DNA of 64,000 nucleotides from Actinotignum schaalii FB123-CNA-2 (GTDB taxonomy: Bacteria; Actinomycetota; Actinomycetes; Actinomycetales; Actinomycetaceae), in assembly GCF_000411135.1 (NCBI RefSeq), contig NZ_KE150263.1, positions 310,594 to 374,593 on the forward strand. Reading direction: 5' to 3'. Under the pieces are notes generated by a model. That model was not told the origin of the DNA, made no database searches, and was given only the letters and a program-made list of their open reading frames with translations. This document shows, piece after piece, positions 1 through 64,000 of this stretch; position 1 is the stretch's first letter, and each line of letters starts with the position of its first letter. The position numbers were made by a program, and so were the translations under genes.

Positions 1-282
1 CCTGTGTCTGATATCCAGTCCTTATTAGTATCGAAACCAGAGAATGACAATCATGATTCGAGAACACAGATACACCACTAACCAGGACTTGACCCTCCCC
101 TCTCCAATACATCGACGTGAAGAATTCAAAAATAGGTACAGATTCATACTCCGAAATAGAATTCGTACCTCTTTACATAGCGGCGGGAATAGCGCGCGCG
201 GCGGTCGCGTTGTAGACTAGTGAATCCACCGCGTTACCGGCGTTGAATGCCGAGCGGGTGGAACTGTTTGATAACAGCATAC
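1..282. other. gene-poor stretch upstream of ssrA
   Basis: I see no convincing gene here. The first 180 bases are clearly more AT-rich than the rest of the window and contain AGAATTC twice (near 121 and 160) and an inverted AGGTAC/GTACCT pair (about 134-172). The last 30 bases before ssrA include GATAAC at 270-275, which is at the right distance for a -10 box of a transcript starting at 283, but no good -35 box stands 16-18 bases upstream. The composition suggests acquired or degraded DNA at the window edge; what lies further left cannot be seen. Confidence 0.4.
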
Positions 283-654
283 GGGGATGATCGGTTTCGA
301 CGGCGGTAGTTAGTCGGAGGGAAGCGGGCCGAGGATGTAGAGTCACCTCGATAACGCTCTCTGCAAACCAATAGGTGCCAAGAACAAGAGCACCGATTTC
401 GCCCTCGCTGCCTAAGCTAAGCGACCTGCGAAATCTGCTGAACTAGGTGTGCTTTCCGCCTAGACCTCAGCATCGTTGAGAAAGCCACTGGTGAGTACGT
501 TTGCTACGGGCGTGCTCGCGACACCAACATAGATAGGTTCGTCAGGGCCTGGTTCGTGTGGAACCCTGGAGCCGAAAATAACTATCAACGAACTGCGCCC
601 GGAGAATACTCCTTTGGCTATCGTCGGACCCGGGTTCGATTCCCGGCATCTCCA
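283..654 (+). ncRNA. ssrA: tmRNA (transfer-messenger RNA)
   Basis: This RNA rescues stalled ribosomes together with SmpB and tags the unfinished peptide for proteolysis. The 5' acceptor strand GGGGATG (283-289) pairs with CATCTCC (647-653) around a G285-U651 wobble, the alanine identity element of tmRNA, followed by discriminator A654. The T arm with GGTTCGATTCC lies at about 633-645. The tag reading frame runs from GCC at 377 to TAA at 413-415 and encodes AKNKSTDFALAA, ending in the standard ALAA degron. The terminal CCA is not encoded, as is common in actinobacteria. The gene is a single uninterrupted copy of about 372 bases. It is on the plus strand, whereas smpB (3333-3863) is on the minus strand with an accessory cassette between, which is not the usual smpB-ssrA order. 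Confidence 0.95.
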
Positions 655-663
655 CTTATGATG

Positions 664-702
664 AGCACCCGCTCCGATTTTTCGGCGCGGGTGCTTACTT
701 TT
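664..702 (+). terminator. rho-independent terminator of ssrA
   Basis: A 9-bp stem AGCACCCGC (664-672) / GCGGGTGCT (687-695) encloses a second short stem CCGA/TCGG, and is followed by TACTTTT. It starts 10 bases after the end of tmRNA and separates it from the XRE gene. Confidence 0.85.
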
Positions 703-717
703 GCACGGAAGTTCTTG

Positions 718-723
718 TAGAAT
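718..723 (+). promoter_or_regulatory. probable -10 box of the XRE/ImmA/PIN operon
   Basis: TAGAAT (five of six matches to TATAAT) lies between the ssrA terminator and the XRE gene. Transcription would start near 730, leaving a short leader that carries the GGGGAGA ribosome-binding site at 731-737. I do not see a good -35 box, so an activator or a self-regulating repressor is plausible. Confidence 0.4.
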
Positions 724-748
724 CAAATTGTGGGGAGAGTGATTCAGT

Positions 749-1090
749 ATGAGTGCTAGTGAAACTAGGATCGGCCAGCGCATCGCTGCCGCGCGTGCGT
801 GCGTGGGAATGTCGCAGCGCGATTTAGCTGCAAGTTCGAGCCTGTCCCAATCCACAATCCACCGGATAGAAGCGGGCGAGCGTCCGGCAACTCTCATTGA
901 GCTTTCCCTTATTGCTGACGCCTGCGGAGTTCTGGTTGATCATCTACGAGGTACGGACTCCATTCAGAGTGAGGTCTGTTATGCCGGCCGTACGGACACC
1001 GCGGGCGCTGAGGGTCTCTATGATTACCTTGTCTACGCTCTTGGTCTTGCCCGGCGCCTTGACGATATTGGGATTCCGGAGGCGGCATGA
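749..1090 (+). CDS. XRE-family HTH regulator
   Basis: A 113-residue protein with an N-terminal helix-turn-helix of the Cro/C1 type: residues 8-65 contain IGQRIAAARACVGMSQRDLA, a recognition helix with SQSTIHRIEAGER and a closing LIADACGV. The C-terminal 45 residues are not recognised. It should bind DNA as a dimer and probably represses its own operon. The start is supported by GGGGAGA 11 bases upstream. Its stop overlaps the start of the next gene (ATGA at 1087-1090), so the two are translationally coupled. XRE regulators paired with ImmA/IrrE peptidases are usually the peptidase's substrate (ImmR/ImmA, DdrO/IrrE), and that is my inference here. Confidence 0.88.
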   Translation: MSASETRIGQRIAAARACVGMSQRDLAASSSLSQSTIHRIEAGERPATLIELSLIADACGVLVDHLRGTDSIQSEVCYAGRTDTAGAEGLYDYLVYALGLARRLDDIGIPEAA

Positions 1091-1950
1091 GCAACGAAGA
1101 AATCGCCCGGAAAGCCGCTGCGCAATTCCGCAAGGAACACGATTTAGGATCCGCCCCGATTCTCAGCGTGACCCAGCTACTTGAACGCGTTATGAACGTT
1201 GGTGTCGCGTTTGTTGCTGGTGCCGCACCTGGGCACGGGATGGTGGTGGACTGGGAAAATAAGCGGCTTGTTGCGGTGGGTTGTACGGATCAGCCCATGC
1301 AGCTACGTTCTACGCTTGCTCATGAACTTGGCCATCTGCGGCTAGGGCATCTTGACCGCCACATGAGCGCTTCGCGGGAATGGGGTACAGGTACTCCGCG
1401 GGAGCATCAGGCAGATGCTTTCGCTCGGCATTTCCTTATGCCAGCAGAAACTGTAGCTGATATCACGCAGAGAAACGAACCCACTCTAGCTGTGTTATCG
1501 GATCTTGTTCACAGCTACCTGGTTTCGCCGGCGGACGCTGCCGTTCAGCTTCGTGAGAATGGTGTTATCGACCAGAGTACATGTGAAGAATGGAGTGATA
1601 TTCCCGCATCTTCACTTGCCGCGCAATTTGGATGGTTGACCGAATACAAGCTCCTCGCTGCACTGGCACAACAACCGCGCGCCCCTCAGAAACTTCTTGC
1701 TCGGGCGATTGAAGGCTATCGATGGGGTGCCATTGGCCCAGCCGCTATAGCGCGCCTGACAGGAAGAAATGATTACCACGTTCTGCTCAAAGAGTTGCGA
1801 GCAGCTGGAATCATTCCAGTTGAGACGCCGGATATTACGGCTACTGCCCCTCACGATACCGGTGCGGAACTAAGTGCTGAGGAATTGGCCCTTTTGACAG
1901 GTGAATCAGGCCGCACCACCCGGGAGCTGGCGATCTCAACGGGCGGATAG
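1087..1950 (+). CDS. ImmA/IrrE-family zinc metallopeptidase
   Basis: A 287-residue cytoplasmic protein. Residues 75-120 carry the gluzincin signature: HELGH at 79-83 (two zinc-binding histidines and the catalytic glutamate) and EHQADAFARHFLMP from 106, where the glutamate is the likely third ligand and the FA..FLMP tail is typical of COG2856. The C-terminal part (about 150-287) is a family-typical helical region without a recognised domain. Known relatives cleave a partner XRE repressor after a stress signal (phage/ICE induction, DNA damage in Deinococcus). The gene overlaps the XRE gene by four bases and is followed five bases later by a PIN-domain gene, so it most likely controls a toxin-like operon. 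All zinc-site residues are present, so the enzyme looks active. Confidence 0.9.
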   Translation: MSNEEIARKAAAQFRKEHDLGSAPILSVTQLLERVMNVGVAFVAGAAPGHGMVVDWENKRLVAVGCTDQPMQLRSTLAHELGHLRLGHLDRHMSASREWGTGTPREHQADAFARHFLMPAETVADITQRNEPTLAVLSDLVHSYLVSPADAAVQLRENGVIDQSTCEEWSDIPASSLAAQFGWLTEYKLLAALAQQPRAPQKLLARAIEGYRWGAIGPAAIARLTGRNDYHVLLKELRAAGIIPVETPDITATAPHDTGAELSAEELALLTGESGRTTRELAISTGG

Positions 1951-1955
1951 CTGCG

Positions 1956-2603
1956 ATGTATATTCTCGACACGGGGCCGATCTTTAAATTCTTCGCCACA
2001 GATTGTGTACCACAGCTCGTGAAAGCACTGGGTGGTAACCCTGTGCACATACCGGCAGCTGTGGAATTTGAAATCTACGACACTCCGAAACGTCGTTCTC
2101 AATTTATACGAGCTGCTGAGACATGGCCAAGATTTCCGGGACGGTTCAAACGCATTATCTCGGATGCTCCAACAGAGGATTTGCAGCAATGTTGTCGCGA
2201 TGTTCTGGGAGTTGAGTTTGACGATATGTACTCCCTTACGAAGGATAGGGGCGAGAATATGGCCATCTTGCACGGTGTTCTTCTAGCGAGATCCGGGGAA
2301 AGAGTTGTCATCGTTTGCGATGAGGAAAATGGAACTGCCCTGATCAAGAAACAGGCTCGTTTGCTCATGATCCAGCATCAGCGGGGGCTCCATGTGCCCG
2401 GCGGTGCGATAGCACATGCCACCACTCTCACTCTTCTGCAGTGGGCAATCGAACGGGGCGGGTTTAAGAATCGTGCCGAATTCATCAAAAAATACCATGC
2501 GATGGCGTCTTTAGATGAAGCGCTACCGAAAGACATCAAAGCTACCGGTCTCACCAAATCGCCACCCTGGCCGGGAGAATCACACTCGGATGATCCGCAG
2601 TAG
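1956..2603 (+). CDS. PIN-domain-like nuclease, putative toxin
   Basis: A 215-residue protein that starts MYILDTGPI, the usual first strand of PIN nucleases with Asp5 as metal ligand. Further acidic positions are Glu37/Glu39, Asp97 and Glu100 in DRGENMAILHG and Asp122 in VIVCDEENG; the GE..AI.L and VV..D spacing matches VapC-like and DUF4411-like PIN proteins. The last 60 residues are basic and hydrophilic. It is the third gene of the cassette, five bases behind the peptidase, with its ribosome-binding site inside that gene's end. PIN proteins are metal-dependent RNases, and linkage to an XRE/COG2856 pair suggests a toxin kept in check by the upstream genes. The substrate is unknown; family assignment is by motif only. 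Confidence 0.7.
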   Translation: MYILDTGPIFKFFATDCVPQLVKALGGNPVHIPAAVEFEIYDTPKRRSQFIRAAETWPRFPGRFKRIISDAPTEDLQQCCRDVLGVEFDDMYSLTKDRGENMAILHGVLLARSGERVVIVCDEENGTALIKKQARLLMIQHQRGLHVPGGAIAHATTLTLLQWAIERGGFKNRAEFIKKYHAMASLDEALPKDIKATGLTKSPPWPGESHSDDPQ

Positions 2604-2760
2604 GTGGCAGCTTCGCGGCGAGCTCTGTTAGTGACGGCCGATCACTCCTTAAGCGCTCGAGATTTCTGTCTATGTGGCCAAAAGAATAAGTGCACCGTAC
2701 CAAGGAGGAATATTGCGGGACCTGTAGCACCGCCCAGCTCAGGGAACCACAACTAAAATT
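2604..2760. other. intergenic stretch with an orphan ribosome-binding site
   Basis: AAGGAGG at 2702-2708 stands five bases before a TTG that opens only a four-codon frame (2713-2727). It may be a remnant of a lost gene or a minimal leader peptide. Nothing else is recognised. Confidence 0.25.
2754..2759 (+). promoter_or_regulatory. -10 box of a likely leaderless transcript
   Basis: TAAAAT (five of six consensus bases) ends six bases before the GTG start of the lipoprotein gene at 2766, so transcription should begin at or next to the start codon. There is no room for a normal ribosome-binding site. Confidence 0.5.
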
Positions 2761-2765
2761 AGGGT

Positions 2766-3248
2766 GTGAAACGGCAGATTATCTTAACCATGATCGCCGC
2801 CCTCGCTCTCACCGCGTGCGGCACCACTAGTAAGTCCAAAGAATCAGCACCAACGGCAACCCCGACTCCCACAACAACGGCCACATTCAATAAATACAAG
2901 GGTAAAAGCCTTGAGGTGAGCATCATCGATAAAACACCTTTTGGAAACTCAAAAAATAATGGGGACGGCACTTGCACTCTGCTCGAGAATGTCGATATCG
3001 GCGTATACAAGCAAAGTGATACAAATCGGAATAACGTAATTGCCTTCGGCAGTGCCCCAGCGGGAACTCTCGGCGAACTTCGAGATAACTTCTGCGCATA
3101 TTCGCCAATCCTCACCCTGCCCGCGAAAAGCTGGAACAATGGTGATGCGTGGTTCGTCGACTACATCACGCCAAGTAAAACCTTCATGAAAGCAATGCAT
3201 GCGGACCGTACCGTCCGACTGGTCATCTCGGTGAACGGTTTGCGGTAG
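2766..3248 (+). CDS. small secreted lipoprotein, function unknown
   Basis: A 160-residue protein with a lipoprotein signal peptide: MKRQ, a hydrophobic stretch and the lipobox LTAC with Cys18. A Thr/Pro/Ser linker of about 25 residues follows, then a globular domain of about 115 residues with three cysteines and several aromatic residues. The domain recalls the small extracellular DUF4352-like lipoproteins of actinobacteria, as does the lipoprotein at 43061, but I cannot assign it firmly. The GTG start is chosen because it gives a complete signal peptide; no ribosome-binding site precedes it and a -10 box lies six bases upstream, so it is probably leaderless. It is less GC-rich than its neighbours, in line with the accessory nature of this end of the window. 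Confidence 0.7.
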   Translation: MKRQIILTMIAALALTACGTTSKSKESAPTATPTPTTTATFNKYKGKSLEVSIIDKTPFGNSKNNGDGTCTLLENVDIGVYKQSDTNRNNVIAFGSAPAGTLGELRDNFCAYSPILTLPAKSWNNGDAWFVDYITPSKTFMKAMHADRTVRLVISVNGLR

Positions 3249-3332
3249 TCCAAGAGGCGGCACCGTCACGGGGCGACTTCACCAGTCTCGCGATATACGG
3301 ACTCAAGCCTTGCCACTCATTGCGCGGAAACG

Positions 3333-3863
3333 CTACCGTACCAACCCTTCGCGGCGCCGGGCGGCAGACATCGCCCGCTGCGCCTCCCGATCCGCCTCGC
3401 GCCGGCGAATCGTCTCGCGCTTATCCCATTCCTGCTTGCCCTTAGCCACCGCGATTTCCAGCTTAGCCAGCCCGCGCACGAAATATAGCTCGAGGGGAAC
3501 AATTGTATAGCCCTTCGCCTCGACAGCCCGCGCCAGCTTCTCGATCTCCGATTTGTGCAACAGCAGGCGCCGCTTGCGGGTGGGCGCGTGATTCGTCCAC
3601 GTCCCCATCGCGTAAATCGGAATATTGATCCCGTGCGCGTACACCTGCCCGCGATCCACCTCAATCCAGCCGTCCACCAGCGAGGCCCGGCCCATGCGCA
3701 GCGCCTTCACCTCGGTTCCAGACAGCGACATCCCTGCCTCGAAGGTATCCTCAATGAAATAATCATGGCGCGCCTTCTTATTGCGCGCGATCACCTGATG
3801 CGCATCGGCCGCCGCTTTCGCCTGCTGGGCCGCGCTCAGCTTTCCTTGTTTTTTCTTCGCCAC
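3333..3863 (-). CDS. smpB: SsrA-binding protein SmpB
   Basis: A 176-residue SmpB, somewhat longer than the usual 155-160 because of a basic N-terminal extension. The family signatures are clear: ARHDYFIEDTFEAGMSLSGTEVKALR, YAHGINIPIYAMG and the basic tail KQEWDKRETIRRREADREAQRA. It binds the tRNA-like part of tmRNA and puts its tail into the empty mRNA channel of a stalled ribosome. GTG start at 3863 with GGAG upstream. It is the last gene of a minus-strand run (prfB, ftsE, ftsX, hydrolase, membrane protein, smpB). In relatives ssrA follows directly downstream on the same strand; here ssrA lies 2.7 kb away and points towards smpB. Confidence 0.96.
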   Translation of the reverse strand: MAKKKQGKLSAAQQAKAAADAHQVIARNKKARHDYFIEDTFEAGMSLSGTEVKALRMGRASLVDGWIEVDRGQVYAHGINIPIYAMGTWTNHAPTRKRRLLLHKSEIEKLARAVEAKGYTIVPLELYFVRGLAKLEIAVAKGKQEWDKRETIRRREADREAQRAMSAARRREGLVR

Positions 3864-3878
3864 TCGGGCTTCTCCGTT

Positions 3879-4625
3879 CTAATCCTTGAGCTCACGCCGG
3901 TCAGTGATGAGGAACCACACAAAAACAAGGGTTCCGGCCAGCAGTACCACCGCTGGCGCGCTCACGTCCAGCAGATGATCGGTGAAGAACGACGGCGCAG
4001 CTGCCGCATCGGTATTCACCGTCAAGGTGATAATCAATCCAATAACAAAAGTAGTCACGCCGGTAGCTACCCCGGCTACCGCGATCCCCCGCCGCGTGGA
4101 AATCGTATTAATCATGCGGCGTACCATCGCCAACACAATGAGCGCCGCGAAACCGACCGCGAAAAGCAGCGTTCCCACCGCGTAAGGAGAATCGGTGAGA
4201 GCAGCCCGATCCCACACAAACCAGGCAAGCACCAATCCCAAAACACCGGTGAGCACCTCGTAGGCGGTTGCCTTGCGCTGCCCGCGCGCGTAGCGCTTCT
4301 CCAATTGCCGGCGCGAATACTCGCTCACATCAGTTTTCTGCTTCTTCTTCGCCGGCGCGGATGCTTCCGCGGAGGTCGAATCATCTGCGCGCTCACCAGC
4401 TGGAACTACCTTCTCGGTGTCCCCGTGCTGGGTAGCGGCACCCGGCTGGGTAGCGGACCCGTCCACTCCGGGCTGAGCAGCTTCCCCGGCCGGCTTCTCC
4501 GCACTAGACAAGCTGCTTGGCCGTTGCGGCGTCGTCGTACTAGAAACGCCCGGCGCGGTGTCACGTGCGGTTGAGGCTGCGTCGGTGGTGGGAGCGGGAT
4601 CGGTCGAGCCGTGTGCTTGTGTCAT
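3879..4625 (-). CDS. four-TM membrane protein with disordered N-terminus
   Basis: 248 residues. The first 100 or so are low-complexity (Ala, Pro, Ser, Thr, Gly) and presumably disordered; a basic KKKQKTDVSEYSRRQLEKRYARGQRK stretch follows, then four hydrophobic segments in residues about 125-240 separated by short loops (RRMINTISTRRG, TDAAAAPSFF). No catalytic motif is visible and I do not recognise the family. The gene starts at an ATG with AAGAGGA upstream and ends 15 bases before smpB, so it is probably co-transcribed with smpB and the division genes. Confidence 0.75.
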   Translation of the reverse strand: MTQAHGSTDPAPTTDAASTARDTAPGVSSTTTPQRPSSLSSAEKPAGEAAQPGVDGSATQPGAATQHGDTEKVVPAGERADDSTSAEASAPAKKKQKTDVSEYSRRQLEKRYARGQRKATAYEVLTGVLGLVLAWFVWDRAALTDSPYAVGTLLFAVGFAALIVLAMVRRMINTISTRRGIAVAGVATGVTTFVIGLIITLTVNTDAAAAPSFFTDHLLDVSAPAVVLLAGTLVFVWFLITDRRELKD

Positions 4626-4751
4626 GACATCCTCTTCGTCGATTCGTGGTTGCGCGCTTGGCTACGCCAGCGCACCGGGATAGCCAACGTGCCAGGATGG
4701 CCAAATGCCGGGGCGTCGGGCTAGCCGCCCTAAGCCGGGCTGCCTCGCACG

Positions 4752-6065
4752 CTATTCGTAGAATCCAGGCAGGGACATCGGGTCGATAACCACGCCGTCC
4801 TGCCACACTTCAAAGTGTACGTGGCAACCGGTGACCATGCCCGTCATGCCGGTCCAACCGATCACATCGCCCTGGCCCACGCTTTGCCCCACGGATACAT
4901 TGAAGCCGGAAAGGTGATTGTAAACCACCACGTAGGACGAGCCGTTAATATAGCCGAGGTTGAGGATGACCTGGTTGCCGTGTGTGCCGTTACCCGAGGC
5001 GGGGCGTACCGCCGCGACCACGCCAGCAGCCGCCGCATATTGCGGATTACCGCAGGCTGAACGCAAGTCCACGCCTTCGTGCATCCACCAGCCGCCATCG
5101 AAGGGGTAGACACGCATCCCGAAGGGCGAGGTCACGTACAGCGGGGCCGGCACTGGCGGAATGAGAGCACCCGAAGCTGCCGGGGGCGCTGCCGGGGCAC
5201 CTCCCCCGCCGCCCTGGGCTGCTGCTTCCGCGGCGCGCCGCCGGTTTTCTTCGTCAATACGGGCGATCTGCGCGGCGGTATCATCGCGGGCCGCGTTCAT
5301 GGCCGACAGCGAGTTCTGGAATTCCCCGCGCCGAGCTTCCAGAGCTTGGGATTGCTGGGTGACAGAAGCTTCCAGGTCCGCGAGTTCCTTGGTGCGGGCC
5401 GCGGCGGCTGCCTCTTTCGATTTCTTTTCCGCTACCGCGGCATCCGCCTGGCTCTTGAGCTGGGAAATCTCCCCTTGTACTGCCTTTTGCCGCTGGGCAC
5501 GGGTCCGGTTCGCCGCCGTTGTTTGGGTCACGTCGGTGAGAGTTTGGGATTGCACCCGGGTAATCGCCTGGTTCGCGGATAGCGCGTTGAAGAAATCCGC
5601 GCTTGATTTTGCGCCGATCAGAAGCTCCACGGTGGAAACCCGGTTATCACCGCGATATTCGGAACGCGCAATCTCGCCGAGGTTATCGCGAGTTTCACTC
5701 AGTTTCTTCTCACCTTGCGCAATCGAGGTGGTGATGGAATCAAGCTCGCCCTTGGCCGCATCCAGGCGCGCCCCGATTTTTTCTTGTTCGCGCTGGGCTG
5801 CTGCGGCGTCGTTCTGCGCCTGCAATAACGCGGCCTGCGCCCCGGGAACCTGCGCCTGCGTTTCTTGCAGCTTGAGGTAAACGTTTTGCAGATCCACGTC
5901 CACTCCCTCGAGGGAAGAACGCAGATTCTCAATTTCGGCTTCCTGCTGTTCTTGCTGGCGGACGAGGTCGTCGCGGTCATCGGCACGCGCCGGCGTCGCC
6001 AACCCGGCAACGCCCAGCGCCCCCGCAGCCAGCGCCCCCAACCATCGTCTGCTCCCGATTCTCAC
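4752..6065 (-). CDS. FtsEX-linked M23 (LytM) peptidoglycan hydrolase
   Basis: 437 residues from a GTG at 6065 with AAAGGTGA upstream; an in-frame start further upstream would overlap ftsX and is rejected. A signal peptide (RRWLGALAAGALGVAGLATPARA) is followed by a long coiled coil (about 30-270), a Gly/Ala/Pro linker and a C-terminal LytM domain. The zinc ligands are intact: HEGVD with His329 and Asp333, His384, and HVHFE at 415-418, so the enzyme should be an active endopeptidase. A coiled coil plus LytM domain encoded directly after ftsE-ftsX is the arrangement of EnvC/PcsB-type partners, which FtsEX switches on at the septum; mycobacteria use the unrelated RipC for this. The link to FtsEX is inferred from architecture and position. 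Confidence 0.88.
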   Translation of the reverse strand: MRIGSRRWLGALAAGALGVAGLATPARADDRDDLVRQQEQQEAEIENLRSSLEGVDVDLQNVYLKLQETQAQVPGAQAALLQAQNDAAAAQREQEKIGARLDAAKGELDSITTSIAQGEKKLSETRDNLGEIARSEYRGDNRVSTVELLIGAKSSADFFNALSANQAITRVQSQTLTDVTQTTAANRTRAQRQKAVQGEISQLKSQADAAVAEKKSKEAAAAARTKELADLEASVTQQSQALEARRGEFQNSLSAMNAARDDTAAQIARIDEENRRRAAEAAAQGGGGGAPAAPPAASGALIPPVPAPLYVTSPFGMRVYPFDGGWWMHEGVDLRSACGNPQYAAAAGVVAAVRPASGNGTHGNQVILNLGYINGSSYVVVYNHLSGFNVSVGQSVGQGDVIGWTGMTGMVTGCHVHFEVWQDGVVIDPMSLPGFYE

Positions 6066-6116
6066 CGGTTCACCTTTCCTATATGTATCTCTTTTAGCGA
6101 CCGTACCGTTAGGCTT

Positions 6117-6142
6117 GGCGACGACGCCGCGGCGCCGTCGCC
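6117..6142. repeat. 26-base near-perfect palindrome between ftsX and the hydrolase gene
   Basis: GGCGACGACGCCG is followed without a spacer by CGGCGCCGTCGCC; the arms differ at one position. It lies in the 86-base gap between ftsX and the LytM gene and could be an attenuating hairpin. Its arms share the GCGGCG-YCGTCG core that recurs elsewhere in the window. Confidence 0.6.
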
Positions 6143-6151
6143 CCACCTCCG

Positions 6152-7066
6152 TTATACGCGTGCGTACCTGCGCAAAGCGATCCAGGACGCCAAGCCGGAC
6201 ACCAGCACTGAACCAATGAGCAGCCAGGGTGCCACCTGGAGGGCCTCGCTCACGCCGATCACCCGAATCCACGGCAGCGACTGGGAAATCCAATCCTCGA
6301 GCAGGAATTTCGCTGCCAGCCACAGCCCACCGACCGCAAAAATAGCGCCGACAAGCGAGGCAATAATTCCTTCGAGGATGAAGGGCAGTTCGATGAAGAA
6401 ATTCGAGGCGCCCACGTAGCGCATAATCCCCGTTTCGTTACGCCGCGACATTGCCGAGAGCCGGATCGTGGTGGGGATGAGGAGAAGCGCGGTGAGGATC
6501 ATGACCGCGGCCAGCCCGCCGGCAATCGCGGTGAAGCGATTAAGGGTGGCGAAAACCGGTTCTATTTGTTCACGCTGGTCGTACACACTCTGCACCCCGG
6601 GGCGGTTGCCGAGGTCTTCCACGAGCACCTGGTACTTTTCCGGGTCGTGGAGTTTGACGCGGAAGGAAACTTGCATTTGGTCGGCGGTGACGGTGTCACG
6701 CCAGACCGAATCGCCCATTTGTTCGCGGTAATTGGCGAAGGCTTCTTCTTTAGTTTCGAATTCGTAGCGCTCCACCTGGGACGCGAGCGGTTCGGTGGTC
6801 AGGGCGGTATCGATAGCTTTGATTTGTTCCTCGGTGGCTTCGTTACCTGCGCATGGTTCGGTGGCGTCATTTGCCGCGCACATGAACACCGAGACTTCCA
6901 CCTGGCTGTACCAATCGGCACGCAGGTGGCTGATCTGGGTTTGGAGTAGCGCTGCCGCGCCCACAAAAAGGAGGGAAACGAAGGTGACGAGGGAAACCGA
7001 GGCAGCCATCGCCTTGTTATTGATAAGTCCCTTGAATGTTTGGGACAGGACGAAACGACTGCGCAT
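6152..7066 (-). CDS. ftsX: cell division protein FtsX
   Basis: A 304-residue membrane subunit of the FtsEX complex. One N-terminal transmembrane segment (about 21-43) is followed by an extracytoplasmic loop of about 120 residues with two cysteines (SVFMCAANDATEPCAG) and three C-terminal segments, the expected FtsX topology. Motifs include [21 protein letters not shown] at the start and NETGIMRYVGASNFFI before the third segment. The start codon overlaps the ftsE stop by one base (TAATG), so the pair is translationally coupled. FtsX transmits FtsE ATPase cycles across the membrane to a murein hydrolase, here most likely the LytM protein encoded next. Confidence 0.95.
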   Translation of the reverse strand: MRSRFVLSQTFKGLINNKAMAASVSLVTFVSLLFVGAAALLQTQISHLRADWYSQVEVSVFMCAANDATEPCAGNEATEEQIKAIDTALTTEPLASQVERYEFETKEEAFANYREQMGDSVWRDTVTADQMQVSFRVKLHDPEKYQVLVEDLGNRPGVQSVYDQREQIEPVFATLNRFTAIAGGLAAVMILTALLLIPTTIRLSAMSRRNETGIMRYVGASNFFIELPFILEGIIASLVGAIFAVGGLWLAAKFLLEDWISQSLPWIRVIGVSEALQVAPWLLIGSVLVSGLASWIALRRYARV

Positions 7067-7758
7067 TAGTGTTGCCCTCCTCCGTACTGGCCGCGATCCT
7101 GATCGCGAACGATCACGCCGTTGGCCAGCTCAATCACGCGTTTACGCATCTGGTTGACGACGCTGGCATCGTGCGTGGCCATAACCACCGTGGTGCCCGA
7201 GCGGTTGATACGGTCCAGGAGGCGCATAATCGACAGCCCGGTATTTTGATCCAGGTTGCCGGTCGGTTCGTCGGCGAGGAGGATTTCCGGGCGATTGACC
7301 ATGGCGCGGGCAATAGCCACGCGCTGCTGTTCCCCACCGGAAAGTTCGTTCATGCGGCGGCGTTCCTTGCCGTCCAGGCCCACCATTTCCAGCACTTCCG
7401 GAACTTCGGTGCGGATGCGGTGGCGCGGAGCCCCGATGACCTGAAGCGCGAGTGCCACGTTATCGTGCACGTTCTTATCGGGAAGGAGCCGGAAATCTTG
7501 GAACACCGTACCGATACGGCGCCGCAGGAAAGGAACGCGCCGCTGGGAAACAGTGGCGAGATCCTTACCGAGCACCTCAATTTTTCCGGATGTTGGCCGT
7601 TCGGCAACGTTGATGAGCGAAAGCATCGTTGATTTTCCCGAACCGGAGGGGCCCACGAGGAAAACGAATTCGCCGCGGTCAATATCCGCGCTCACCGAGT
7701 CCAGCGCAGGTTTCGCGCCCTTCTGGTAGAGCTTCGTCACCTTGGTAAATGTGATCAT
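7066..7758 (-). CDS. ftsE: cell division ATP-binding protein FtsE
   Basis: A 230-residue ABC ATPase. Walker [10 protein letters not shown] at 36-44, Q-loop in TVFQDFRLL, signature [14 protein letters not shown], Walker [13 protein letters not shown] and H-loop MATHDASVV are all intact. The sequence is diagnostic of FtsE ([32 protein letters not shown]). With FtsX it forms a complex that acts at the division site to control a peptidoglycan hydrolase. ATG start with AAGGG eight bases upstream; the gene is 97 bases downstream of prfB. Confidence 0.96.
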
Positions 7759-7855
7759 AAACTTGCCCTTAGATTACTACTATCGTGCTTTACCCTACGG
7801 AACAGGCCGCGAAATCGCGCGGGACGCGCCGCACGATCCGCGAAACTCCCGCGGT

Positions 7856-9007
7856 TCACTCCCCCACGTTATCGCCCGCCTTTTCTCCCGCTTTCTCACC
7901 GGTAGCGCGCCAGCGGATACCGGCGTCGATGAAGCCGTCAATATCGCCATCGAAAATAGCGTCAGTATTCCCCGATTCGTACCCCGTGCGCAGATCCTTG
8001 ACCATCTGATAGGGCTGGAGCACGTAGGACCGCATCTGGTCCCCCCACGAGGCTTTAATATCTCCGCGCAGTTCTTTCTTTTCGCGCGCTTCCTCTTCCT
8101 GTTTGAGAAGGAGTAGGCGCGATTGCAAGACCCGCATCGCCGCGGCCCGGTTTTGGATCTGCGATTTTTCATCCTGCATCGATACCACGATGCCGGTGGG
8201 CAGATGGGTGATGCGCACCGCCGAATCAGTGGTGTTAACGGACTGGCCGCCCGGCCCCGAGGAACGGAACACATCAATGCGAATATCGGTATCGGGAATA
8301 TCGATATGGTCGGTTTGTTCGATAAGCGGAATAACCTCGACGGCAGCGAAAGAAGTTTGGCGCCGGCCCTGATTATCAAAAGGCGAGATACGCACCAGCC
8401 GATGGGTTCCCGCTTCCACCGAAAGAGTGCCGTAGGCATAGGGCGCGCTCACCTCAAAGGTAGTGGATTTCAATCCGGCTTCTTCGGCATAGGAGGTATC
8501 GAGCACTTTGGTGGCGTAACCGCTGCGTTCGGCCCACCGCAGGTACATGCGCTGGAGCATCTGCGCGAAATCGGCCGCGTCCACTCCCCCGGCCCCGGAA
8601 CGAATGGTCACCACGGCATCACGCTCATCGTATTTGCCGGCGAGCAGAGTGCGGATATGGAGTTCTTCCAGCGCTTTTTCAGTGCCTGTCATTTCTTCAC
8701 CGAGCGCTTCGTAGACTTCCCGAGCCGAAGCCGGATCCGAAACCTCTTCTTCCTGGGCGATTTCGAGGAGTGCACCGGCATCCTCGATACGCGCGCGCAT
8801 GGTCTCGAGTTTCTCCAGTTCACTTTGGGCGTGGGAGAGTTTCGAGGTGACTTCTTGAGCGCGAGCAGTATCATCCCAGAGCCCGGGCGCAGAGGATTCT
8901 TCCGTCAGCGCGGCGATGCGCGCGGTGAGGCCCTCCACATCGGTCACCGCTTCGATTTGGTGAAAAACACTACGCAGATGGTCAAGACGTTCGGAAAAAT
9001 CACTCAC
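7856..9007 (-). CDS. prfB: peptide chain release factor 2
   Basis: A 383-residue RF2. The stop-codon recognition tripeptide is SPF (208-210), which reads UGA and UAA, and the catalytic GGQ is at 253-255 in [18 protein letters not shown]. The coding sequence is continuous from ATG at 9007; the programmed frameshift that autoregulates RF2 in many bacteria is absent. prfB-ftsE-ftsX-smpB is a widespread actinobacterial order. It starts 10 bases after the end of the tad pilus genes on the same strand, so read-through from that operon is possible. Confidence 0.96.
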
Positions 9008-9016
9008 GGCATAAGG

Positions 9017-9430
9017 CTACCTCAGGTCAAGGCGCGCCCGGGCCTGCGCGCGTATCGAAACGGGCAAGTCCACTACCGGCAACCGCACGGTTTTTTCTAT
9101 AGCGACGACGACGCCGGCGCTATCCGCGCCGGTATCTGGCAGCACGTGATCAGCAGGAAATATTGCGGCGGCGAGCTGGCGCACGGTGGCGGTGCTGGGA
9201 TGGCAATCGGCTAGGGATGCAGCACTGAAGTAACACTCCTGTGCGATCTCTTGGCTGATCGCGAGCGCGGCAGAATCGGCCTGTCCCTGGAGTGTATGCC
9301 GAGCGGTGAGGACGGTGGTGAGGTAGATGAACCCCAGGCACAGGATGGCGCTGACCGCCCAGACTCCTAGGCCCAGGATGAGGATATTGCCGCGTTCGCG
9401 AGGTGTGGGAGCTTTCGCCGGGGCGGTCAC
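9017..9430 (-). CDS. TadE/TadG-like pseudopilin-type protein
   Basis: 137 residues with one N-terminal transmembrane segment (GNILILGLGVWAVSAILCLGFIYL), then ARHTLQGQADSAALAISQEIAQE, the usual face of TadG/Rv3654c-like proteins (helicopter-repeat type). Three cysteines follow in the extracellular part. It starts at a GTG that overlaps the previous stop by four bases (GTGA at 9430-9427). It is the last gene of the tad run and probably a minor, membrane-anchored component of the Flp pilus. Confidence 0.75.
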   Translation of the reverse strand: MTAPAKAPTPRERGNILILGLGVWAVSAILCLGFIYLTTVLTARHTLQGQADSAALAISQEIAQECYFSAASLADCHPSTATVRQLAAAIFPADHVLPDTGADSAGVVVAIEKTVRLPVVDLPVSIRAQARARLDLR

Positions 9431-9873
9431 GGCCGCGCCTCTCGAAAACGATCAACGGTTGTGGAAGCACTTTGCTCGATGAGGACGGCCCGCCCGATAT
9501 AAACAAGCGGCACGGATACTTCCACGGTGGCGGTGATGCGTGCTCCCGGGGTCAGGCACGGGTGCGCGGAGCAGGAGATCTGCGGTGGTGAGGTGTTCGC
9601 TGCGGCGTCGCTTATGGCGGCGTCGCTCACAACTGCGTGGGCAACCGCCCGAGCGCGGGCGGTTCCGGCCGCTGTACTATCCGCGGTTGCGAAACTGCGA
9701 GCTGCCTCCTGAGCCGCCCGGGCGGCTACTGCCCGCGCGCGGGGAATCCCGGCACTTTCCACGGTGAAGATGAGGAGTGGCAAAACTAGCATGACGAGTA
9801 CCGCGAGGGCTTCCAAGGTGCCGTTTCCTTCTTCGCTGTCGATCAGCGGGAGAGGAAGGCGAGGGTGCTTCAT
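9427..9873 (-). CDS. TadE-like pilus assembly protein
   Basis: 148 residues from ATG 9873, chosen because AAAGGAG stands eight bases upstream. SEEGNGTLEALAVLVMLVLPLLIFTVESAG is a type IV-pilin-like N-terminal segment (acidic/glycine turn before a long hydrophobic helix) as in TadE. Next comes an Ala/Arg-rich amphipathic helix and a short beta-rich C-terminus with a CSAHPC pair. It overlaps the downstream TadG-like gene. Confidence 0.75.
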   Translation of the reverse strand: MKHPRLPLPLIDSEEGNGTLEALAVLVMLVLPLLIFTVESAGIPRARAVAARAAQEAARSFATADSTAAGTARARAVAHAVVSDAAISDAAANTSPPQISCSAHPCLTPGARITATVEVSVPLVYIGRAVLIEQSASTTVDRFREARP

Positions 9874-9967
9874 ACCGGTGCTCCTTTTCGGGTGGTGGGT
9901 TGCGACAAGTCGCGGATTGCGACAGGTGGCGAGTCGTGACAGCTGGCTAGTTGCGTCAGGTAGCGAG

Positions 9968-10387
9968 TTACGGGCTGGCCCGCCGCGGGGTGGTGGCATC
10001 TGTGTCGAGCACGTGCGCATGGGCGTGTAGCCGAACCCGGCTGGTTCCCAGGATTGAGGAATAGTTTCCGCTGATCTCTACCCGGAGGAATTCTTCGCTC
10101 CCGATGCGGATCGTGCTCGCGTTGGCCGTGCACTGGCACCCGGGCAGGCGGGCGCCGATGTCTGACTCGGCCTGCCGTGCCACCTCTGACAAGTTCAGGT
10201 GGCGCACCGCTCCCGTGCGTGCGGCTCGCGCCGCACAATCACGTATCTGTTCGATGGCGAAGAGGCGGGATCCGAGAACTGCGAGCGCCAGGGCAGCAAG
10301 GGCCACTATCCCAGCTAAGAGGCAGAAATCCACGACCGCGGCCCCGCGTTCGGCAGGGGAATGTGCGGCATCGCGTATCTTCCTCAT
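9968..10387 (-). CDS. TadE-like pilus assembly protein
   Basis: 139 residues from ATG 10387, which overlaps the stop of the upstream pilin-like gene. ERGAAVVDFCLLAGIVALAALALAVLGSRLF is the pilin-like hydrophobic helix; the following IRDCAARAARTGAVRHLN and a beta-rich tail with CQC match actinobacterial TadE-like proteins. Ninety-four bases separate it from the next gene; this gap holds small direct repeats of a GCGAC(A/T)AGT type. Confidence 0.75.
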   Translation of the reverse strand: MRKIRDAAHSPAERGAAVVDFCLLAGIVALAALALAVLGSRLFAIEQIRDCAARAARTGAVRHLNLSEVARQAESDIGARLPGCQCTANASTIRIGSEEFLRVEISGNYSSILGTSRVRLHAHAHVLDTDATTPRRASP

Positions 10388-10596
10388 GAAAAACTCGATA
10401 TGCGTTCGATGGCGGTCGAGAAGAGGTTCGTGAGGGCAGGCCCGGCTACCGCCCAGATAGCGAGAACTAGGCCAACGGTCATGAGGGTGACGAGCACCCA
10501 GCCGGGCACGTCCCCGCGTTCGCGGGGATCCGGACCGGCCCATGTTGCCGGTGATATATCAGGGTGGATAAGCGCGCTGTGGGTTGGCATGGGCAT
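10384..10596 (-). CDS. small Flp-pilin-like membrane peptide
   Basis: 70 residues with a single hydrophobic helix (ERGDVPGWVLVTLMTVGLVLAIWAVAGP). The position between tadC and the TadE-like genes is that of the major Flp pilin or the DUF4244 peptides in other actinobacteria, and the RG(D)-plus-helix layout resembles a pilin, although the usual Glu at +5 of a prepilin site is not evident. AAAGGA seven bases upstream supports the ATG at 10596. It could be the structural pilin of this locus. Confidence 0.6.
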   Translation of the reverse strand: MPMPTHSALIHPDISPATWAGPDPRERGDVPGWVLVTLMTVGLVLAIWAVAGPALTNLFSTAIERISSFS

Positions 10597-10630
10597 GAGT
10601 GGTTCCTTTCATGAGCTGAGTATTTCCGGT

Positions 10631-11512
10631 TTACGGTGAGGTGAGGGGAAGGAAAGTGAGTCGGGTCAGCCCCGGATAAAGGGCGATAACCACGACGAAC
10701 GGCAAGATAAGGAAAACAACGGGAATCATCATGAGGATTTCGCGCCGGCCTCCGCGTTCAAGGAGCTGGCGGCGGGCATAGTTCCGTGCTTCTTCTGCTT
10801 GCACACGCAGGGTATCGGTGAGTGCAGATCCGTGGGCGAGGGTGGCTAGCAACGCGTCGCAGAGGTTGTGTAGCGCCGGGTTGTGCACGCGGTCGCTCAA
10901 GTGGCGTACCGCCGTAGTGAGCGGATCTCCGGCATAAACATCCCCTAAGGTGCGACGCAGTTCTTTTGCCAGGGCTCCGCCGGCAAAGCTCGCAACATAT
11001 TCGAGAGCACCCACGATGCTGGCGCCCGCCCCTACCGCGATGCTTAGGAGCTGGGCGATATCGGGTAGTTCTGCGGTAATAGCGTTGTCGCGCTGGCGCA
11101 GGCGCGCGGTGAGGTGGGAGTCCGTGGCGAGGATCGCACCGAGCAGGAAGAATATAGGACAGGCGGCCGCGAGCGCCGCGGGTAGTCCGCGCGCTAAGCA
11201 CGCTAGCCCTAACGCGATCCCGGCTACTGCCGCGAGCACTCCCGCGCGTAGCTGGGCAAAGCGGAAGTCTGCGACGTCGCCCTCCCCTAAACAATGGAGG
11301 CGGCGAGCAACCGACGCGTGAGTGGAACCAAATTTTTCCGCGCCACGCAAGGCAATTCTGATGATGCGATGAGGCAAGCGCGGGCGAGCACTACCTAAAT
11401 ATGGTGTGATGCGTGAGAGCAGGGGTGGGCCCGGCCAAGCCCACCACCAGGCTAGCAGCAGGAGACCTGCCGCGAGGATGCTACCGGTGAGTGCGGGAAG
11501 GGGGAAATCCAC
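10631..11512 (-). CDS. tadC: TadC-like type II secretion F-domain protein
   Basis: 293 residues from a GTG at 11512, preceded by AAGGGAG; a longer frame from 11560 would overlap tadB. It has N-terminal hydrophobic segments, a T2SSF domain (LRQRDNAITAELPDIAQLLSIAVGAGASIVGALEYVA) and a C-terminal pair of membrane segments ending ILPFVVVIALYPG. It is an inner-membrane platform protein of the Flp pilus machine that works with TadB and the TadA ATPase. Confidence 0.82.
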   Translation of the reverse strand: MDFPLPALTGSILAAGLLLLAWWWAWPGPPLLSRITPYLGSARPRLPHRIIRIALRGAEKFGSTHASVARRLHCLGEGDVADFRFAQLRAGVLAAVAGIALGLACLARGLPAALAAACPIFFLLGAILATDSHLTARLRQRDNAITAELPDIAQLLSIAVGAGASIVGALEYVASFAGGALAKELRRTLGDVYAGDPLTTAVRHLSDRVHNPALHNLCDALLATLAHGSALTDTLRVQAEEARNYARRQLLERGGRREILMMIPVVFLILPFVVVIALYPGLTRLTFLPLTSP

Positions 11513-11526
11513 GAAAATGCTCCCTT

Positions 11527-12633
11527 CTACCCTGCGGCGCGCCGACCGCGACCGGGACACCGCGGAGCAGGCAACGTGCTCGCGGCAGTTGAGGTAGTCG
11601 AAATCGTCGAAGTACTCGAAGTAGTCGATATGGATGAGATAAGCGAGGCGGACGGTGGCTTAGCTGCTGCGTGCGCCGGCGATGCCGCGTCGAGACCGGC
11701 TGGTGGAGACAACCTTGGGGAGACTCCCCGGGGTGCAGGCGCAGCGGCTAAAACGCGGTGTTCTTCGGGGAGACGACCCAGGTGTGTCATAAGTGCGTAG
11801 GCAACAAGCGTGGTGCCTAAGCCAGCCAGCAGGATGAGGGTCCCGGTTGGTGAGGTGAAAGCCTCCCTAGTACCGGGCCGGGTCGAGAGCAGGAGGAGAA
11901 CGAGCCACGGGGCAAGAGCGGCCACCCGTGCCCCGTTGACGGTCCACGATTGGCGGGCCAGGAGTTCTCCCCGAGCTCGGTTTTCTGCGCGCAAGGACAA
12001 CGCAAGTGATTCGAGGACGCGGGGCAGATCATGGCCACCGTAGCGCACCGCCAGTCGGAGAATTTCGAGTACCCGGTCTGTTACCGGATCCCGGAAGGCA
12101 TCTTTTAGGCGGGTTAGGGAAGTTTCGAAGCTACCTGTTGTTTCCAGGTGGGTGGCAAAGAATCGCAGCGTCGGAGAGGCATCTGGCCGGGTGGCCAGAT
12201 AGAGGAGAGCTTCGGGCACGGTGCGGCCGGCGCGCAGGGAGGAGAGCAGCTGATCGATGCGGTCGGGCCAGGCAAGGCGCTGGGCATCCCGTGCTTTTCT
12301 TCCAGCGTGACGTGTATGCCAGAACGGTAACCAGGTTCCCACCGTCCCTCCGGCCGCAGCAAGGAAAGGATGACCGGTGGTGAGCAAGACGCCTAGAGCC
12401 AGACCAAGACCGCAGCACACACTCATCCCGAGCCTGCGTGTGGGAATCGTGATGCGAGGCTTTCTTTGACGCCTCGGCCAGCCCGAGCGATCCCGCTGAC
12501 CCGAGCGATCCCGCCGACCCGAGCGATCCCGCCGACCCGAGCGATCCCGCCGACCCGAGCGATTCGACGTGACCAGCGCTTGAATAACTGTGAGGACTCC
12601 GGTGGCAATCACAGCTCCAACGATTAGTCCCAT
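11527..12633 (-). CDS. tadB: TadB-like type II secretion F-domain protein
   Basis: 368 residues. After one membrane segment comes an 18-bp tandem repeat encoding about four copies of SGRRDR, then two membrane segments, a T2SSF domain (AWPDRIDQLLSSLRAGRTVPEALLYLATRP, LRLAVRYGGHDLPRVLESLA) and further membrane segments near 240-290. The C-terminal 70 residues are low-complexity Ser/Thr/Ala (ISSISTTSSTSTISTTS) and look like slippage-prone sequence. It overlaps tadA by ten bases. Platform protein of the Flp pilus. Confidence 0.82.
   Translation of the reverse strand: MGLIVGAVIATGVLTVIQALVTSNRSGRRDRSGRRDRSGRRDRSGQRDRSGWPRRQRKPRITIPTRRLGMSVCCGLGLALGVLLTTGHPFLAAAGGTVGTWLPFWHTRHAGRKARDAQRLAWPDRIDQLLSSLRAGRTVPEALLYLATRPDASPTLRFFATHLETTGSFETSLTRLKDAFRDPVTDRVLEILRLAVRYGGHDLPRVLESLALSLRAENRARGELLARQSWTVNGARVAALAPWLVLLLLSTRPGTREAFTSPTGTLILLAGLGTTLVAYALMTHLGRLPEEHRVLAAAPAPRGVSPRLSPPAGLDAASPAHAAAKPPSASLISSISTTSSTSTISTTSTAASTLPAPRCPGRGRRAAG
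12482..12563. repeat. 18-bp tandem repeat inside tadB
   Basis: CCCGAGCGATCCCGCYGA is repeated four and a half times with one variable base. On the coding strand it gives a basic (SGRRDR)n insert after the first membrane segment of TadB. The unit length is a multiple of three, so copy-number change would keep the frame. Confidence 0.9.
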
Positions 12634-13841
12634 GATCGCCCCGCTTCTCGAGTGAGGATGCTACCGTCCGGACCGAGACCTGCGACTTCCAAGATCTGGG
12701 AAACACGGCGCTGCCCGTGGGATTCCCGCCTCACGTGCACAACGAGGTTGATGGTTGCGGCAACGGTGGGCGTCACGAAGTTCGGGGTGATGTTCTCTCC
12801 CGCGAGAAGTGGCAGAATCTCCAGTTTGGTGAGGGCTTCCCGCGCACTATTGGCGTGAATGGTGCACGCTCCGGGAATGCCCGCATTGAGGGCGATAAGC
12901 AGATCGAATGCTTCGGCCCCGCGCACTTCTCCGATGACGATTCGGTCCGGACGCATACGTAGGCTTTCGCGCACGAGGTCCCGCAAAGTTACCGCGCCGC
13001 GCCCTTCCAGGGATGGCGGGCGCGTCTGCATCGCGACGACGTCGGGGAGGTCGATACCCAGCTCAAACACTTCCTCGGCGCTAATGAGACGTTCGGTTGG
13101 CGGTACCGCGCCGAGCAGAGCACGTAAGAGAGTAGTTTTGCCCGCCCCGGTCGATCCGGATACCAAAATATTGCGCCCTGCTTCCATAGCTGCGCTCAGG
13201 TAAGCTGCCTGCCGCGTTTCCAGCATATGCACATCGACTAGATCGCTGACAGTGCGGGCCCGCACTGTATATTTTCTGATATTGATTGCCCAGTACCGTG
13301 CGGTGATATCCGGGATAGTCACGTGGAGGCGTTCTCCGCTAGGCAGCTGGGCATCAACGAAAGGCGTAGAAAGATCTAGGCGCCGCCCGGAGGCATAGAG
13401 CATCCGCTCGACCAGGGTGTGAATATCCTGTTCTGCCATGGTGAGATCAACACGGGCGGATACCCCGGCGCGGGCCACAAAGATCTTATCGGGGGCATTG
13501 ATCCAGATTTCTTCCACCTGCGGGTCATCGAAGAATTCTTGTAGCGGCCCGTATCCGCTCAACTGGGAGATGAGGTGGGAGCGTACGCTTTCTGTGTCCG
13601 CCAGTGCTGCGTGCTCTCCGCGCACCGATTCGTCATTAAACGTTGTGAGGGTTTCTCCCACAAGATTTTCCAGGAATGCTGTGTCCCGGCGCGGATCAAT
13701 TCCGCGGTGCCGGATCGTTTCCCGCACCCGTTCTTCAATGCCTTGCCGGCTGGTGGAGGCAGGGTGATGGGTGCGGCCAGTTAGGCGCGTTGGGCGAGCC
13801 GGGGCGAGGCCCGTAGAAGCCGGATACGTCGCTTCACGCAT
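12624..13841 (-). CDS. tadA: TadA/CpaF-family pilus assembly ATPase
   Basis: 405 residues from ATG 13841, which has a perfect AGGAGG six bases upstream. Walker A GSTGAGKT at 229-236, the Asp box (ISAEEVFELG), Walker B RPDRIVIGEVRGAEAFDLL and the His box GIPGACTIHANSA are all present, so it should be an active hexameric ATPase of the secretion superfamily. It powers Flp pilus assembly together with tadB and tadC. It is the first gene of the minus-strand tad run; no tadZ/CpaE-like gene or prepilin peptidase precedes it, and the next gene upstream is divergent. Confidence 0.92.
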   Translation of the reverse strand: MREATYPASTGLAPARPTRLTGRTHHPASTSRQGIEERVRETIRHRGIDPRRDTAFLENLVGETLTTFNDESVRGEHAALADTESVRSHLISQLSGYGPLQEFFDDPQVEEIWINAPDKIFVARAGVSARVDLTMAEQDIHTLVERMLYASGRRLDLSTPFVDAQLPSGERLHVTIPDITARYWAINIRKYTVRARTVSDLVDVHMLETRQAAYLSAAMEAGRNILVSGSTGAGKTTLLRALLGAVPPTERLISAEEVFELGIDLPDVVAMQTRPPSLEGRGAVTLRDLVRESLRMRPDRIVIGEVRGAEAFDLLIALNAGIPGACTIHANSAREALTKLEILPLLAGENITPNFVTPTVAATINLVVHVRRESHGQRRVSQILEVAGLGPDGSILTREAGRSWD

Positions 13842-14048
13842 GGCACCTCCTCTGGATATTCGGGTGTGATCGTGGTGAGGTGCTCCCACTCTAGAGTTTC
13901 CTACGCCCAAGAATTACCCCTGCTTCGCCCGGTGTGGATGAGCGATGCGTTTCGTGATCGTGTGGATAGAAGCAGCGGGCAAGCTGTGGCCGGGGTGTGG
14001 CCGGGGTGTGGGCAAGCACGTGGCTAATTTTTCGGATAAATTGAGGGG
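13842..14048. promoter_or_regulatory. divergent promoter region tadA / phosphotransferase-like gene
   Basis: TAGAGT near 13890-13895 (read on the minus strand) is a candidate -10 for the tad operon. On the plus side GATAAA at 14035-14040 ends eight bases before the GTG at 14049, suggesting a leaderless transcript. A short tandem GTGGCCGGG repeat lies at about 13985-14008. I see no clear operator. Confidence 0.35.
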
Positions 14049-15107
14049 GTGACTACTTCTCCGCTCTATCTTGCTGCGCTTGCCGTCGGGGCTCTCGGCG
14101 TCGAGATTGTCTCCACGCGCCAACCGTTTGTTGAGACGGAAGATTTTGTTTCCGGTTGTGTCCTTGATTCCCAGGGGCGTCACTGGATGGTCAAAGTTCC
14201 TAAAAATGGAACGGCGGCGACGTCGTTAGAAGCCGAGGCGGCCCTAGCCCCCCAGCTTTTGGAAGAATTGCGGGCCGGTCGCCTGCCTTTCGATATTATG
14301 CGACCTGCTGGTTTTGTCGATGCTGATACCGGGGGCCGCGCGGTGGTCTACCCGGAGCCTTTTGGGCGGGCGCTGGTTTTCGAAGCCCTCGGTGAGGAAG
14401 AGGTGCGGGAGATGGGCCGCACCCTTGCCGCGATTCACAGCATTGACCGGGATGTGGTGGCTCGGTCCGGCTTGCCTGTTTATACGGCTGCGCAATGGCG
14501 CGAGCGGGTGCGAGCCGAACTTGAGGCAGCCGACCAGGAAACATCCCTTCCCACGGTTTTGCGCCAGCGTTGGATGGATGTGCTGGATAGCGACGCAGTG
14601 TGGGATTTTGAGGAAACAGTTGTCCACGGTGATGTGGCTTCCGATAATTTCTTGTGGTCAAACGGCTCGGTTGCGAGCGTGCTCGGTTTTGGTGAGGCAC
14701 ACGTGGGTGACCCGGCTCGGGATTTAGCCGCGATGCTTGTTCTCGATGATGACCAGTGGCCGAGTTTTATTACCTCGTATGAGAATGCGCGCTCGGTTGA
14801 GCTCTCGGAGGCAGATTACACCCGTATTATTTTCACCTCGGAGTTTGCGATTATTCGCTGGCTCATGTACGGGATTCGTACCGGCAGCATGGAGATTAGG
14901 AACGACGCCGTCCAGATGATCGCCGCGCTGGCCGAGGATGTACGCGAGGCCCCGGATTTGCTGCCCGCTCCCCCGGCAGCGGATCCTGCTTTCACTGAAA
15001 GCTCTTCCGATGCCGAGGCGAGCGGGGAGGCTGAGCTAACCGGGGAAACTGCGGTTACGGCTCCTGATTGGGCAGACCCGCACGAAGCAGAATTTCCTCC
15101 TCGCTGA
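14049..15107 (+). CDS. aminoglycoside/macrolide phosphotransferase-fold protein
   Basis: 352 residues with the APH/choline-kinase fold. The N-lobe runs to about 115; the catalytic loop is VVHGDVASDNFLW with Asp195 and Asn200, and the following GEAHVGDPARDLA matches the GDPA.DLA motif. The metal-binding Asp usually found in V(I/L)DF or DW is a glycine here (VLGFG, Gly213), so catalysis is uncertain. The C-terminal 50 residues are an acidic disordered tail. It could be an antibiotic kinase-like protein or a metabolic kinase; there is no resistance context. The last 53 bases overlap the 3' end of adnB on the other strand. Confidence 0.75.
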   Translation: MTTSPLYLAALAVGALGVEIVSTRQPFVETEDFVSGCVLDSQGRHWMVKVPKNGTAATSLEAEAALAPQLLEELRAGRLPFDIMRPAGFVDADTGGRAVVYPEPFGRALVFEALGEEEVREMGRTLAAIHSIDRDVVARSGLPVYTAAQWRERVRAELEAADQETSLPTVLRQRWMDVLDSDAVWDFEETVVHGDVASDNFLWSNGSVASVLGFGEAHVGDPARDLAAMLVLDDDQWPSFITSYENARSVELSEADYTRIIFTSEFAIIRWLMYGIRTGSMEIRNDAVQMIAALAEDVREAPDLLPAPPAADPAFTESSSDAEASGEAELTGETAVTAPDWADPHEAEFPPR

Positions 15108-18100
15108 GCTTTCCTGCTCGTAGTTCCTCAGCCCTGTTTCCCCGCAGGTATACGAAAGATGCGTCGATATCCGCGAGGGGGACGCCGTGTGCCCGGGACC
15201 AGGCCAGCCGGTAGAGGGCGAGTTGGAGTTCACGGGCAGCTTTAGTTTCCCCGTAGGGGCGCCGCCCGGATTTCCAGTCCACAATAGTCACCGGGGCCCG
15301 CCCGGGGACGCGCGAAGTATCGAAGACGGCGTCGAGCGCGCAGTGGACCACGTGTCCCCCGACGACCACGCCGATTTGCTGTTCGATGGCGAGGTGCGGA
15401 TAGCTGGCCCATTCGGACGCCTCATAGTTTTCATACATGCGCGCGATTTCTTCTGCGTTGAGAACCGGATCGTGCTCGAGGGGATCCTCGCTATCAATAT
15501 CAAGCACAGCAGCACGTGCGTAACTATCGGCGATCTTTTCGTGCAGGATCGTGCCCAAACGAGCCGCCCGCGAGGGCTGGCGGGGTACCGGGCGGCGTTT
15601 ATTGAGCAGGTATTCTTCGCGGTGTTCCGCCCGGTATACCAACTCTGTTGCGGTGTAATGCCCGCCGGCTTCAATGTATTCGGCTGTCTCAGCTTGCTGT
15701 TTGCGTGCGATGAGTCGGCTCACCACCTGGGTGAGTTCGGCGCGCTGGTCAGCATCGAGAGCTTCAGCTTCGATGGGAATGCTGCGGGCCAAGTCGCGCG
15801 GCCAGGCAAGCAGATCGGGTGCCTCGAAATAGTGCGGCACCGGTTCTAAGGCTGGTGGATATACAACATCCTCCCCGAAAATATCGATGAGTTCATCCAC
15901 GCTCAAGCTTTCCGGTGCAATTTCTGGGAATCCGGCCGGCAATTGCACGGAGGAGACCCTAGCTGGCGAGGCAGCCAATGCCAGCTCCCCGCGGGCAGCC
16001 GCTTCACGCACCGCGGTCAAGAAATACGAGGGTGGGCGCGCCGCAATTTCCAGCCTGTTATCTCCGCTATCGCTTAGGGTTTCAGACGTGTTTTTCTTTG
16101 CGGTGTTTTCCGCCTTGCGTACCCGGCCGGACACATCACTTTCATCTCGGAAACAGTAGCCAGCCAGGAGTAGTTCTCGGGTGGAACGAGTAAAAGCCAC
16201 GTAGGCGAGGCGGCGCGTCTCTTCGCTTTCATGGTATGCCAATTCGTCCAGGAAACGCGCATAGGTATTCGCAACGGTGACCTTATCGAGATTGCGCGCA
16301 CCGGCGAGCGTAAATTGGGGCAGGTAAGGATAGTCGGTACGCAAAGGATAGGGGAAAATACCGGTATTGCGCGGCCAGGCTTTCACTCCTTCGGTCACTT
16401 CAGAGAATTCACCTTTGACAAGTTCAGGAACGACGACGAGGTCACGCCATTCCAGCCCCTTGGCGGCATGGATCGTCATGAGTTGGATAACCCCGGGTGT
16501 GACATCAACCGTGCTGTCCAGACGCGGAATATCCGCCCCGGATTCTTCTTCCCCGCCGTGTTCTTCCGTTTCCACCACATCAAGCCATTCCACGAATTCA
16601 CGCATGCCACGCTGGCTTTCCCCGTGCGCATATGCGCGGGCCATGGAAATGAATTGGTCGATGGAGGTACGCACCCGCTGCCCGCCTTCACTGCGAGTAG
16701 CGGCCGCGGTATCTAATCCGAGGAGGTGAACAGCCCGGTCAATTTGATCGCCCAAAGAGTTGTGCAAACCTGAACGTAGGGACGCGAGAGTAGTATTCAC
16801 ACGCCGCAGGCGTTCCCATCCGATATCGGAAAATTCTGCCCGGGCGGCGCGGGCAGCTCGCCTGAGCTCAGCTTCGCCCGGCCCCGCTAGTGCCGGTAGC
16901 TGCGTATTCCCCTCTGCTTGGTCATTCTCATGCGCATCCGAGTTTCCGCTCGCGGCGGCGATGCCGTTAGTGAGGAGCATGAGCGCATGGAGGGACTCCC
17001 CAAGGTTTGCCTCATCGCGGCTGTTGAGAAGGGGCTGTGCAGCGGCCGGTGCACTCTCTTGTTCAGGTGCGTCGTCGCCCCCGGGTGCACCGTTACCATT
17101 ATTGATACCGGCACGCACTTCACTATCCAGGTGGGCTACCGCCGCGGCCGCGTAACGGCGCGCCCAGCGCGAGAGGGCACGAATATCGGCCACCCCAATA
17201 TTCCAGTGGGCAAGTAACCGGGCGAGGAGGTCGCTGCGAGCCGGGTTTGCGGCTAGACCGAGAGCGGCCCGGAGGGTGATAATTTCCGGACGTGCCACGA
17301 GTGATTCCCCACCTACGATTTCAAAGGCTAGGGGTTGGGGCGAGGTGGTACCAGGATGTACGGCATCTTCCCTGGTGAAATGGCTGTTGAGCTCTCGCAG
17401 GGCGGCGGCCATCCTATCGATATAGGAGCGTTTGCGGCACAGAACCGCGATCTCTGCCCCACGCGGTGCTTCTCCGCGGGCGCGACGCTCCTCATTTTCC
17501 GCTGCTACCCGCTCGCGTACCGCGAGGATATGCCGCGCAATACTCCGATAAGAATCTTCCCGAAGTAGGGTACGAATTTCGCTGACACGCCCGGCCCCTG
17601 CCCCGGGACGTTCACGCAGCCGGAGGGGCGCAATATCCGCGTGAGCGCCCATGCCACCCGCGGATCGTGCGCTTGCCGGCGCGGGCCTGAACTCGGGCGG
17701 AAAATTGGGGTGGTCACGGTCCTCGTGGAGGAACGTATCCCGTTCCAAGGGAGTGGCGACGGCGTTGCCGGCAGCGAGCACAGCCCGATCATTACGGAAC
17801 GCTGTGGAAAGCTGAAGCTTTTCTACGTTCCCAAAAATGCGAGTGGTGTGGTGTGCGAAATTCGTGAGGGCAGCCGCACTTGCGCCCCGCCACCCGTAGA
17901 TGGCCTGGTTTGGGTCTCCCACCGCCGTGATAGAGAGGAAGCCTTCTTTTTTCGCGGTGAGTGCGCCGAGCAGGAACTGGGCCTGATTTTCGTCGGTATC
18001 TTGGTATTCATCGAGCAAGATCAGGCGATACCGGGAGGATATTTCACGAGCAATCTGGGGATATCGAGTCATGATGCGACCGGCGATAGCAACCTGGTCG

Positions 18101-18921
18101 GCGAACTCGGTAACGTTGAGATCCTTTTTGAGCTGTAGATAGGACTCCACGAGCCCCAGCACCACCTGCTGTTGTTTGGGGACTGCCGTTCCCGCTTTCA
18201 AAGTGGCGAACTTCTTGGAGGCATCCGGGTACCAGCATTGTGCGCTCATGATGCGCGTTGAGTTCGCACACAGGGTTTCCAAGGCGTGATCCTGGGAGGT
18301 GAGGAAAGCACGGGCCTCTTCCAAGGTCACGCCATTAGTGAGAATCCCCTGGGCGAAAGTGAGGGCATCGTTGATGAGGCTGGAGCGGCTGCGTTCCGCG
18401 AGTACCGCGGTGTGTGCACTGCTGGGTAGGGCACCGACGAGCTGATCCATGAGCTGGACGCGTTCAGCATCGGTTATCAGGCGAGCGGTGGGATCGGCTC
18501 CGACCAGCATGCCGTATGCCCCGGCAATGTCATTGGCAAAAGAGTTGTAAGTGGAGATGACTGGCCTGCGCATCCCGCTTTCCGCGTTGCTTCTTTCCGG
18601 CGCGAGGAGGCCGAGTTTCTCCAGGCTGGTATTCACCCGTTCGGCCAACTCCCCGGCAGCTTTCCGCGTGAAAGTGAGTCCGAGAACCTGATCTGGAGTT
18701 ACATTGCCGCAGGCCAAGTGGTAAGCAATCCGATCCACCATGGTTTTTGTTTTTCCGGATCCCGCACCGGCAACCACGAGGATGGCCGGCGCAACGGAGG
18801 TGATCACTCGGCGTTGTTCCGCTGTGGGTGGGTGTTCTTGACCGGCTAGGATGCGCTCCAAAGCGGCGTTATGTTCCGCCGGGCCGCGCAAGTTGAGAGA
18901 TTCATGGGACGTAGGTGTCAT
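15055..18921 (-). CDS. adnB: AdnB-like UvrD-family helicase-nuclease
   Basis: 1288 residues, longer than mycobacterial AdnB (about 1,100). The N-terminal superfamily-1A motor is complete: Walker A GAGSGKT at 52-58, LTFTRKAAGELAERV (motif Ia), LLDEYQDTDENQ (motif II), GDPNQAIYGWRGA (III), LMTIHAAKGLEW and RLAYVAFTRS (V-VI). The C-terminus has a RecB-type nuclease with HCALDAVFDTS, VDWKSGRR and QLALYRLAW, the Asp..Asp-x-Lys core. It pairs with the adjacent AdnA to resect double-strand breaks in place of RecBCD or AddAB. Its ATG overlaps the adnA stop by four bases. It is also the family of UvrD/PcrA, but the nuclease domain and pairing decide. Confidence 0.92.
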   Translation of the reverse strand: MTPTSHESLNLRGPAEHNAALERILAGQEHPPTAEQRRVITSVAPAILVVAGAGSGKTKTMVDRIAYHLACGNVTPDQVLGLTFTRKAAGELAERVNTSLEKLGLLAPERSNAESGMRRPVISTYNSFANDIAGAYGMLVGADPTARLITDAERVQLMDQLVGALPSSAHTAVLAERSRSSLINDALTFAQGILTNGVTLEEARAFLTSQDHALETLCANSTRIMSAQCWYPDASKKFATLKAGTAVPKQQQVVLGLVESYLQLKKDLNVTEFADQVAIAGRIMTRYPQIAREISSRYRLILLDEYQDTDENQAQFLLGALTAKKEGFLSITAVGDPNQAIYGWRGASAAALTNFAHHTTRIFGNVEKLQLSTAFRNDRAVLAAGNAVATPLERDTFLHEDRDHPNFPPEFRPAPASARSAGGMGAHADIAPLRLRERPGAGAGRVSEIRTLLREDSYRSIARHILAVRERVAAENEERRARGEAPRGAEIAVLCRKRSYIDRMAAALRELNSHFTREDAVHPGTTSPQPLAFEIVGGESLVARPEIITLRAALGLAANPARSDLLARLLAHWNIGVADIRALSRWARRYAAAAVAHLDSEVRAGINNGNGAPGGDDAPEQESAPAAAQPLLNSRDEANLGESLHALMLLTNGIAAASGNSDAHENDQAEGNTQLPALAGPGEAELRRAARAARAEFSDIGWERLRRVNTTLASLRSGLHNSLGDQIDRAVHLLGLDTAAATRSEGGQRVRTSIDQFISMARAYAHGESQRGMREFVEWLDVVETEEHGGEEESGADIPRLDSTVDVTPGVIQLMTIHAAKGLEWRDLVVVPELVKGEFSEVTEGVKAWPRNTGIFPYPLRTDYPYLPQFTLAGARNLDKVTVANTYARFLDELAYHESEETRRLAYVAFTRSTRELLLAGYCFRDESDVSGRVRKAENTAKKNTSETLSDSGDNRLEIAARPPSYFLTAVREAAARGELALAASPARVSSVQLPAGFPEIAPESLSVDELIDIFGEDVVYPPALEPVPHYFEAPDLLAWPRDLARSIPIEAEALDADQRAELTQVVSRLIARKQQAETAEYIEAGGHYTATELVYRAEHREEYLLNKRRPVPRQPSRAARLGTILHEKIADSYARAAVLDIDSEDPLEHDPVLNAEEIARMYENYEASEWASYPHLAIEQQIGVVVGGHVVHCALDAVFDTSRVPGRAPVTIVDWKSGRRPYGETKAARELQLALYRLAWSRAHGVPLADIDASFVYLRGNRAEELRAGKLSEEEILLRAGLPNQEP

Positions 18922-21900
18922 GAGAAAATCCGTCCTTCTTGGGTGAGTGGGCTGATGGATTGAACCCGGTCATTTGGCTCTTCCAAGCTGGGAGAGACCG
19001 GTACGAAGCCACTGATCGCGATCTGGGCAGCGCTGCGCACTCGCTCTTCCGCGCGAGCCGCGGTCTCTTCATCAAGAGGATCTTGACTGAGAACGGACGG
19101 GCTGTGCTGTTTCTTCAAGAAATTATGGGGGTGGACGTACACAAGTTCCGCACCGGCCGGGTTGTGCTTCTCGCTGAGGGCCCATTGGTAGACCTGGAGC
19201 TGCGGGTGATCATCTGCCTGAGCTGCGGTGGGCTTATATTTTCCGGTTTTCAGATCGATCACCCGGGCACCGCTGCCGCGGTTGACCAGGCGGTCAATGG
19301 AACCGGAGACGCGAACAGGCGGGGTACCCGAAAGGTCACGGGTAATCCGGTGTTCCACGCCTATGAGGGTGTCATCCCGGTGTGCATCGAGATAGATATA
19401 GAGGTTATCGACCATATCGCTGGCCTGGTCGAAAAGTAGTTTGTCGTAATGTGAGGGATTTTCGGATAACTTTTCGGGCCAGAGAGCTACCAGGCGGGCG
19501 TGCATCGCTTCTTGGTTCGGTTCCGCTGCGAATTCCTCAGCGATGCGGTGAATAAGGGTACCGATGGAGGCGCTCTCTGTGCCTTCTTCTGAACGGAGTC
19601 CCACCGCGGAACAGAAACCGTCAAGCGGGCAGGCGAGCAGTGATTCTATCGCTGAGGGACTCACATAAACCGGCCCGGGTACGGATTCTTCAGTTGAGGT
19701 GGCAAGCTCATCCATCCAGCTGTGCGGATCCGCGGCGCCAAATCCGGCACGCCGCATATCCTCCAACTGGGCCCGCGCGAAATCGCTCGATTCTCCGCCG
19801 GCGCGCAGTGCCCGGCGCAGCACCCCCACGCTTTCCTCGCTGCTGAGGAGCGCGGGCGGAACCGGTTGCGCAACGAGAGGCCGGTGCCCGAGGGGAAGGG
19901 TGAGACCCCAGCGCGGATCCGTCAGCGAGCGCACGGTGCGCGGAAGATAGGAACCCGCGGTACCCGCTCCTGCACTTGTTCCACCTCCGGTCAAATTCGC
20001 TGAGATATCAAAACCGAGCAGAGGGAAGAACCGCGAGGGGTTATCCCCCATACTGTCCGTGGTGGTTACGAGGAGGCTGCACCGGGCCCGCGTGACAGCG
20101 AAGTGTAATTGGCGCAGCTCATCAGCGATAACCGCCGCTGCGGAATCATGATAGATCGCGATTCCGCCTGCCGAGCCGCTCGTGTTGGAATCACTGGCAC
20201 CGCCAGCAAGCCTCCCGGTTACAAGTTCGCTGAGGAGTCCGGTGCCCGTCAAGGAATCACGCAGGCGCGGATTGGGCCATACTCCATCGACCACGTGCAT
20301 GAGGACGATATGATCCCATTCACGCCCCTGCGCACCCGCAGGCGTGAGGAGGGAGACGCTATCTGTTTCCACCCCGCTCCTGGCAATGGAATCTTCGGGA
20401 AGTTCTTGGGAACTCACTTCCTCCACGAGCATCGATACCGGAACGGCAGGATCACGATCAGCCATACGTTGCGCGACCCGGAACAGAGAAATAACCGCAT
20501 CGAGATTCCGGTTCGCCCGATCAGCATCCGGGCCATGCCCGAGGGCTAGTTGTTGCCATTCTTCGGATTTCCCAGCACCCTCCCATGCCGCCCATAAAAC
20601 CTCTTCCGCCTGCATCGCACAGTTTTCTCCCACTTCCCGAATGTGGGAGAGCAGGGCCCGGAGAGCTTCGAGTTCGGTTGCGGTGGGCCCGGTGTTCCCC
20701 AACACCGCCTCGGTCAAAAGCTCCGATTCTGTGCCGTGTTCTCCTGATAGGAGGGCTTGGGCCCGTAACCACCGACCTACCCGTTTAATATCGAGGGGAT
20801 CCATGCCGATGATAGGTGAGGCAAGTAAGGCCGGGATATCAACTTCCTCAGCGGCAGCGAAAGAATGCGGACCGCGGGTGAAGGCAGCGCGGATGAGATC
20901 GAATAGTGCGCTGACTGCAGGTTCGCGGTGGAGGGGTTCATCGCTAGCCAGAGGTGCTACCGGGATTCCCCGGCGCACGAGGGCATCGCGGATTCCCTCA
21001 TGATCGCTGCGTGCACGGGTGAAAACTGCCATCCGTGCGTAAGGTGCCCCGGTGCGCAGATGCACTTCTTCCAGGTAGGAGGCCACGTAGGCGATTTCTT
21101 CTTCCATATTGGCGAAACTGGCCCCGCGCAGTGCATCATTCCACGGATTGGTGCCTGTATCAGGTTGTTGCTCGGATGGGAGCAAGCTTTCCGTGCCCGC
21201 ACCCGGGCTGGTGCCTCCCGCATCTCTCGCATCTCCCGCACTACCCGTGCCGCCTGTGCCCCCCGTGCCGCCGGCGCCCTTGCCCTGCTCCGCGTATGCC
21301 GGCCCGGCAGCGCGGTGCGCTTGCACACCCCCGCCCACCGGAAGAGCCTGCTCAATGCGTTGAGCTTGGCCAATAAGGACGGGACCGCCCCGGTGCCTAA
21401 TATTGAGATAAATAAGATCCGCATTCAAACCGCGCGGAGCAGGATAGGCAAGATCACCGGGGAGGGAATGCACCCCGCCACGGAAACCTTGGACCGCACT
21501 ATCGGGATCACCGGCGACGATGATCCGAGTTCCGTGTTCCCGCATAACTCGCAGCAGAGGGAGCATGGAACGCGGAGCGTTATGAGCATCATCGACAAGT
21601 ACCATTGCCCAGTGCGGGCGCGGTACCGCAACCGTGCGCCCTGCTGCCGCCAGATGTTCTTCCCAATCTGAGAGCATATGGGTAGCCGCACCGACGAGTT
21701 GGCTGTGATCAAGACGGTCGGGGCTAGCGGCCGAACCTGCCAGCGCATCTCCCAGGGTGCGCACCTCATCGTAGCGGCGCATGAGCGCGGCGGCGAGACG
21801 CCACATCTGTGATTGAAGCTCAGGCACACTCCTATGTGCTGCCCAACTTTCCAGCTGGCCTGCTTCCAGGCCGAGTTCGCGAGCGCGAGTGATGAGATTA

Positions 21901-22370
21901 CGCAGCTCTTGGCGAAGCCCGGGAAGATCACGCACATCTTCTGTAACAAAATCAGGGAAATGAATGCCGGAGTACCCATCACTGAGAATCTCACGCACGA
22001 TACGGTCCTCATCAGGCCCGGAGACTAATTCGGGCTTTTCCCGCCCCATTGCTTGAGCGTAGCGCTGCACGATGGCGTAGGCGAAAGCTGAAAGCGTGCG
22101 CACTTCCAGGTTTTCGGGCCGCACCCCGGCCGCTAGGGTGAGCAGGTGTTGGAGGTAGGCTGCGGCGCGCCGATCTTGGGTAAGCACCGCGATATTTCCT
22201 TCGTGGAGAGCCGCGCGCGCGATATGCGCGAGGACAGTGGTTTTCCCAGTTCCTGGCGCACCAATAATACTTAGCGTGCCCGGGGCGAATCCGCTCGCGG
22301 ACCGTGCCAGAGCCGCGCTGACTGCTGCCTCCTGAGAGGCATCGAGTTGTTCGACGATCCTGTCCACCAC
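18918..22370 (-). CDS. adnA: AdnA-like helicase-nuclease subunit
   Basis: 1150 residues. The degenerate SF1 motor has Walker A GAPGTGKTT (37-45), LVDDAHNAPRSML (motif II, DD-A rather than DE-Q) and AGDPDSAVQGFRGG. A Gly/Thr-rich low-complexity insert (GGTGGTGGTGSAGDA) sits near 365-395. The C-terminal nuclease core is SGSIDRLV...RVIDLKTGKY with QLQVYQWAL, so the Asp and Asp-x-Lys residues are kept. It forms the AdnAB resection machine with the next gene. Two tandem GTG codons (22370, 22367) could start it; AAGGA lies best for the second. A PafBC-type promoter motif stands about 35 bases upstream, suggesting DNA-damage induction. Confidence 0.9.
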   Translation of the reverse strand: MVDRIVEQLDASQEAAVSAALARSASGFAPGTLSIIGAPGTGKTTVLAHIARAALHEGNIAVLTQDRRAAAYLQHLLTLAAGVRPENLEVRTLSAFAYAIVQRYAQAMGREKPELVSGPDEDRIVREILSDGYSGIHFPDFVTEDVRDLPGLRQELRNLITRARELGLEAGQLESWAAHRSVPELQSQMWRLAAALMRRYDEVRTLGDALAGSAASPDRLDHSQLVGAATHMLSDWEEHLAAAGRTVAVPRPHWAMVLVDDAHNAPRSMLPLLRVMREHGTRIIVAGDPDSAVQGFRGGVHSLPGDLAYPAPRGLNADLIYLNIRHRGGPVLIGQAQRIEQALPVGGGVQAHRAAGPAYAEQGKGAGGTGGTGGTGSAGDARDAGGTSPGAGTESLLPSEQQPDTGTNPWNDALRGASFANMEEEIAYVASYLEEVHLRTGAPYARMAVFTRARSDHEGIRDALVRRGIPVAPLASDEPLHREPAVSALFDLIRAAFTRGPHSFAAAEEVDIPALLASPIIGMDPLDIKRVGRWLRAQALLSGEHGTESELLTEAVLGNTGPTATELEALRALLSHIREVGENCAMQAEEVLWAAWEGAGKSEEWQQLALGHGPDADRANRNLDAVISLFRVAQRMADRDPAVPVSMLVEEVSSQELPEDSIARSGVETDSVSLLTPAGAQGREWDHIVLMHVVDGVWPNPRLRDSLTGTGLLSELVTGRLAGGASDSNTSGSAGGIAIYHDSAAAVIADELRQLHFAVTRARCSLLVTTTDSMGDNPSRFFPLLGFDISANLTGGGTSAGAGTAGSYLPRTVRSLTDPRWGLTLPLGHRPLVAQPVPPALLSSEESVGVLRRALRAGGESSDFARAQLEDMRRAGFGAADPHSWMDELATSTEESVPGPVYVSPSAIESLLACPLDGFCSAVGLRSEEGTESASIGTLIHRIAEEFAAEPNQEAMHARLVALWPEKLSENPSHYDKLLFDQASDMVDNLYIYLDAHRDDTLIGVEHRITRDLSGTPPVRVSGSIDRLVNRGSGARVIDLKTGKYKPTAAQADDHPQLQVYQWALSEKHNPAGAELVYVHPHNFLKKQHSPSVLSQDPLDEETAARAEERVRSAAQIAISGFVPVSPSLEEPNDRVQSISPLTQEGRIFS

Positions 22371-22403
22371 GATCCTTTCTCCGCGGGTGCGTTGTTAGGA
22401 TTA

Positions 22404-22426
22404 ACCATACGAGAGGCTTACGACAA
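22404..22426 (-). promoter_or_regulatory. PafBC-type (RecA_NDp-like) promoter of adnA
   Basis: Read on the minus strand: TTGTCGTAA (22426-22418), eight bases, TATGGT (22409-22404). This matches the mycobacterial LexA-independent damage promoter tTGTCRgtg-N8-TAnnnT in spacing and in the TTGTCR and TAnnnT parts; GTG is replaced by TAA. It lies about 35 bases from the adnA start. Confidence 0.75.
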
Positions 22427-22442
22427 AATTTTTTGTCGTAAG
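22417..22442. repeat. perfect palindrome between adnA and the DUF3107 gene
   Basis: CTTACGACAAAA (22417-22428), two bases, TTTTGTCGTAAG (22431-22442): 12-bp arms without a mismatch. Each arm supplies the upstream half of a PafBC-type promoter, one for each direction. Confidence 0.9.
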
Positions 22443-22455
22443 GGGCCGCTACGGT
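22433..22455 (+). promoter_or_regulatory. PafBC-type promoter of the DUF3107 gene
   Basis: TTGTCGTAA (22433-22441), eight bases, TACGGT (22450-22455). It is the mirror copy of the adnA promoter and points at the DUF3107 gene 84 bases downstream. Confidence 0.65.
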
Positions 22456-22538
22456 GGAGGCATCGTGAAGATGAGCTATTCGGCTCGCTCGCGGCGGTGT
22501 CTTCCGGCTCCGCAACCCTAGATTTTAAGGAGAAACAT

Positions 22539-22763
22539 ATGGAAATCGTCATTGGTTTTCGCGAAACTACCCGTGATCTGATTTTGGAAACGGATGCTTC
22601 GGTTGAGGAATTGCGCACGCTTGTCGATGCCAGCCTCGGTGGAGAAGGTAAGCCCTTGCGTATCATCGCGAAGAAGAACCGCGAGGTAACTATCCCCGCC
22701 GATGCTATTGCTTTCGTGGAAATCCGCGAACAAGATACCCGGCGGGTGGGCTTCGGTCTCTAA
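22539..22763 (+). CDS. DUF3107 protein
   Basis: A 74-residue cytoplasmic protein, full length for DUF3107 (MEIVIGFRETTRDLILETDASVEELRTLV, ending REQDTRRVGFGL). The family is actinobacterial and its function unknown. AAGGAGAAA seven bases upstream fixes the ATG at 22539. DUF3107 between adnAB and an RhlE-type helicase is also found in mycobacteria, so this block is conserved. The gene shares a bidirectional damage-type promoter with adnA. Confidence 0.9.
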   Translation: MEIVIGFRETTRDLILETDASVEELRTLVDASLGGEGKPLRIIAKKNREVTIPADAIAFVEIREQDTRRVGFGL

Positions 22764-23182
22764 GAGGTTTGTCGCGGGAGCATCTGGCTGGAAAACTCCG
22801 GGAAAGAGCAGCTCGGCACCGGGCGGAGTTGTGATGAGCGGGAGGTCGCAGCGCTCAGGCGGGGTTAGTGCCGTAGAATAGCCGGGAACCTGTGATCGTC
22901 TGCGCCACCTGTTTCTCGCTCCGGCGGGAGTGCGTTTCCAGCTCAAACCGGGTGTTTCCTACATGAGCTGGAACGTTTCCTACATGAAGCGCGATATAGG
23001 TGCGGCACGGCCAGGCGTGATTGATATGGGTAGCTGCCCGGTCGCTGGGGATTGTCGCGACCGGCTGCTACATCGGGTGGTGCGCTCGGTCGCCAGTGTG
23101 TAATCGGCTGATGTGGCATGTATCGCAATCGCTGCGCCCACCCCTAGCTCGTGCGCATTCGCGCACGCAGAAAGGACAGCAT
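22764..23182 (+). promoter_or_regulatory. long leader of the DEAD-box helicase gene
   Basis: This 419-base stretch has no supported gene. TAGAAT at 22874-22879 is a candidate -10. A 9-bp inverted repeat TTCCAGCTC (22936-22944) / GAGCTGGAA (22965-22973) could form a hairpin, and GTTTCC recurs at 22934, 22954 and 22975, the last two as GTTTCCTACATGA. A weaker PafBC-like arrangement, TTGTCGCGA-N8-TACATC, lies at 23052-23074. Long structured leaders are common for RNA helicase genes, but which signal is used is not clear. Confidence 0.35.
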
Positions 23183-24859
23183 ATGGCTTCCGGAGTGATT
23201 GATTCCTCCCGCGCCCATGAACCAACCGACACCTCCCCCGCTGCCGATATCACCGGCACGGGTGAAGGCCTTGAAACCAAGTCTTTCGCAGATTTCGGAG
23301 TTTCCGAACCCATCGTTCGTGCCCTGGAAGAGCACGGTATTACCCATCCTTTCCCGATTCAGGCACTCACGCTCCCCGTTGCCCTGACCGGTCATGACAT
23401 TATCGGGCAGGCAAAAACCGGCACCGGTAAAACTCTCGGTTTCGGCATCCCGCTCCTCGAGGTATCGGTGGGGCCGGGGGAAGAAGGCTGGGAGGCTATT
23501 CGCCCAGCCGATCAGGGTAAACCCCAGGCACTCGTTGTGCTGCCCACCCGTGAACTGGCCAAACAGGTTGCTTTGGAGCTGCGTAACGCCGCCGCCCACC
23601 GCAGCTTGCGTATCGTCGATATTTACGGAGGGCGCGCCTATGAGCCCCAGCAAGAAGCGCTGGCCAAGGGCGTGGAAATTGTGGTGGGTACCCCTGGTCG
23701 TATCATTGACCTCATGAAACACGGCACTCTCGTGCTCAGCCACGTCCGTACCGTGGTTCTTGACGAGGCCGATGAGATGCTGGACCTCGGTTTTTTGGAC
23801 GACGTCGAAAAAATCCTCTCCGCCGTTCCACCTACCCGCCACACCATGCTCTTCTCCGCGACCATGCCCGGTCCCGTCATTACCATGGCACGCCGTTATA
23901 TGACGAAACCGACGCATATTCGCGCCCATACTCCCGGTGATGACAGCGCCACCGTCAAAAATATTCGCCAGGTTGCCTACCGCGTCCACGCTCTCAATAA
24001 AGACGAGGTGGTTTCGCGTATTCTCCAGGCCCGGGGCCGGGATCGCTCCATTATTTTCTGCCGTACCAAACGCAATGCGGCCCGCCTTGCCGACACCTTA
24101 CGCGAGCGTGGATTCGCGGTGGGTTCCCTGCACGGGGATTTGGGTCAGGGTGCCCGGGAACAAACTTTGCGGGCTTTCCGTAAAGGCAAGATTGACGTAT
24201 TGGTGGCCACTGATGTGGCCGCCCGCGGTATTGACGTAGACGATGTCACCCATGTCATCAACTACCAGTGCCCCGAAGATGAAAAGATCTATATTCACCG
24301 CATTGGCCGTACCGGTCGGGCCGGAAACAAGGGGACCGCGGTGACTTTCGTGGATTGGGAAGATATGCCCCGCTGGTCGCTGATCAGCAAACAGCTCAAT
24401 CTCGGAATGGCAGATCCGGTGGAAACGTATCACACCTCCGATCACCTCTACAACGATCTTGATATTCCCACCGATGCCGGCCCCACTCTCCCGGAATCGC
24501 AGCGTGTTCTAGCTGGTTTGGATGCCGAAGAAATTGAGGATCTGGGTGAAACTGGCCATTCGCGAGGTGGGCGCGGTAATTCCCGGCGTCACTCGGCGCA
24601 CCGCGGCCAGCGGGCGCGCGGTGGGACGCAGCGTTCGTCTTCCGCTCGTGGATCGCGCCGCGCCAAGTCCACCGCCACGAAAACAGAGGAGCGCTCGGGT
24701 ACCGGGCGTCGTCGTACCGAAGAAAAAGAGCAGCGCAGCGCTTCGGGACGCACCCGGCGGCGGCTCGGAACCCCGCGCACGCAGGCCGAAACTCCCGCGG
24801 CTAGCGAGCAGGCAGGAACGCAGCGGCGGCGTCGTAAACTCTCCCGCAAACTGGACTAA
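23183..24859 (+). CDS. DEAD-box ATP-dependent RNA helicase (RhlE/CsdA type)
   Basis: 558 residues from ATG 23183, with AAAGGA six bases upstream; a TTG frame further upstream is only read-through. The full motif set is present: Q motif with FPIQ (Gln60), AKTGTGKT at 77-84, PTRELA, VVGTPGRI, DEAD at 194-197, SAT at 225-227, SIIFCRTKRNAARL, VATDVAARGID and HRIGRTGRAG. The last 100 residues are Arg/Ser/Gly-rich and basic, an RNA-binding tail. It unwinds short RNA duplexes in ribosome assembly or RNA decay. In mycobacteria the equivalent rhlE gene also stands next to DUF3107. Confidence 0.95.
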   Translation: MASGVIDSSRAHEPTDTSPAADITGTGEGLETKSFADFGVSEPIVRALEEHGITHPFPIQALTLPVALTGHDIIGQAKTGTGKTLGFGIPLLEVSVGPGEEGWEAIRPADQGKPQALVVLPTRELAKQVALELRNAAAHRSLRIVDIYGGRAYEPQQEALAKGVEIVVGTPGRIIDLMKHGTLVLSHVRTVVLDEADEMLDLGFLDDVEKILSAVPPTRHTMLFSATMPGPVITMARRYMTKPTHIRAHTPGDDSATVKNIRQVAYRVHALNKDEVVSRILQARGRDRSIIFCRTKRNAARLADTLRERGFAVGSLHGDLGQGAREQTLRAFRKGKIDVLVATDVAARGIDVDDVTHVINYQCPEDEKIYIHRIGRTGRAGNKGTAVTFVDWEDMPRWSLISKQLNLGMADPVETYHTSDHLYNDLDIPTDAGPTLPESQRVLAGLDAEEIEDLGETGHSRGGRGNSRRHSAHRGQRARGGTQRSSSARGSRRAKSTATKTEERSGTGRRRTEEKEQRSASGRTRRRLGTPRTQAETPAASEQAGTQRRRRKLSRKLD

Positions 24860-24875
24860 AGCGGATTAACAAGCA

Positions 24876-24920
24876 CGGCGGGCGTCTCCGGAAACATTCG
24901 GAAGACGCCCGCCGAGTTTT
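24876..24920. terminator. bidirectional terminator between the helicase gene and marC
   Basis: CGGCGGGCGTCT (24876-24887) pairs with AGACGCCCGCCG (24903-24914), followed on the plus strand by AGTTTT. It sits between convergent genes and suits both. Confidence 0.85.
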
Positions 24921-24955
24921 AAGACGAGCTTTAAGACCTGTGCGGAAAAGAAAAC

Positions 24956-25579
24956 CTAGGCGGCGCCCGGCCACACGGATACCGCTCCGGCAATAATGAG
25001 CTGCACCGAGATCGCGGCTAGCAGCATACCGGCAATACGGGTGAGGAATACCGTGCCGCCTTCGCCCAGGAGGCGGTGCATGGGCGAAGCGAAACGCAAA
25101 ACCACCCATTCAATAATGTGCAGCAAAATAAAGGCGGCGATAATCGCGAGGATCCCGCCCAGAGAATCGCCGGATTCCTCCACTTTAATCATGATGGCGA
25201 CGATCGCGCCAGGACCGGCCAGTAGCGGAATCCCCATGGGAACCAGGGCGATATTCACCGAGGAAGCCTTCGCCTCTTCTTCTTGCGGATTGGATTCGTC
25301 CTGCATGAGCTGGAGCGCGACGAGTAACAGCAAGATACCGCCCGAAATCTGCATGGCGGCGGTGGTAATACCCAGCAAATCCAGAATGTATTTACCGAAA
25401 ATCGCGAAAATCGCCAGCACAATCGCGGAGGTGAGAACAGACTGCCAGGCCGCGCGATTGCGTTCCTTATTGGTATTCCGCGCGGTGAGCGCGATGAAAA
25501 CCGGGAGGTTGCCCAGCGGGTCAGCGATGACGAACAGGGTCATGAAGGTGGACAAGAAGATCGTGACATCAAAGACGGC
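24956..25579 (-). CDS. MarC-family integral membrane protein
   Basis: 207 residues with six membrane segments, typical of MarC/UPF0056 (VTIFLSTFMTLFVIADPLGNLPVFIALT, MGIPLLAGPGAIVAIMI, GMLLAAISVQLIIAG). The GTG at 25579 is chosen because AGGAGGT stands eight bases upstream. The molecular function of the family is not established; it is no longer thought to cause multiple antibiotic resistance. It is a single gene between two terminators. Confidence 0.9.
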   Translation of the reverse strand, partial: AVFDVTIFLSTFMTLFVIADPLGNLPVFIALTARNTNKERNRAAWQSVLTSAIVLAIFAIFGKYILDLLGITTAAMQISGGILLLLVALQLMQDESNPQEEEAKASSVNIALVPMGIPLLAGPGAIVAIMIKVEESGDSLGGILAIIAAFILLHIIEWVVLRFASPMHRLLGEGGTVFLTRIAGMLLAAISVQLIIAGAVSVWPGAA

Positions 25580-25724
25580 CACGGGGCAGTACCTCCTGAT
25601 TCTCCCCGGCGACCAGGTCCTCCACATCCGCAGGAGCGGTTTTACACCGAGCCGGACTTATAACGACACCATCCTAAGACATCCCCGCGATAATCGAAAA
25701 GATATCCTGAGAGTTTTCACGGCC

Positions 25725-25760
25725 GTACCCGCACCAGTTAGGAATGGTGCTCGCGAGTAC
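25725..25760 (-). terminator. probable terminator of the PHP gene
   Basis: GCACCA (25731-25736) and TGGTGC (25745-25750) form a stem that extends through GTAC/GTAC (25725-25728, 25757-25760) with bulges. It lies about 40 bases beyond the PHP stop, in the 219-base gap to marC. There is no T-run. Confidence 0.45.
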
Positions 25761-25798
25761 CCGGCTCCCGCCGGAACGCTACGGCAGTGAAGCGCGTT

Positions 25799-26638
25799 CT
25801 AACCTAGCACAGGCAACGCGGTGCCGTCGACCAGCTCGGCGATAATATCCGCGCTCGTGGTGTACTGCCCGAGCCGATTCGTTTTCCCGCTCCCGTGATA
25901 ATCACTCGCCCCGAAACCGCGCAGCTGCAACCGCGCGGCAATCCGTTCCAGGCCCGGCACCAGCTCCGGATCATTTTCCGGGTGGCGTAGCTCCACCCCG
26001 AAAAGCCCGGCCGCGGCCATCTCATCAAAAGCGCGTTCGGGAACCACTTTGTTACGCGCCGGCGCCACCGGGTGGGCCAGCACCGCTTTCCCGCCCGCCG
26101 CCGTAATCATCCTGATTGCCTCGCATGCCTGCGGCGCATAGTGGGACACATAATACGGCCCGCGCACGGAAAGATAGTAGGTAAAAGCCGCGCTCCGGGT
26201 GGGAACCACGCCGGCCGCTACCAGGGCATCGGCAATATGGGGCCGCCCAACGGTAGCCCCCGGAGGTGTCTGAGCCACCACATCATCCCAGGTGATGGGG
26301 ACATCCGCGCTGAGTTTGTCCACGATAGCCCGGGTTCGCGTCAGCCGAGATGCCCGCGTGGTCGCGATATGTTCCTGAATAGCACGATCCTCCGGATCGA
26401 AAAGATAGCCGAGGATATGGCAGGTGATCCCTTCCCATTTGGTAGATAGCTCCATGCCGCGGATAAGTACGACGCCGCAGGAGGCCGCCGCAGCTGCGGC
26501 CTCCTCCCATCCGGCCACCGTATCGTGGTCGGTAAGCGCAATTCCGGCCAGACCGATACGCCCGGCTTCCTCCACGAGTTCGCGTGGAGTGACCGTGGAA
26601 TCGGAGGCGGTGGAATGAGTGTGGGTATCAACAGCCAT
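25799..26638 (-). CDS. PHP-domain phosphoesterase (YciV/RNase AM-like)
   Basis: 279 residues. The polymerase-and-histidinol-phosphatase fold is shown by DTHTHSTASD (His6, His8), ALTDHDT, RGMELST, AVLAHPV and the C-terminal GASDYHG, which together supply the metal ligands. Relatives hydrolyse 3',5'-bisphosphorylated nucleotides or trim RNA 5' ends. ATG 26638 is preceded by GGAGGG. It is divergent from the aminopeptidase gene across 67 bases, so both promoters lie in that gap. Confidence 0.87.
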   Translation of the reverse strand: MAVDTHTHSTASDSTVTPRELVEEAGRIGLAGIALTDHDTVAGWEEAAAAAASCGVVLIRGMELSTKWEGITCHILGYLFDPEDRAIQEHIATTRASRLTRTRAIVDKLSADVPITWDDVVAQTPPGATVGRPHIADALVAAGVVPTRSAAFTYYLSVRGPYYVSHYAPQACEAIRMITAAGGKAVLAHPVAPARNKVVPERAFDEMAAAGLFGVELRHPENDPELVPGLERIAARLQLRGFGASDYHGSGKTNRLGQYTTSADIIAELVDGTALPVLG

Positions 26639-26692
26639 GCCCTCCAGCTTAGTCGGGTTTTTACTAGGGCTTTTTATGTCGGCAAAGGGTGC

Positions 26693-26698
26693 GATAAT
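26693..26698 (+). promoter_or_regulatory. -10 box of a probable leaderless aminopeptidase transcript
   Basis: GATAAT ends seven bases before ATG 26706, placing the transcript start at or near the start codon. No ribosome-binding site is seen. Confidence 0.45.
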
Positions 26699-26705
26699 GG
26701 ACGGT

Positions 26706-28223
26706 ATGACTACCAAGGGACAGCACGATCAGGATACTGCGCAGCAAAACTTGCGCGCCCGCGGAAATAACCGTTCTCAGCAGCCCAGTAACCTCGAATT
26801 TCGGGAGTTCATGGGTTCGGATTGGGGCCCGCGGCCCGAACCGGCACCGCGCACGGAAGTGGCAGATTATTTGCCGGCACGCCACGCCGCTCTTTCTGCG
26901 CTATTCCCGGGTGAACGGCTAGTTATCCCCGCCGGGGAAACAAAAGTTCGCGCTAATGACACCGATTACCGCTTCCGTGCTCACTCAGCTTTCTCGCATA
27001 TGACGGGTCTGGGCGGGGAACAGGAACCGGGCGCGGTCCTTGTGTTCAACCCGCGGGAAGAAGGCGGACACGATGTCACCCTGTACTTCTATCCGCGCGC
27101 CTCGCGTTCCTCGGAGGAGTTTTATTCGGATCCGGCCCACGGAGAATTCTGGGTGGGGGCCCGTCCTTCCCTGGAGGAAGTGAGCCGCGCCACCGGTTTG
27201 GCCACTGATTCTCTCGATAACCTGCCCGATGCCCTCGCGAAGGATCTCGGGGAAGGCCAGGTGAGTCTCCGGGTTCTCGCAGAAGCTTCGGAGCAGCTCA
27301 CCGCGCAAGTAAACGATTTGCGTGCCGCGGCCGGGCTCTCCCAAGATGCCGCTCAAGATATGGAGCTGGCCCAGGCCCTCTCCGAACTTCGCCTCATTAA
27401 AGATGATTTCGAGGTCCGGGAAATGCGCAAAGCGGTGGCGGCTACCTATTCCGGTTTCGATGAGATTATTCGCAACCTGCCGCGTGCGGTTGCCCACCAT
27501 CGCGGGGAGCGCGTGGTGGAAGGGGCGTTCTTTGCCCGCGCCCGCGAAGAAGGTAACGGCCTGGGGTACGACACCATCGCCGCCTCCGGTAACCATGCCA
27601 ATACCCTTCATTGGATGACGAACGACGGCGAAGTTCGCGATGGCGATCTTATCCTCGTGGATGCCGGGGTGGAACTCGATTCTCTCTACACTGCGGATAT
27701 CACCCGCACCCTCCCGGTCAATGGCACTTTCACGGAAAACCAGGCGGAGGTCTATAACGCTGTGCTCGAGGCCGCTGAACGAGCCTTGGAAGTGGCCGGT
27801 ACTCCCGGTGTGAAATTCAAGGATGTGCATGCCGCCGCCATGGAAGTTATTGCCGCTTACCTAGAAAAGTGGGGCATGCTCCCGGGCACCGCAGCCCAGT
27901 CCCTGGCTCCCGAAGGTCAGTATCACCGGCGTTGGATGCCGCACGGCACCTCCCATCACCTCGGCTTGGATGTGCATGATTGCGCGGCCGCCCGCCGGGA
28001 TATGTACCTGGATGCGGAACTGAAACCGGGGATGGTCTTCACAATCGAACCCGGCCTCTACTTCCGCGAAGATGATCTCAAGGTTCCCGAGCGTTTCCGC
28101 GGTATCGGGGTGCGCATCGAAGATGACATTCTCATCACGGAAAACGGCGCCGAGCGCCTCTCGGAAGATATACCGCGGACCATTGCCGATATCGAAGAAT
28201 GGTTCACGCGGGTGCAGCGCTGA
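26706..28223 (+). CDS. pepP: Xaa-Pro aminopeptidase (aminopeptidase P)
   Basis: 505 residues. An N-terminal creatinase-like domain (PARHAALSALFPGERLVIPAGE) is followed by the pita-bread M24 domain with all five metal ligands: DAGVELDSLYTADITRTLPV (two Asp), HGTSHHLGLDVHD (His), TIEPGLY (Glu) and GIGVRIEDDIL (Glu). It removes N-terminal residues that precede proline. The start at 26706 follows a -10 box by seven bases; an in-frame ATG nine bases upstream overlaps that box. The gene heads a plus-strand run through to mrp, with a one-base overlap (TGATG) to the next gene. Confidence 0.92.
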   Translation: MTTKGQHDQDTAQQNLRARGNNRSQQPSNLEFREFMGSDWGPRPEPAPRTEVADYLPARHAALSALFPGERLVIPAGETKVRANDTDYRFRAHSAFSHMTGLGGEQEPGAVLVFNPREEGGHDVTLYFYPRASRSSEEFYSDPAHGEFWVGARPSLEEVSRATGLATDSLDNLPDALAKDLGEGQVSLRVLAEASEQLTAQVNDLRAAAGLSQDAAQDMELAQALSELRLIKDDFEVREMRKAVAATYSGFDEIIRNLPRAVAHHRGERVVEGAFFARAREEGNGLGYDTIAASGNHANTLHWMTNDGEVRDGDLILVDAGVELDSLYTADITRTLPVNGTFTENQAEVYNAVLEAAERALEVAGTPGVKFKDVHAAAMEVIAAYLEKWGMLPGTAAQSLAPEGQYHRRWMPHGTSHHLGLDVHDCAAARRDMYLDAELKPGMVFTIEPGLYFREDDLKVPERFRGIGVRIEDDILITENGAERLSEDIPRTIADIEEWFTRVQR

Positions 28224-29527
28224 TGAAAACCTCGCAAAATTCTCGCGTTTTTATTGGGCGGCTGGCCGGTACCCCCGTCTACGATCCCATTGGCGACCAG
28301 GTGGGTACCGTCCATGATGTCGTCGTGGTGTTCCGCGTCAAAGGGGTACCTTCCGCGGTCGGGCTCACCATTGATGTGGTGGGGAGGCGCCGGGTCTTTC
28401 TGCCCATTACTCGCGTCACCTCCATCGCCAACGGCCAGGTCATCATCACGGGTGTGCTCAATATGCGGCGCTTCCAGCAACGCAGTTCGGAAACACTCGT
28501 CATGGCTCAGCTCATTGACCGCGAGGTGGTGGTCCGGGAAACCGGCACCCGCATGAGCGTCGTGGATGCGGCCATTGAGCCGCTGCGCGGGCGCGAATGG
28601 GGCCTCACCCAGGTGTATGTGCGTGGAATCGGCACGAATTCCCGCCATTCTGAAATCCTCAAGGTGAGTGAGGTGGCTGGTCTCTCCACGGCGAGCCACA
28701 CCCAGGGTGCCGCTTCCATCGTCTCCCAGCTGGTGGATCTCAAGCCTTGGGATATCGCGGAAATTTTGCGTGATTTACCTGAAGAGCGTATGCAATCGGT
28801 CGCCCGCGAGCTCACGGACGAAAAGCTCGCGGACGTCCTGGAAGAACTCGGTGATGAGGACCGCGTGACGGTGCTCGCAGGTTTGGATGTGGAACGTGCC
28901 GGTGACGTTTTGGACGTGATGCAGCCCGACGACGCGGCCGACCTCATGGCCGATCTGCCCTCGGAAACAGCAGCGATCCTCCTCGACTCCATGAGTGAAG
29001 GCGAAGCGCAAGATGTGCGCCGCCTCCTCACCTATGATGAGCGCACCGCCGGTGGTCTCATGACCCCCAACCCGGTGATCCTCGGTCCGGATGACACGGT
29101 GGCGCAGGCCCTGGCCGCGGCATCCCGCCCGGATATTCCCCCGGCCCTGGCCGCGGTGGCTTTCGTATGCCGCCCGCCTTTGGAAACCCCCACGGGGCGG
29201 TATTTAGGTGCGGTACATATCCAGCGGGCGCTGCGCGAACCTCCCACCACGATGCTCGGTTCTATTCTGGATCGGAATACCGAAGGCGTGGATCCGGAAG
29301 CCCCCATCGGTTCGGTCACCCGCGAATTGGCAACCTATAACCTCACCGCGGTCCCGGTGGTGGATCAGGGACTCCTCCTCGGGGCAGTCTCCGTTGACGA
29401 CGTGCTCGACCATCTCCTCCCTGAGGATTGGCGTGATATGGATGATTCCTGGGAGGGCGCTGATGCTGAGGAAAGGCCCGTAGACTCCCCCGCCGCATCC
29501 ACGACGAACGAGGTGAACCGTGGCTAA
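28223..29527 (+). CDS. MgtE N-domain and CBS-domain protein, no transporter part
   Basis: 434 residues without membrane segments. A PRC-barrel-like start (FIGRLAGTPVYDPIGDQVGTVHDVVVVFR) is followed by an MgtE N-terminal domain (about 155-285, SQLVDLKPWDIAEILRDLPEERM, MQPDDAADLMADLPSE) and two CBS motifs (TAGGLMTPNPVILGPDDTV; LTAVPVVDQGLLLGAVSVDDVLDHLL). The Mg2+ channel part of MgtE is missing, so it is probably a regulator or sensor, as in the actinobacterial relatives that share this gene order with DUF1003 and Mrp. The start overlaps the pepP stop by one base. Confidence 0.88.
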   Translation: MKTSQNSRVFIGRLAGTPVYDPIGDQVGTVHDVVVVFRVKGVPSAVGLTIDVVGRRRVFLPITRVTSIANGQVIITGVLNMRRFQQRSSETLVMAQLIDREVVVRETGTRMSVVDAAIEPLRGREWGLTQVYVRGIGTNSRHSEILKVSEVAGLSTASHTQGAASIVSQLVDLKPWDIAEILRDLPEERMQSVARELTDEKLADVLEELGDEDRVTVLAGLDVERAGDVLDVMQPDDAADLMADLPSETAAILLDSMSEGEAQDVRRLLTYDERTAGGLMTPNPVILGPDDTVAQALAAASRPDIPPALAAVAFVCRPPLETPTGRYLGAVHIQRALREPPTTMLGSILDRNTEGVDPEAPIGSVTRELATYNLTAVPVVDQGLLLGAVSVDDVLDHLLPEDWRDMDDSWEGADAEERPVDSPAASTTNEVNRG

Positions 29528-30167
29528 TGATTTCAATGAACCGCTCGAACGGCGTAGCCGCTTGTTTCGGCGCCGCCGGCGCAAAGATCCGGAAGCTGCC
29601 GGGCGCGCCGCGGAAAGCATCGCCCGTTTCCAAGGCACCGCAAGTTTCCTGGTTTACCTGACTATTTTCGTGGTGGCGTGGCTGGCGTGGAACACCATGG
29701 CCCCCGAAAAATGGCAATTCGATTCAGCCGAATTCGGTTTCACAGCGCTTACGCTCATGCTCTCCTTACAGGCCTCTTACGCCTCGCCCCTCATCCTGCT
29801 AGCCCAGAACCGCCAGGATGCCCGAGACAAGGTGAGCGCCGAACAGGACCGCCAGCGCGCTGATCGTAACCTGGCAGATACCGAATACCTCATGCGTGAA
29901 ATTGCCGGCTTGCGCGATGCGGTCGGCGATATGGCCACCCGTGACTTTGTGCGTTCGGAATTGCGCGATTTACTCCACGAGCTTGATGACCGCAATATTG
30001 ATCGCGCCGCCGAACGCGAAGAACGCATCCGCGAACTGCAAGAAGAACTCGATGCGGTCAAGGCCCAGCGCGAAGCACGCGATGTTCCCGTTGATCCGGG
30101 AGACGACCACGCCCGCGCCGCACTCGACCTTGACCGCCCTAGGGAGGAGCCCGGTGCCCACGAGTGA
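29520..30167 (+). CDS. DUF1003 membrane protein
   Basis: 215 residues. A basic N-terminus (RRSRLFRRRRRKDPEAAGRAAESIARFQGTASFL) leads into two membrane segments (about 44-60 and 70-95) with the DUF1003 hallmark SLQASYASPLILLAQNRQDARDK, then a long charged coiled coil. It starts at GTG 29520, eight bases inside the end of the MgtE-like gene. The function is unknown; linkage to the MgtE-like gene is conserved in actinobacteria. Confidence 0.87.
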   Translation: MANDFNEPLERRSRLFRRRRRKDPEAAGRAAESIARFQGTASFLVYLTIFVVAWLAWNTMAPEKWQFDSAEFGFTALTLMLSLQASYASPLILLAQNRQDARDKVSAEQDRQRADRNLADTEYLMREIAGLRDAVGDMATRDFVRSELRDLLHELDDRNIDRAAEREERIRELQEELDAVKAQREARDVPVDPGDDHARAALDLDRPREEPGAHE

Positions 30168-31311
30168 TCCTGTTTCCGATTCGGTGCCGCACTCACCCGC
30201 GGCCCCTCCCCTCACCAAGGATCGGGTTCTGGAGGCCCTCTCCGGGGTTATCGACCCGGAATTACGCCACCCGATTACCGAACTGGATATGATTCACGGG
30301 CTGCGGGTGAGTCCGGAGGGTGCCGTCACCCTGACGGTGCTTCTCACCACCGTGCACTGCCCGCGCCAAGACGTGATCGAACGGGAGGTACGCGAGGCCA
30401 TCGCCGCGCTAGCAGGCGTGGGAACCATTACTATCACGATGGGTGCCATGACCCCGCTCCAGGTGCAACACTTGCAGCAGAAGCTGCGTGGCGGGCGCAC
30501 CACGCGGGAAATTTCTTTCGCGCGCCCCGATTCGCCCACCCGCGTTATCGCGGTGGCCTCCGGGAAAGGCGGAGTAGGGAAATCCTCGATAGCCGCGAAC
30601 CTCGCGGTTGCGCTGGCCGCCACCGGCCAGCGCGTGGGCCTCATCGATGCCGACATTTACGGTTTTTCCATTCCGGGGATGATGGGAGTGGATACTCCCG
30701 CCCAACAGCTCAACGGCATGATTATTCCCCCGGTCGCGCACGGCGTGAAAGTCATGTCCATCGGTATGTTTGTGCCGGGTAATACCCCGGTGGTCTGGCG
30801 CGGCCCCATGCTCCATAAAGCCCTCGAACAATTCTTCGCGGACGTGTACTGGGGGGATCTTGATTATGTTTTCCTCGATTTGCCGCCCGGGACGGGCGAC
30901 GTCGCTATTTCATTGGCACAGATGCTGCCACGCGCGGATATCCTCGTTGTAACGACGCCGCAAACAGCTGCCGCGGACGTGGCTGAACGGGCCGGTGCAG
31001 TTTCTAAGCAAACGGAGCAGACGGTTATCGGCGTCGTCGAAAATATGTCCTATCTGGAACTACCGGACGGAACAAAAAATACTATTTTTGGTTCCGGTGG
31101 CGGACAGCTCGTCGCTACGAACCTCAGCGCAACGCTCGGGTATCCGGTTGAGCTTCTCGCCCAGATTCCGCTGGAGCCGGCGCTGCGGGAGGGCTGCGAT
31201 GCCGGAACGCCGTTCGTCCTTGATATGGTGGACTCCCCCGCGCGCGATATGCTGCGCGCCCTCGCGGCACGTATCCACGAGCTACCGCGGCGCGCATTTC
31301 CCGCGGAATGA
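30154..31311 (+). CDS. mrp: Mrp/ApbC-family P-loop ATPase
   Basis: 385 residues from a GTG with GGAGGA upstream. An N-terminal MIP18/DUF59 domain (VLEALSGVIDPELRHPITELDMIHGL) precedes the deviant Walker A ASGKGGVGKSS, the switch DADIYGFSIPGMMG and FLDLPPGTGD. The family carries Fe-S clusters to target proteins; the CPxC motif seen in many members is replaced by ELPDGTKN, as in mycobacterial Mrp. The start lies 14 bases inside the DUF1003 gene, completing the run pepP - MgtE-like - DUF1003 - mrp. Confidence 0.92.
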   Translation: MPTSDPVSDSVPHSPAAPPLTKDRVLEALSGVIDPELRHPITELDMIHGLRVSPEGAVTLTVLLTTVHCPRQDVIEREVREAIAALAGVGTITITMGAMTPLQVQHLQQKLRGGRTTREISFARPDSPTRVIAVASGKGGVGKSSIAANLAVALAATGQRVGLIDADIYGFSIPGMMGVDTPAQQLNGMIIPPVAHGVKVMSIGMFVPGNTPVVWRGPMLHKALEQFFADVYWGDLDYVFLDLPPGTGDVAISLAQMLPRADILVVTTPQTAAADVAERAGAVSKQTEQTVIGVVENMSYLELPDGTKNTIFGSGGGQLVATNLSATLGYPVELLAQIPLEPALREGCDAGTPFVLDMVDSPARDMLRALAARIHELPRRAFPAE

Positions 31312-31321
31312 CACCGCGCAC

Positions 31322-31327
31322 TATGAT
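31322..31327 (+). promoter_or_regulatory. -10 box of the O-methyltransferase gene
   Basis: TATGAT matches five of six consensus bases and lies 42 bases before ATG 31369. TTCCCG about 18 bases upstream is a weak -35. Confidence 0.4.
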
Positions 31328-31368
31328 AGAAACACTGCTGCGCACGATCCCTGTTATGGAGGAGGCTT

Positions 31369-31992
31369 ATGTCCGATCGGACCCTGGCGTGGACATACGC
31401 TGAAGATGCCGTTATCGAAGGGGATATTACCCGGGCGGCCCGCGCCACCGCCGCTGAATTCTCTATCCGGTGCGTGAGTCCGGCCTGCGGCAACTTCCTC
31501 ACGGTGCTGGCTGCCTGCGCGAAAGTGACCAACGCGGTGGAGATCGGGACGGGCAGCGGAGTGTCCGGTCTTTACCTGCTGCGCGCCGGGGATATTCACC
31601 TGACCACGATTGACGTGGAATCCGAAGCCCAACATGTGGCACGTTCCCTCTTCGCTCGAGCCGGGGCCCGCCCTGGAAAAGTGCGCATTATTAACGGGCG
31701 CAGTGCTGATATTTTGCCGCGACTAGCGGCCCACTCCTACGATATGGTTCTTGTCGACGGCGATCCCCTTGAGGCGGCCGGTGACTGTGAAGAAGCTTTG
31801 CGGATTTTGCGCCCCGGGGGTCTATTGGTAGTGGCTGGCGCCCTCCAGGGCGGTAAGGTCGCTGACCCGGCGCGCCGCGAAGAACCCGTGGTGGCCATTC
31901 GCCATCTCATTAAAGCACTTATGCAAGCCGAAGAACTCGATACTAGCCTGGTGCCTCTGGGCGATGGAGTACTAGTCTGCCGGCTGCGCTAA
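31369..31992 (+). CDS. O-methyltransferase (class I SAM-dependent)
   Basis: 207 residues of the catechol O-methyltransferase-like family 3: the SAM motif VEIGTGSGVSGLYLLRAG, DVESEAQ, the DMVLVDGDP loop and ILRPGGLLVV. It matches the actinobacterial Rv1220c group, whose substrate is unknown. GGAGGAGG directly upstream fixes the ATG. It is a single gene with its own promoter downstream of mrp. Confidence 0.9.
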   Translation: MSDRTLAWTYAEDAVIEGDITRAARATAAEFSIRCVSPACGNFLTVLAACAKVTNAVEIGTGSGVSGLYLLRAGDIHLTTIDVESEAQHVARSLFARAGARPGKVRIINGRSADILPRLAAHSYDMVLVDGDPLEAAGDCEEALRILRPGGLLVVAGALQGGKVADPARREEPVVAIRHLIKALMQAEELDTSLVPLGDGVLVCRLR

Positions 31993-32021
31993 CCGGGCCA
32001 TTCTTCGTTTAAAAGGAGTTT

Positions 32022-32072
32022 TATCTGGTACCGGTGGCTGACGAGTTAGCCACTCACCCTTTCACCAGAATG
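32022..32072. other. nested inverted repeat after the methyltransferase gene
   Basis: TCTGGT/ACCAGA encloses GTGGCT/AGCCAC with an 8-base loop, about 30-80 bases past the stop. It could be part of a termination region together with the stronger hairpin at 32094. Confidence 0.35.
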
Positions 32073-32093
32073 CTCCGGTTACAAGCATGCATT

Positions 32094-32130
32094 TATCCGG
32101 GGGCCGCGCCTGCCGGCCGGCCCCCGGATA
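32094..32130. terminator. bidirectional hairpin terminator
   Basis: TATCCGGGGGCC (32094-32105) and GGCCCCCGGATA (32119-32130) form a perfect 12-bp stem with a 13-base loop between the convergent methyltransferase and DUF3117 genes. There is no T-run, as is common for actinobacterial terminators. Confidence 0.8.
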
Positions 32131-32159
32131 GGTAGTCGATGCAGATACTTCGGTGGTGC

Positions 32160-32327
32160 TTACTTCTCCACGCTTGCGAGAGCTTCTTTAAGACTCACGC
32201 ATTCTTCATCGTTGAGTTCCAGGACGAGGCGTCCGCCGCCATCCACTGGGATGCGGACCACGATTCCGCGCGCTTCACGTTCGACTTCCAACGGTCCATC
32301 ACCCGTGCGTGGCTTCATAGCTGCCAT
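32160..32327 (-). CDS. DUF3117 protein
   Basis: A 55-residue protein, the full length of DUF3117 (MAAMKPRTGDGPLEVEREARGIVVRIP, then LVLELNDEECVSLKEALASV). The family is small, strongly conserved in actinobacteria and of unknown function. GGAAGGA eight bases upstream fixes the ATG at 32327; an in-frame extension further upstream lacks support. Confidence 0.93.
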   Translation of the reverse strand: MAAMKPRTGDGPLEVEREARGIVVRIPVDGGGRLVLELNDEECVSLKEALASVEK

Positions 32328-32382
32328 AGTGGTTTCCTTCCTGTTCGCCGCAACTATGCGACTAACGTCACCCCTAATTCTA

Positions 32383-33165
32383 CTAGAAGTCTGCCACCTG
32401 TTCGCGGCGAGCTTGTCGCGTGGCTTGTTCCGCAGTAAGGGACCTCTGACCTGCGATAAGAGCATCGACAGCCTCATGGGCGGTATCCACCACGGTGAAA
32501 ATATTCGGATCTGCGGGCGAAATCATACCTTCGCTCACGAGGCGCCCGCGGACCCATTCCACGAGACCGCCCCAGAAATCGCTACCCACCAGCACCACCG
32601 GGAAACCGGCGACTTTACCTGTTTGTACTAGGGTGAGGGCTTCGAAGAGTTCATCGAGGGTACCAAAACCACCGGGGAGCACCACGAAACCTTGAGAATA
32701 CTTGAGAAACATTGTTTTGCGCACGAAGAAATACCGGAATTCAATGCCGAGATTGACGTATTCGTTGAGCCCCTGTTCGTGCGGGAGTTCAATTCCCAGG
32801 CCGATGGAGAGACCGTCATTCGCCGCCGCGCCTTTATTGGCGGCTTCCATAATCCCCGGCCCGCCACCGGTAATAATCCCGAAGCCTTGCTGGCTGAGAA
32901 TATCGGCTGTTTCTTCTGCCACCCGGTAGTAACGGGATTCGCGCCCGATGCGCGCCGAACCGAAAATCGAGACGCAGGGTGGCACGTGGGCGAGCGCCCC
33001 GAATCCTTCCACGAATTCGGATTGGATGCGCAGCACTCGCCACGGGTCACTGAGGGTCCAGTCCCCGTTGCTCCGGTTGGACAACAGCTTGGTATCCGCG
33101 GTGATGGGCGGGATCTGGGCACCGCGCCGGGTTTGTGCCCCGCGCCGATAGTCGCGTGTATTCAT
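32383..33165 (-). CDS. LOG-family (TIGR00730) nucleotide 5'-monophosphate hydrolase-like protein
   Basis: 260 residues with a Rossmann fold: CVSIFGSARIG, GIITGGGPGIMEAANKGA and the LOG motif PGGFGTLDELFE. Members release cytokinin-type bases from nucleoside monophosphates or act as nucleotide hydrolases (YgdH/PpnN-like); in bacteria most are of unclear role. The first 45 residues are an unconserved hydrophilic leader. The neighbour DUF3117 is also near the LOG homologue in mycobacteria. Confidence 0.88.
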   Translation of the reverse strand: MNTRDYRRGAQTRRGAQIPPITADTKLLSNRSNGDWTLSDPWRVLRIQSEFVEGFGALAHVPPCVSIFGSARIGRESRYYRVAEETADILSQQGFGIITGGGPGIMEAANKGAAANDGLSIGLGIELPHEQGLNEYVNLGIEFRYFFVRKTMFLKYSQGFVVLPGGFGTLDELFEALTLVQTGKVAGFPVVLVGSDFWGGLVEWVRGRLVSEGMISPADPNIFTVVDTAHEAVDALIAGQRSLTAEQATRQARREQVADF

Positions 33166-33223
33166 GGTTTCTATTGTCCTTCGCTACCTAGGCGCCTTCC
33201 ACTTCTCTACGCGGAGCGGAAAA

Positions 33224-34384
33224 CTACCTGAGCTCGGCCAGCCCGGCCGCGTCCAGGCCATCAACGGCTTTTTTGACATCCTGAGCTTTATCGCGGGTGG
33301 TTACTAGCAGGGCACTTCCGGTATCGATAACGACGGCGCCCGGCACTCCCACCACAACAACGGGCTTCGTCGAGCTGTACACCAGAGAATCCGGCGCATC
33401 AACGGCGAGCACCGGGGCCCCCGTGCTTCCCGGGACTCGTTGGGTGGTGAGCTCCCCCGCAGGGATACCTTCAGCGAGGGAATCGTAATCTCCCACATCG
33501 GACCAGCCCATATCTGCTGGTACCACGGCCACCCGGCCCGCAGCGGCTGCCGGTTCCGCTACCGCCCTGTCAATGACTTCCTTCGGGATGGACGCCCATA
33601 TTTCTTCTACCTGCGGATTTTGCCGGACCGAGTCCAGATCCCACAATTGAGCAAGCTGGCGCAGCGGTGCGGCGATATCAGGGCGGTATTCGGTGAGCAT
33701 ATCCATAAGCGTGGCCGCCCGCGCCACGAAAATCCCGGCGTTCCAATAGTAGCCGCCCTGCGCGAGATAACGCGCGGCGGTTTCCGCATCCGGTTTTTCT
33801 ACGAATTGTTCTACCTGCAAGGCGGCGGAGCTCTCCAGCGGTCCACCGGCGTTCTCCGTGCTCTCTCTGCTAGCGGGCGATCCGCCGGCCGGAGATTGAC
33901 CGGGAAGTGCCGCACCCGCACGGATATAGCCAAATCCGGTGGCCGGTCCGGTTGGAGTAATCCCGAGGGTAACAAGATAACCGCGGGAGGCAGCCTCCAG
34001 CGCCTTGCGCACGGCCGCGGTGAACGCCGCCGTATCGGAAATACGGTGATCGGCCGCGAAGGAACCAACCAGAGCATCCGGATCTGCGCGATGGGCGAGC
34101 GCCGCGGCAATACCGATAGCGGCCATAGTGCCACGCGGACTCGGCTCAACCACGTAGTGAAGGGGCATCGTAATACCAGCCAGTTGATCGCGCACAGCCG
34201 CGGCATGTGCGGTGCCCGTCACGGTGTAAATACTGGACGCCAGCGGGGCAAGCCTGGTCACCGTATCGTGAATCATGGTGTGCCCCGAACCGAAATCAAC
34301 CAGGAACTTCGGGTGGTTGGCCCGCGAGAGTGGCCACAGTCGCGAACCGGCTCCCCCGGCGGGAATAATCGCATGGAATGTCAC
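33224..34384 (-). CDS. mannose-1-phosphate guanylyltransferase
   Basis: 386 residues. The nucleotidyltransferase signature is IIPAGGAGSRLWPLSRANHPKFL; further markers are EPSPRGTMAAIGIAAA, TGFGYIRAG, FVEKPD, YYWNAGIFV and the ManC-type GWSDVGDYDSL. It makes GDP-mannose for mannosylated lipids and glycoproteins. There is no fused phosphomannose isomerase domain. GTG start at 34384, two bases past the yihY stop, so the two genes are co-transcribed. A Ser/Ala/Gly-rich insert lies near residues 160-180. Confidence 0.9.
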   Translation of the reverse strand: MTFHAIIPAGGAGSRLWPLSRANHPKFLVDFGSGHTMIHDTVTRLAPLASSIYTVTGTAHAAAVRDQLAGITMPLHYVVEPSPRGTMAAIGIAAALAHRADPDALVGSFAADHRISDTAAFTAAVRKALEAASRGYLVTLGITPTGPATGFGYIRAGAALPGQSPAGGSPASRESTENAGGPLESSAALQVEQFVEKPDAETAARYLAQGGYYWNAGIFVARAATLMDMLTEYRPDIAAPLRQLAQLWDLDSVRQNPQVEEIWASIPKEVIDRAVAEPAAAAGRVAVVPADMGWSDVGDYDSLAEGIPAGELTTQRVPGSTGAPVLAVDAPDSLVYSSTKPVVVVGVPGAVVIDTGSALLVTTRDKAQDVKKAVDGLDAAGLAELR

Positions 34385-34386
34385 GC

Positions 34387-35685
34387 CTAGCTATCCTTTC
34401 GCTGCGAGCGCGCAAGTTCGCGTTGTCCGCTCACGTAGTGTGCGCGAGCTTCCTCAGCTTTAAGCTGTGCCTCACGCGCCTTTGATTCTAGCTTTTCGGC
34501 CCGGCGGCGGGCCAGGTTACCGGCCAGACCTCCCCATTCGGGGAGCTCTTCTTCCTCCTCGCCGGTGGCATTATCCGGTTCGGGCAGGAGGGAACCGGTG
34601 ATGGGATCATGGGGCCACATGAGTGTTTCCGGAACGGAGAGGGTGACGTAATTGGGCGTGGTGGTCCCCCGCAATTCTTCCGGATCCTGCGCTACGTAAG
34701 CCCTTGGCGGGTTCGCCATATACGCGGAGACCATGAGCACAATACGCGAAGCGAGGTTGAGCCACAGCAGCAGGGTGGCAATAGCGGCGAAGGGCGCGAG
34801 GAGCGGGTTTCCGGACACGTTGGATACCGCGGAGGTCCCCACTACCCGAATGATGGAGAGGAGGAACGCACCGAGGGCCGCCCCCGTGATGAAATCACGG
34901 CGGGGCACCCGGATCCCGGAGGTGAAGCGAATAATGAACATGATGACGAGCGCGTCCACGGTGGCCGCGAGCAGGAAGACCGCGATTTTGGTTCCGAATT
35001 GCACGAAGGCCCCGTCCATTCCAACATGGGTAAGGAGCATGGTTCCCACCGAGCCAACGAGGGAACCGATGATCGCGGAGGTAAGGATCCCCAGGGCGAG
35101 CACCACGAATCCAGCGAGGCGGAAGAAGATACTCACCACCCCATTTTCGGTTCGTTGATTCACCCCGAACATGGCACCGATGGCAGTGGAGAGCCCGGCC
35201 ATAATGGACATGGCCGTCCACAGCAGCACCGCGCCAGCGATGATGGTAGCCACCGCGGAGGTTCCCGAGAGGATGAGGTCATCGGGATTGATGAGGCCTT
35301 CCCCGGAGGAATCTTGGAGAATACCAGGCAGGGCCGCATTGACGGCATCCACCACGGTTTCCCGCAGCTGCGCGTTTCTTCCGAGAGTAGCCATAAACAC
35401 GGTCCAGGTTATGGTGAGAGCCGCGGTGATAGCGAAAAGCGCTGAATAGGCGATTCCACCGGCGAGTAGACCCCCACGCGCCTTTCCGTAGCGACCCAAG
35501 CCCCGCATAATACGCGTGCCTTGCGCCCATTCGGCCAGGGCTTTTCCTTTGCGAACGACGCCGACTATCCCGCTTTCCGCACCTTGTTCTCCGCTGGGTG
35601 CACCGCGCCGAGCGGCGTGCCGCCCCTGCCGGTCCACGCCGAGAGCTTGAGAGAAACCGTCCATCATTGAATTCCGCTTTGTCAC
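34387..35685 (-). CDS. YihY/UPF0761-family membrane protein
   Basis: 432 residues. The first 60 are hydrophilic; then a YihY domain with six membrane segments (GRYGKARGGLLAGGIAYSALFAITAALTI, AVLLWTAMSIMAGLSTAIGAMFGV, IATLLLWLNLASRIVLMVSAYMA) and a long acidic/basic coiled-coil tail. The family used to be called RNase BN but is not a nuclease; its role is unknown. The GTG at 35685 lies six bases after a TACGAT box that belongs to a PafBC-type promoter, so the mRNA is probably leaderless; ATG at 35667 is the alternative start. Confidence 0.87.
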   Translation of the reverse strand: MTKRNSMMDGFSQALGVDRQGRHAARRGAPSGEQGAESGIVGVVRKGKALAEWAQGTRIMRGLGRYGKARGGLLAGGIAYSALFAITAALTITWTVFMATLGRNAQLRETVVDAVNAALPGILQDSSGEGLINPDDLILSGTSAVATIIAGAVLLWTAMSIMAGLSTAIGAMFGVNQRTENGVVSIFFRLAGFVVLALGILTSAIIGSLVGSVGTMLLTHVGMDGAFVQFGTKIAVFLLAATVDALVIMFIIRFTSGIRVPRRDFITGAALGAFLLSIIRVVGTSAVSNVSGNPLLAPFAAIATLLLWLNLASRIVLMVSAYMANPPRAYVAQDPEELRGTTTPNYVTLSVPETLMWPHDPITGSLLPEPDNATGEEEEELPEWGGLAGNLARRRAEKLESKAREAQLKAEEARAHYVSGQRELARSQRKDS

Positions 35686-35691
35686 ATAGCC

Positions 35692-35714
35692 ATCGTACGT
35701 GAGGCCTACGACAA
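35692..35714 (-). promoter_or_regulatory. PafBC-type promoter of yihY
   Basis: On the minus strand TTGTCGTAG (35714-35706), eight bases, TACGAT (35697-35692), then six bases to the GTG start. The eight-base spacer GCCTCACG is close to that of adnA (GCCTCTCG). Confidence 0.72.
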
Positions 35715-35755
35715 AAACAGACGTTTTGATTCCTCAACGGTCCTGAATAGTACGC

Positions 35756-36586
35756 CTAGAGCTGGTAGTCCACCGTGAGCGGGGCATGGTCGGACCAGCG
35801 CTCCGCGTAGGAGGATGCTCGCCCGATAGTAAAGGCTTGCGCGGTGGCGGCAAGTGCCGGGCTGGCCATATGGTAGTCGATGCGCCAGCCCACGTTGTTG
35901 TCAAAAGCTTTGCCACGTTGGCTCCACCAGGTGTAGGGGCCTTTGCCCTCATGCCCGCCGCGTTCTAGCAAAGCGCGTTGCACATCCACCCAGGGGCCAC
36001 CGAACCACCGATCCAGGTAGGCGATTTCATCGTCAAGCACCCCGGAGGTGCGATTGTGGTTGGACTTCCAGTTCTCAATATCAGCTTCGGTGTGAACGAT
36101 ATTGAAGTCCCCGGCAACTAGGGTGCGTGCGGCCGGGTCGAATTGTGCTAGGCGTGCACTCACCCGCTCGAGGTGCGCGTATTTTGCCGCCATTTTTTCC
36201 GGATTATCCGCCACTCCCGAATGCAGGTAGGCGCTCACCACCCGCAGCTGGAGATCCGGGAGTTCCACTTCAAGCCAGCGCCCGCTATCCACCGGGGCTT
36301 CGGAGCCAACAGGTTCCCCATCGGCTCCCACGCCCAGGTGATCCCGAACTTCACCTACGCCAATGCCTTCGCGTACTGCTACCGCGACTCCAGCCCGGCC
36401 TTTGAGTTCGGAAACAGCCGTGTAGACCTGATAACCGGTGCCCGCGAAAATTTCTGCGGTGATATCCGCGGGGGCACGCACTTCTTGGAGCAGGACGATA
36501 TCCGCCGCGGTAGCCTCCAACCACGCCGCGATTCCTTTTCGCGCCGCCGCGCGAATCCCGTTGACGTTGACAGTGCTGATCCGCAT
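35756..36586 (-). CDS. xthA: exodeoxyribonuclease III
   Basis: 276 residues of the ExoIII/APE1 family: VNVNGIRAA, LLQEVRA (metal-binding Glu), SAYLHSG, GDFNIVHTEADIENWK, GWRIDYHMAS and SDHAPLTVDY (catalytic Asp-His pair). It cleaves abasic sites and resects 3' ends in base-excision repair. ATG at 36586 comes one base after the folD stop, so it is the third gene of a glyA-folD-xthA operon. Confidence 0.95.
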   Translation of the reverse strand: MRISTVNVNGIRAAARKGIAAWLEATAADIVLLQEVRAPADITAEIFAGTGYQVYTAVSELKGRAGVAVAVREGIGVGEVRDHLGVGADGEPVGSEAPVDSGRWLEVELPDLQLRVVSAYLHSGVADNPEKMAAKYAHLERVSARLAQFDPAARTLVAGDFNIVHTEADIENWKSNHNRTSGVLDDEIAYLDRWFGGPWVDVQRALLERGGHEGKGPYTWWSQRGKAFDNNVGWRIDYHMASPALAATAQAFTIGRASSYAERWSDHAPLTVDYQL

Positions 36587-36587
36587 A

Positions 36588-37592
36588 TCATTCCCTTTCG
36601 TGTCCAGTCCCGGAATGCTCCGGGAGGATATGTGCTGCCGCGGGTGATCCTGCTGGGATCTGCTGTTCTACGGCACACGGGACCGCCGCGTATTCACCAG
36701 CCGTGCCGTGTTGTTCCGCCAGGTAGCGTTCAGCCATATCGACAACGTTGCTGAGCAGCATCACCCGAGTCATCGGGCCGACCCCGCCAGGATTCGGTGA
36801 TACCCAGGCTGAGTGTTCACGCACGCCCGGGTCTACATCCCCAAGGGTGCGCCATGTGCCTTCCGCGGTGCGCTCCCGGGTTACCCCCACATCAACAACA
36901 ACGGCGCCGGGCGCCACCCATTCCGAACGAACGAAACCAGCCTGGCCTACCGCGGCGATAATGACATCCGCGTGCCGGCATAGCTCGGGAATATTCGGAG
37001 TGCCGGTATGGCAGAGCGTCACGGTGGCGTTAATGTTCTTCCGGGTGAGGAGAAGGCCAATGGTTCGCCCCACCGTGATGCCGCGCCCGAGGACCACTAC
37101 GTGTTTTCCTGCAAGGTTGAGCCCGTGGCGTTCGATCAGCTCCACTATGCCGGCCGAGGTACAGGGCAGCGGGGAGGTGAGCTGCCCGCTCACGCCTGCC
37201 ACCAGACGCCCGAGGTTAACCGGGTGAAGACCATCAGCATCTTTATCCGGAGCGATTGCTTCGATGAGGCGGGATTCGGGCATCCCGGCGGGAAGCGGGA
37301 GTTGGAGAATATATCCGGTGCAGGCCGGGTTGGCATTGAGCTCATGCAGCGCAGCGGCAACTTCTGCCGCGCTCGCGCTAGCCGGCAGCTCTACTTGCAG
37401 AGAAGCGATACCTACCTCCGCGCAATCACGGTGCTTACCGCGTACATACGCCGCGGAAGCCGGATCATCGCCCACCAGCACCGTTCCAAGCCCGGGAGTG
37501 TAGCCGCGGGCGCGCAGGGCATCCACCCGCACCCGCAGTTCGTCTTTGATAGTGGCGGCGACGGCGCGCCCGTCCAGAAGTTGTGCTGCCAT
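36588..37592 (-). CDS. folD: methylenetetrahydrofolate dehydrogenase / cyclohydrolase
   Basis: 334 residues. FolD signatures: [28 protein letters not shown] with the catalytic Lys, [43 protein letters not shown] and the closing [14 protein letters not shown]. About 40 extra C-terminal residues, rich in Ala/Pro/Glu, are not part of the fold. It uses the methylene-THF made by GlyA, and its start overlaps the glyA stop by one base (TAATG). Confidence 0.95.
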
Positions 37593-38902
37593 TACTGACC
37601 TTCCCCGCTCCGGGTGGCGCCAACCTGGTCCAGACCAGCGTAGAGCGGGAAGCGGTCCGTGAGCGCGCGTACCCGGGTGCGCAGTTCTTCGACCGGTGCC
37701 GCGTGCCCCCCGATGAGGGCGCGGGCGATAATATCGGCAACTTCCGTGAATTCTTCCGGGCCGAAGCCGCGGGTGGCCAGCGCCGGGGTGCCGATGCGCA
37801 GCCCGGAGGTGACGAACGGCGGGCGGGGGTCATAGGGAACCCCGTTGCGGTTGACGGTAATGCCGATACTACCGAGCAGGTCCTCCCCTTCCCGACCGTT
37901 GATCGCGGCATTGCGCAGATCCACAAGGACCAGGTGGACATCCGTGCCCCCGGAAATAATCGAAATTCCGGCCTGAGCCACATCAGCTTCCGTGAGCCGC
38001 GCGGCCAGGATCTGGGCCCCTTCCAGGGTGCGGCGTTGGCGCTCGCGGAATTCTGCCGTGGCAGCGTACCCGAGAGCCACCGCTTTCGCGGCTACCACGT
38101 GCATGAGCGGGCCTCCCTGGTTGCCCGGGAATACCGCGGAATTAAGCTTCTTGCCGTATTCCTCCCCACGCGCGGAAAGGATCATCCCCGAGCGAGGCCC
38201 ACCTAGGGTTTTATGGATGGTGGTGGTGACCACATCCGAGTACGGGAGGGGATTGGGGTGCAGCCCTGCGGCTACCAGCCCGGCGAAATGGGCCATATCA
38301 GTCCACAACACGGCACCGACTTCATCGGCAATGGAACGGAAGGCCGCGAAATCCACATGCCGCGGATAGGCCGACCACCCGGCGATAATCATGGCGGGGC
38401 GTTCGCGCAGGGCGGTTTCACGCACCTCATCCATATCGAGAAGATAGGTTTCCGGGTTGACGTGGTAGGCAGCCACATCGTAATTGCGCCCGGAGAAATT
38501 AAGTTTCATGCCGTGGGTAAGATGCCCGCCCTGATCAAGGGCCATACCCAGTACTTTCGCCCCCGGTTTCACCATCGCGTGGTAGACAGCGGCATTCGCT
38601 GAGGCACCCGAATGCGGTTGCACATTGGCGTAATCCGCCCCGAAAAGGCTTTTTGCCCGCTCTATGGCGAGGATTTCGACCTTATCCACCCATTCGCAGC
38701 CCCCGTAATAGCGCCGCCCGGGATAACCTTCCGCGTACTTATTGGTGAGAACAGAGCCTTGAGCTTGCAAAACCGCGCGGGAAACAAAGTTTTCCGAAGC
38801 GATCATTTCCAAGCCCTCTTGCTGGCGGCGTAATTCCCCGGTGAGAATCGCGGCAACTTCCGGGTCCGCCACGGCCAAAGGTTCATCCAGTGGTGTACTC
38901 AT
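37592..38902 (-). CDS. glyA: serine hydroxymethyltransferase
   Basis: 436 residues. [42 protein letters not shown] and the PLP-binding [12 protein letters not shown] with Lys231 identify SHMT, which interconverts serine and glycine and loads tetrahydrofolate. ATG 38902 is selected by GGAGGAGA upstream; a frame extending to 38917 lacks support. It is the first gene of the glyA-folD-xthA operon. The upstream region carries a PafBC-type motif with a leader of about 35 bases, too short for a folate riboswitch. Confidence 0.96.
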
Positions 38903-38944
38903 GTCTCTCCTCCACACCTTCCACGCCTTCGCTGTTAGGTCGAC

Positions 38945-38980
38945 AGTCTACCGCGGGGTTACGACACAAAAATTGTGGCG
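38945..38980 (-). promoter_or_regulatory. PafBC-type promoter of glyA with an overlapping inverted repeat
   Basis: On the minus strand GTGTCGTAA (38967-38959), eight bases, TAGACT (38950-38945). The upstream part is also half of an imperfect inverted repeat around CACAA-AAA-TTGTG (38965-38977). It deviates from the other copies by G for T at the first position. Confidence 0.58.
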
Positions 38981-39086
38981 CAGATTTCCGGACCACGCGG
39001 GCCGTTGCGGCGTCGTCGTACACAGGCTCGTAGAAAATGCAGCCGCTCCGCGCAGAAACACCGCGCCGCACGGAACACCGCGTCGC

Positions 39087-40604
39087 TCAGGAAATCTTGG
39101 GGGCGCTCAGGTCTGCGCGGGAGAGATCCGCGGCGGGGCTCTTCGTGATGAGTTTGTGGCCCCACCACAGGCCAAAGAACAACGGCAATCCGATATAGGA
39201 AGAGAGCAGATCGAGGGCGCCACCGCCGGAGGTAATAATGAGGTAGCTCTGCCCCACGATTACCACCGCGCACATCACCAGCGCCACGATGGGACCGGCC
39301 GGGTAGAACCGTGCCTTGAAGGGGAGTTCGTCGAGGCTACGGCCTTGAGCGATAAAAGCGCGCCGGAAATTGTAATGGCTCCACGCGATACCCATCCACG
39401 TGATAAAACCGGCCAGTCCGGAAGCATTGACGAGCCAGGCATAAGCTTTGCCGTCGCCCATAAAGGAGGAGATGAAGCAGGCGGTGGCCACCAGAATCGT
39501 GATGATCATGGCGTTGAGTGGGACGCCGCGGCGGGTCAGGCGCGCCAGGAATTTCGGGGCGCTGCCCTGCTCGGCGAGAGCGAAAAGCATGCGGGTGGAC
39601 ACATAAAGTCCGGAATTACCAGCGGAGAGCACCGCGGTGAGAATAACGGCGTTCATGACGGCGGCCGCGAAAGCCACCCCGGCGCGCTCGAACACCAGAG
39701 TGAAGGGCGAAACCGCAATATCGGAAATGTCGGTGCGCAGTAGGTTCGGATCGCTATAGGCCACCAGGGTACCCACCACCACGATGGCGCCGATATAGAA
39801 AATGAGGATACGCCAGAAAATTGTGCGAGTGGCACGCGGGACCGTGGTGGCGGGGTCGCGGGCCTCCCCCGCGGCGATCCCCACCATTTCGGTACCCTGG
39901 AAGGAGAAACCGGCCACCATGAAGACCGCGAGGATTCCCGCGCCGCCATTGACGAACGGTGCCTCACCTTCCGTCCAGTGAGCCAGTCCCGGGCTGGCAC
40001 CGAAAACACCGACGATCATGAGGAGCCCCACCGCAATAAAGGCGAGAACCGTCACCACTTTGATGAGAGCGAACCAGAATTCACCTTCGCCGTAGGTGCG
40101 CACCGAGAGCGCGTTGAGCAAAATGAGGAGGGCCAGGAAGACCGCAGACCACACCCAGCCGGGCGTATCCGGATACCAGTACTTCATGACGAGCGCCGCG
40201 GCGGACAGCTCGGCGGCCACGGTGATCGCCCAGTTGTACCAGTAGTTCCAGCCGGTAGCGAAACCGAAAGAAGGCGAAACGAAACGCCGTCCGTATTCTT
40301 CGAAGGAGCCGGCCACCGGCAGGTAGGCCGCCATTTCCCCTAAGGATTGCATGAGGAGGTAGACCATCATGCCGATAAGCCCGTAGGCCACCAGCGCTCC
40401 GCCCGGGCCGGCCTGACTGATTGTTTCTCCCGAGGCCACGAAAAGCCCGGTGCCAATCGCCCCGCCCACCGCGATCATGGTGAGGTGGCGGGCGTGCAGG
40501 CCGCGCTGCAGTTGCGGCTCGGCGGATTGTTGCGGCTGCTCGGATCGCTCAGCCTGCCCAGCTTGCGTAGCTCGCCCAGGTTGTCCAGCATGCTCTGGTG
40601 CCAC
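39087..40604 (-). CDS. amino-acid permease (LysP/AroP type)
   Basis: 505 residues with 12 membrane segments of the APC superfamily. LQRGLHARHLTMIAVGGAIGTGLFVASGETISQAGPGGAL is the conserved first helix; GFATGWNYWYNW and FSFQGTEMVGIAAGEARDP follow. The last motif and the general sequence resemble lysine or aromatic amino-acid permeases, but the substrate cannot be told. A Gln/Ala-rich tail of 34 residues precedes the first helix. GTG start with GGAG ten bases upstream. It is a single gene downstream of acpS and upstream of glyA. Confidence 0.9.
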   Translation of the reverse strand: MAPEHAGQPGRATQAGQAERSEQPQQSAEPQLQRGLHARHLTMIAVGGAIGTGLFVASGETISQAGPGGALVAYGLIGMMVYLLMQSLGEMAAYLPVAGSFEEYGRRFVSPSFGFATGWNYWYNWAITVAAELSAAALVMKYWYPDTPGWVWSAVFLALLILLNALSVRTYGEGEFWFALIKVVTVLAFIAVGLLMIVGVFGASPGLAHWTEGEAPFVNGGAGILAVFMVAGFSFQGTEMVGIAAGEARDPATTVPRATRTIFWRILIFYIGAIVVVGTLVAYSDPNLLRTDISDIAVSPFTLVFERAGVAFAAAVMNAVILTAVLSAGNSGLYVSTRMLFALAEQGSAPKFLARLTRRGVPLNAMIITILVATACFISSFMGDGKAYAWLVNASGLAGFITWMGIAWSHYNFRRAFIAQGRSLDELPFKARFYPAGPIVALVMCAVVIVGQSYLIITSGGGALDLLSSYIGLPLFFGLWWGHKLITKSPAADLSRADLSAPKIS

Positions 40605-40821
40605 GTTATCTCAGCTCCTTCATCGCGGCGCCCCTGTGGGCGAGCCCGCTCCCCGCGGTGACCGCGCCACCGCCTCAGTGCTTCGTTCGTACCGGCACAC
40701 GGTAGTGTACGCCAACGGTGATGCGCCACCGCTTCTCAGAGCGTGAGCCACGGGTCTATTTCCGGCTGGTTCGGGGTGTAGCGGCAGCCGGTTCGGGGTG
40801 TAGTGCGGTTTAGGGCGCGGT
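40605..40821. other. intergenic region with a short direct repeat
   Basis: GGTTCGGGGTGTAG occurs twice at about 40769-40803. A candidate promoter for the permease is not clear. No gene is seen. Confidence 0.35.
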
Positions 40822-41343
40822 TTACCGGGTGGATGCGGCCCGGTGAGCCGCATTATTGTTCTGGTATTCAATAAGAACGACGGCGCTAGCCACGTTCCCA
40901 TCGTGACTCATCGACACGTGAATATTCACGCTCCCCAGGGTTTTATGAACCGCCCCGGCTATCGGCGCCCCGAGGATAATCGCCGGGCGCCCCCAGCGGT
41001 CGTTGGTGACTTCGATAGCGTCCCAATGCCCCTCGGGTAGTACCGGTTGGGAACCGTAGAGAGCCGCCGACCACGCTTTAATAAAAGCCTCCTTGGCCGC
41101 CCACCGCGCCGCCAGGTGGGGGGCGAGCTCCGCGGCCGGAATAACAGTTTCAAAGCCGGCATCTTCAGCGGCCGGGGTAGCGAAAGCTCCGGCGGCCTCA
41201 GTGCGGGTGTGGCGTTGGGCCCGGCGAATCGCGTAGCGCATTTCCCGCGCGGTAAAAACATTGCGGAAGCGGGACCCGGGTAGATCCAGCTGCTGAGCGA
41301 AGGCATCGATGGCGACGGTATCGGTTCCAATTCCCGCGATCAC
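40822..41343 (-). CDS. acpS: holo-[acyl-carrier-protein] synthase
   Basis: 173 residues. GIGTDTVAIDAF with the metal-binding Asp, NVFTAREMRYA, ARWAAKEAFIKAW (Glu and Lys) and HVSMSHDGNVASAVVLIE define AcpS. A 30-residue insert follows the second motif. GTG start with AAGGAG six bases upstream. It adds phosphopantetheine to the ACP domain of the type I FAS encoded at 48251-57301, which has no fused transferase of its own. Confidence 0.93.
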   Translation of the reverse strand: MIAGIGTDTVAIDAFAQQLDLPGSRFRNVFTAREMRYAIRRAQRHTRTEAAGAFATPAAEDAGFETVIPAAELAPHLAARWAAKEAFIKAWSAALYGSQPVLPEGHWDAIEVTNDRWGRPAIILGAPIAGAVHKTLGSVNIHVSMSHDGNVASAVVLIEYQNNNAAHRAASTR

Positions 41344-41528
41344 CGCGTGCTCCTTCCCGGTGACGTATCACTGTGGCCAGCTCCAGGCCAAAGCGGCGCC
41401 GTCGTTCCCTGTGACTTTCGCTCACACGTAACTTTTCCCTTTTATGGTAAACGAGACCACCGGTTCTTGTCTGCTCTTCCCGACTTTCGCTTTCTCTCTT
41501 CCATTCGCCGCTGAGCTGGACAAAGATA
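41344..41528. promoter_or_regulatory. divergent promoter region acpS / nucleobase permease
   Basis: The 185 bases must hold both promoters, but I cannot name a clear pair of boxes. A copy of the dispersed GCGGCGCCGTCGTTC element lies at about 41391-41405. GATAGT at 41525-41530 overlaps the permease start and is too close to serve ATG 41535. Confidence 0.3.
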
Positions 41529-42968
41529 GTGCCTATGGCATCGATAGAGACAACCGGTATCGAAATAGTCGACGATAGTGAGCGCACCGCGAAACCCCGG
41601 CATCTTTTCCTGCCGTGGTTCGCCTCGAATATCTCCGTTTTTGGGATGAGTTACGGGGCGTGGGTGCTTGGATTTGGTATTTCTTTCCCGCAGGCGCTGG
41701 TTATCACGGTCATCGCCGTGATTCTTTCCTTTGCTATTTGCGGGGTCATCGCGCTGGGCGGCAAACGCGGCTCGGTGCCTACGATGGTCATGTCCCGGGC
41801 AGCTTTCGGGGTCAGCGGCGCGAAAATTCCGGGCATTATTTCCTGGCTGACCTCCATCGGCTGGGAAACTTCGCTGGCCATTACCGCAGTTCTGGCCACC
41901 AATACGGTGCTCGCGCGGCTGGGGTGGGCCGGGGAAGATTCCACCACGGTCAAAGTGGTAGCGGCCGCAATTGTTGCCACCCTCATCGTTTTGGGCGCGG
42001 TGGCCGGCTACCACATTATTATGAAAATGCAGGCGGTTCTCACGTGGATCACCGGCATCACCACCATTATCTATATTATTTTAGTTTTCCCGCATCTCGA
42101 CGCCGGCGCGCTCTTCTCCCACTCTTCCGGCTCAGTTGCAGCCATGCTCGGAGCTTTCGTCATGGTACTCACCGGCATGGGCCTGGGCTGGGTGAATATC
42201 GCGGCGGATTGGTCGCGCTACCAGAGCCGGGAGGCGCGCGGAAGCCACATTATTTTCTGGAATACCCTGGGCGGTTCCCTCGGCCCGGTGGTGCTCATTA
42301 GTTTCGGTCTTATGCTGGCCGGTTCAGATGACGCCCTCTCCGAAGCCATCGGCTCTGACCCGGTCGGGGCACTGGCCACCATCCTGCCCACCTGGTTCCT
42401 TCTCCCCTTCCTTCTCACCGCAATTCTTTCGCTGCTGTCGGGCGCGATTAACGGTATTTATTCTTCCGGGCTCACGCTCCTGACCCTGGGGATTCGGATT
42501 CCGCGGCCGCTCGCCTCCCTTATCGACGGTGTCATTCTCACCGTGGGAACCGTATACGTCACCTTCTTCTCGCCCACGTTTATCGGCCCCTTCCAGTCCT
42601 TCCTGGTCACCTTGGGGGTACCGCTTGCCGCGTGGACCGGCATCATGATGGCGGATATTACTTTGCGTAAGCGTGATTATGACGACGCCGCACTCTTCTC
42701 CCCCACCGGCCGCTACGGCAAGTACAACGTGACCTCACTGGCCATCTTGGCGGTGTGCTGTGTGATCGGCTGGGGTCTGGTAGTCAACGGCTTCTCCGAT
42801 GCCCCCTTCAATGATTGGCAGGGCTACCTCCTCCCCCTCATCGGCGGGGTGGACGGGCCCCTCGGTTCGGGCAATATTGGAGTGATCCTGGCCCTCATCA
42901 TCGGCTTCGTGGCCTACTACGCCCTGTGCGGGGCGCGGGTGCGGCGCCAGGAAGTTGAGATGATTTAG
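41529..42968 (+). CDS. NCS1-family purine/cytosine permease
   Basis: 479 residues with about 12 membrane segments. PRHLFLPWFASNISVFGMSYGAWVLGFGISFPQA and the SRAAFGVSGAKIPGIISWLTSIGWE region are characteristic of NCS1 nucleobase transporters (CodB/PurP group). It probably imports cytosine or purines with protons or sodium. The GTG at 41529 or ATG at 41535 may be the start; no strong ribosome-binding site is present. It is a single gene followed by a perfect terminator. Confidence 0.88.
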   Translation: MPMASIETTGIEIVDDSERTAKPRHLFLPWFASNISVFGMSYGAWVLGFGISFPQALVITVIAVILSFAICGVIALGGKRGSVPTMVMSRAAFGVSGAKIPGIISWLTSIGWETSLAITAVLATNTVLARLGWAGEDSTTVKVVAAAIVATLIVLGAVAGYHIIMKMQAVLTWITGITTIIYIILVFPHLDAGALFSHSSGSVAAMLGAFVMVLTGMGLGWVNIAADWSRYQSREARGSHIIFWNTLGGSLGPVVLISFGLMLAGSDDALSEAIGSDPVGALATILPTWFLLPFLLTAILSLLSGAINGIYSSGLTLLTLGIRIPRPLASLIDGVILTVGTVYVTFFSPTFIGPFQSFLVTLGVPLAAWTGIMMADITLRKRDYDDAALFSPTGRYGKYNVTSLAILAVCCVIGWGLVVNGFSDAPFNDWQGYLLPLIGGVDGPLGSGNIGVILALIIGFVAYYALCGARVRRQEVEMI

Positions 42969-42983
42969 CGCTCGCATACGCAA

Positions 42984-43016
42984 GTGGGGCGGACATTTTT
43001 ATGCTGTCCGCCCCAC
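42984..43016 (+). terminator. terminator of the nucleobase permease gene
   Basis: GTGGGGCGGACA (42984-42995) and TGTCCGCCCCAC (43005-43016) form a perfect 12-bp stem with a T-rich 9-base loop, 16 bases after the stop. Confidence 0.85.
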
Positions 43017-43048
43017 ACCAGTCCCATTTGTTGGAACTGCATCGTTGG

Positions 43049-43054
43049 TACGAT
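43049..43054 (+). promoter_or_regulatory. -10 box of a leaderless lipoprotein gene
   Basis: TACGAT ends six bases before ATG 43061. No ribosome-binding site lies between. Confidence 0.45.
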
Positions 43055-43060
43055 TTTTGC

Positions 43061-43714
43061 ATGGTTAATCTACGCAAAATTATGGGGATCCCCTTAGTTT
43101 TCGGGTTTGGTATCGCAACTCTTGCGAGCTGTTCACAAGAAGAACCAGCGAGGAGCTCTGCACCCTCGACTCCAGCCGCAGCCTCTCAGTCAGGTGATGA
43201 CTCCAATCAATGGATGCTTAACCAAGGTCCTCGAAAACCGACGCCCACGCCCCAAAAACCTTCCCTTAAAACATTCAATGTCGGCGACACCATTACGTTG
43301 CCTTCGGCAACGTTTACCGTCAAAACTATTGAACAAAGGGAAGAAATTCCCTCCTCAAGTCCCCAGTACATTCCTGATTTCGTTGCACCTGAAGGCAAGC
43401 GCCTTTGGTATTTTGACATCGACTGGACAAACACAACAAATGACGCAATCATGTCGGAATGCCATGGTCCTTACAAGTTTAATCTCACCGCATACGACAT
43501 TAACGGCGTCCAAATGCTCGAAGTCGAACAACCAGGAATGATTGAAGGGCAAAATTGTTCGAGTGGATTACTAAAAGGAGAATCAGGGAACTGGAAGACA
43601 GCATTCACAAGTCTTGACGCGGACTTTGGTTGGGCTATCTTTGAGGACTACGGTGGAGGCAGAGCAATCGTAGTCAAAGACCCAAGCCTCGATCTAGTTG
43701 AAATAAAAGAATAA
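43061..43714 (+). CDS. secreted lipoprotein, DUF4352-like
   Basis: 217 residues. Signal peptide MVNLRKIMGIPLVFGFGIATLASC with lipobox LASC (Cys24), a Ser/Pro/Ala linker to about 75, then a beta-rich domain (FNVGDTITLPSATFTVKTIEQRE, LWYFDIDWTNTTNDAI) of the layout common in DUF4352 extracellular domains. Two later cysteines (ECHGPY, NCSSG) may form a disulfide. The ATG is chosen because it opens the signal peptide; a -10 box sits six bases upstream. Its base composition is lower in GC than its neighbours, as for the lipoprotein at 2766, which suggests later acquisition. Function unknown. Confidence 0.75.
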   Translation: MVNLRKIMGIPLVFGFGIATLASCSQEEPARSSAPSTPAAASQSGDDSNQWMLNQGPRKPTPTPQKPSLKTFNVGDTITLPSATFTVKTIEQREEIPSSSPQYIPDFVAPEGKRLWYFDIDWTNTTNDAIMSECHGPYKFNLTAYDINGVQMLEVEQPGMIEGQNCSSGLLKGESGNWKTAFTSLDADFGWAIFEDYGGGRAIVVKDPSLDLVEIKE

Positions 43715-43778
43715 GATTACTGTAAGTAGATTAGCGATCTCTACCACTTGTAGTGCTCGGAAGACCATTTTAACGGTG

Positions 43779-43818
43779 GGGGCGTATCGGTAACCAACTC
43801 GATACGCCCCTTTCGTTT
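43779..43818. terminator. bidirectional terminator
   Basis: GGGGCGTATCG (43779-43789) and CGATACGCCCC (43800-43810) form a perfect 11-bp stem followed by TTTCGTTT. It lies between the convergent lipoprotein and LRV-domain genes. Confidence 0.88.
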
Positions 43819-43899
43819 AGTCACGACCTGCGATCACTAGCCCTAGAAAAGTTCAAGCTAGTAATAGCAGCATCCTGACTACCTACATGTTTATTAGTT

Positions 43900-44868
43900 T
43901 TATTGCTGCTTTTTGACCACCAGTACGATAGCCCAGATGGAGAAGGCAATATCCACGATGGTGGCGAGGATAAAGAGAATAAAACCAATACCCACGCTGG
44001 CAACCTCAGAGAATTCAGAAAGCTTCGACAGCGCGTTCATGCTCCCGATGAAGAGCAGAATCCCGAAAAGCAAACCCACCCCACCGGCGGTGGCCATGGT
44101 CCACTTCTTCTTGATGACAAGAGCGAGCGTGGAGAAAACAGCCGCAATGAGGTAGCAGAGAATGATCATCCACGCCGATTCGGCATCCCCTGTCATCATG
44201 CTGGCGGAAAAACCGAAGGCAGAGGCGAAGGGCAGGAAAACGCTGAGCATCGCAAGTACCTGAGCACCAATGAGCACGGCCGGCACGATCGTACGCCAGT
44301 TGATACCGCCTGTTGCGGAAGCATTCGCGAAACTCTGGCGCATCGCGCCGGCCTGCTGGGCGACCGCCGGAGCTACCCGGTTGTTCACAAATTCCTTGGC
44401 CCCGGTGGCGAATTGCTTGAGACCTTCTTTCATATCCCCCACGGAATTATCGGGAATGCCCGGCCCTGCCACGGTACCCTGGGCCACGGCCTCCTGGTAT
44501 TCCCGCAACGTGGGTTCGCGCCCGTTATCCAGTTGGAAACGAGCCTGCCACTGTTCGGTGGTGAGGGGCTGCGAGACATGCGCGGCGGGCTGCTGGAACT
44601 GAGGTGCGGACTGCTCTTCCGGCTGCACTGCCGGTTGCTGAGCCTGCGCACCCTGCGGGGCCTGCTGCGCCGGGGCTTCGGCCTGGCGCTCGCGAATCCA
44701 GGAGACCAGCGCCGGATAGCACTGCGGGTGGACCGCGATAGCCTCCCAGAGGTCGGGACGCTGAGCCGCGATATCAGCAAGATCCCGCGCGGTAATCTGC
44801 GGGTCCGCCAAGTTCTCAAGGGTCATCGTGCGCGGATCGTACATCATAGCCGTTCTACTTTCTCCCAT
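43900..44868 (-). CDS. LRV-domain membrane protein
   Basis: About 322 residues. The N-terminus has a variant leucine-rich repeat motif common in actinobacteria (DPQITARDLADIAAQRPDLWEAIAVHPQCYPALVSWIRER), followed by a Gln/Ala/Pro-rich linker, a short QARFQLDNGREPTLREYQEAV segment and four membrane segments in the C-terminal half. The function is unknown; the LRV part suggests a protein contact. The start is uncertain: the ATG at 44868 is used here, but 44889 or the ATG pair at 44847 are possible, and no ribosome-binding site decides. Confidence 0.75.
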   Translation of the reverse strand: MGESRTAMMYDPRTMTLENLADPQITARDLADIAAQRPDLWEAIAVHPQCYPALVSWIRERQAEAPAQQAPQGAQAQQPAVQPEEQSAPQFQQPAAHVSQPLTTEQWQARFQLDNGREPTLREYQEAVAQGTVAGPGIPDNSVGDMKEGLKQFATGAKEFVNNRVAPAVAQQAGAMRQSFANASATGGINWRTIVPAVLIGAQVLAMLSVFLPFASAFGFSASMMTGDAESAWMIILCYLIAAVFSTLALVIKKKWTMATAGGVGLLFGILLFIGSMNALSKLSEFSEVASVGIGFILFILATIVDIAFSIWAIVLVVKKQQ

Positions 44869-44934
44869 AGAATTTTCGTGCCGTGACAACGCGGACGAAA
44901 ACCCGTGTAGCTACTAATAGTTTCTATGGTTAAC

Positions 44935-45010
44935 ATACGGAGTTTTCTCCTGTAGCAACTGTATCCCAGCTACCCTGGATACGTGGAGTTTATGAAAAAC
45001 TCTACAGGTA
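44935..45010. other. inverted repeats upstream of the proline-rich membrane protein
   Basis: GTATCC and GGATAC (about 44958-44981), CCTGTAG and CTACAGG (44951-44957, 45003-45009) and GAGTTTT and AAAACTC can pair in competing ways in the 100 bases before the gene at 45082. This could be an attenuating leader. The reading GTACGACGGCG near 45008 is a copy of the dispersed element. Confidence 0.35.
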
Positions 45011-45081
45011 CGACGGCGGGGCTCATCACGCGAGTTCCACCTTCCACGTCACCGTACTCCATCTGTGAGGAAGGACTTTCT

Positions 45082-46713
45082 ATGACTAACGGACCTGACC
45101 AGTTCCCACCGTCCACGCCGGTGCCGCCACCCCCGCCTCCGCCTCCGCCGCCTTCCGCGCCGACGCCCGAGGACGCGGAGCTGACCCGGACTATTCCGCA
45201 CGTCGAGGAGGTGCCGGCAGCGCAGCCGGAAGCTACCCCGGCGTATCCGCTCGCGGTTCCGGTGCCTCCCCCGCAGCCCGATCCGGAGGCCGCATTCCCT
45301 GCTGAGACCCCCGCTGCAGATTCGCCCGCGCCAGCGGCGCCGTCGCCCCTGCCCCCAAGCGGGCCTGAAGCATGGCTCACCGCCGAGGCTGATGCGGGTG
45401 CGCCCACCCATATCGCACTTCCGCGCATGCTCGAGGAGATTCCGAGTGCGACCAGTGCCGGGGCTGCCCCGGATGCGATACCGGCTCCTGGCTACGCACC
45501 CGCTCCCGGTTATGTGCCGCACTCGGACTACGGTACCTCGCCGCAGAGCTACGCACCTCCGAGTGGCTACGGCACCGCGCCGAGTCCCGCGGCAGGACCT
45601 TGGGCGCAGGGAGGAATGTACCCGGCCGCTGCGATGCCCGCGGTGCCATATCAGAAGAAATCACATAAGAAATTGTGGATCAGCCTGGCGGTTTTGCTGG
45701 TGCTCGTCGTGGCGGGCGTTATTGGTTTTAAGGTAACGGCCAGTAAATTCGCGCCGGAGAAAACTGCCGAGGCATATCTCTCCGCGATTGTGGAAGGGAA
45801 GGCCAGCGCAGCGCTCGAGGTATACGACCCGAATGTGCGTTCCGGGGAGCGCCTATTCCTCAGCGATGAGATTTATAGCAAGGCCACGAATCGGCCCACC
45901 GATTTTGAGGTAATCTCCGCCTTTAAACAATCGCAGCCGGGCGGGAAAAATACCGTGCACGTGAACGCCGAATTCACCATCGATATGAAGAAATATCCGG
46001 TTGACCTCACGCTCAGCGAGCGCGGCAAGAAATTCCTGTTCTTCTCCGAATGGCAAGTGACCGATGCGCCACTGGGGACCGTGGAGCTACGTTCCGCCAC
46101 GCCGCGGGTGACTATTAATGGGGTCGACGTCGATCTTTCGACCACGGTGGACCCGGCCACGAAGGGCGAGCGTGCCAGCGAGTACTACTCACTCCCCGCT
46201 TTCCCGGGGACCTACACGGTGGGTGCCCAGGGCGGTGATACCTTCGTGAGTTTCGGGGAGGCGGAGAGTGTATCCGTTCCGGTTATTGGCCCGGGTTCCT
46301 CGGCATCCATTGAACCGAGCTTCACCCCCGAGGTAACCGCGGAAATCCAAAAGCAGGTCAATTCCCGCTACGAGGCGTGCATGCCCGCTAATACCTTCGA
46401 GGTGCAAGACTGCCCCGAATTGAATATGAGCGATCCTCTTTTCCAGGCCGTGACGGAGATTCGACGCTCGTGGAAGGAAGAACCTAAGGTCGAGGTGGAG
46501 GCCTCCAGCCTGCGCTACGAGAATGGCGCTTATGTGGGCACCGCCAAGGTCAAGGGCAAGGCGATTATTAATTACAAGCAGCGCTACAGCGAGAAGGATC
46601 CCTGGAAAGAATCGGAGTGGCCGGTCAATATCTGGGTGAACCGCACCCTGCGCTTCGAAGTGAAGGACGGGGCGATCACGGTGGATTTCTCCAAGGATAA
46701 TTACGGCTGGTAA
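45082..46713 (+). CDS. TcaA-like membrane-anchored protein with a proline-rich cytoplasmic tail
   Basis: 543 residues. The first 190 are Pro/Ala/Tyr-rich with a poly-proline run (VPPPPPPPPPPSAP) and GYAPAPGY-like repeats; one membrane segment (KLWISLAVLLVLVVAGVIGF, about 195-215) follows, then an external part with NTF2-like and small beta domains (KTAEAYLSAIVEGKASAALEVYDP; PRVTINGVDVDL). This layout resembles TcaA/YvbJ-type proteins, which bind cell-wall or antibiotic ligands in Firmicutes; the actinobacterial role is unknown. AGGAAGGA before the ATG fixes the start; a frame beginning at 44983 has no such site. Confidence 0.7.
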   Translation: MTNGPDQFPPSTPVPPPPPPPPPPSAPTPEDAELTRTIPHVEEVPAAQPEATPAYPLAVPVPPPQPDPEAAFPAETPAADSPAPAAPSPLPPSGPEAWLTAEADAGAPTHIALPRMLEEIPSATSAGAAPDAIPAPGYAPAPGYVPHSDYGTSPQSYAPPSGYGTAPSPAAGPWAQGGMYPAAAMPAVPYQKKSHKKLWISLAVLLVLVVAGVIGFKVTASKFAPEKTAEAYLSAIVEGKASAALEVYDPNVRSGERLFLSDEIYSKATNRPTDFEVISAFKQSQPGGKNTVHVNAEFTIDMKKYPVDLTLSERGKKFLFFSEWQVTDAPLGTVELRSATPRVTINGVDVDLSTTVDPATKGERASEYYSLPAFPGTYTVGAQGGDTFVSFGEAESVSVPVIGPGSSASIEPSFTPEVTAEIQKQVNSRYEACMPANTFEVQDCPELNMSDPLFQAVTEIRRSWKEEPKVEVEASSLRYENGAYVGTAKVKGKAIINYKQRYSEKDPWKESEWPVNIWVNRTLRFEVKDGAITVDFSKDNYGW

Positions 46714-46767
46714 ACGTGGGCTCATAACGGCATACCGTTAGCTCGGATCCAGTCCAGTACTGCATGA

Positions 46768-46851
46768 ACCGGGCCCGGTGCCGCACGACGGACCGGGCCC
46801 GGTGCCGCACGGTGGACCGGGCCCGATGCCGCACGGTGGACCGGGCCCGGT
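46768..46851. repeat. 24-bp tandem repeat array
   Basis: Three and a half units of 24 bases: ACCGGGCCCGGTGCCGCACG plus four bases (RYGG), at 46768, 46792, 46816 and the partial 46840. Each unit includes the palindrome GGGCCC. Only a few positions differ between copies, so the expansion looks recent. Confidence 0.9.
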
Positions 46852-46853
46852 AT

Positions 46854-46910
46854 GTGTTTTCCGGGGTGTACTGCGAATGTCGTACATACGAAGTACAGCG
46901 CTGAAAACAC
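46854..46910. other. long imperfect hairpin, possible terminator or RNA element
   Basis: GTGTTTTC (46854-46861) pairs with GAAAACAC (46903-46910); inside, TGTACT (46867-46872) pairs with AGTACA (46892-46897), and ATGT with ACAT around a CGT tip. With the internal loops this gives about 20 base pairs over 57 bases. It follows the tandem array and lies between the two convergent stops. Confidence 0.6.
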
Positions 46911-46948
46911 CTGGCGCCCCCGCAGATGCTGGTGTGACTCCTGCGGTT

Positions 46949-47020
46949 TGACTTATAGGACCTCAGTTCGACTATAGGAACTCAGTTCACCCAGGATTCC
47001 CTCAGCTCACCCAGGATTCC
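46949..47020. repeat. nested small tandem duplications across the glycosylase stop codon
   Basis: GACT(T)ATAGGAMCTCAGTTC occurs twice (46949-46968, 46969-46987). CTCAGYTCACCCAGGATTCC occurs twice (46981-47000, 47001-47020); the second copy is the last codons plus stop of the glycosylase gene and the first is its duplicate outside the gene. Confidence 0.85.
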
Positions 47021-48105
47021 AGAAGAGTCGTTATCTCGCTTCGAATACTTTCGGGTGAGAAGCCCTCATCCACCTCAAGGTTTTCTATTCCCACGTGGCC
47101 ATCTTTTACCCGAGCCGCGACACGCCCGATAATCTGCTCATCACACAGAATCGGCATCCCGAAATATCCAAACTCCCGTTTATGCGCGGGCTTATATGCC
47201 TCGAGTCGATAGTCTTTTCCGAAAAGCTCACGCTGGCGCGAGCGCGTCCAGATAAGCGAATCGAAGGGAGATAGCAGCGTCATACTGCCCGTTTCCCAAC
47301 GGGCGTTATGTAGTTCCTCCATGAGGGCCTCGTGAGCAAGCCACGTTCCGGCCAGCCCGCGCACCTCAACCGCTACATATCCGTCCGCAAAACAATGCTC
47401 GCGGATATTCGCGCTTTTCGGGAACCTGAAATAATCCACCACATCGTCAAGGCGCGCAATCCCGAGTGCCCTCAGGGCTAGCGCAACGGTTTTATTCAGG
47501 CTTGTATCCGCATCGAGAAGCTCCACGTCCGGCAAACCCGCTTGCTCGGGCGTGCAGTAAATTCTTTGCCACTTCTCGTCTCGGCTGATCACCGCGAGTT
47601 CACCAATGCTCAGCAACCATTCACAGGCAGTTTTAACCGGGCTGCTGCGCTCCCAGCCCTGCCCCACCGCTCGCCCGAGCTGCGAGTGCACCATCGGGCC
47701 GTTCTCGCGTATGCGTTCCAGCACGGCCCGCGCCACATCGTCATCGACCTGGAGACCGGATAACCCGTGCTCTTTAATACGGCGACGACGCCAATGGAGC
47801 AAGGGCCATATTAACCTGGGCATAAGCGAATGCGCGTGGCCCCAAGTTTCGAAGAGGCCAGTCGAACTCTCGTGCAGCAGCGGTAAGCTCTGTTTATCGA
47901 CCCCGCGGGCCAGCAGAACCAATTCTTGAGATCTGCGTACGGCCTGTAGCGAATCAATCTGGACGCAGCCGGGGCGCTGGAAAACATCGGCGATAGAAGG
48001 CTCGGCGCTGCGAACTTCCGGGGCGAGCATCTGCGCCGTCACCGCAATTTTCCGCGCTGTTGCAATATCGATGCGATACCGCGGCTCACTATCAGGATTC
48101 ACCAT
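47002..48105 (-). CDS. YcaQ/AlkX-like DNA glycosylase (HTH_42 family)
   Basis: About 367 residues from the ATG at 48105 (GTG at 48108 is also possible; no ribosome-binding site). The family motif is GCVQIDSLQAVRRSQELVLLARG: Q-I-D at 49-51 is the QxD signature of YcaQ/AlkX, as opposed to QxQ of AlkZ. LIWTRSRQRELFGKDYRLEAYKPAHKREFGYFGMPIL is the conserved C-terminal block. AlkX unhooks DNA interstrand crosslinks. It is a single gene; its 3' end, including the stop, is duplicated just outside it. Confidence 0.85.
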   Translation of the reverse strand: MVNPDSEPRYRIDIATARKIAVTAQMLAPEVRSAEPSIADVFQRPGCVQIDSLQAVRRSQELVLLARGVDKQSLPLLHESSTGLFETWGHAHSLMPRLIWPLLHWRRRRIKEHGLSGLQVDDDVARAVLERIRENGPMVHSQLGRAVGQGWERSSPVKTACEWLLSIGELAVISRDEKWQRIYCTPEQAGLPDVELLDADTSLNKTVALALRALGIARLDDVVDYFRFPKSANIREHCFADGYVAVEVRGLAGTWLAHEALMEELHNARWETGSMTLLSPFDSLIWTRSRQRELFGKDYRLEAYKPAHKREFGYFGMPILCDEQIIGRVAARVKDGHVGIENLEVDEGFSPESIRSEITTLLESWVS

Positions 48106-48176
48106 CACGGTATTGAAACATCCGCTGCCACCAAGAAGCAAGCGCCCACAGAGACACAAGCAACGCACACACAGAA

Positions 48177-48213
48177 CGGGGCGGGGTGGTTCGTGATGAA
48201 CTACCCCGCCCCG
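48177..48213. terminator. terminator downstream of the FAS gene
   Basis: CGGGGCGGGGTGGTTC (48177-48192) pairs with GAACTACCCCGCCCCG (48198-48213) over 16 positions with one wobble and a 5-base loop. It lies 38 bases beyond the FAS stop. Confidence 0.85.
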
Positions 48214-48250
48214 CTCTTATGGGATGGATCCGCCCTGCTTTAGCTCTGCT

Positions 48251-51200
48251 TTAGCGCAGCTGGTACTTTCCGTTCACCAGGCGGTAGCGCGGATCGAGGA
48301 GCAACGCAGCTTCGCCTTCGTGGCGATCCCCGGCGAAGCGCTCGTCCACCGAAGTTTCGGTGTAGAGCGGCGCGTGACCGACCATTCCGGCAACCAGGTG
48401 GCGCGCGCCGTCCAGCAGGCGCATATCAGCGCTCTCGCGCCACAGCTGGGCTGCCTTAGCGCCGTTGGTGCGCGCGATAGCAGCCTCGAACGCCGCCGGA
48501 TGCACGAGCATCATAAGCGCGGAGACATGCCCGAAGCCGAGCGAGGTCAGCACGGCCGCCTTAATATCTCCCACCTCGAGGACTTCACGCGGCCACACTA
48601 GGTAACTACGTTCCTCAAAGGCCGGATCGGAGCAGTCCAGGGCCTTATTGCCGGGGATCTTCCCGGTGGCAAACATCTGGGTGATGCCAGCCATCTGGAA
48701 GAGCGCCGCCCCGCCCTTGGAATGCCCGGTCAGGGTCTTCTGGGAAACCACATAGAGCGGGTTGCCTTCGCTGCGCCCCAGCGCCGTGAAGAGGCGGTCA
48801 TGGAGTTCCGCTTCGTTCGGATCATTCGCATTGGTGGAGGTATCGTGCTTGGAAAGCACGGCGACGTCGTCCACACTCACGCCGAGCTCACGCAGGTTCG
48901 TGGCCAGCACGGAGTTCTCTCCGCCCATGCCCGCGGCCAATGCTCCCAGGCCAGGTGCGGGAATCGAGGTTTGGATACCGTCCGCGAAGGAGCGGATGTA
49001 GGCCACCACCCCGTAGACCGGCAGCCCCATCTGGGCGGCCACGTCTCCGCGAGCCAGCAGCACCGTGCCGCCACCGCAAGCTTCCACGAAGCCACCGCGG
49101 CGCAGATCGCCAGCGCGGGAGAAGAAGCGCGGATTAATGCCCTTCTTCGCCATAGCGGCAGAATCCGCCGTCGCATTCATATCACCGAAACCGATGAGGG
49201 ACTCGACCTGCACGTCATCAATCGCACCGGAGACCACGAACTGGGCCTTGCCGGTGGCGATCTTATCCACGCCTTCTTCCACGGACACCGCGGCGGTCGC
49301 GCAAGCGCCGATGGGGTGAATCATGGAACCGTACCCGCCCACGTAGGCCTGCATGGTGTGCGCGGCGATCACGTTCGGCAGGGTTTCCTGGAGGATATCC
49401 TGCGGGTAATCCTTACCCAGGAAGCGATCCACGTACAGGCGGCGCATGGAGGTCATTCCGCCAAAGCCGGTGCCCTGCGTGGAGGAGACATCCACCGGAT
49501 GGACGTATTCGAGCAGCTCCGCCGGGGAAAACCCGGCCGAGAGGAAGGCATCCACCGCCGTCATGAGATTGTAGATAGCCATCCGGTCCGCGCCCTCCAC
49601 GAGCGATGCCGGAATCCCCCACTTGGCCGGATCGAAATCGGTGGGGAACTGCCCGCCCACGCGGCGGGTGAGAGTGGTACGGCGCGGCATATAGGTCAGT
49701 GCCCCGGCCTTGCGGGTCACCCGCCATTCGCCGTCTTCCTCGAAGAAGCTAGTGAAGCTCGGATCCGCTTCGGCGTGGGCGCGGGCTTCCGCTTCGCTGC
49801 CCACCGTGAAGGTCACGTCCTTCTCCAGGTAGACCGGGGCGATATCGGTGGTCCCGATATCAGCCAGCGGCCCGTCGTCCACAAAAGCGCGGATTCCGGA
49901 ACGTGCCACAACCTCATCACGATAGCGCTCGAAGATATCCTCTTCGGGCACCAGTTCCCCTTCGGGGGTGTACCAGCCCGGCTTGGGGGTATCGAACCAG
50001 GTAAGCAGGCCCATCATCCAGGCCAGCTCAAGCACCCCGGCCGGCGTGAGGTCCACATCGCCGTCGCTTTGAATCCCGAGTTCGGCTTCCCACCGGGTAC
50101 GCGAGCTACCCCAGGGGCCGGTTTCGCCCAAGCCCACGATCACCACGAGATCCTCAGGCTTCGCGGTGCCCTTCCCGAAAGCACCCAGGTCCATGGTCGG
50201 CTGGTGGATGCTCACCGGGCTGGGCAGGGCCCGCACACTCGGCGCGGCCTCCGCTGCCGGCGCGGGGGTGGCCGGCGTGATGCTCGCGGCCAGTTCGGGC
50301 AGGTTAATATCACCCAAGCCACCGGTCATATCGTGCATAACCGGCGCGGTACGGGCGGCCGCCACAGATTCAGGGGTAAAGAGAGTGAGCAATTCGCGCC
50401 CGGCCTCCGCCGTGGACCAGGTATGCACACCCTTGGCTTCCACGGCTTCCACCAGCGGATCGTTCCCGCCCATGAGGCCGGTGCCGCGCACCCACCCGAT
50501 CTTCGCGTGCGCGATGGTGGTGCGCTGCCCCCAGGGCTCCACGCGCCACTTATTGACCACGGCATCCAACGCGGCCTTGACCTCGCCATAGGCGCCGTCA
50601 CCACCGAAGGAACCCCGGTTCGGGGAGCCCGGCAAAATCACGTGCATGCGATGGTCGATGGCGGCATCGGTGCCCAGGCTCGCGAGGGTGCCGATGAGGC
50701 GTTCCACGCTCCACAGCAGAACACGGGCCTGGTTTTCCGCTTCGGGGCCGGCATCGCTGAGGTAGCCGCTCACCCGCGGCGCCGCGAAGGGCACCAGGAG
50801 ATCCGGAATGAGCGCCGGCTTGATGAGCTTCGAGGTGGCACCCACCGTTTCGCGCTGTTCGGCACCGATCCACGCGGTGATCGCGTCAACGTCGCGGAAG
50901 GAGGCGAGGTTGGCGGGAATGAGCCACAGTTCAGCACCGTTGATGGCGTTCTCGCGGTAGAGCTTCTTGGCGAAGTTCAGGCGCGCGGTGGAAATACGCG
51001 AGGAGGTGGCGACGACGGTTGCCCCGCCGGCCAGCAACCCGGCCACCACCGCACCCGCGATGGAGTTTTCTGCCATACCGGTCACCACCGCGACCTTCCC
51101 GGCGTAAATCCCCGGGGTGGTATCGCGGGCCGCACGGGCGATCTTGGTCAAACGCGCGGCGAGCTTGGGATTGCGGGCCGCCTGCCATTCGGCCTGGCGG

Positions 51201-54200
51201 GCCACTTCTTCCCCAACGCCGGTGAAATTGGCGTTCACCTCACGCCCGAAAGCGATCTTGGCCACGTCCTCGCGGGCGGTGGCCCAGCGGTCGCACAGGC
51301 GCACTGCCTGGGCCGGGTCGAAGCGCGGGGTCACGAAGTCTTCCCAACCGCTACCCAGTTCCGCGCTCATGGCTTCGCGCAGGGCCAGGTCATCAACGGT
51401 TGCGGGTGCCTCGGGGCGCTCGTTGTGGCCGAGGCGCGCGAGCAGGTCGCGCGCGGTTCCGGCCAGGATCGCGTCCATGCGTTCGGCATATGCGTCCAGG
51501 GCAGCGGAATCGACGACGCCGCCCGCCCCGCTCCCGGTACTCGGGAGGGCAACGTTGATCCCGTGGGCCGCGCCGACCGCCCGCACCGCCGCGTCGATGA
51601 GTTCATCGAGCTGGGCGGCCGAGGTGGGGGCCAGCGGGAGGGTGGCCAATTCGTCGCCGCGTACCGACTTGCCTTCGCGGGTACCCAGAAGGATGGTGGC
51701 GGTCACGTGGGCCACCCAGCCTTCGCCGAGCTGCCAGGTGTCCTGCACCCGCTGAGCCACCCGGGCCGGTTTCGCGCCGGCCGCACCCGTGAGCGAGCGC
51801 AAGCGGTCCGCGATAGCTTCGCGCAGCACGCTGCCGAAAGGCTTATAGGAGTGGGCGGCCTGATCCACCTGGGAGACCAGGGTGGCCAGCGGTGCTTCCG
51901 CTGCACCGTCCATGGAGGCCAGGTCGAATTCGGCGGTCATATCCATGAGGATCTGGTTGCGCTTGGAGGAGACCCCGTTGGTGAGGGTTTCGACCGAGTC
52001 GGCATCGCCCATCTGATCCAGGCGGATCTTCGTGGACCAGGCCAGCAGGACGCGCAGGGCATCCCCGGCCCGGAAGGGTAGATCCGCAGCCGGCTGGCCA
52101 TCGCCCGCCGGCGCCGCGGTTGCTGCCGGAGCCGGCGCGGCCGCAGCTGCGGGAGTCGGTGTTTCCGGAGTTGCGGGGGCCGAGGGTGTGGCTTCCGGCG
52201 CCGAGGCCGCAGCGGTATCCTCGCTCGTTGCAGCAGCGGTGTTCGCGGCCGGGGCGACGGCGCCATCCGCGAATCCGTCCTCAGCAACCGGAGCGCTGGC
52301 AACATCCTCATGCAGAACCCGCTTGGCGTCCCGTTGCACGTTGTATACGCTCACATGGCGCTGGGCGTGCTTAGGCAGCGCGAGGGTGCGGGTGGCCATA
52401 TTCGCCAGGGTTGGCGAAGCGGCCAGGCCGATTTCCACGATATCTTCCACCCCGGCCTCAATGAGGTAATCCTGGGTTTCAATCCAGCGCACCGGGGAGG
52501 CAAATTGCCAGGCCAGCAGCTCGATCAGGAGCTCGCGGGCGGTTCCTACCCGGTCGCGCATGAGGCGCGCGGCCAGGTCGGCGCGAATCTCGCGCACCAC
52601 CTGGGAGGGAACCACCTCGAGGATGGCATCGCAGAACTCTTCCGTCAGCTCGAAGGGGCGGGCCACCAGATTCGGCAGGTAGCGCCCTTCAAGAATTTCG
52701 AGCTTGATATCGGCAGGAACGATGGCGCGCAGGGTATCGCCAAATTCGGCCACGCCGGTGCGCAGCACGCTGGAGTGGAAGGGCACGTCAATACCCGGAA
52801 CCAGCATGAAGGGACGCTTGCCCCCGGCCTGCCGGGCCCGCTCGTTGGCGTCCTTTTCCAGGGCTTCCAGGCCCGCCACGGTTCCGGCCACCGCGTACTG
52901 TGCGCCTGCCAGGTTGTAATTGACAATCTCGAGGAATTCCCCGGAAGCGGCAGCCACCTGCGCGACGTAGTCGCGCACGGCGTCGTCGCCCACCCCAAAT
53001 TGGTTGGGACGCAAGGCACCCATGCGGTAATTCGAGCGGCCCTGCTCATCGCGTTCCACGAGATGATGCATGGTGGTACCGCGCCGGTACACGATTTCCA
53101 GCACGTCCTCGAGGCTGAAGACCTGCGAATAGGCGGAGAGCGCATTGTATTCACCCAGGGAATGCCCGGCGAAGTAAGCACCGCTTACCAGTGAACCCTG
53201 TTCACGCAGGCGCGAGGTTTGGGCGAAGGCCACGGTCGCGAGCGCCACCTGGGTGAATTGGGTGAGGTTGAGGACGCCTTCCGGGTGGCGGAAAATCTCA
53301 TCGCGCACCCGCAGCTCCACCGGGTTATCGCGCACCACGGCGAGGATGGAGAACCCGAGCGCGGAGCGGGTATGCCGGTCGGCGCGTTCCCACACCTCAC
53401 GCACGGCAGCGGAGGCGGCCCTGTCATCGAGTGTCATGCCGCGGGCCTGGATTCCCTGACCCGGGTAAACATAGGCGGTACGCGGGGCGCTCACGGTGCA
53501 GGATGCCTGGGAAACCACGGTATCCCCGCAGCGGGCGGTCACGTCGAGGGCGAGTCCGCCCCCGCGCACCCGGCCCACGCGCTCCACGGTGATATCTACC
53601 GCGTCACCGAGGTTCACCATGCCGAACATGCGGTAGGTCCACCCGGTGATATGCATGGGGGCACGCCCGGCCACCGGACCGGCAACCGCGTGCTGGGCGG
53701 CGGCGCACAGCCACATGCCGTGCACCAGCGGAGCCTCCATTCCCGCCACCAGCGCGGCGTTGCGGGACACGTGAATCGGGTTGAAGTCACCGGAAACAAT
53801 GGCGAATGCCGTCATATCCGTGGGGGCCTGCACGGTGACCTTACGCAGCACCGAGCGCGGGGTGTCGATAATATCGGCATCCACTCCCCCGCGGGCGGCC
53901 GGTTCCGAAGGCAGGTCCGTGGTGGTGGCGCGCCCGCGCATGGCGAAGCGTTCCTGGAATTCCAGCACCACGGTGCCATCTTCGCGCGCAACATTCGTGC
54001 GGATGGTCAGCACCCGGCCGGCGGAAGATTCGGCCACGGAGGCCACCCAGGAGCGCGCGGTGAGCTGCCCGGCCTCCAGGATGTCCTCCACCGGCACATT
54101 CACCTTTTCGAGGTGGTCGAGGTGCACGCCGGAGAGCAGCCCTTCGATAATCGGGTAGCCATCGGCTTCGCCCGAGCCCATCGCGGAATAGATAGTGGGC

Positions 54201-57200
54201 CAGCACGAACCGAGGAGCGCGGAAGGCACGGCCGCCGGGGTGCGCCCGGCCGGCGCGGTAATTCCCGCGTGCAGGGTGTTGATCTCCGGGGAGACCGCGA
54301 AGGTCAGGGTGGCAACGCCGTCGATCATTTCGGGTTGCTCGGTGATGGGGGTGCCGCCCAGGGTTGTGGTTCCCACCCCGGACATCGCGGCGAGCACCTC
54401 GCGCATGGCGCCTTCTAGGCGGGCATCGTCCACCACGGGCAGCCCGCCGGTGGCCACCGATTCGGGCAGCAGCAGCGGGATGCGCATATGCCGCACCACG
54501 TGCTGGTGGGCCTGGGTACCATCCCAGAGGGTATCGAGGGGCACGAAGATTTCCAGGCCCTCCGGAGTATCGCGGATTTCCGCTTCCGGAATGAGGTGGG
54601 CCGGGTTGGTGGCCAGGTGGCCGTGCCATACGATGAAGGGAGTTTCCCGCAGGAAGGTTTCCCGGTCGCGTGCCGCGCGGGAGAAGGCCGGCTGGGCCTG
54701 CGCTCCGCTCGCACTCACCCGGGCCACGGCATTTTCTTCGTAGCGGCCCAGAATCTCGGCAATCGGCTCATCCACCTTGGTGATGGCCGCTACCGAGGTG
54801 GGTCCGGGAATAATACGCACCTGGTCCGCGGTGTAGCGCGGGTTATGGGATTGCCACAGGGAATCCGAACCCCAGAAACGCAGCACCTGCTCGTTAATAA
54901 CCGGTACGAAGGGCACCGGCTTGGGGTACTTGGAGGCCAGAGCCACGAACCATGCCTCATCCTGGGCGAGCACGGTGTGTTCTTCCGCGCTCGGGTAGGC
55001 GGCGAGGAAACGCTCGAGCGCGGCCTGCGGATCGGCGGCGGCATCAGCCTGGGTGGGGAAGAGTGTGGGGACCTCCCCGCTTTCCGCTTCGCACAGGCGC
55101 GCTTCGAAACGCTGAAGCATTTCCCAGAAACGGGTTTGGGTGGTGTCGTCGGCCCAGGGAACGGTCAGTTCCACGTAGCGGCGCAGCACCTGGGCGTAGG
55201 TCATGTGCGCGATATCCCCGAAGTAGGGCTTGGCGGTGGCGTTGATCGCGGTGATGATCTCATCGCGGCGCGCGGCAATCGCTTCGGCGTCCCCGTCCAC
55301 TTCCACGAGGAGGCGCGCGGCACGGGCGGCCGCGTTTTCCACGTTGTAAATATCGGCGTGCAGGGAGGACTGGGTGGAGCAAATGCCACCGCGGGTGGAG
55401 CCAGCCGCGACCCAACCACCGTTATCGTCCGGGCTCACACCGGGCGTATCAACGAGAAGCTGCTTGACGTCCGGATTCGTTTTCGCTTCCTTCGCGGCCA
55501 TCGCCGCGGTCCCGATGAACACGCCGTCCACGGGCATGGGCCGCATACCGTAAGCCTGCGCCCAGGTTCCGGTAAGGAACGACGACGCCCGCTCGGGAAT
55601 GCCCAAGCCGCCACCCACGGTAATAATGAGGCCGGCCTCACGCATCTGACCGTACGTCGCGATGAGCAGGTCTTCCAGGTTCTCCCAGGAGTGGTGCCCA
55701 CCGGCGTGACCGTCTTCCACCTGCGCGATAAGCGGGGCGCCCGGGCAGGCCTTGGCGATCTCTACCAGCTGGCGGATCTGGGCCACGGTGCCGGGCTTGA
55801 AAGCGATATAGGGGAAACCTTCGGCGCGCAGGCGCGCGATGAGTTCGAGGGCTTCGTCCTTTTCGGGAATACCGGCGCTAATAACCACGCCGTCCAGGGG
55901 TGCCCCGGCAGCGCGCTGGCGGGAAACGAGGCGGCGCGAGCCGAATTGGAGATCCCAGAGGTAGCGGTCCAGGAACATGGTGTTGAACTGGGCCACCCGG
56001 CCCGGTTCCAGGTGCTCACGCAGGGTGGAAAGGTTCTCAGCCAGGACTTCTTCGGAGACCTGCCCGCCCCCGGCGAGTTCGGTCCAGTAGCCGGCGTTGG
56101 CGGCGGCCGCCACGATTTCCCCGTCCACGGTGGTCGGGGTCATCCCGCCGAGCATAATCGGGCTGCGCCCGGTCAGCCGCGAGAAAGCGGTATCCAGGTA
56201 GGTATGGCCCTTGATCTGGCGCAGCTGGGGTGCGTATTCGGACCAGTCGCGGGTGCGGGTCACGCGCGCCACCCCGGTGACCAGGTCATCGCGGGCCGCG
56301 GCGGTGGAGGCATCCACGTAGCTCACTCCGGTGCCGGCCAGGTTTTCCAGGGCGATGGTCTTGAGGTTCGGGCCCGGGCCCAGGTCGACCACGAAACCGG
56401 CCGGGCTGCCGCCCTGTCCTGCTTCTTTCAGGGCGGCGGCGAATTCCGCGGTCCAGTCCAGGCTGGCGGTTAGCACGGCGCGGGCCAGTTCATCGCTGCG
56501 TTCCACGCTGAGGGAGCAGCGAGCCGCCCAGGAATCCACCAGGGCCACGGCCGGTTCGAGGAGCGGGGAGTGGAAGGGGGCTCCCACGTTGAGGAATTCG
56601 CACACCGGGTGGAGGGCTTCCCCGCCGGTGAGTTTATCGGCGCGGGCGCGTGCCTCCCGTTCGGCTTCGCGTTCGATGAGGGCCACCAGCGCGGTGAGGG
56701 CGGCCGGGCGCCCGGAGACCACGCAGGCTTCCCGCGAATTAATAATGGCAACATCTGCATCCGGGACCTTCGCGGCCAGGCGGCGCAGCAGCGGGGCTCC
56801 CACGCCCCGCACCGAGAGCATGGGGCTGGCGTCCTTGCTCGCGGTAATTCCGAGTTCCCCGCTGATCTTGGAGGCAGCCGCCCCGATGAGGCGGGCGAGG
56901 GCGAAAATACTGGCCGGTTCGCTGGATTCCACCATGGCGGCGGCCAGCACGCCCTGGGAGTGCCCGATGGTGGCGGTGGGGCGCACCGCTAGATCACGGT
57001 AGGCCCCGTACTGGCTGAGCAGGATGCCGGGAACCGAGGTGTGGGGGGCGCGCCCGGCGCTGGCCGGGCCGCGCAAGCCCAGCAGGTCGAGGCGCCCGGC
57101 GGAAATCACGGTGAGTTCGGGAAGTACCGGGGCGAGGATTTCCTCGGCCGCCGCATCCACCGCGGTCAGGTCCGCGCGCAGTTGCGCGGAGGTGAGCAGC

Positions 57201-57301
57201 TCATCTAATTCGCTCCGCCAGGGAGTTCCCTGGCCGGCGAATTGGAGGATCCAGGGACTGGCGGGCGGGGTGGCCGTCAGGGATTCATACACGCTGGTCA
57301 T
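48251..57301 (-). CDS. fas: type I (fused) fatty acid synthase
   Basis: 3016 residues, one chain holding the whole FAS cycle. In order: acetyl/acyl transferase (AGQG; GHSQG, Ser115), enoyl reductase (RSPIMLGGMTPTTVDG, about 380), hotdog dehydratase (DFNPIH, Asp1172/His1177), malonyl/palmitoyl transferase (GHSLGEY, Ser1381), an Ala/Pro/Thr-rich linker, ACP (TNGVSSKRNQ, Ser1778 likely carrying phosphopantetheine), ketoreductase (GKVAVVTG, about 2067) and ketosynthase with Cys2667, His2819 and His2860 (GACATAAVS; SKHDTSTNAND; KTLTGHSKGG). All active-site residues seen are intact. No phosphopantetheinyl transferase domain follows; AcpS is encoded separately. It is the last gene of the birA-acc-acc-fas run and makes C16-C18 acyl-CoA. 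Confidence 0.96.
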   Translation of the reverse strand: MTSVYESLTATPPASPWILQFAGQGTPWRSELDELLTSAQLRADLTAVDAAAEEILAPVLPELTVISAGRLDLLGLRGPASAGRAPHTSVPGILLSQYGAYRDLAVRPTATIGHSQGVLAAAMVESSEPASIFALARLIGAAASKISGELGITASKDASPMLSVRGVGAPLLRRLAAKVPDADVAIINSREACVVSGRPAALTALVALIEREAEREARARADKLTGGEALHPVCEFLNVGAPFHSPLLEPAVALVDSWAARCSLSVERSDELARAVLTASLDWTAEFAAALKEAGQGGSPAGFVVDLGPGPNLKTIALENLAGTGVSYVDASTAAARDDLVTGVARVTRTRDWSEYAPQLRQIKGHTYLDTAFSRLTGRSPIMLGGMTPTTVDGEIVAAAANAGYWTELAGGGQVSEEVLAENLSTLREHLEPGRVAQFNTMFLDRYLWDLQFGSRRLVSRQRAAGAPLDGVVISAGIPEKDEALELIARLRAEGFPYIAFKPGTVAQIRQLVEIAKACPGAPLIAQVEDGHAGGHHSWENLEDLLIATYGQMREAGLIITVGGGLGIPERASSFLTGTWAQAYGMRPMPVDGVFIGTAAMAAKEAKTNPDVKQLLVDTPGVSPDDNGGWVAAGSTRGGICSTQSSLHADIYNVENAAARAARLLVEVDGDAEAIAARRDEIITAINATAKPYFGDIAHMTYAQVLRRYVELTVPWADDTTQTRFWEMLQRFEARLCEAESGEVPTLFPTQADAAADPQAALERFLAAYPSAEEHTVLAQDEAWFVALASKYPKPVPFVPVINEQVLRFWGSDSLWQSHNPRYTADQVRIIPGPTSVAAITKVDEPIAEILGRYEENAVARVSASGAQAQPAFSRAARDRETFLRETPFIVWHGHLATNPAHLIPEAEIRDTPEGLEIFVPLDTLWDGTQAHQHVVRHMRIPLLLPESVATGGLPVVDDARLEGAMREVLAAMSGVGTTTLGGTPITEQPEMIDGVATLTFAVSPEINTLHAGITAPAGRTPAAVPSALLGSCWPTIYSAMGSGEADGYPIIEGLLSGVHLDHLEKVNVPVEDILEAGQLTARSWVASVAESSAGRVLTIRTNVAREDGTVVLEFQERFAMRGRATTTDLPSEPAARGGVDADIIDTPRSVLRKVTVQAPTDMTAFAIVSGDFNPIHVSRNAALVAGMEAPLVHGMWLCAAAQHAVAGPVAGRAPMHITGWTYRMFGMVNLGDAVDITVERVGRVRGGGLALDVTARCGDTVVSQASCTVSAPRTAYVYPGQGIQARGMTLDDRAASAAVREVWERADRHTRSALGFSILAVVRDNPVELRVRDEIFRHPEGVLNLTQFTQVALATVAFAQTSRLREQGSLVSGAYFAGHSLGEYNALSAYSQVFSLEDVLEIVYRRGTTMHHLVERDEQGRSNYRMGALRPNQFGVGDDAVRDYVAQVAAASGEFLEIVNYNLAGAQYAVAGTVAGLEALEKDANERARQAGGKRPFMLVPGIDVPFHSSVLRTGVAEFGDTLRAIVPADIKLEILEGRYLPNLVARPFELTEEFCDAILEVVPSQVVREIRADLAARLMRDRVGTARELLIELLAWQFASPVRWIETQDYLIEAGVEDIVEIGLAASPTLANMATRTLALPKHAQRHVSVYNVQRDAKRVLHEDVASAPVAEDGFADGAVAPAANTAAATSEDTAAASAPEATPSAPATPETPTPAAAAAPAPAATAAPAGDGQPAADLPFRAGDALRVLLAWSTKIRLDQMGDADSVETLTNGVSSKRNQILMDMTAEFDLASMDGAAEAPLATLVSQVDQAAHSYKPFGSVLREAIADRLRSLTGAAGAKPARVAQRVQDTWQLGEGWVAHVTATILLGTREGKSVRGDELATLPLAPTSAAQLDELIDAAVRAVGAAHGINVALPSTGSGAGGVVDSAALDAYAERMDAILAGTARDLLARLGHNERPEAPATVDDLALREAMSAELGSGWEDFVTPRFDPAQAVRLCDRWATAREDVAKIAFGREVNANFTGVGEEVARQAEWQAARNPKLAARLTKIARAARDTTPGIYAGKVAVVTGMAENSIAGAVVAGLLAGGATVVATSSRISTARLNFAKKLYRENAINGAELWLIPANLASFRDVDAITAWIGAEQRETVGATSKLIKPALIPDLLVPFAAPRVSGYLSDAGPEAENQARVLLWSVERLIGTLASLGTDAAIDHRMHVILPGSPNRGSFGGDGAYGEVKAALDAVVNKWRVEPWGQRTTIAHAKIGWVRGTGLMGGNDPLVEAVEAKGVHTWSTAEAGRELLTLFTPESVAAARTAPVMHDMTGGLGDINLPELAASITPATPAPAAEAAPSVRALPSPVSIHQPTMDLGAFGKGTAKPEDLVVIVGLGETGPWGSSRTRWEAELGIQSDGDVDLTPAGVLELAWMMGLLTWFDTPKPGWYTPEGELVPEEDIFERYRDEVVARSGIRAFVDDGPLADIGTTDIAPVYLEKDVTFTVGSEAEARAHAEADPSFTSFFEEDGEWRVTRKAGALTYMPRRTTLTRRVGGQFPTDFDPAKWGIPASLVEGADRMAIYNLMTAVDAFLSAGFSPAELLEYVHPVDVSSTQGTGFGGMTSMRRLYVDRFLGKDYPQDILQETLPNVIAAHTMQAYVGGYGSMIHPIGACATAAVSVEEGVDKIATGKAQFVVSGAIDDVQVESLIGFGDMNATADSAAMAKKGINPRFFSRAGDLRRGGFVEACGGGTVLLARGDVAAQMGLPVYGVVAYIRSFADGIQTSIPAPGLGALAAGMGGENSVLATNLRELGVSVDDVAVLSKHDTSTNANDPNEAELHDRLFTALGRSEGNPLYVVSQKTLTGHSKGGAALFQMAGITQMFATGKIPGNKALDCSDPAFEERSYLVWPREVLEVGDIKAAVLTSLGFGHVSALMMLVHPAAFEAAIARTNGAKAAQLWRESADMRLLDGARHLVAGMVGHAPLYTETSVDERFAGDRHEGEAALLLDPRYRLVNGKYQLR

Positions 57302-57460
57302 AGTGTTCTTTCTGCTAAGTGCGGGAGGGCCCGCGAGGCAATTCTTGAGAAAAAGGAAAGATCGAAGGTGGCTTGGGCCCAGACTGTGGGCCCGGTCTTT
57401 GAGCCCGGTCTCTGGGCGCCGGAACGTTCCGGATGAACGCTCGTGCGCCGGGGCGGGCCG
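57302..57460. promoter_or_regulatory. spacer between the carboxyltransferase and FAS genes
   Basis: Contains the perfect palindrome CCGGAACGTTCCGG (57419-57432), GGGCCC twice around AGACTGT, and a short direct repeat GCCCGGTCTYTG. It may hold a FAS promoter or an internal processing site; I see no clear -10/-35 pair. Confidence 0.35.
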
Positions 57461-59065
57461 CTACATGGGAATATTCCCGTGCCGGCGCTCGCCCGGATGC
57501 GAGCAGTCTTTGGTGGCGAGGATACGCAGGGACTCAATGAGCACCCGCCGGGTATCTTCGGGGGCGATAATGCCGTCCAGTTCCCCGCGTTCCACGGAGA
57601 GAAAAGGATTGACGTTATCGCGGGTGTACTCTTCGATGAGCTGCTGGCGCACCGCGGCCACATCCTCACCGTTTTGTTCGGCTTCCCGCAGGCGCCGTCG
57701 CCCTGTAATAGCGACCGCGCCCTCGGCGCCGAGCACCGCAATTTCCGCACCGGGCCACGCGAAGTTCAGGTCCCCACCCAGAGACTTCGACCCCATGACG
57801 ATATAGGCGCCCCCGTAGGCTTTACGTAACACCACGGTGACGAGGGGCGTCGTCGCATTCGCGTAGGACCAGATCAGTTTCGCACCGCGGCGAATAATCC
57901 CGGCCTGTTCCTGTTCGGTGCCGGGCCGGTAGCCGGGCACGTCCACGAGGGTGATAACGGGCACGTGGAAAGCATCGCAGAATTGCACGAAACGCCCGGC
58001 TTTTTCGGAGGCGTCCACGTCCAGGGTGCCGGCATCCACGAGCGGCTGATTGGCCACGATCCCGACCGATTGCCCGGCCAGGGCCGCGAATCCCACCACG
58101 ATGGAGCGGGAGAAATGCTCCTGAACCTGCACGAATTCCCCGTAGTCCACGAGGTTCGCGATGACGTCGAGCATATCGTAGGGCTGCTTGGTGGAGGCGG
58201 GCACCAGATCGGAGAGGTGCCGGGCGCACTGGGTATCCGTGGCCGTTTCCGCATAATCCCAGCGCGGCAGCGAGGCATCGCAATGCGCGGGCAGGTAGGT
58301 GAGGAGGGTACGGGTGTAATCGAGGGCATCGTCCTCGTTCGCGGCCAGGTAGTGGGCCACCCCGGATTGGAAATTGTGGAGGGTGGCTCCGCCCAGATCG
58401 TCGAAGGAGACTTCTTCCCCGGTGGTTGCTTTGACAACGTCCGGTCCGGTCACGAACATATGCGCGTTATCACGCGTCATAATAATGAAATCGGTGAGCG
58501 CCGGCCCGTACACCGCACCACCCGCGCAGGGTCCCAGAATGACGGAGAGTTGCGGGATAATGCCCGATGCCGCGATCGTTTTCTTGAAGATACGGCCGTA
58601 TTGGGACAGGGCGACGACGCCGTCCTGGATGCGGGCGCCACCCGAGTCGAGCAGAGACACCATGGGAATGCGCAGCTCGAGGGCTTTGTCCATGAGGGCC
58701 ACGATTTTATCGCCCTCGGCTTCGCCCAAGGTGCCCCCGGATACGGAGAAGTCCTGGGCGTAGACCGCTACGAGCTGGCCATCCACCTGGCCAATTCCGG
58801 TCACCACCGCGGCGCCCTGGAAACCGCGCCCCAGGTTCCCGCCGGCAAACTGCCCGATTTCGGTGAAACTGCCCTCATCGCAGAGCAGCGCGATGCGCTC
58901 CCGGGCGGTCTTTTTACCGTGGGCGTGCTGGCGCTTCGCGGCGTGTTCCTCGGCCTGCCGGGCCAGGTCATGTTGATACTCCGCGAAACGCACCCGGTCC
59001 ACCTGCTGGGCGCTGTGATCCAGGGTTTGCCATTCGTGGGCGGAACGTAATTCAGTCAGCGACAT
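57461..59065 (-). CDS. accD: acyl-CoA carboxylase carboxyltransferase subunit
   Basis: 534 residues of the fused AccD/PccB beta-subunit type. GKKTARERIALLCDEGSF at the start, LLDSGGARIQDGV, GPCAGGAVYGPALTDFIIM (acyl-CoA oxyanion loop), GGATLHN, DVPGYRPGTEQEQAGIIRRGAKLIWSYA and AYGGAYIVMGSKSLGGD are all present. It transfers carboxyl from biotin to acetyl-CoA (or other short acyl-CoAs) and feeds malonyl-CoA to the FAS gene downstream. The alpha subunit lies directly upstream. Confidence 0.93.
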   Translation of the reverse strand: MSLTELRSAHEWQTLDHSAQQVDRVRFAEYQHDLARQAEEHAAKRQHAHGKKTARERIALLCDEGSFTEIGQFAGGNLGRGFQGAAVVTGIGQVDGQLVAVYAQDFSVSGGTLGEAEGDKIVALMDKALELRIPMVSLLDSGGARIQDGVVALSQYGRIFKKTIAASGIIPQLSVILGPCAGGAVYGPALTDFIIMTRDNAHMFVTGPDVVKATTGEEVSFDDLGGATLHNFQSGVAHYLAANEDDALDYTRTLLTYLPAHCDASLPRWDYAETATDTQCARHLSDLVPASTKQPYDMLDVIANLVDYGEFVQVQEHFSRSIVVGFAALAGQSVGIVANQPLVDAGTLDVDASEKAGRFVQFCDAFHVPVITLVDVPGYRPGTEQEQAGIIRRGAKLIWSYANATTPLVTVVLRKAYGGAYIVMGSKSLGGDLNFAWPGAEIAVLGAEGAVAITGRRRLREAEQNGEDVAAVRQQLIEEYTRDNVNPFLSVERGELDGIIAPEDTRRVLIESLRILATKDCSHPGERRHGNIPM

Positions 59066-59142
59066 GATTCTCCTTCGCTACTTTCGGGCACGGACTCGAG
59101 TGGTGGCGCACTACCGCGAGTAGGTAGGTGCCGAGCAGGTTT

Positions 59143-60897
59143 TTAGGCATCGCTACCTACCACCCGCACGAGGGGCTGGAAAGCTGCCACGGTGGCCCCG
59201 GCCCGCACTTCCACATCCGTCACTTCGCCATCGCGCGGCGAATAAACATAACTTTCCATCTTCATGGATTCGAGCACGACCAGCAGATCGCCTTCGTGGA
59301 CCTTATCCCCCGGCTCCACCACCACGCGCACCACAATCGCCTGGATGGGAGAATTCACCATCCCGCTCGGATCGGTAAGATCCTGGGCCGGCATCGCGGT
59401 GCGGGAAGCTGCCTGGGAACGGCGCGGCTGCAGGGTGCGGCGAGCCACGTGCGATCCGGTGGCAATCAGCGCGGCCGGGAGGGTCATACGCATACGCCGC
59501 CCATCTACTTCAATAACGAAAGTATGGCGCGGTTCTTCATCTTTAACAGGCGCCGGGGTAGCCACGGCCTGCGTATTTTCGTAAGCAGGGAGCACGGTAT
59601 CTTCCAGCCAGCGGGTGGAAGGAATATGCCCGGCGAAATCCTCCATGGCCAGCACATCGCGGTACATGGCGCAGGGGGTGGCCACCCCGGTGATCTGCAA
59701 TTCCGCGAGCGCGCGGCGCGAACGGGCAATGGCCTGCTCGCGATCCGGGGCGGTCACCACAAGCTTGGCGAGCATGGGATCGAAATCGGCGGTCACAATA
59801 TCGCCTTCTTCAATTCCCGATTCGATACGCACCCCGTGGCCCAGCGGCCAGCGGATTTTTTCAATGGTTCCGGTGGAGGGCACCATCCCGGTGGCCGGAT
59901 CCTCGCAGGTAATACGGAATTCAAAAGAGTGGGCGCGCGGGGCGGGAACCTGAGAGAGTTCCGCTCCGGATGCAATAAGAATCTGTTCGCGTACCAGGTC
60001 CATTCCCGTCACCTCTTCGGAAACGGTGTGCTCGACCTGGAGACGCGGATTCACTTCCAGGAAATTAACCCGCCCATCGGGTTCCACCAGGAATTCACAC
60101 GTACCCAAACCAACGTAATCCACCGCTTCGAAAAGCCGGCGCGACCACTCGGTCACGATCGCTTCCGCGTTTCCGGGCAGCAGCGGAGCGGGTGCTTCTT
60201 CAATGAGTTTCTGGTTGCGGCGCTGGGCCGAACAATCGCGGGTGGAAATCACCGCGAAATTGCCGTGGGAATCGCGGGCTGACTGCGTTTCAATATGGCG
60301 GGCGGTGCGAATAAAACGCTCAACGAAATAGGAATCCAGATCCGCCCCGTGGGCCGCGAAGAAGCGGTCCAGATCAGCGGCTTCATTGTGGATGGTGATA
60401 CCGCGCCCACCCCCGCCGTCGGCCTTCTTGGTGACAATCGGGAAACCGAAGCGGGCCACGAACTCATCCACCCCGGCGCGCCCCTGCACCGGATCGGAAA
60501 CACCGGGCACCGGAGCCACGCCCACCGATTCGGCCAGCCGGCGCGCCTGGATTTTATCGCCGAGGCGATGGAGTACCGCGGGGGCCGGGCCGATCCACGT
60601 GAGCCCCGCCTCGATAACAGCGGTGGCGAATTCCGGAACTTCGGAGAGGAAACCGTAGCCGGGATGCACGGCGTCCGCGTGGGAACGCTTCGCAATCGCG
60701 ATGATTTTCTCGATATTCATATAGGTATCGGCATACGCGGTGCCCTCCAGCGCGTAGGCACTATCGGCATCCTCCACGAACTGCGCTTCGCGATCCGCAT
60801 CGGCATAAACCGACACCGCTTTCATCCCCATATCGTGGGCGGTACGAATAACGCGCTCGGCAATTTCGGAGCGATTGGCAACAAGAATTTTTTTCAT
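59143..60897 (-). CDS. accA3: acyl-CoA carboxylase biotin carboxylase / carrier subunit
   Basis: 584 residues from the ATG at 60897 (a GTG stands one codon earlier). The biotin carboxylase part has KKILVANRSEIAERVIRTAHDMG, the ATP-grasp loop KKADGGGGRGI, ERFIRTARHIETQ and FLEVNPRLQVEHTVSEEVTG. The C-terminal carrier domain carries VLESMKMESYV with the biotinylated Lys at about 546; the motif is ESMKM instead of EAMKM. It works with the carboxyltransferase encoded 77 bases downstream, and BirA directly upstream should biotinylate it. The gene overlaps the birA stop by a base or two. Confidence 0.94.
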   Translation of the reverse strand: MKKILVANRSEIAERVIRTAHDMGMKAVSVYADADREAQFVEDADSAYALEGTAYADTYMNIEKIIAIAKRSHADAVHPGYGFLSEVPEFATAVIEAGLTWIGPAPAVLHRLGDKIQARRLAESVGVAPVPGVSDPVQGRAGVDEFVARFGFPIVTKKADGGGGRGITIHNEAADLDRFFAAHGADLDSYFVERFIRTARHIETQSARDSHGNFAVISTRDCSAQRRNQKLIEEAPAPLLPGNAEAIVTEWSRRLFEAVDYVGLGTCEFLVEPDGRVNFLEVNPRLQVEHTVSEEVTGMDLVREQILIASGAELSQVPAPRAHSFEFRITCEDPATGMVPSTGTIEKIRWPLGHGVRIESGIEEGDIVTADFDPMLAKLVVTAPDREQAIARSRRALAELQITGVATPCAMYRDVLAMEDFAGHIPSTRWLEDTVLPAYENTQAVATPAPVKDEEPRHTFVIEVDGRRMRMTLPAALIATGSHVARRTLQPRRSQAASRTAMPAQDLTDPSGMVNSPIQAIVVRVVVEPGDKVHEGDLLVVLESMKMESYVYSPRDGEVTDVEVRAGATVAAFQPLVRVVGSDA

Positions 60898-60899
60898 CA

Positions 60900-61847
60900 C
60901 TATTTTCCTTCCGAGGGCGTTACCCGACCCAGGAGCGAGACTTCTCCGGTGGAAATACGCACGTCACCGGCAGTGGTGGCGACCACGAGGGCGCCGTCGG
61001 CTAAAATCTGCACCCCGCGCCCGCGCACCGGAGTATCGCGGGGGCGGTTAACAGTGATTCCTCCGCGCAAGGTGTCGCAGGTGGCATTGAGTTCGGCTAA
61101 GAGTCCGGAACGTTCCGCCGCGGTAGTCCCGGTGCCGGTCACCCCGGCATCACTCGCCTCCGTTTCGGGTACGACGGCGCCGCTAGCTGCCGCCGGGCAC
61201 CTCCCGCTTGCGCAGGCGGCACCGAGGGCGGCCAGCCGCGCCCCGAGTTCGCGCAAGTAGACGGCAGCTACCTCGTCCCGGCTGGGAACCGGGAAGCCGG
61301 CGGTAGCAAGAGACGCGGAGGTGGGAGTGGGGAGTTCTTCGGTGCGCAACCCCAGGTTGATTCCCACCCCGAGGACAACTCCGATGTTCCCGGCTGCGTC
61401 CGTACTCACGACTTCACCCAGCACGCCGGCCAGTTTCGCGGCCCGCGGGCGGGTGACAATATCATTCGGCCAGGAAATCGCCACGTGGGCGCCGAGCTTT
61501 TCGAGGGCGGCGCGCGCGGCCAGGGCCCCGGCGAAAGTCACCCAGCTCAGCTCCGCGCGTACCGTTTCCGGTACCGCGATCAGTACCGAGAAGAGCAGGG
61601 AACCATCTTTCGTGGCGAACCAGGAGCGGCCCATCCGCCCGCGCCCATCGCTTTGCTCATCAGCAATGAGACCGCACACCAGCCCGGGTGCGGGAGCGCC
61701 CCCGGAACTGAGCCAGAGTTCAGCCAGATCATCCTGGGTGGATGTGGTCAGATCTGTATGCAGGAGCTCGGCACCTGGGATCCCTACCTCTCCCAGCGCG
61801 CTCGCGGTACGCGGGAAGAGCACGTCTCCTGAATGCACGTGACTCAC
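60900..61847 (-). CDS. birA: biotin-[acetyl-CoA-carboxylase] ligase
   Basis: 315 residues from a GTG at 61847, chosen for AGAAGG five bases upstream; a GTG at 61877 is the longer option. TTSTQDDLAELW, DEQSDGRGRMGRSWFA (the biotinyl-AMP loop GRGRxGRxW), WPNDIVT and GVGINLGLRTEEL define BirA; an SH3-like C-terminal domain follows. There is no N-terminal HTH, so it is a pure ligase, not a repressor. An Ala-rich insert with CASGRCPAAASG lies near 230. It heads the birA-acc-acc-fas run. Confidence 0.9.
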   Translation of the reverse strand: MSHVHSGDVLFPRTASALGEVGIPGAELLHTDLTTSTQDDLAELWLSSGGAPAPGLVCGLIADEQSDGRGRMGRSWFATKDGSLLFSVLIAVPETVRAELSWVTFAGALAARAALEKLGAHVAISWPNDIVTRPRAAKLAGVLGEVVSTDAAGNIGVVLGVGINLGLRTEELPTPTSASLATAGFPVPSRDEVAAVYLRELGARLAALGAACASGRCPAAASGAVVPETEASDAGVTGTGTTAAERSGLLAELNATCDTLRGGITVNRPRDTPVRGRGVQILADGALVVATTAGDVRISTGEVSLLGRVTPSEGK

Positions 61848-61879
61848 CTCAGCCTTCTTTCCGGCGGGCCACCCCACCG

Positions 61880-61935
61880 CTAACTTACTAATGCGTAACC
61901 TTACGTAATCGTAACTTACGGATTCGTAACATACG
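61880..61935. promoter_or_regulatory. iterated CGTAAC-TTACG boxes
   Basis: CTAACTTAC (61880-61888), CGTAACCTTACG (61894-61905), CGTAACTTACG (61910-61920) and CGTAACATACG (61925-61935) repeat every 14-16 bases. The two central boxes are themselves palindromic (CGTAA/TTACG). They lie between the divergent birA and ABC-transporter genes, close to birA. They look like an array of binding sites for a regulator I cannot name. Confidence 0.55.
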
Positions 61936-62064
61936 CGCTTCGCTGGCGCGCGCCACCGTTAGACCTCTCACACCCGAGGCGCGCAAAGCCCGCAAATGCG
62001 CCAAACTCGCGGTTATCCACCCGCATATTCACATGTTTATACATCTAGGCGCATACTTACTGGC

Positions 62065-62070
62065 TATACT
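62065..62070 (+). promoter_or_regulatory. -10 box of the amino-acid ABC transporter operon
   Basis: TATACT (five of six bases) 63 bases before ATG 62133; transcription would start near 62077. The -35 region is not clear. Confidence 0.5.
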
Positions 62071-62132
62071 TGGGATTGTTCCGAGTAATTTCCACCCGAA
62101 CACTGAAAAAACATTCACCGTAGGGGAAGAAA

Positions 62133-63044
62133 ATGAAGAAAACATTCGCGTTGCTCGCTGCCGGCCTCCTCACGCTGGGCGCCTGCTCCAATGATGAGGC
62201 TGCTTTAACGGATTCCACCGCCGCGGCCGATCCGGGTGAGTCCGGTTTCGCTGTTGATGGCATCGCGGCAGATTCCGCCGTCGCTGCCCTAGTTCCCGCG
62301 GATATTACCGCGCGCGGGCAATTACGCAACGGCGCGTCCACCGATTACGCTCCCGCGGAATACCGCAAGGCGGACGGGCAGACCCCCACCGGTTACGATA
62401 TTGATCTCACGCGCGCCATCGCGAAAAAGATGGGGCTCAAAGACGGCACCACCACGCACGTGGAATTTGATTCCCTTCTCCCCCAGATCGGCACCAAATT
62501 CGATGTGGGCCTGTCCACCTTCACCGTCACCCCCGAACGTGAAGAAGCCTTCAATATGATCACGTACTTCGAGGCGGGATCCGAATATGGAGTACCGGCC
62601 AAGTCCAGCGATTTCACCCCGGATAACCCCTGCGGTTTCACCATCGGGGTGCAAACAGGCTCCTCGCAGGAGGATGCCCTCAAGGAGGCCACCGCTGCCT
62701 GCGAAGCCAAGGGCGCCAAGCCAATTAAGATCATGTCCCTACCTGACGTACCGCAAATCGTTACCCGGGTGGTCTCCGGCCAGTACGACGCTATTTTCGC
62801 CGATTCCCCGGTACTCGGTTACGCGGTTGCCCGGTCGAACGGGCAACTGAAGACCACGGGTGATATCTACGATTCAGCCCCGGTGGCTATCGCGGTCGCC
62901 AAGGACAACCCGGAGCTCGCCAAAGCGGTGCAGGCCGCGCTGCAATCCCTCATGGATTCGGGAGAACTCAAGGAGATCTTCGCACATTACGGCATTACCG
63001 AAGGTGTGCTGAGCACCGCCGAGATTAACCCCCAGGTGCAGTAA
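62133..63044 (+). CDS. amino-acid ABC transporter substrate-binding lipoprotein
   Basis: 303 residues. Signal peptide MKKTFALLAAGLLTLGAC with lipobox LGAC (Cys18), a linker of about 50 residues, then a family 3 solute-binding domain: TGYDIDLTRAIAKKMGLKDG, DVGLSTFTVTPEREEAFNMITYF and CGFTIGVQTGSSQEDALKEA. It should capture a polar amino acid outside the cell. AGGGGA before the ATG. It is the first gene of a three-gene transporter operon, and its stop overlaps the next start by one base. Confidence 0.92.
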   Translation: MKKTFALLAAGLLTLGACSNDEAALTDSTAAADPGESGFAVDGIAADSAVAALVPADITARGQLRNGASTDYAPAEYRKADGQTPTGYDIDLTRAIAKKMGLKDGTTTHVEFDSLLPQIGTKFDVGLSTFTVTPEREEAFNMITYFEAGSEYGVPAKSSDFTPDNPCGFTIGVQTGSSQEDALKEATAACEAKGAKPIKIMSLPDVPQIVTRVVSGQYDAIFADSPVLGYAVARSNGQLKTTGDIYDSAPVAIAVAKDNPELAKAVQAALQSLMDSGELKEIFAHYGITEGVLSTAEINPQVQ

Positions 63045-63844
63045 TGGAGACAATTCATCCGCAAGCCCGCGTGAAGCTGAGCAATATTGTGTGGCTCATC
63101 GTCATGGCGGTACTCGGGGCGATGGCGCTTAACGCGCTCATCACCAATGATGCTTTCCACTGGGATGTGGTGGGGCGTTATCTTTTCGATTGGCGGATCC
63201 TGCGCGGTATCGTCTACACCCTGGTACTGACCGTGCTGGCCATGGTTATTGGCATTATTTTGGCACTGACCATGGCGGTGCTGCGCGAATCGACTAACGC
63301 GGTATTGCGCGCGGCGGCCCGTTTTTATATTTGGTTCTTCCGCGGCACCCCGATTTACACCCAGCTTATGTTCTGGGGCCTGCTCCCCTCGCTTTATCAG
63401 AAGCTATCACTGGGGATTCCTTTCGGGCCGGAGTTCTTTACCTTCCAAACAGACCGGGTCATCACCCCGTTTATCGCGGCGATTATCGGACTGGGACTCA
63501 ACGAAGGTGCCTACCTGGCGGAAATTATCCGTTCCGGTTTGGGTGCGATTGATCCGGGCCAGCGGGAAGCCGCCGTGGCGCTGGGGATGCGTTCGGGCAC
63601 GATCATGCGGCGTATTATTTTGCCGCAGGCCATGCGTATTATTATTCCGCCCACCGGGAACGAAACAATCTCGATGCTCAAAACCACGTCGCTGGTGCTC
63701 GCCGTCCCCTTCACTCTGGACCTCACTTTCGCGGCCCAGGATTTGGGTTCGAAAACGTACCTTACCCTTCCCCTTCCTCGTGGTCGCGGCGATCTGGTAC
63801 CTGGTTATTACTTCGCTGCTCATGATGGTGCAGCACCGTATTGA
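63044..63844 (+). pseudogene. amino-acid ABC transporter permease, apparent frameshift near the 3' end
   Basis: HisM/GlnP-type permease with five membrane segments and the EAA loop AALGMRSGTIMRRIILPQAMR. From about residue 242 the reading frame turns into unrelated basic sequence and stops at 63842-63844. The plus-one frame continues the family perfectly (PFLVVAAIWYLVITSLLMMVQHRIERHFARGFDGR), so a base seems to be gained at or near the C4 run at 63770-63773. The corrected frame stays open to the window end, past the start of the ATPase gene; a compensating change or a late stop must lie somewhere. It may be a sequencing error, a true mutation or a programmed shift. Confidence 0.75.
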
Positions 63845-63918
63845 ACGCCATTTCGCGCGCGGTTTTGACGGACGCACGGCGACGACGGCTTTCCTCGACG
63901 TCACCCCTAAGGAGCACA

Positions 63919-64000
63919 ATGACTCACGCCATGGTGGACGTGTGCAACGTCTACAAATCTTTCGGCGACCACACCGTTCTCAAAGGTGTCAATCTCACGG
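63919..64000 (+). CDS. amino-acid ABC transporter ATP-binding protein (partial)
   Basis: Only the first 27 codons are in the window: MTHAMVDVCNVYKSFGDHTV, then LKGVNLT. This is the start of a GlnQ/HisP-type ATPase (VYKSFGDHTVLKGV). AAGGAG five bases before the ATG supports it. With the two genes before it this forms the usual binding protein - permease - ATPase operon. Confidence 0.88.
   Translation, partial: MTHAMVDVCNVYKSFGDHTVLKGVNLT

Follow-up and report, generated by a model that had tools for sequence, protein, structure and literature searches.

A perfect palindrome, CTTACGACAAAA-TT-TTTTGTCGTAAG, lies between the adnA and DUF3107 genes in the 64,000-nucleotide stretch of Actinotignum schaalii DNA analyzed here (the window; Table 1), and we consider it likely to comprise two divergent promoters of the PafBC type around one A/T-rich centre. 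On both strands the box TTGTCGTAA is followed, after eight bases, by a TANNNT element, one copy pointing to adnA and the other to DUF3107: the plus strand reads TTGTCGTAAGGGGCCGCTACGGT at 22433-22455 and the minus strand TTGTCGTAAGCCTCTCGTATGGT at 22404-22426. The first-pass annotation had described this palindrome with the motif on both strands, which we confirmed, and its interpretation of the motif as a PafBC-type promoter is supported by the presence of pafB and a pafC-like gene in the genome, by the exact N8 spacing and by conservation in the genus, with induction by DNA damage predicted. Transcripts would start near 22397 for adnA and near 22462 for DUF3107.

Table 1. Positions in the window of the genes and predicted promoter elements discussed in the text
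Feature	Position	Strand	Basis
adnB, UvrD-type helicase and PD-(D/E)XK nuclease, 1288 aa; start overlaps the end of adnA	15055..18921	-	family match
adnA, UvrD-type helicase and PD-(D/E)XK nuclease, 1150 aa	18918..22370	-	Pfam/family match
-10 element TATGGT, adnA promoter (predicted)	22404..22409	-	motif, conservation
Palindrome, candidate pair of back-to-back PafBC-type -26 boxes with a common A/T-rich centre	22417..22442	.	sequence and genus conservation
-26 box TTGTCGTAA, adnA promoter (predicted)	22418..22426	-	motif, spacing, conservation
-26 box TTGTCGTAA, DUF3107 promoter (predicted)	22433..22441	+	motif, spacing, conservation
-10 element TACGGT, DUF3107 promoter (predicted)	22450..22455	+	motif, conservation
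DUF3107 gene, 74 aa, PF11305	22539..22763	+	family match
YihY/BrkB-family membrane protein gene, behind the predicted TTGTCGTAG promoter	34387..35685	-	family match
PafBC-type promoter TTGTCGTAG-N8-TACGAT, 6 bases before the YihY start codon, leaderless layout (predicted)	35692..35714	-	motif
Exonuclease III-like gene, upstream of the YihY gene	35756-36586		named by eye

The paired sites between adnA and DUF3107

We examined how unusual the palindrome and its motifs are within the window. In 100 shuffles of the window the palindrome was never met, even with up to three mismatches allowed; the window itself holds four further inverted repeats whose arms, 12 or 13 bases long, are perfect, and palindromy alone is not rare in it. 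A long imperfect inverted repeat containing ACCGGGCCCGGT units was also seen at 46768-46851. The pattern TTGTCR-N11-TANNNT occurs three times in the window compared with 0.23 expected, the match outside the palindrome being the site ahead of the YihY/BrkB gene (Table 1). Both sites at the palindrome have the TGTCR core and a TANNNT element at N8 after the nonamer of the mycobacterial consensus, and carry TAA in place of gtg as box bases 7-9; these three bases are in lower case in the consensus and hence not invariant.

According to the available text of PMC11804915, single-stranded DNA activates PafBC on SigA polymerase that is already at the promoter, with PafB engaging the -26 motif and PafC contacting sigma domain 4. 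At the palindrome, DNA damage would provide single-stranded DNA that activates a PafB-PafC heterodimer on SigA RNA polymerase; PafB would read TTGTCGTAA instead of a -35 element and sigma would open TANNNT, each box serving one direction, with the adnA-adnB transcript produced in one and the DUF3107 transcript in the other. With the predicted starts only ~65 bp apart, the two initiation complexes would overlap and probably exclude one another, so that the two directions may fire in alternation. An A/T tract precedes TTGTCG at several other sites of this genome (G000; other G numbers denote further genomes of the family and L numbers individual loci) and in the consensus of G018, and two such boxes placed back to back would make a palindrome with an A/T centre.

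Both promoters are kept in five of the six genomes of the genus. When these five species were aligned, the boxes and the adnA -10 element TATGGT were invariant, one base of one spacer varied, and the DUF3107 -10 element read TACGGT or, in three sister species, TACTGT, a change at an N position of TANNNT. A perfect palindrome is seen in three of the five species; G017 and G062 carry a single change each, within the innermost two bases of its left arm. Past the DUF3107 -10 element, the leader (22456-22538 in the window) has 23 extra bases in the three sister species, which resemble a tandem copy of the -10 region that gives, or once gave, a second TACTGT. A conserved leader peptide in this interval (GTGAAGATG... 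to TAG) was considered and rejected, as its GTG is absent in three of the five species and G062 shows a one-base shift; a short ATG-started frame seems open in four species, the alignment being read by eye. No site was found in the adnA-DUF3107 gap of G063, of the same genus, although its two genes are divergent and it encodes a PafB (38% identity).

Across the family, DUF3107 is present in 58 of 61 genomes. Among 30 loci read, adnA is divergent from it within 450 bases in 25, more than 1 kb away in four and was not found in one. The exact motif precedes adnA in two of 27 loci outside the genus (G018 and G026) and DUF3107 in none of the 27. The wide spread of the gene pair, set against these low counts, indicates that the pair is old and that the double promoter is either young or was lost elsewhere. 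The break-resection genes have precedent as targets, as adnAB is given as a PafBC target in M. tuberculosis in the available portion of PMC8151990 and in M. smegmatis in that of a review (PMC8223512). As for DUF3107, which the first-pass annotation had called a protein of unknown function, this label stands only in part: full-length matches over 74 residues connect it to the solved proteins 7rus and 7rur (TB9.4) and 9nip, the last deposited as "Small RNA-Binding protein (SRB)" with 48 chains, and its product is possibly a small RNA-binding protein. Among the papers listed, our literature search recognised none on the SRB protein; in the accessible part of PMC5108770, Rv3208A, described as being of unknown function, is reported to be raised in M. 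tuberculosis isolates resistant to aminoglycosides.

Genome-wide motif counts and the genes behind the sites

Next, we extended the count to the whole genome. The loose pattern TTGTCR-N11-TANNNT yielded 14 matches compared with 11 in a reversed control, and the enrichment of TTGTCRNNN-N8-TANNNT on which the first-pass annotation had staked its proposal therefore fails as written. Instead, the signal sits in the TAR form. All 24 TTGTCGTAR sites in the genome were read, and seven have TANNNT at exactly N8 (0.13 expected, P ~3e-11), compared with a single TANNNT when the 11 other spacings between N3 and N14 are summed. Likewise, T follows TTGTCG in 9 of the 12 genome-wide matches with a -10 element and in 3 of 25 sites lacking one, and the corresponding figures for TAR are 7/12 and 1/25. 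The sites lacking a -10 element come from a background of 129 kb not selected for TAR, and the comparison with this background gave P 0.0003. Sixteen of the remaining 17 TTGTCGTAR sites lie under an open frame of at least 80 codons on either strand, some of these frames possibly being spurious.

Six of the seven TAR sites with N8 spacing occupy promoter positions, preceding adnA, DUF3107, sbcD, a RelB/DinJ antitoxin gene, the YihY/BrkB gene and the gene of a 443-residue membrane protein. Three of these genes, those for SbcD, YihY and the membrane protein, have their start codon six bases on from the -10 element, which corresponds to a leaderless layout. The seventh site (L002) was discarded as a regulon member: it lies antisense within a gene whose reverse-strand reading gives a DivIVA-like protein (named by eye), and is thus probably a coding coincidence. 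Repair genes stand behind two of the six, adnA and sbcD, so that the proposal of a double-strand-break resection complex as a member of such a regulon is borne out to the extent that the TAR-form motif precedes adnA as well as sbcD and other genes. The recA gene has an off-consensus box, ATGTCGCAG-N8-TACAGT, together with the sequence GAACAACCGTTC, which we take to be of the SOS type.

The one site of the other 17 without a covering open frame is the variant TTTTTTGTCGTAAGGGCGGGTTTGAAT, located between lexA (named by eye) and a divergent gene with no Pfam or NCBIfam match, and it points away from lexA. The motif adjoining lexA in M. tuberculosis also faces away from that gene, to the rv2719c operon, as stated in the part of PMC8151990 available.

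Seven further genomic matches to the loose pattern, located within or close to genes that by eye resemble PNP, argS, hpt, leuS and trpC, among others, were left unclaimed. At the leuS-like gene (L010, G000:C2:225657-225679, minus strand; counterparts L063 and L075 in G017 and G062), two species carry TTGTCGGAG and two sisters TTGTCGTAG, which looks like drift towards the box of the lineage. The argS-like gene (L003) has the form TTGTCGGGG and a near-leaderless start. In G061, one of the six genus genomes, a C-5 cytosine DNA methyltransferase gene (PF00145) lies leaderless behind TTGTCGTAG-N8-TAAACT (L077, contig C9); a methyltransferase would be an odd member of a damage regulon.

PafB and the lineage spelling of the box

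The regulator on which a PafBC-type reading depends appears to be encoded in the genome, as the first-pass annotation had required of its proposal, in the form of adjacent pafB and pafC-like genes. The only WYL-domain match of the genome is a 338-residue PafB, in which a winged helix-turn-helix containing Arg46 and Arg50 is followed by WYL and WCX domains, with WYL scoring above its cut-off and WCX and HTH_11 under theirs. By sequence, it matches PafBC chains in the PDB (6sj9, 7p5x and 9fnd; E 8.5e-5 to 3.5e-4). A fold search with its AlphaFold model, which is of modest quality (mean pLDDT 71, pTM 0.34) and shows residues 45-57 as one helix, ranked 9fnd first (E 2.7e-14), with TM-scores near 0.3 indicating that the domain arrangement is not matched. 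The gene after pafB is named pafC by its position and its family homologues; its product has no match in Pfam or NCBIfam, nor to solved PafC in the PDB, and a weak one to solved WYL-domain proteins (E 0.46). The third gene in the row encodes a helicase that we take to be HelY-like, presumably in the same order as in mycobacteria. PafB-like matches occur in 40 of 61 family genomes, a number that may include weak hits to other WYL proteins, and the 30 PafB loci read (flanks of 1.5 kb, own genome included) contain a pafC homologue in 22 cases and the helicase in 11. Reading by eye the frames in the 16 kb that surround pafBC, we recognised no Pup-proteasome gene. In G018 and G048 (L092 and L094), PafB and PafC are seemingly fused in one frame of ~740-770 residues, and G018 has boxes with C at base 7.

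We then tallied the base directly after TTGTCG in TTGTCG-N11-TANNNT matches across the family. T predominates in G000 (9/12) and G017 (10/11), G in G026 (22/25), G031 (9/10), G046 (12/16) and G037 (6/6) as well as in G015 (17/21, counted by eye), and C in G018 (19/24); the differences between G000, G018 and G026 are marked (P ~1e-13, chi-square with small expected counts). Accordingly, the commonest box end is TAR in G000 and G017, GAG or GTG in G026, G031, G046 and G037, and C-first in G018. The numbers of TTGTCG matches exceed the reversed control clearly in G026 (25 vs 4), G018 (24 vs 7), G046 (16 vs 5) and G015 (21 vs 10) and less so in G031 (10 vs 5), whereas the totals are not clearly over control in G000 (12 vs 9), G017 (11 vs 10), G047 (10 vs 8) and G037 (6 vs 4); G056 (17 vs 12) was left out of the comparison. 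The suggestion that the change from GTG to TAA may be specific to the lineage thus held up, with T here, G in four other family genomes and the mycobacterial consensus, and C in a fifth. The sbcD gene shows this change at orthologous promoters: the box is TTGTCG-TAG in the genus of the window and TTGTCG-GAG in G026 and G031, each followed by N8, TAGGCT or TAGCCT, and an ATG six bases on.

To assess which genes stand behind these boxes, 34 of the 65 matches of G018, G026, G031 and G037 were opened and the genes named by Pfam, NCBIfam or eye. Repair-type genes were found behind 13 of the 34: six of 14 in G018 (adnA, RadA, PriA, exonuclease III, a PD-(D/E)XK nuclease and an ImuA'-like gene just below the cut-off), five of 12 in G026 (sbcD, RmuC, a topoisomerase I-type gene, an ImuA' gene and an RNase_T-type exonuclease), two of five in G031 (sbcD and an exonuclease) and none of three in G037. 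The rest lie before metabolic, membrane or unnamed genes, or before no clear gene.

The spelling of the box is paralleled by one residue of the recognition helix, residue 49 of PafB, which sits between Arg46 and Arg50. The five genus species that have TAR boxes all carry Gln here and G018 carries Asp; Glu occurs in G026, G031, G046, G015, G037, M. smegmatis and G063, the last of which, with 12 TTGTCR matches compared with 35 in the control, provides a natural contrast case. Contacts of Gln with adenine, and of Glu or Asp with cytosine, are classical, and they fit the bases seen at position 7 provided that PafB reads the opposite strand where the base is T or G and the direct strand where it is C. 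The TAA box is probably read by PafB with Gln49 where mycobacterial PafB has Glu49. We put forward, with slightly more doubt than belief, the broader proposal that residue 49 sets base 7 (Glu-G, Gln-T, Asp-C) and that the lineage would run a retuned damage regulon orthogonal to the mycobacterial one. The link between residue and base draws on a small sample with two independent departures from Glu-G, and helix residues 44, 45 and 47 differ too. Several cases give no help to a simple code or count against it: G063 has Glu49 without enriched boxes; G040 has His49 and mixed boxes (11 vs 3 in the control); G048, of the genus of G018, has Thr49 and Lys46 and two matches vs eight in the control; and in G009 and G042 Gln49 occurs but Arg46 is lost. 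According to the available text of PMC6789036, the recognition helix of M. smegmatis PafB includes R46 and R50, and replacing the two together by alanine produces the same phenotype as the deletion.

Alternative readings and comparison with known systems

A perfectly symmetric 12-2-12 arrangement between divergent genes is what one would classically expect of a single operator through which a homodimeric regulator (TetR, MarR or similar) would control both neighbours. We regard this as distinctly improbable at the palindrome. CGACAA-N6-TTGTCG occurs once in the genome, among six inverted pairs with gaps of 0-24 bases (four in the control), so that there is no family of such operators with a recurrent fixed spacing; instead, half-sites turn up again one at a time, oriented towards a -10 element that lies at a fixed distance. 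Moreover, the half-sites in the same gap of G018 are 15 rather than 6 bases apart, and two of the five species carry an innermost arm mismatch. It is very improbable that the arrangement reflects SigA promoters of the ordinary kind, or a hairpin, in which the palindrome arose by chance and the TTGTCG matches are coincidental, even though the loose pattern stands at control level genome-wide and the window is not short of perfect 12-base inverted repeats: the exact spacing preference of the TAR form, the sbcD promoters in three genera and the conservation in the genus all argue against coincidence, and TTGTCG, at 11 bases from the -10 element, is too close to serve as an ordinary -35 element.

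A more limited reading accepts the adnA-ward half as a working PafBC promoter and takes the DUF3107-ward half as a by-product of the symmetric A/T centre, or as serving another purpose. The exact motif indeed precedes adnA but not DUF3107 in two other genera (G018 and G026), the leader past the DUF3107 -10 element differs by 23 bases among species, and adnAB is a reported mycobacterial target while Rv3208A goes unmentioned in the main text of PMC8151990 as available. Yet the five species share the DUF3107-ward box without any change, and its -10 element keeps TA-NNN-T although an N position has changed; a promoter in the adnA direction alone is an unlikely explanation. We retain the reading of two divergent PafBC-type promoters as the likely one.

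The PafBC literature that we found concerns mycobacteria, plus one Arthrobacter structure; in the parts of these sources available, the motif is said to extend to other Actinobacteria (review PMC8223512) and to be slightly more degenerate in M. tuberculosis than in M. smegmatis (PMC8151990). Among the titles and abstracts listed, our search yielded no account of such a symmetric layout, of DUF3107 being a target or of a specificity code at residue 49, and none of boxes specific to lineages outside mycobacteria. A box of a second type, paired with a distinct PafB recognition helix, would illustrate the joint change of a global damage activator and its promoters, and the pairing of residue 49 with base 7 offers a one-residue test of a sequence code. 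The shared promoter provides a concrete lead on DUF3107, and if the residue 49 code is true, a double-strand-break resection complex and a possible RNA-binding protein would fire from one symmetric promoter.

Both the kind of promoter and adnAB as a PafBC target are already known in mycobacteria. The sites described here resemble the RecA-independent (RecA-NDp, P1) PafBC promoters of mycobacteria, tTGTCRgtg-N8-TAnnnT, in the TGTCR core, the N8 spacing, the TANNNT element, the adnAB target and the presence of pafB with a pafC-like gene. They differ in having TAR rather than GTG after TTGTCG, in the placement of two promoters back to back in one palindrome, and in that several targets look leaderless, with 6 nt between the -10 element and the start codon. 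The AdnAB proteins are like those of mycobacteria, both subunits combining a UvrD-type helicase with a PD-(D/E)XK nuclease, whereas adnA is here divergent from DUF3107 at short distance, as in most of the family loci read. Compared with the solved relatives TB9.4 and SRB, the DUF3107 gene of this genome is set apart by its position behind a predicted promoter of the DNA-damage type.
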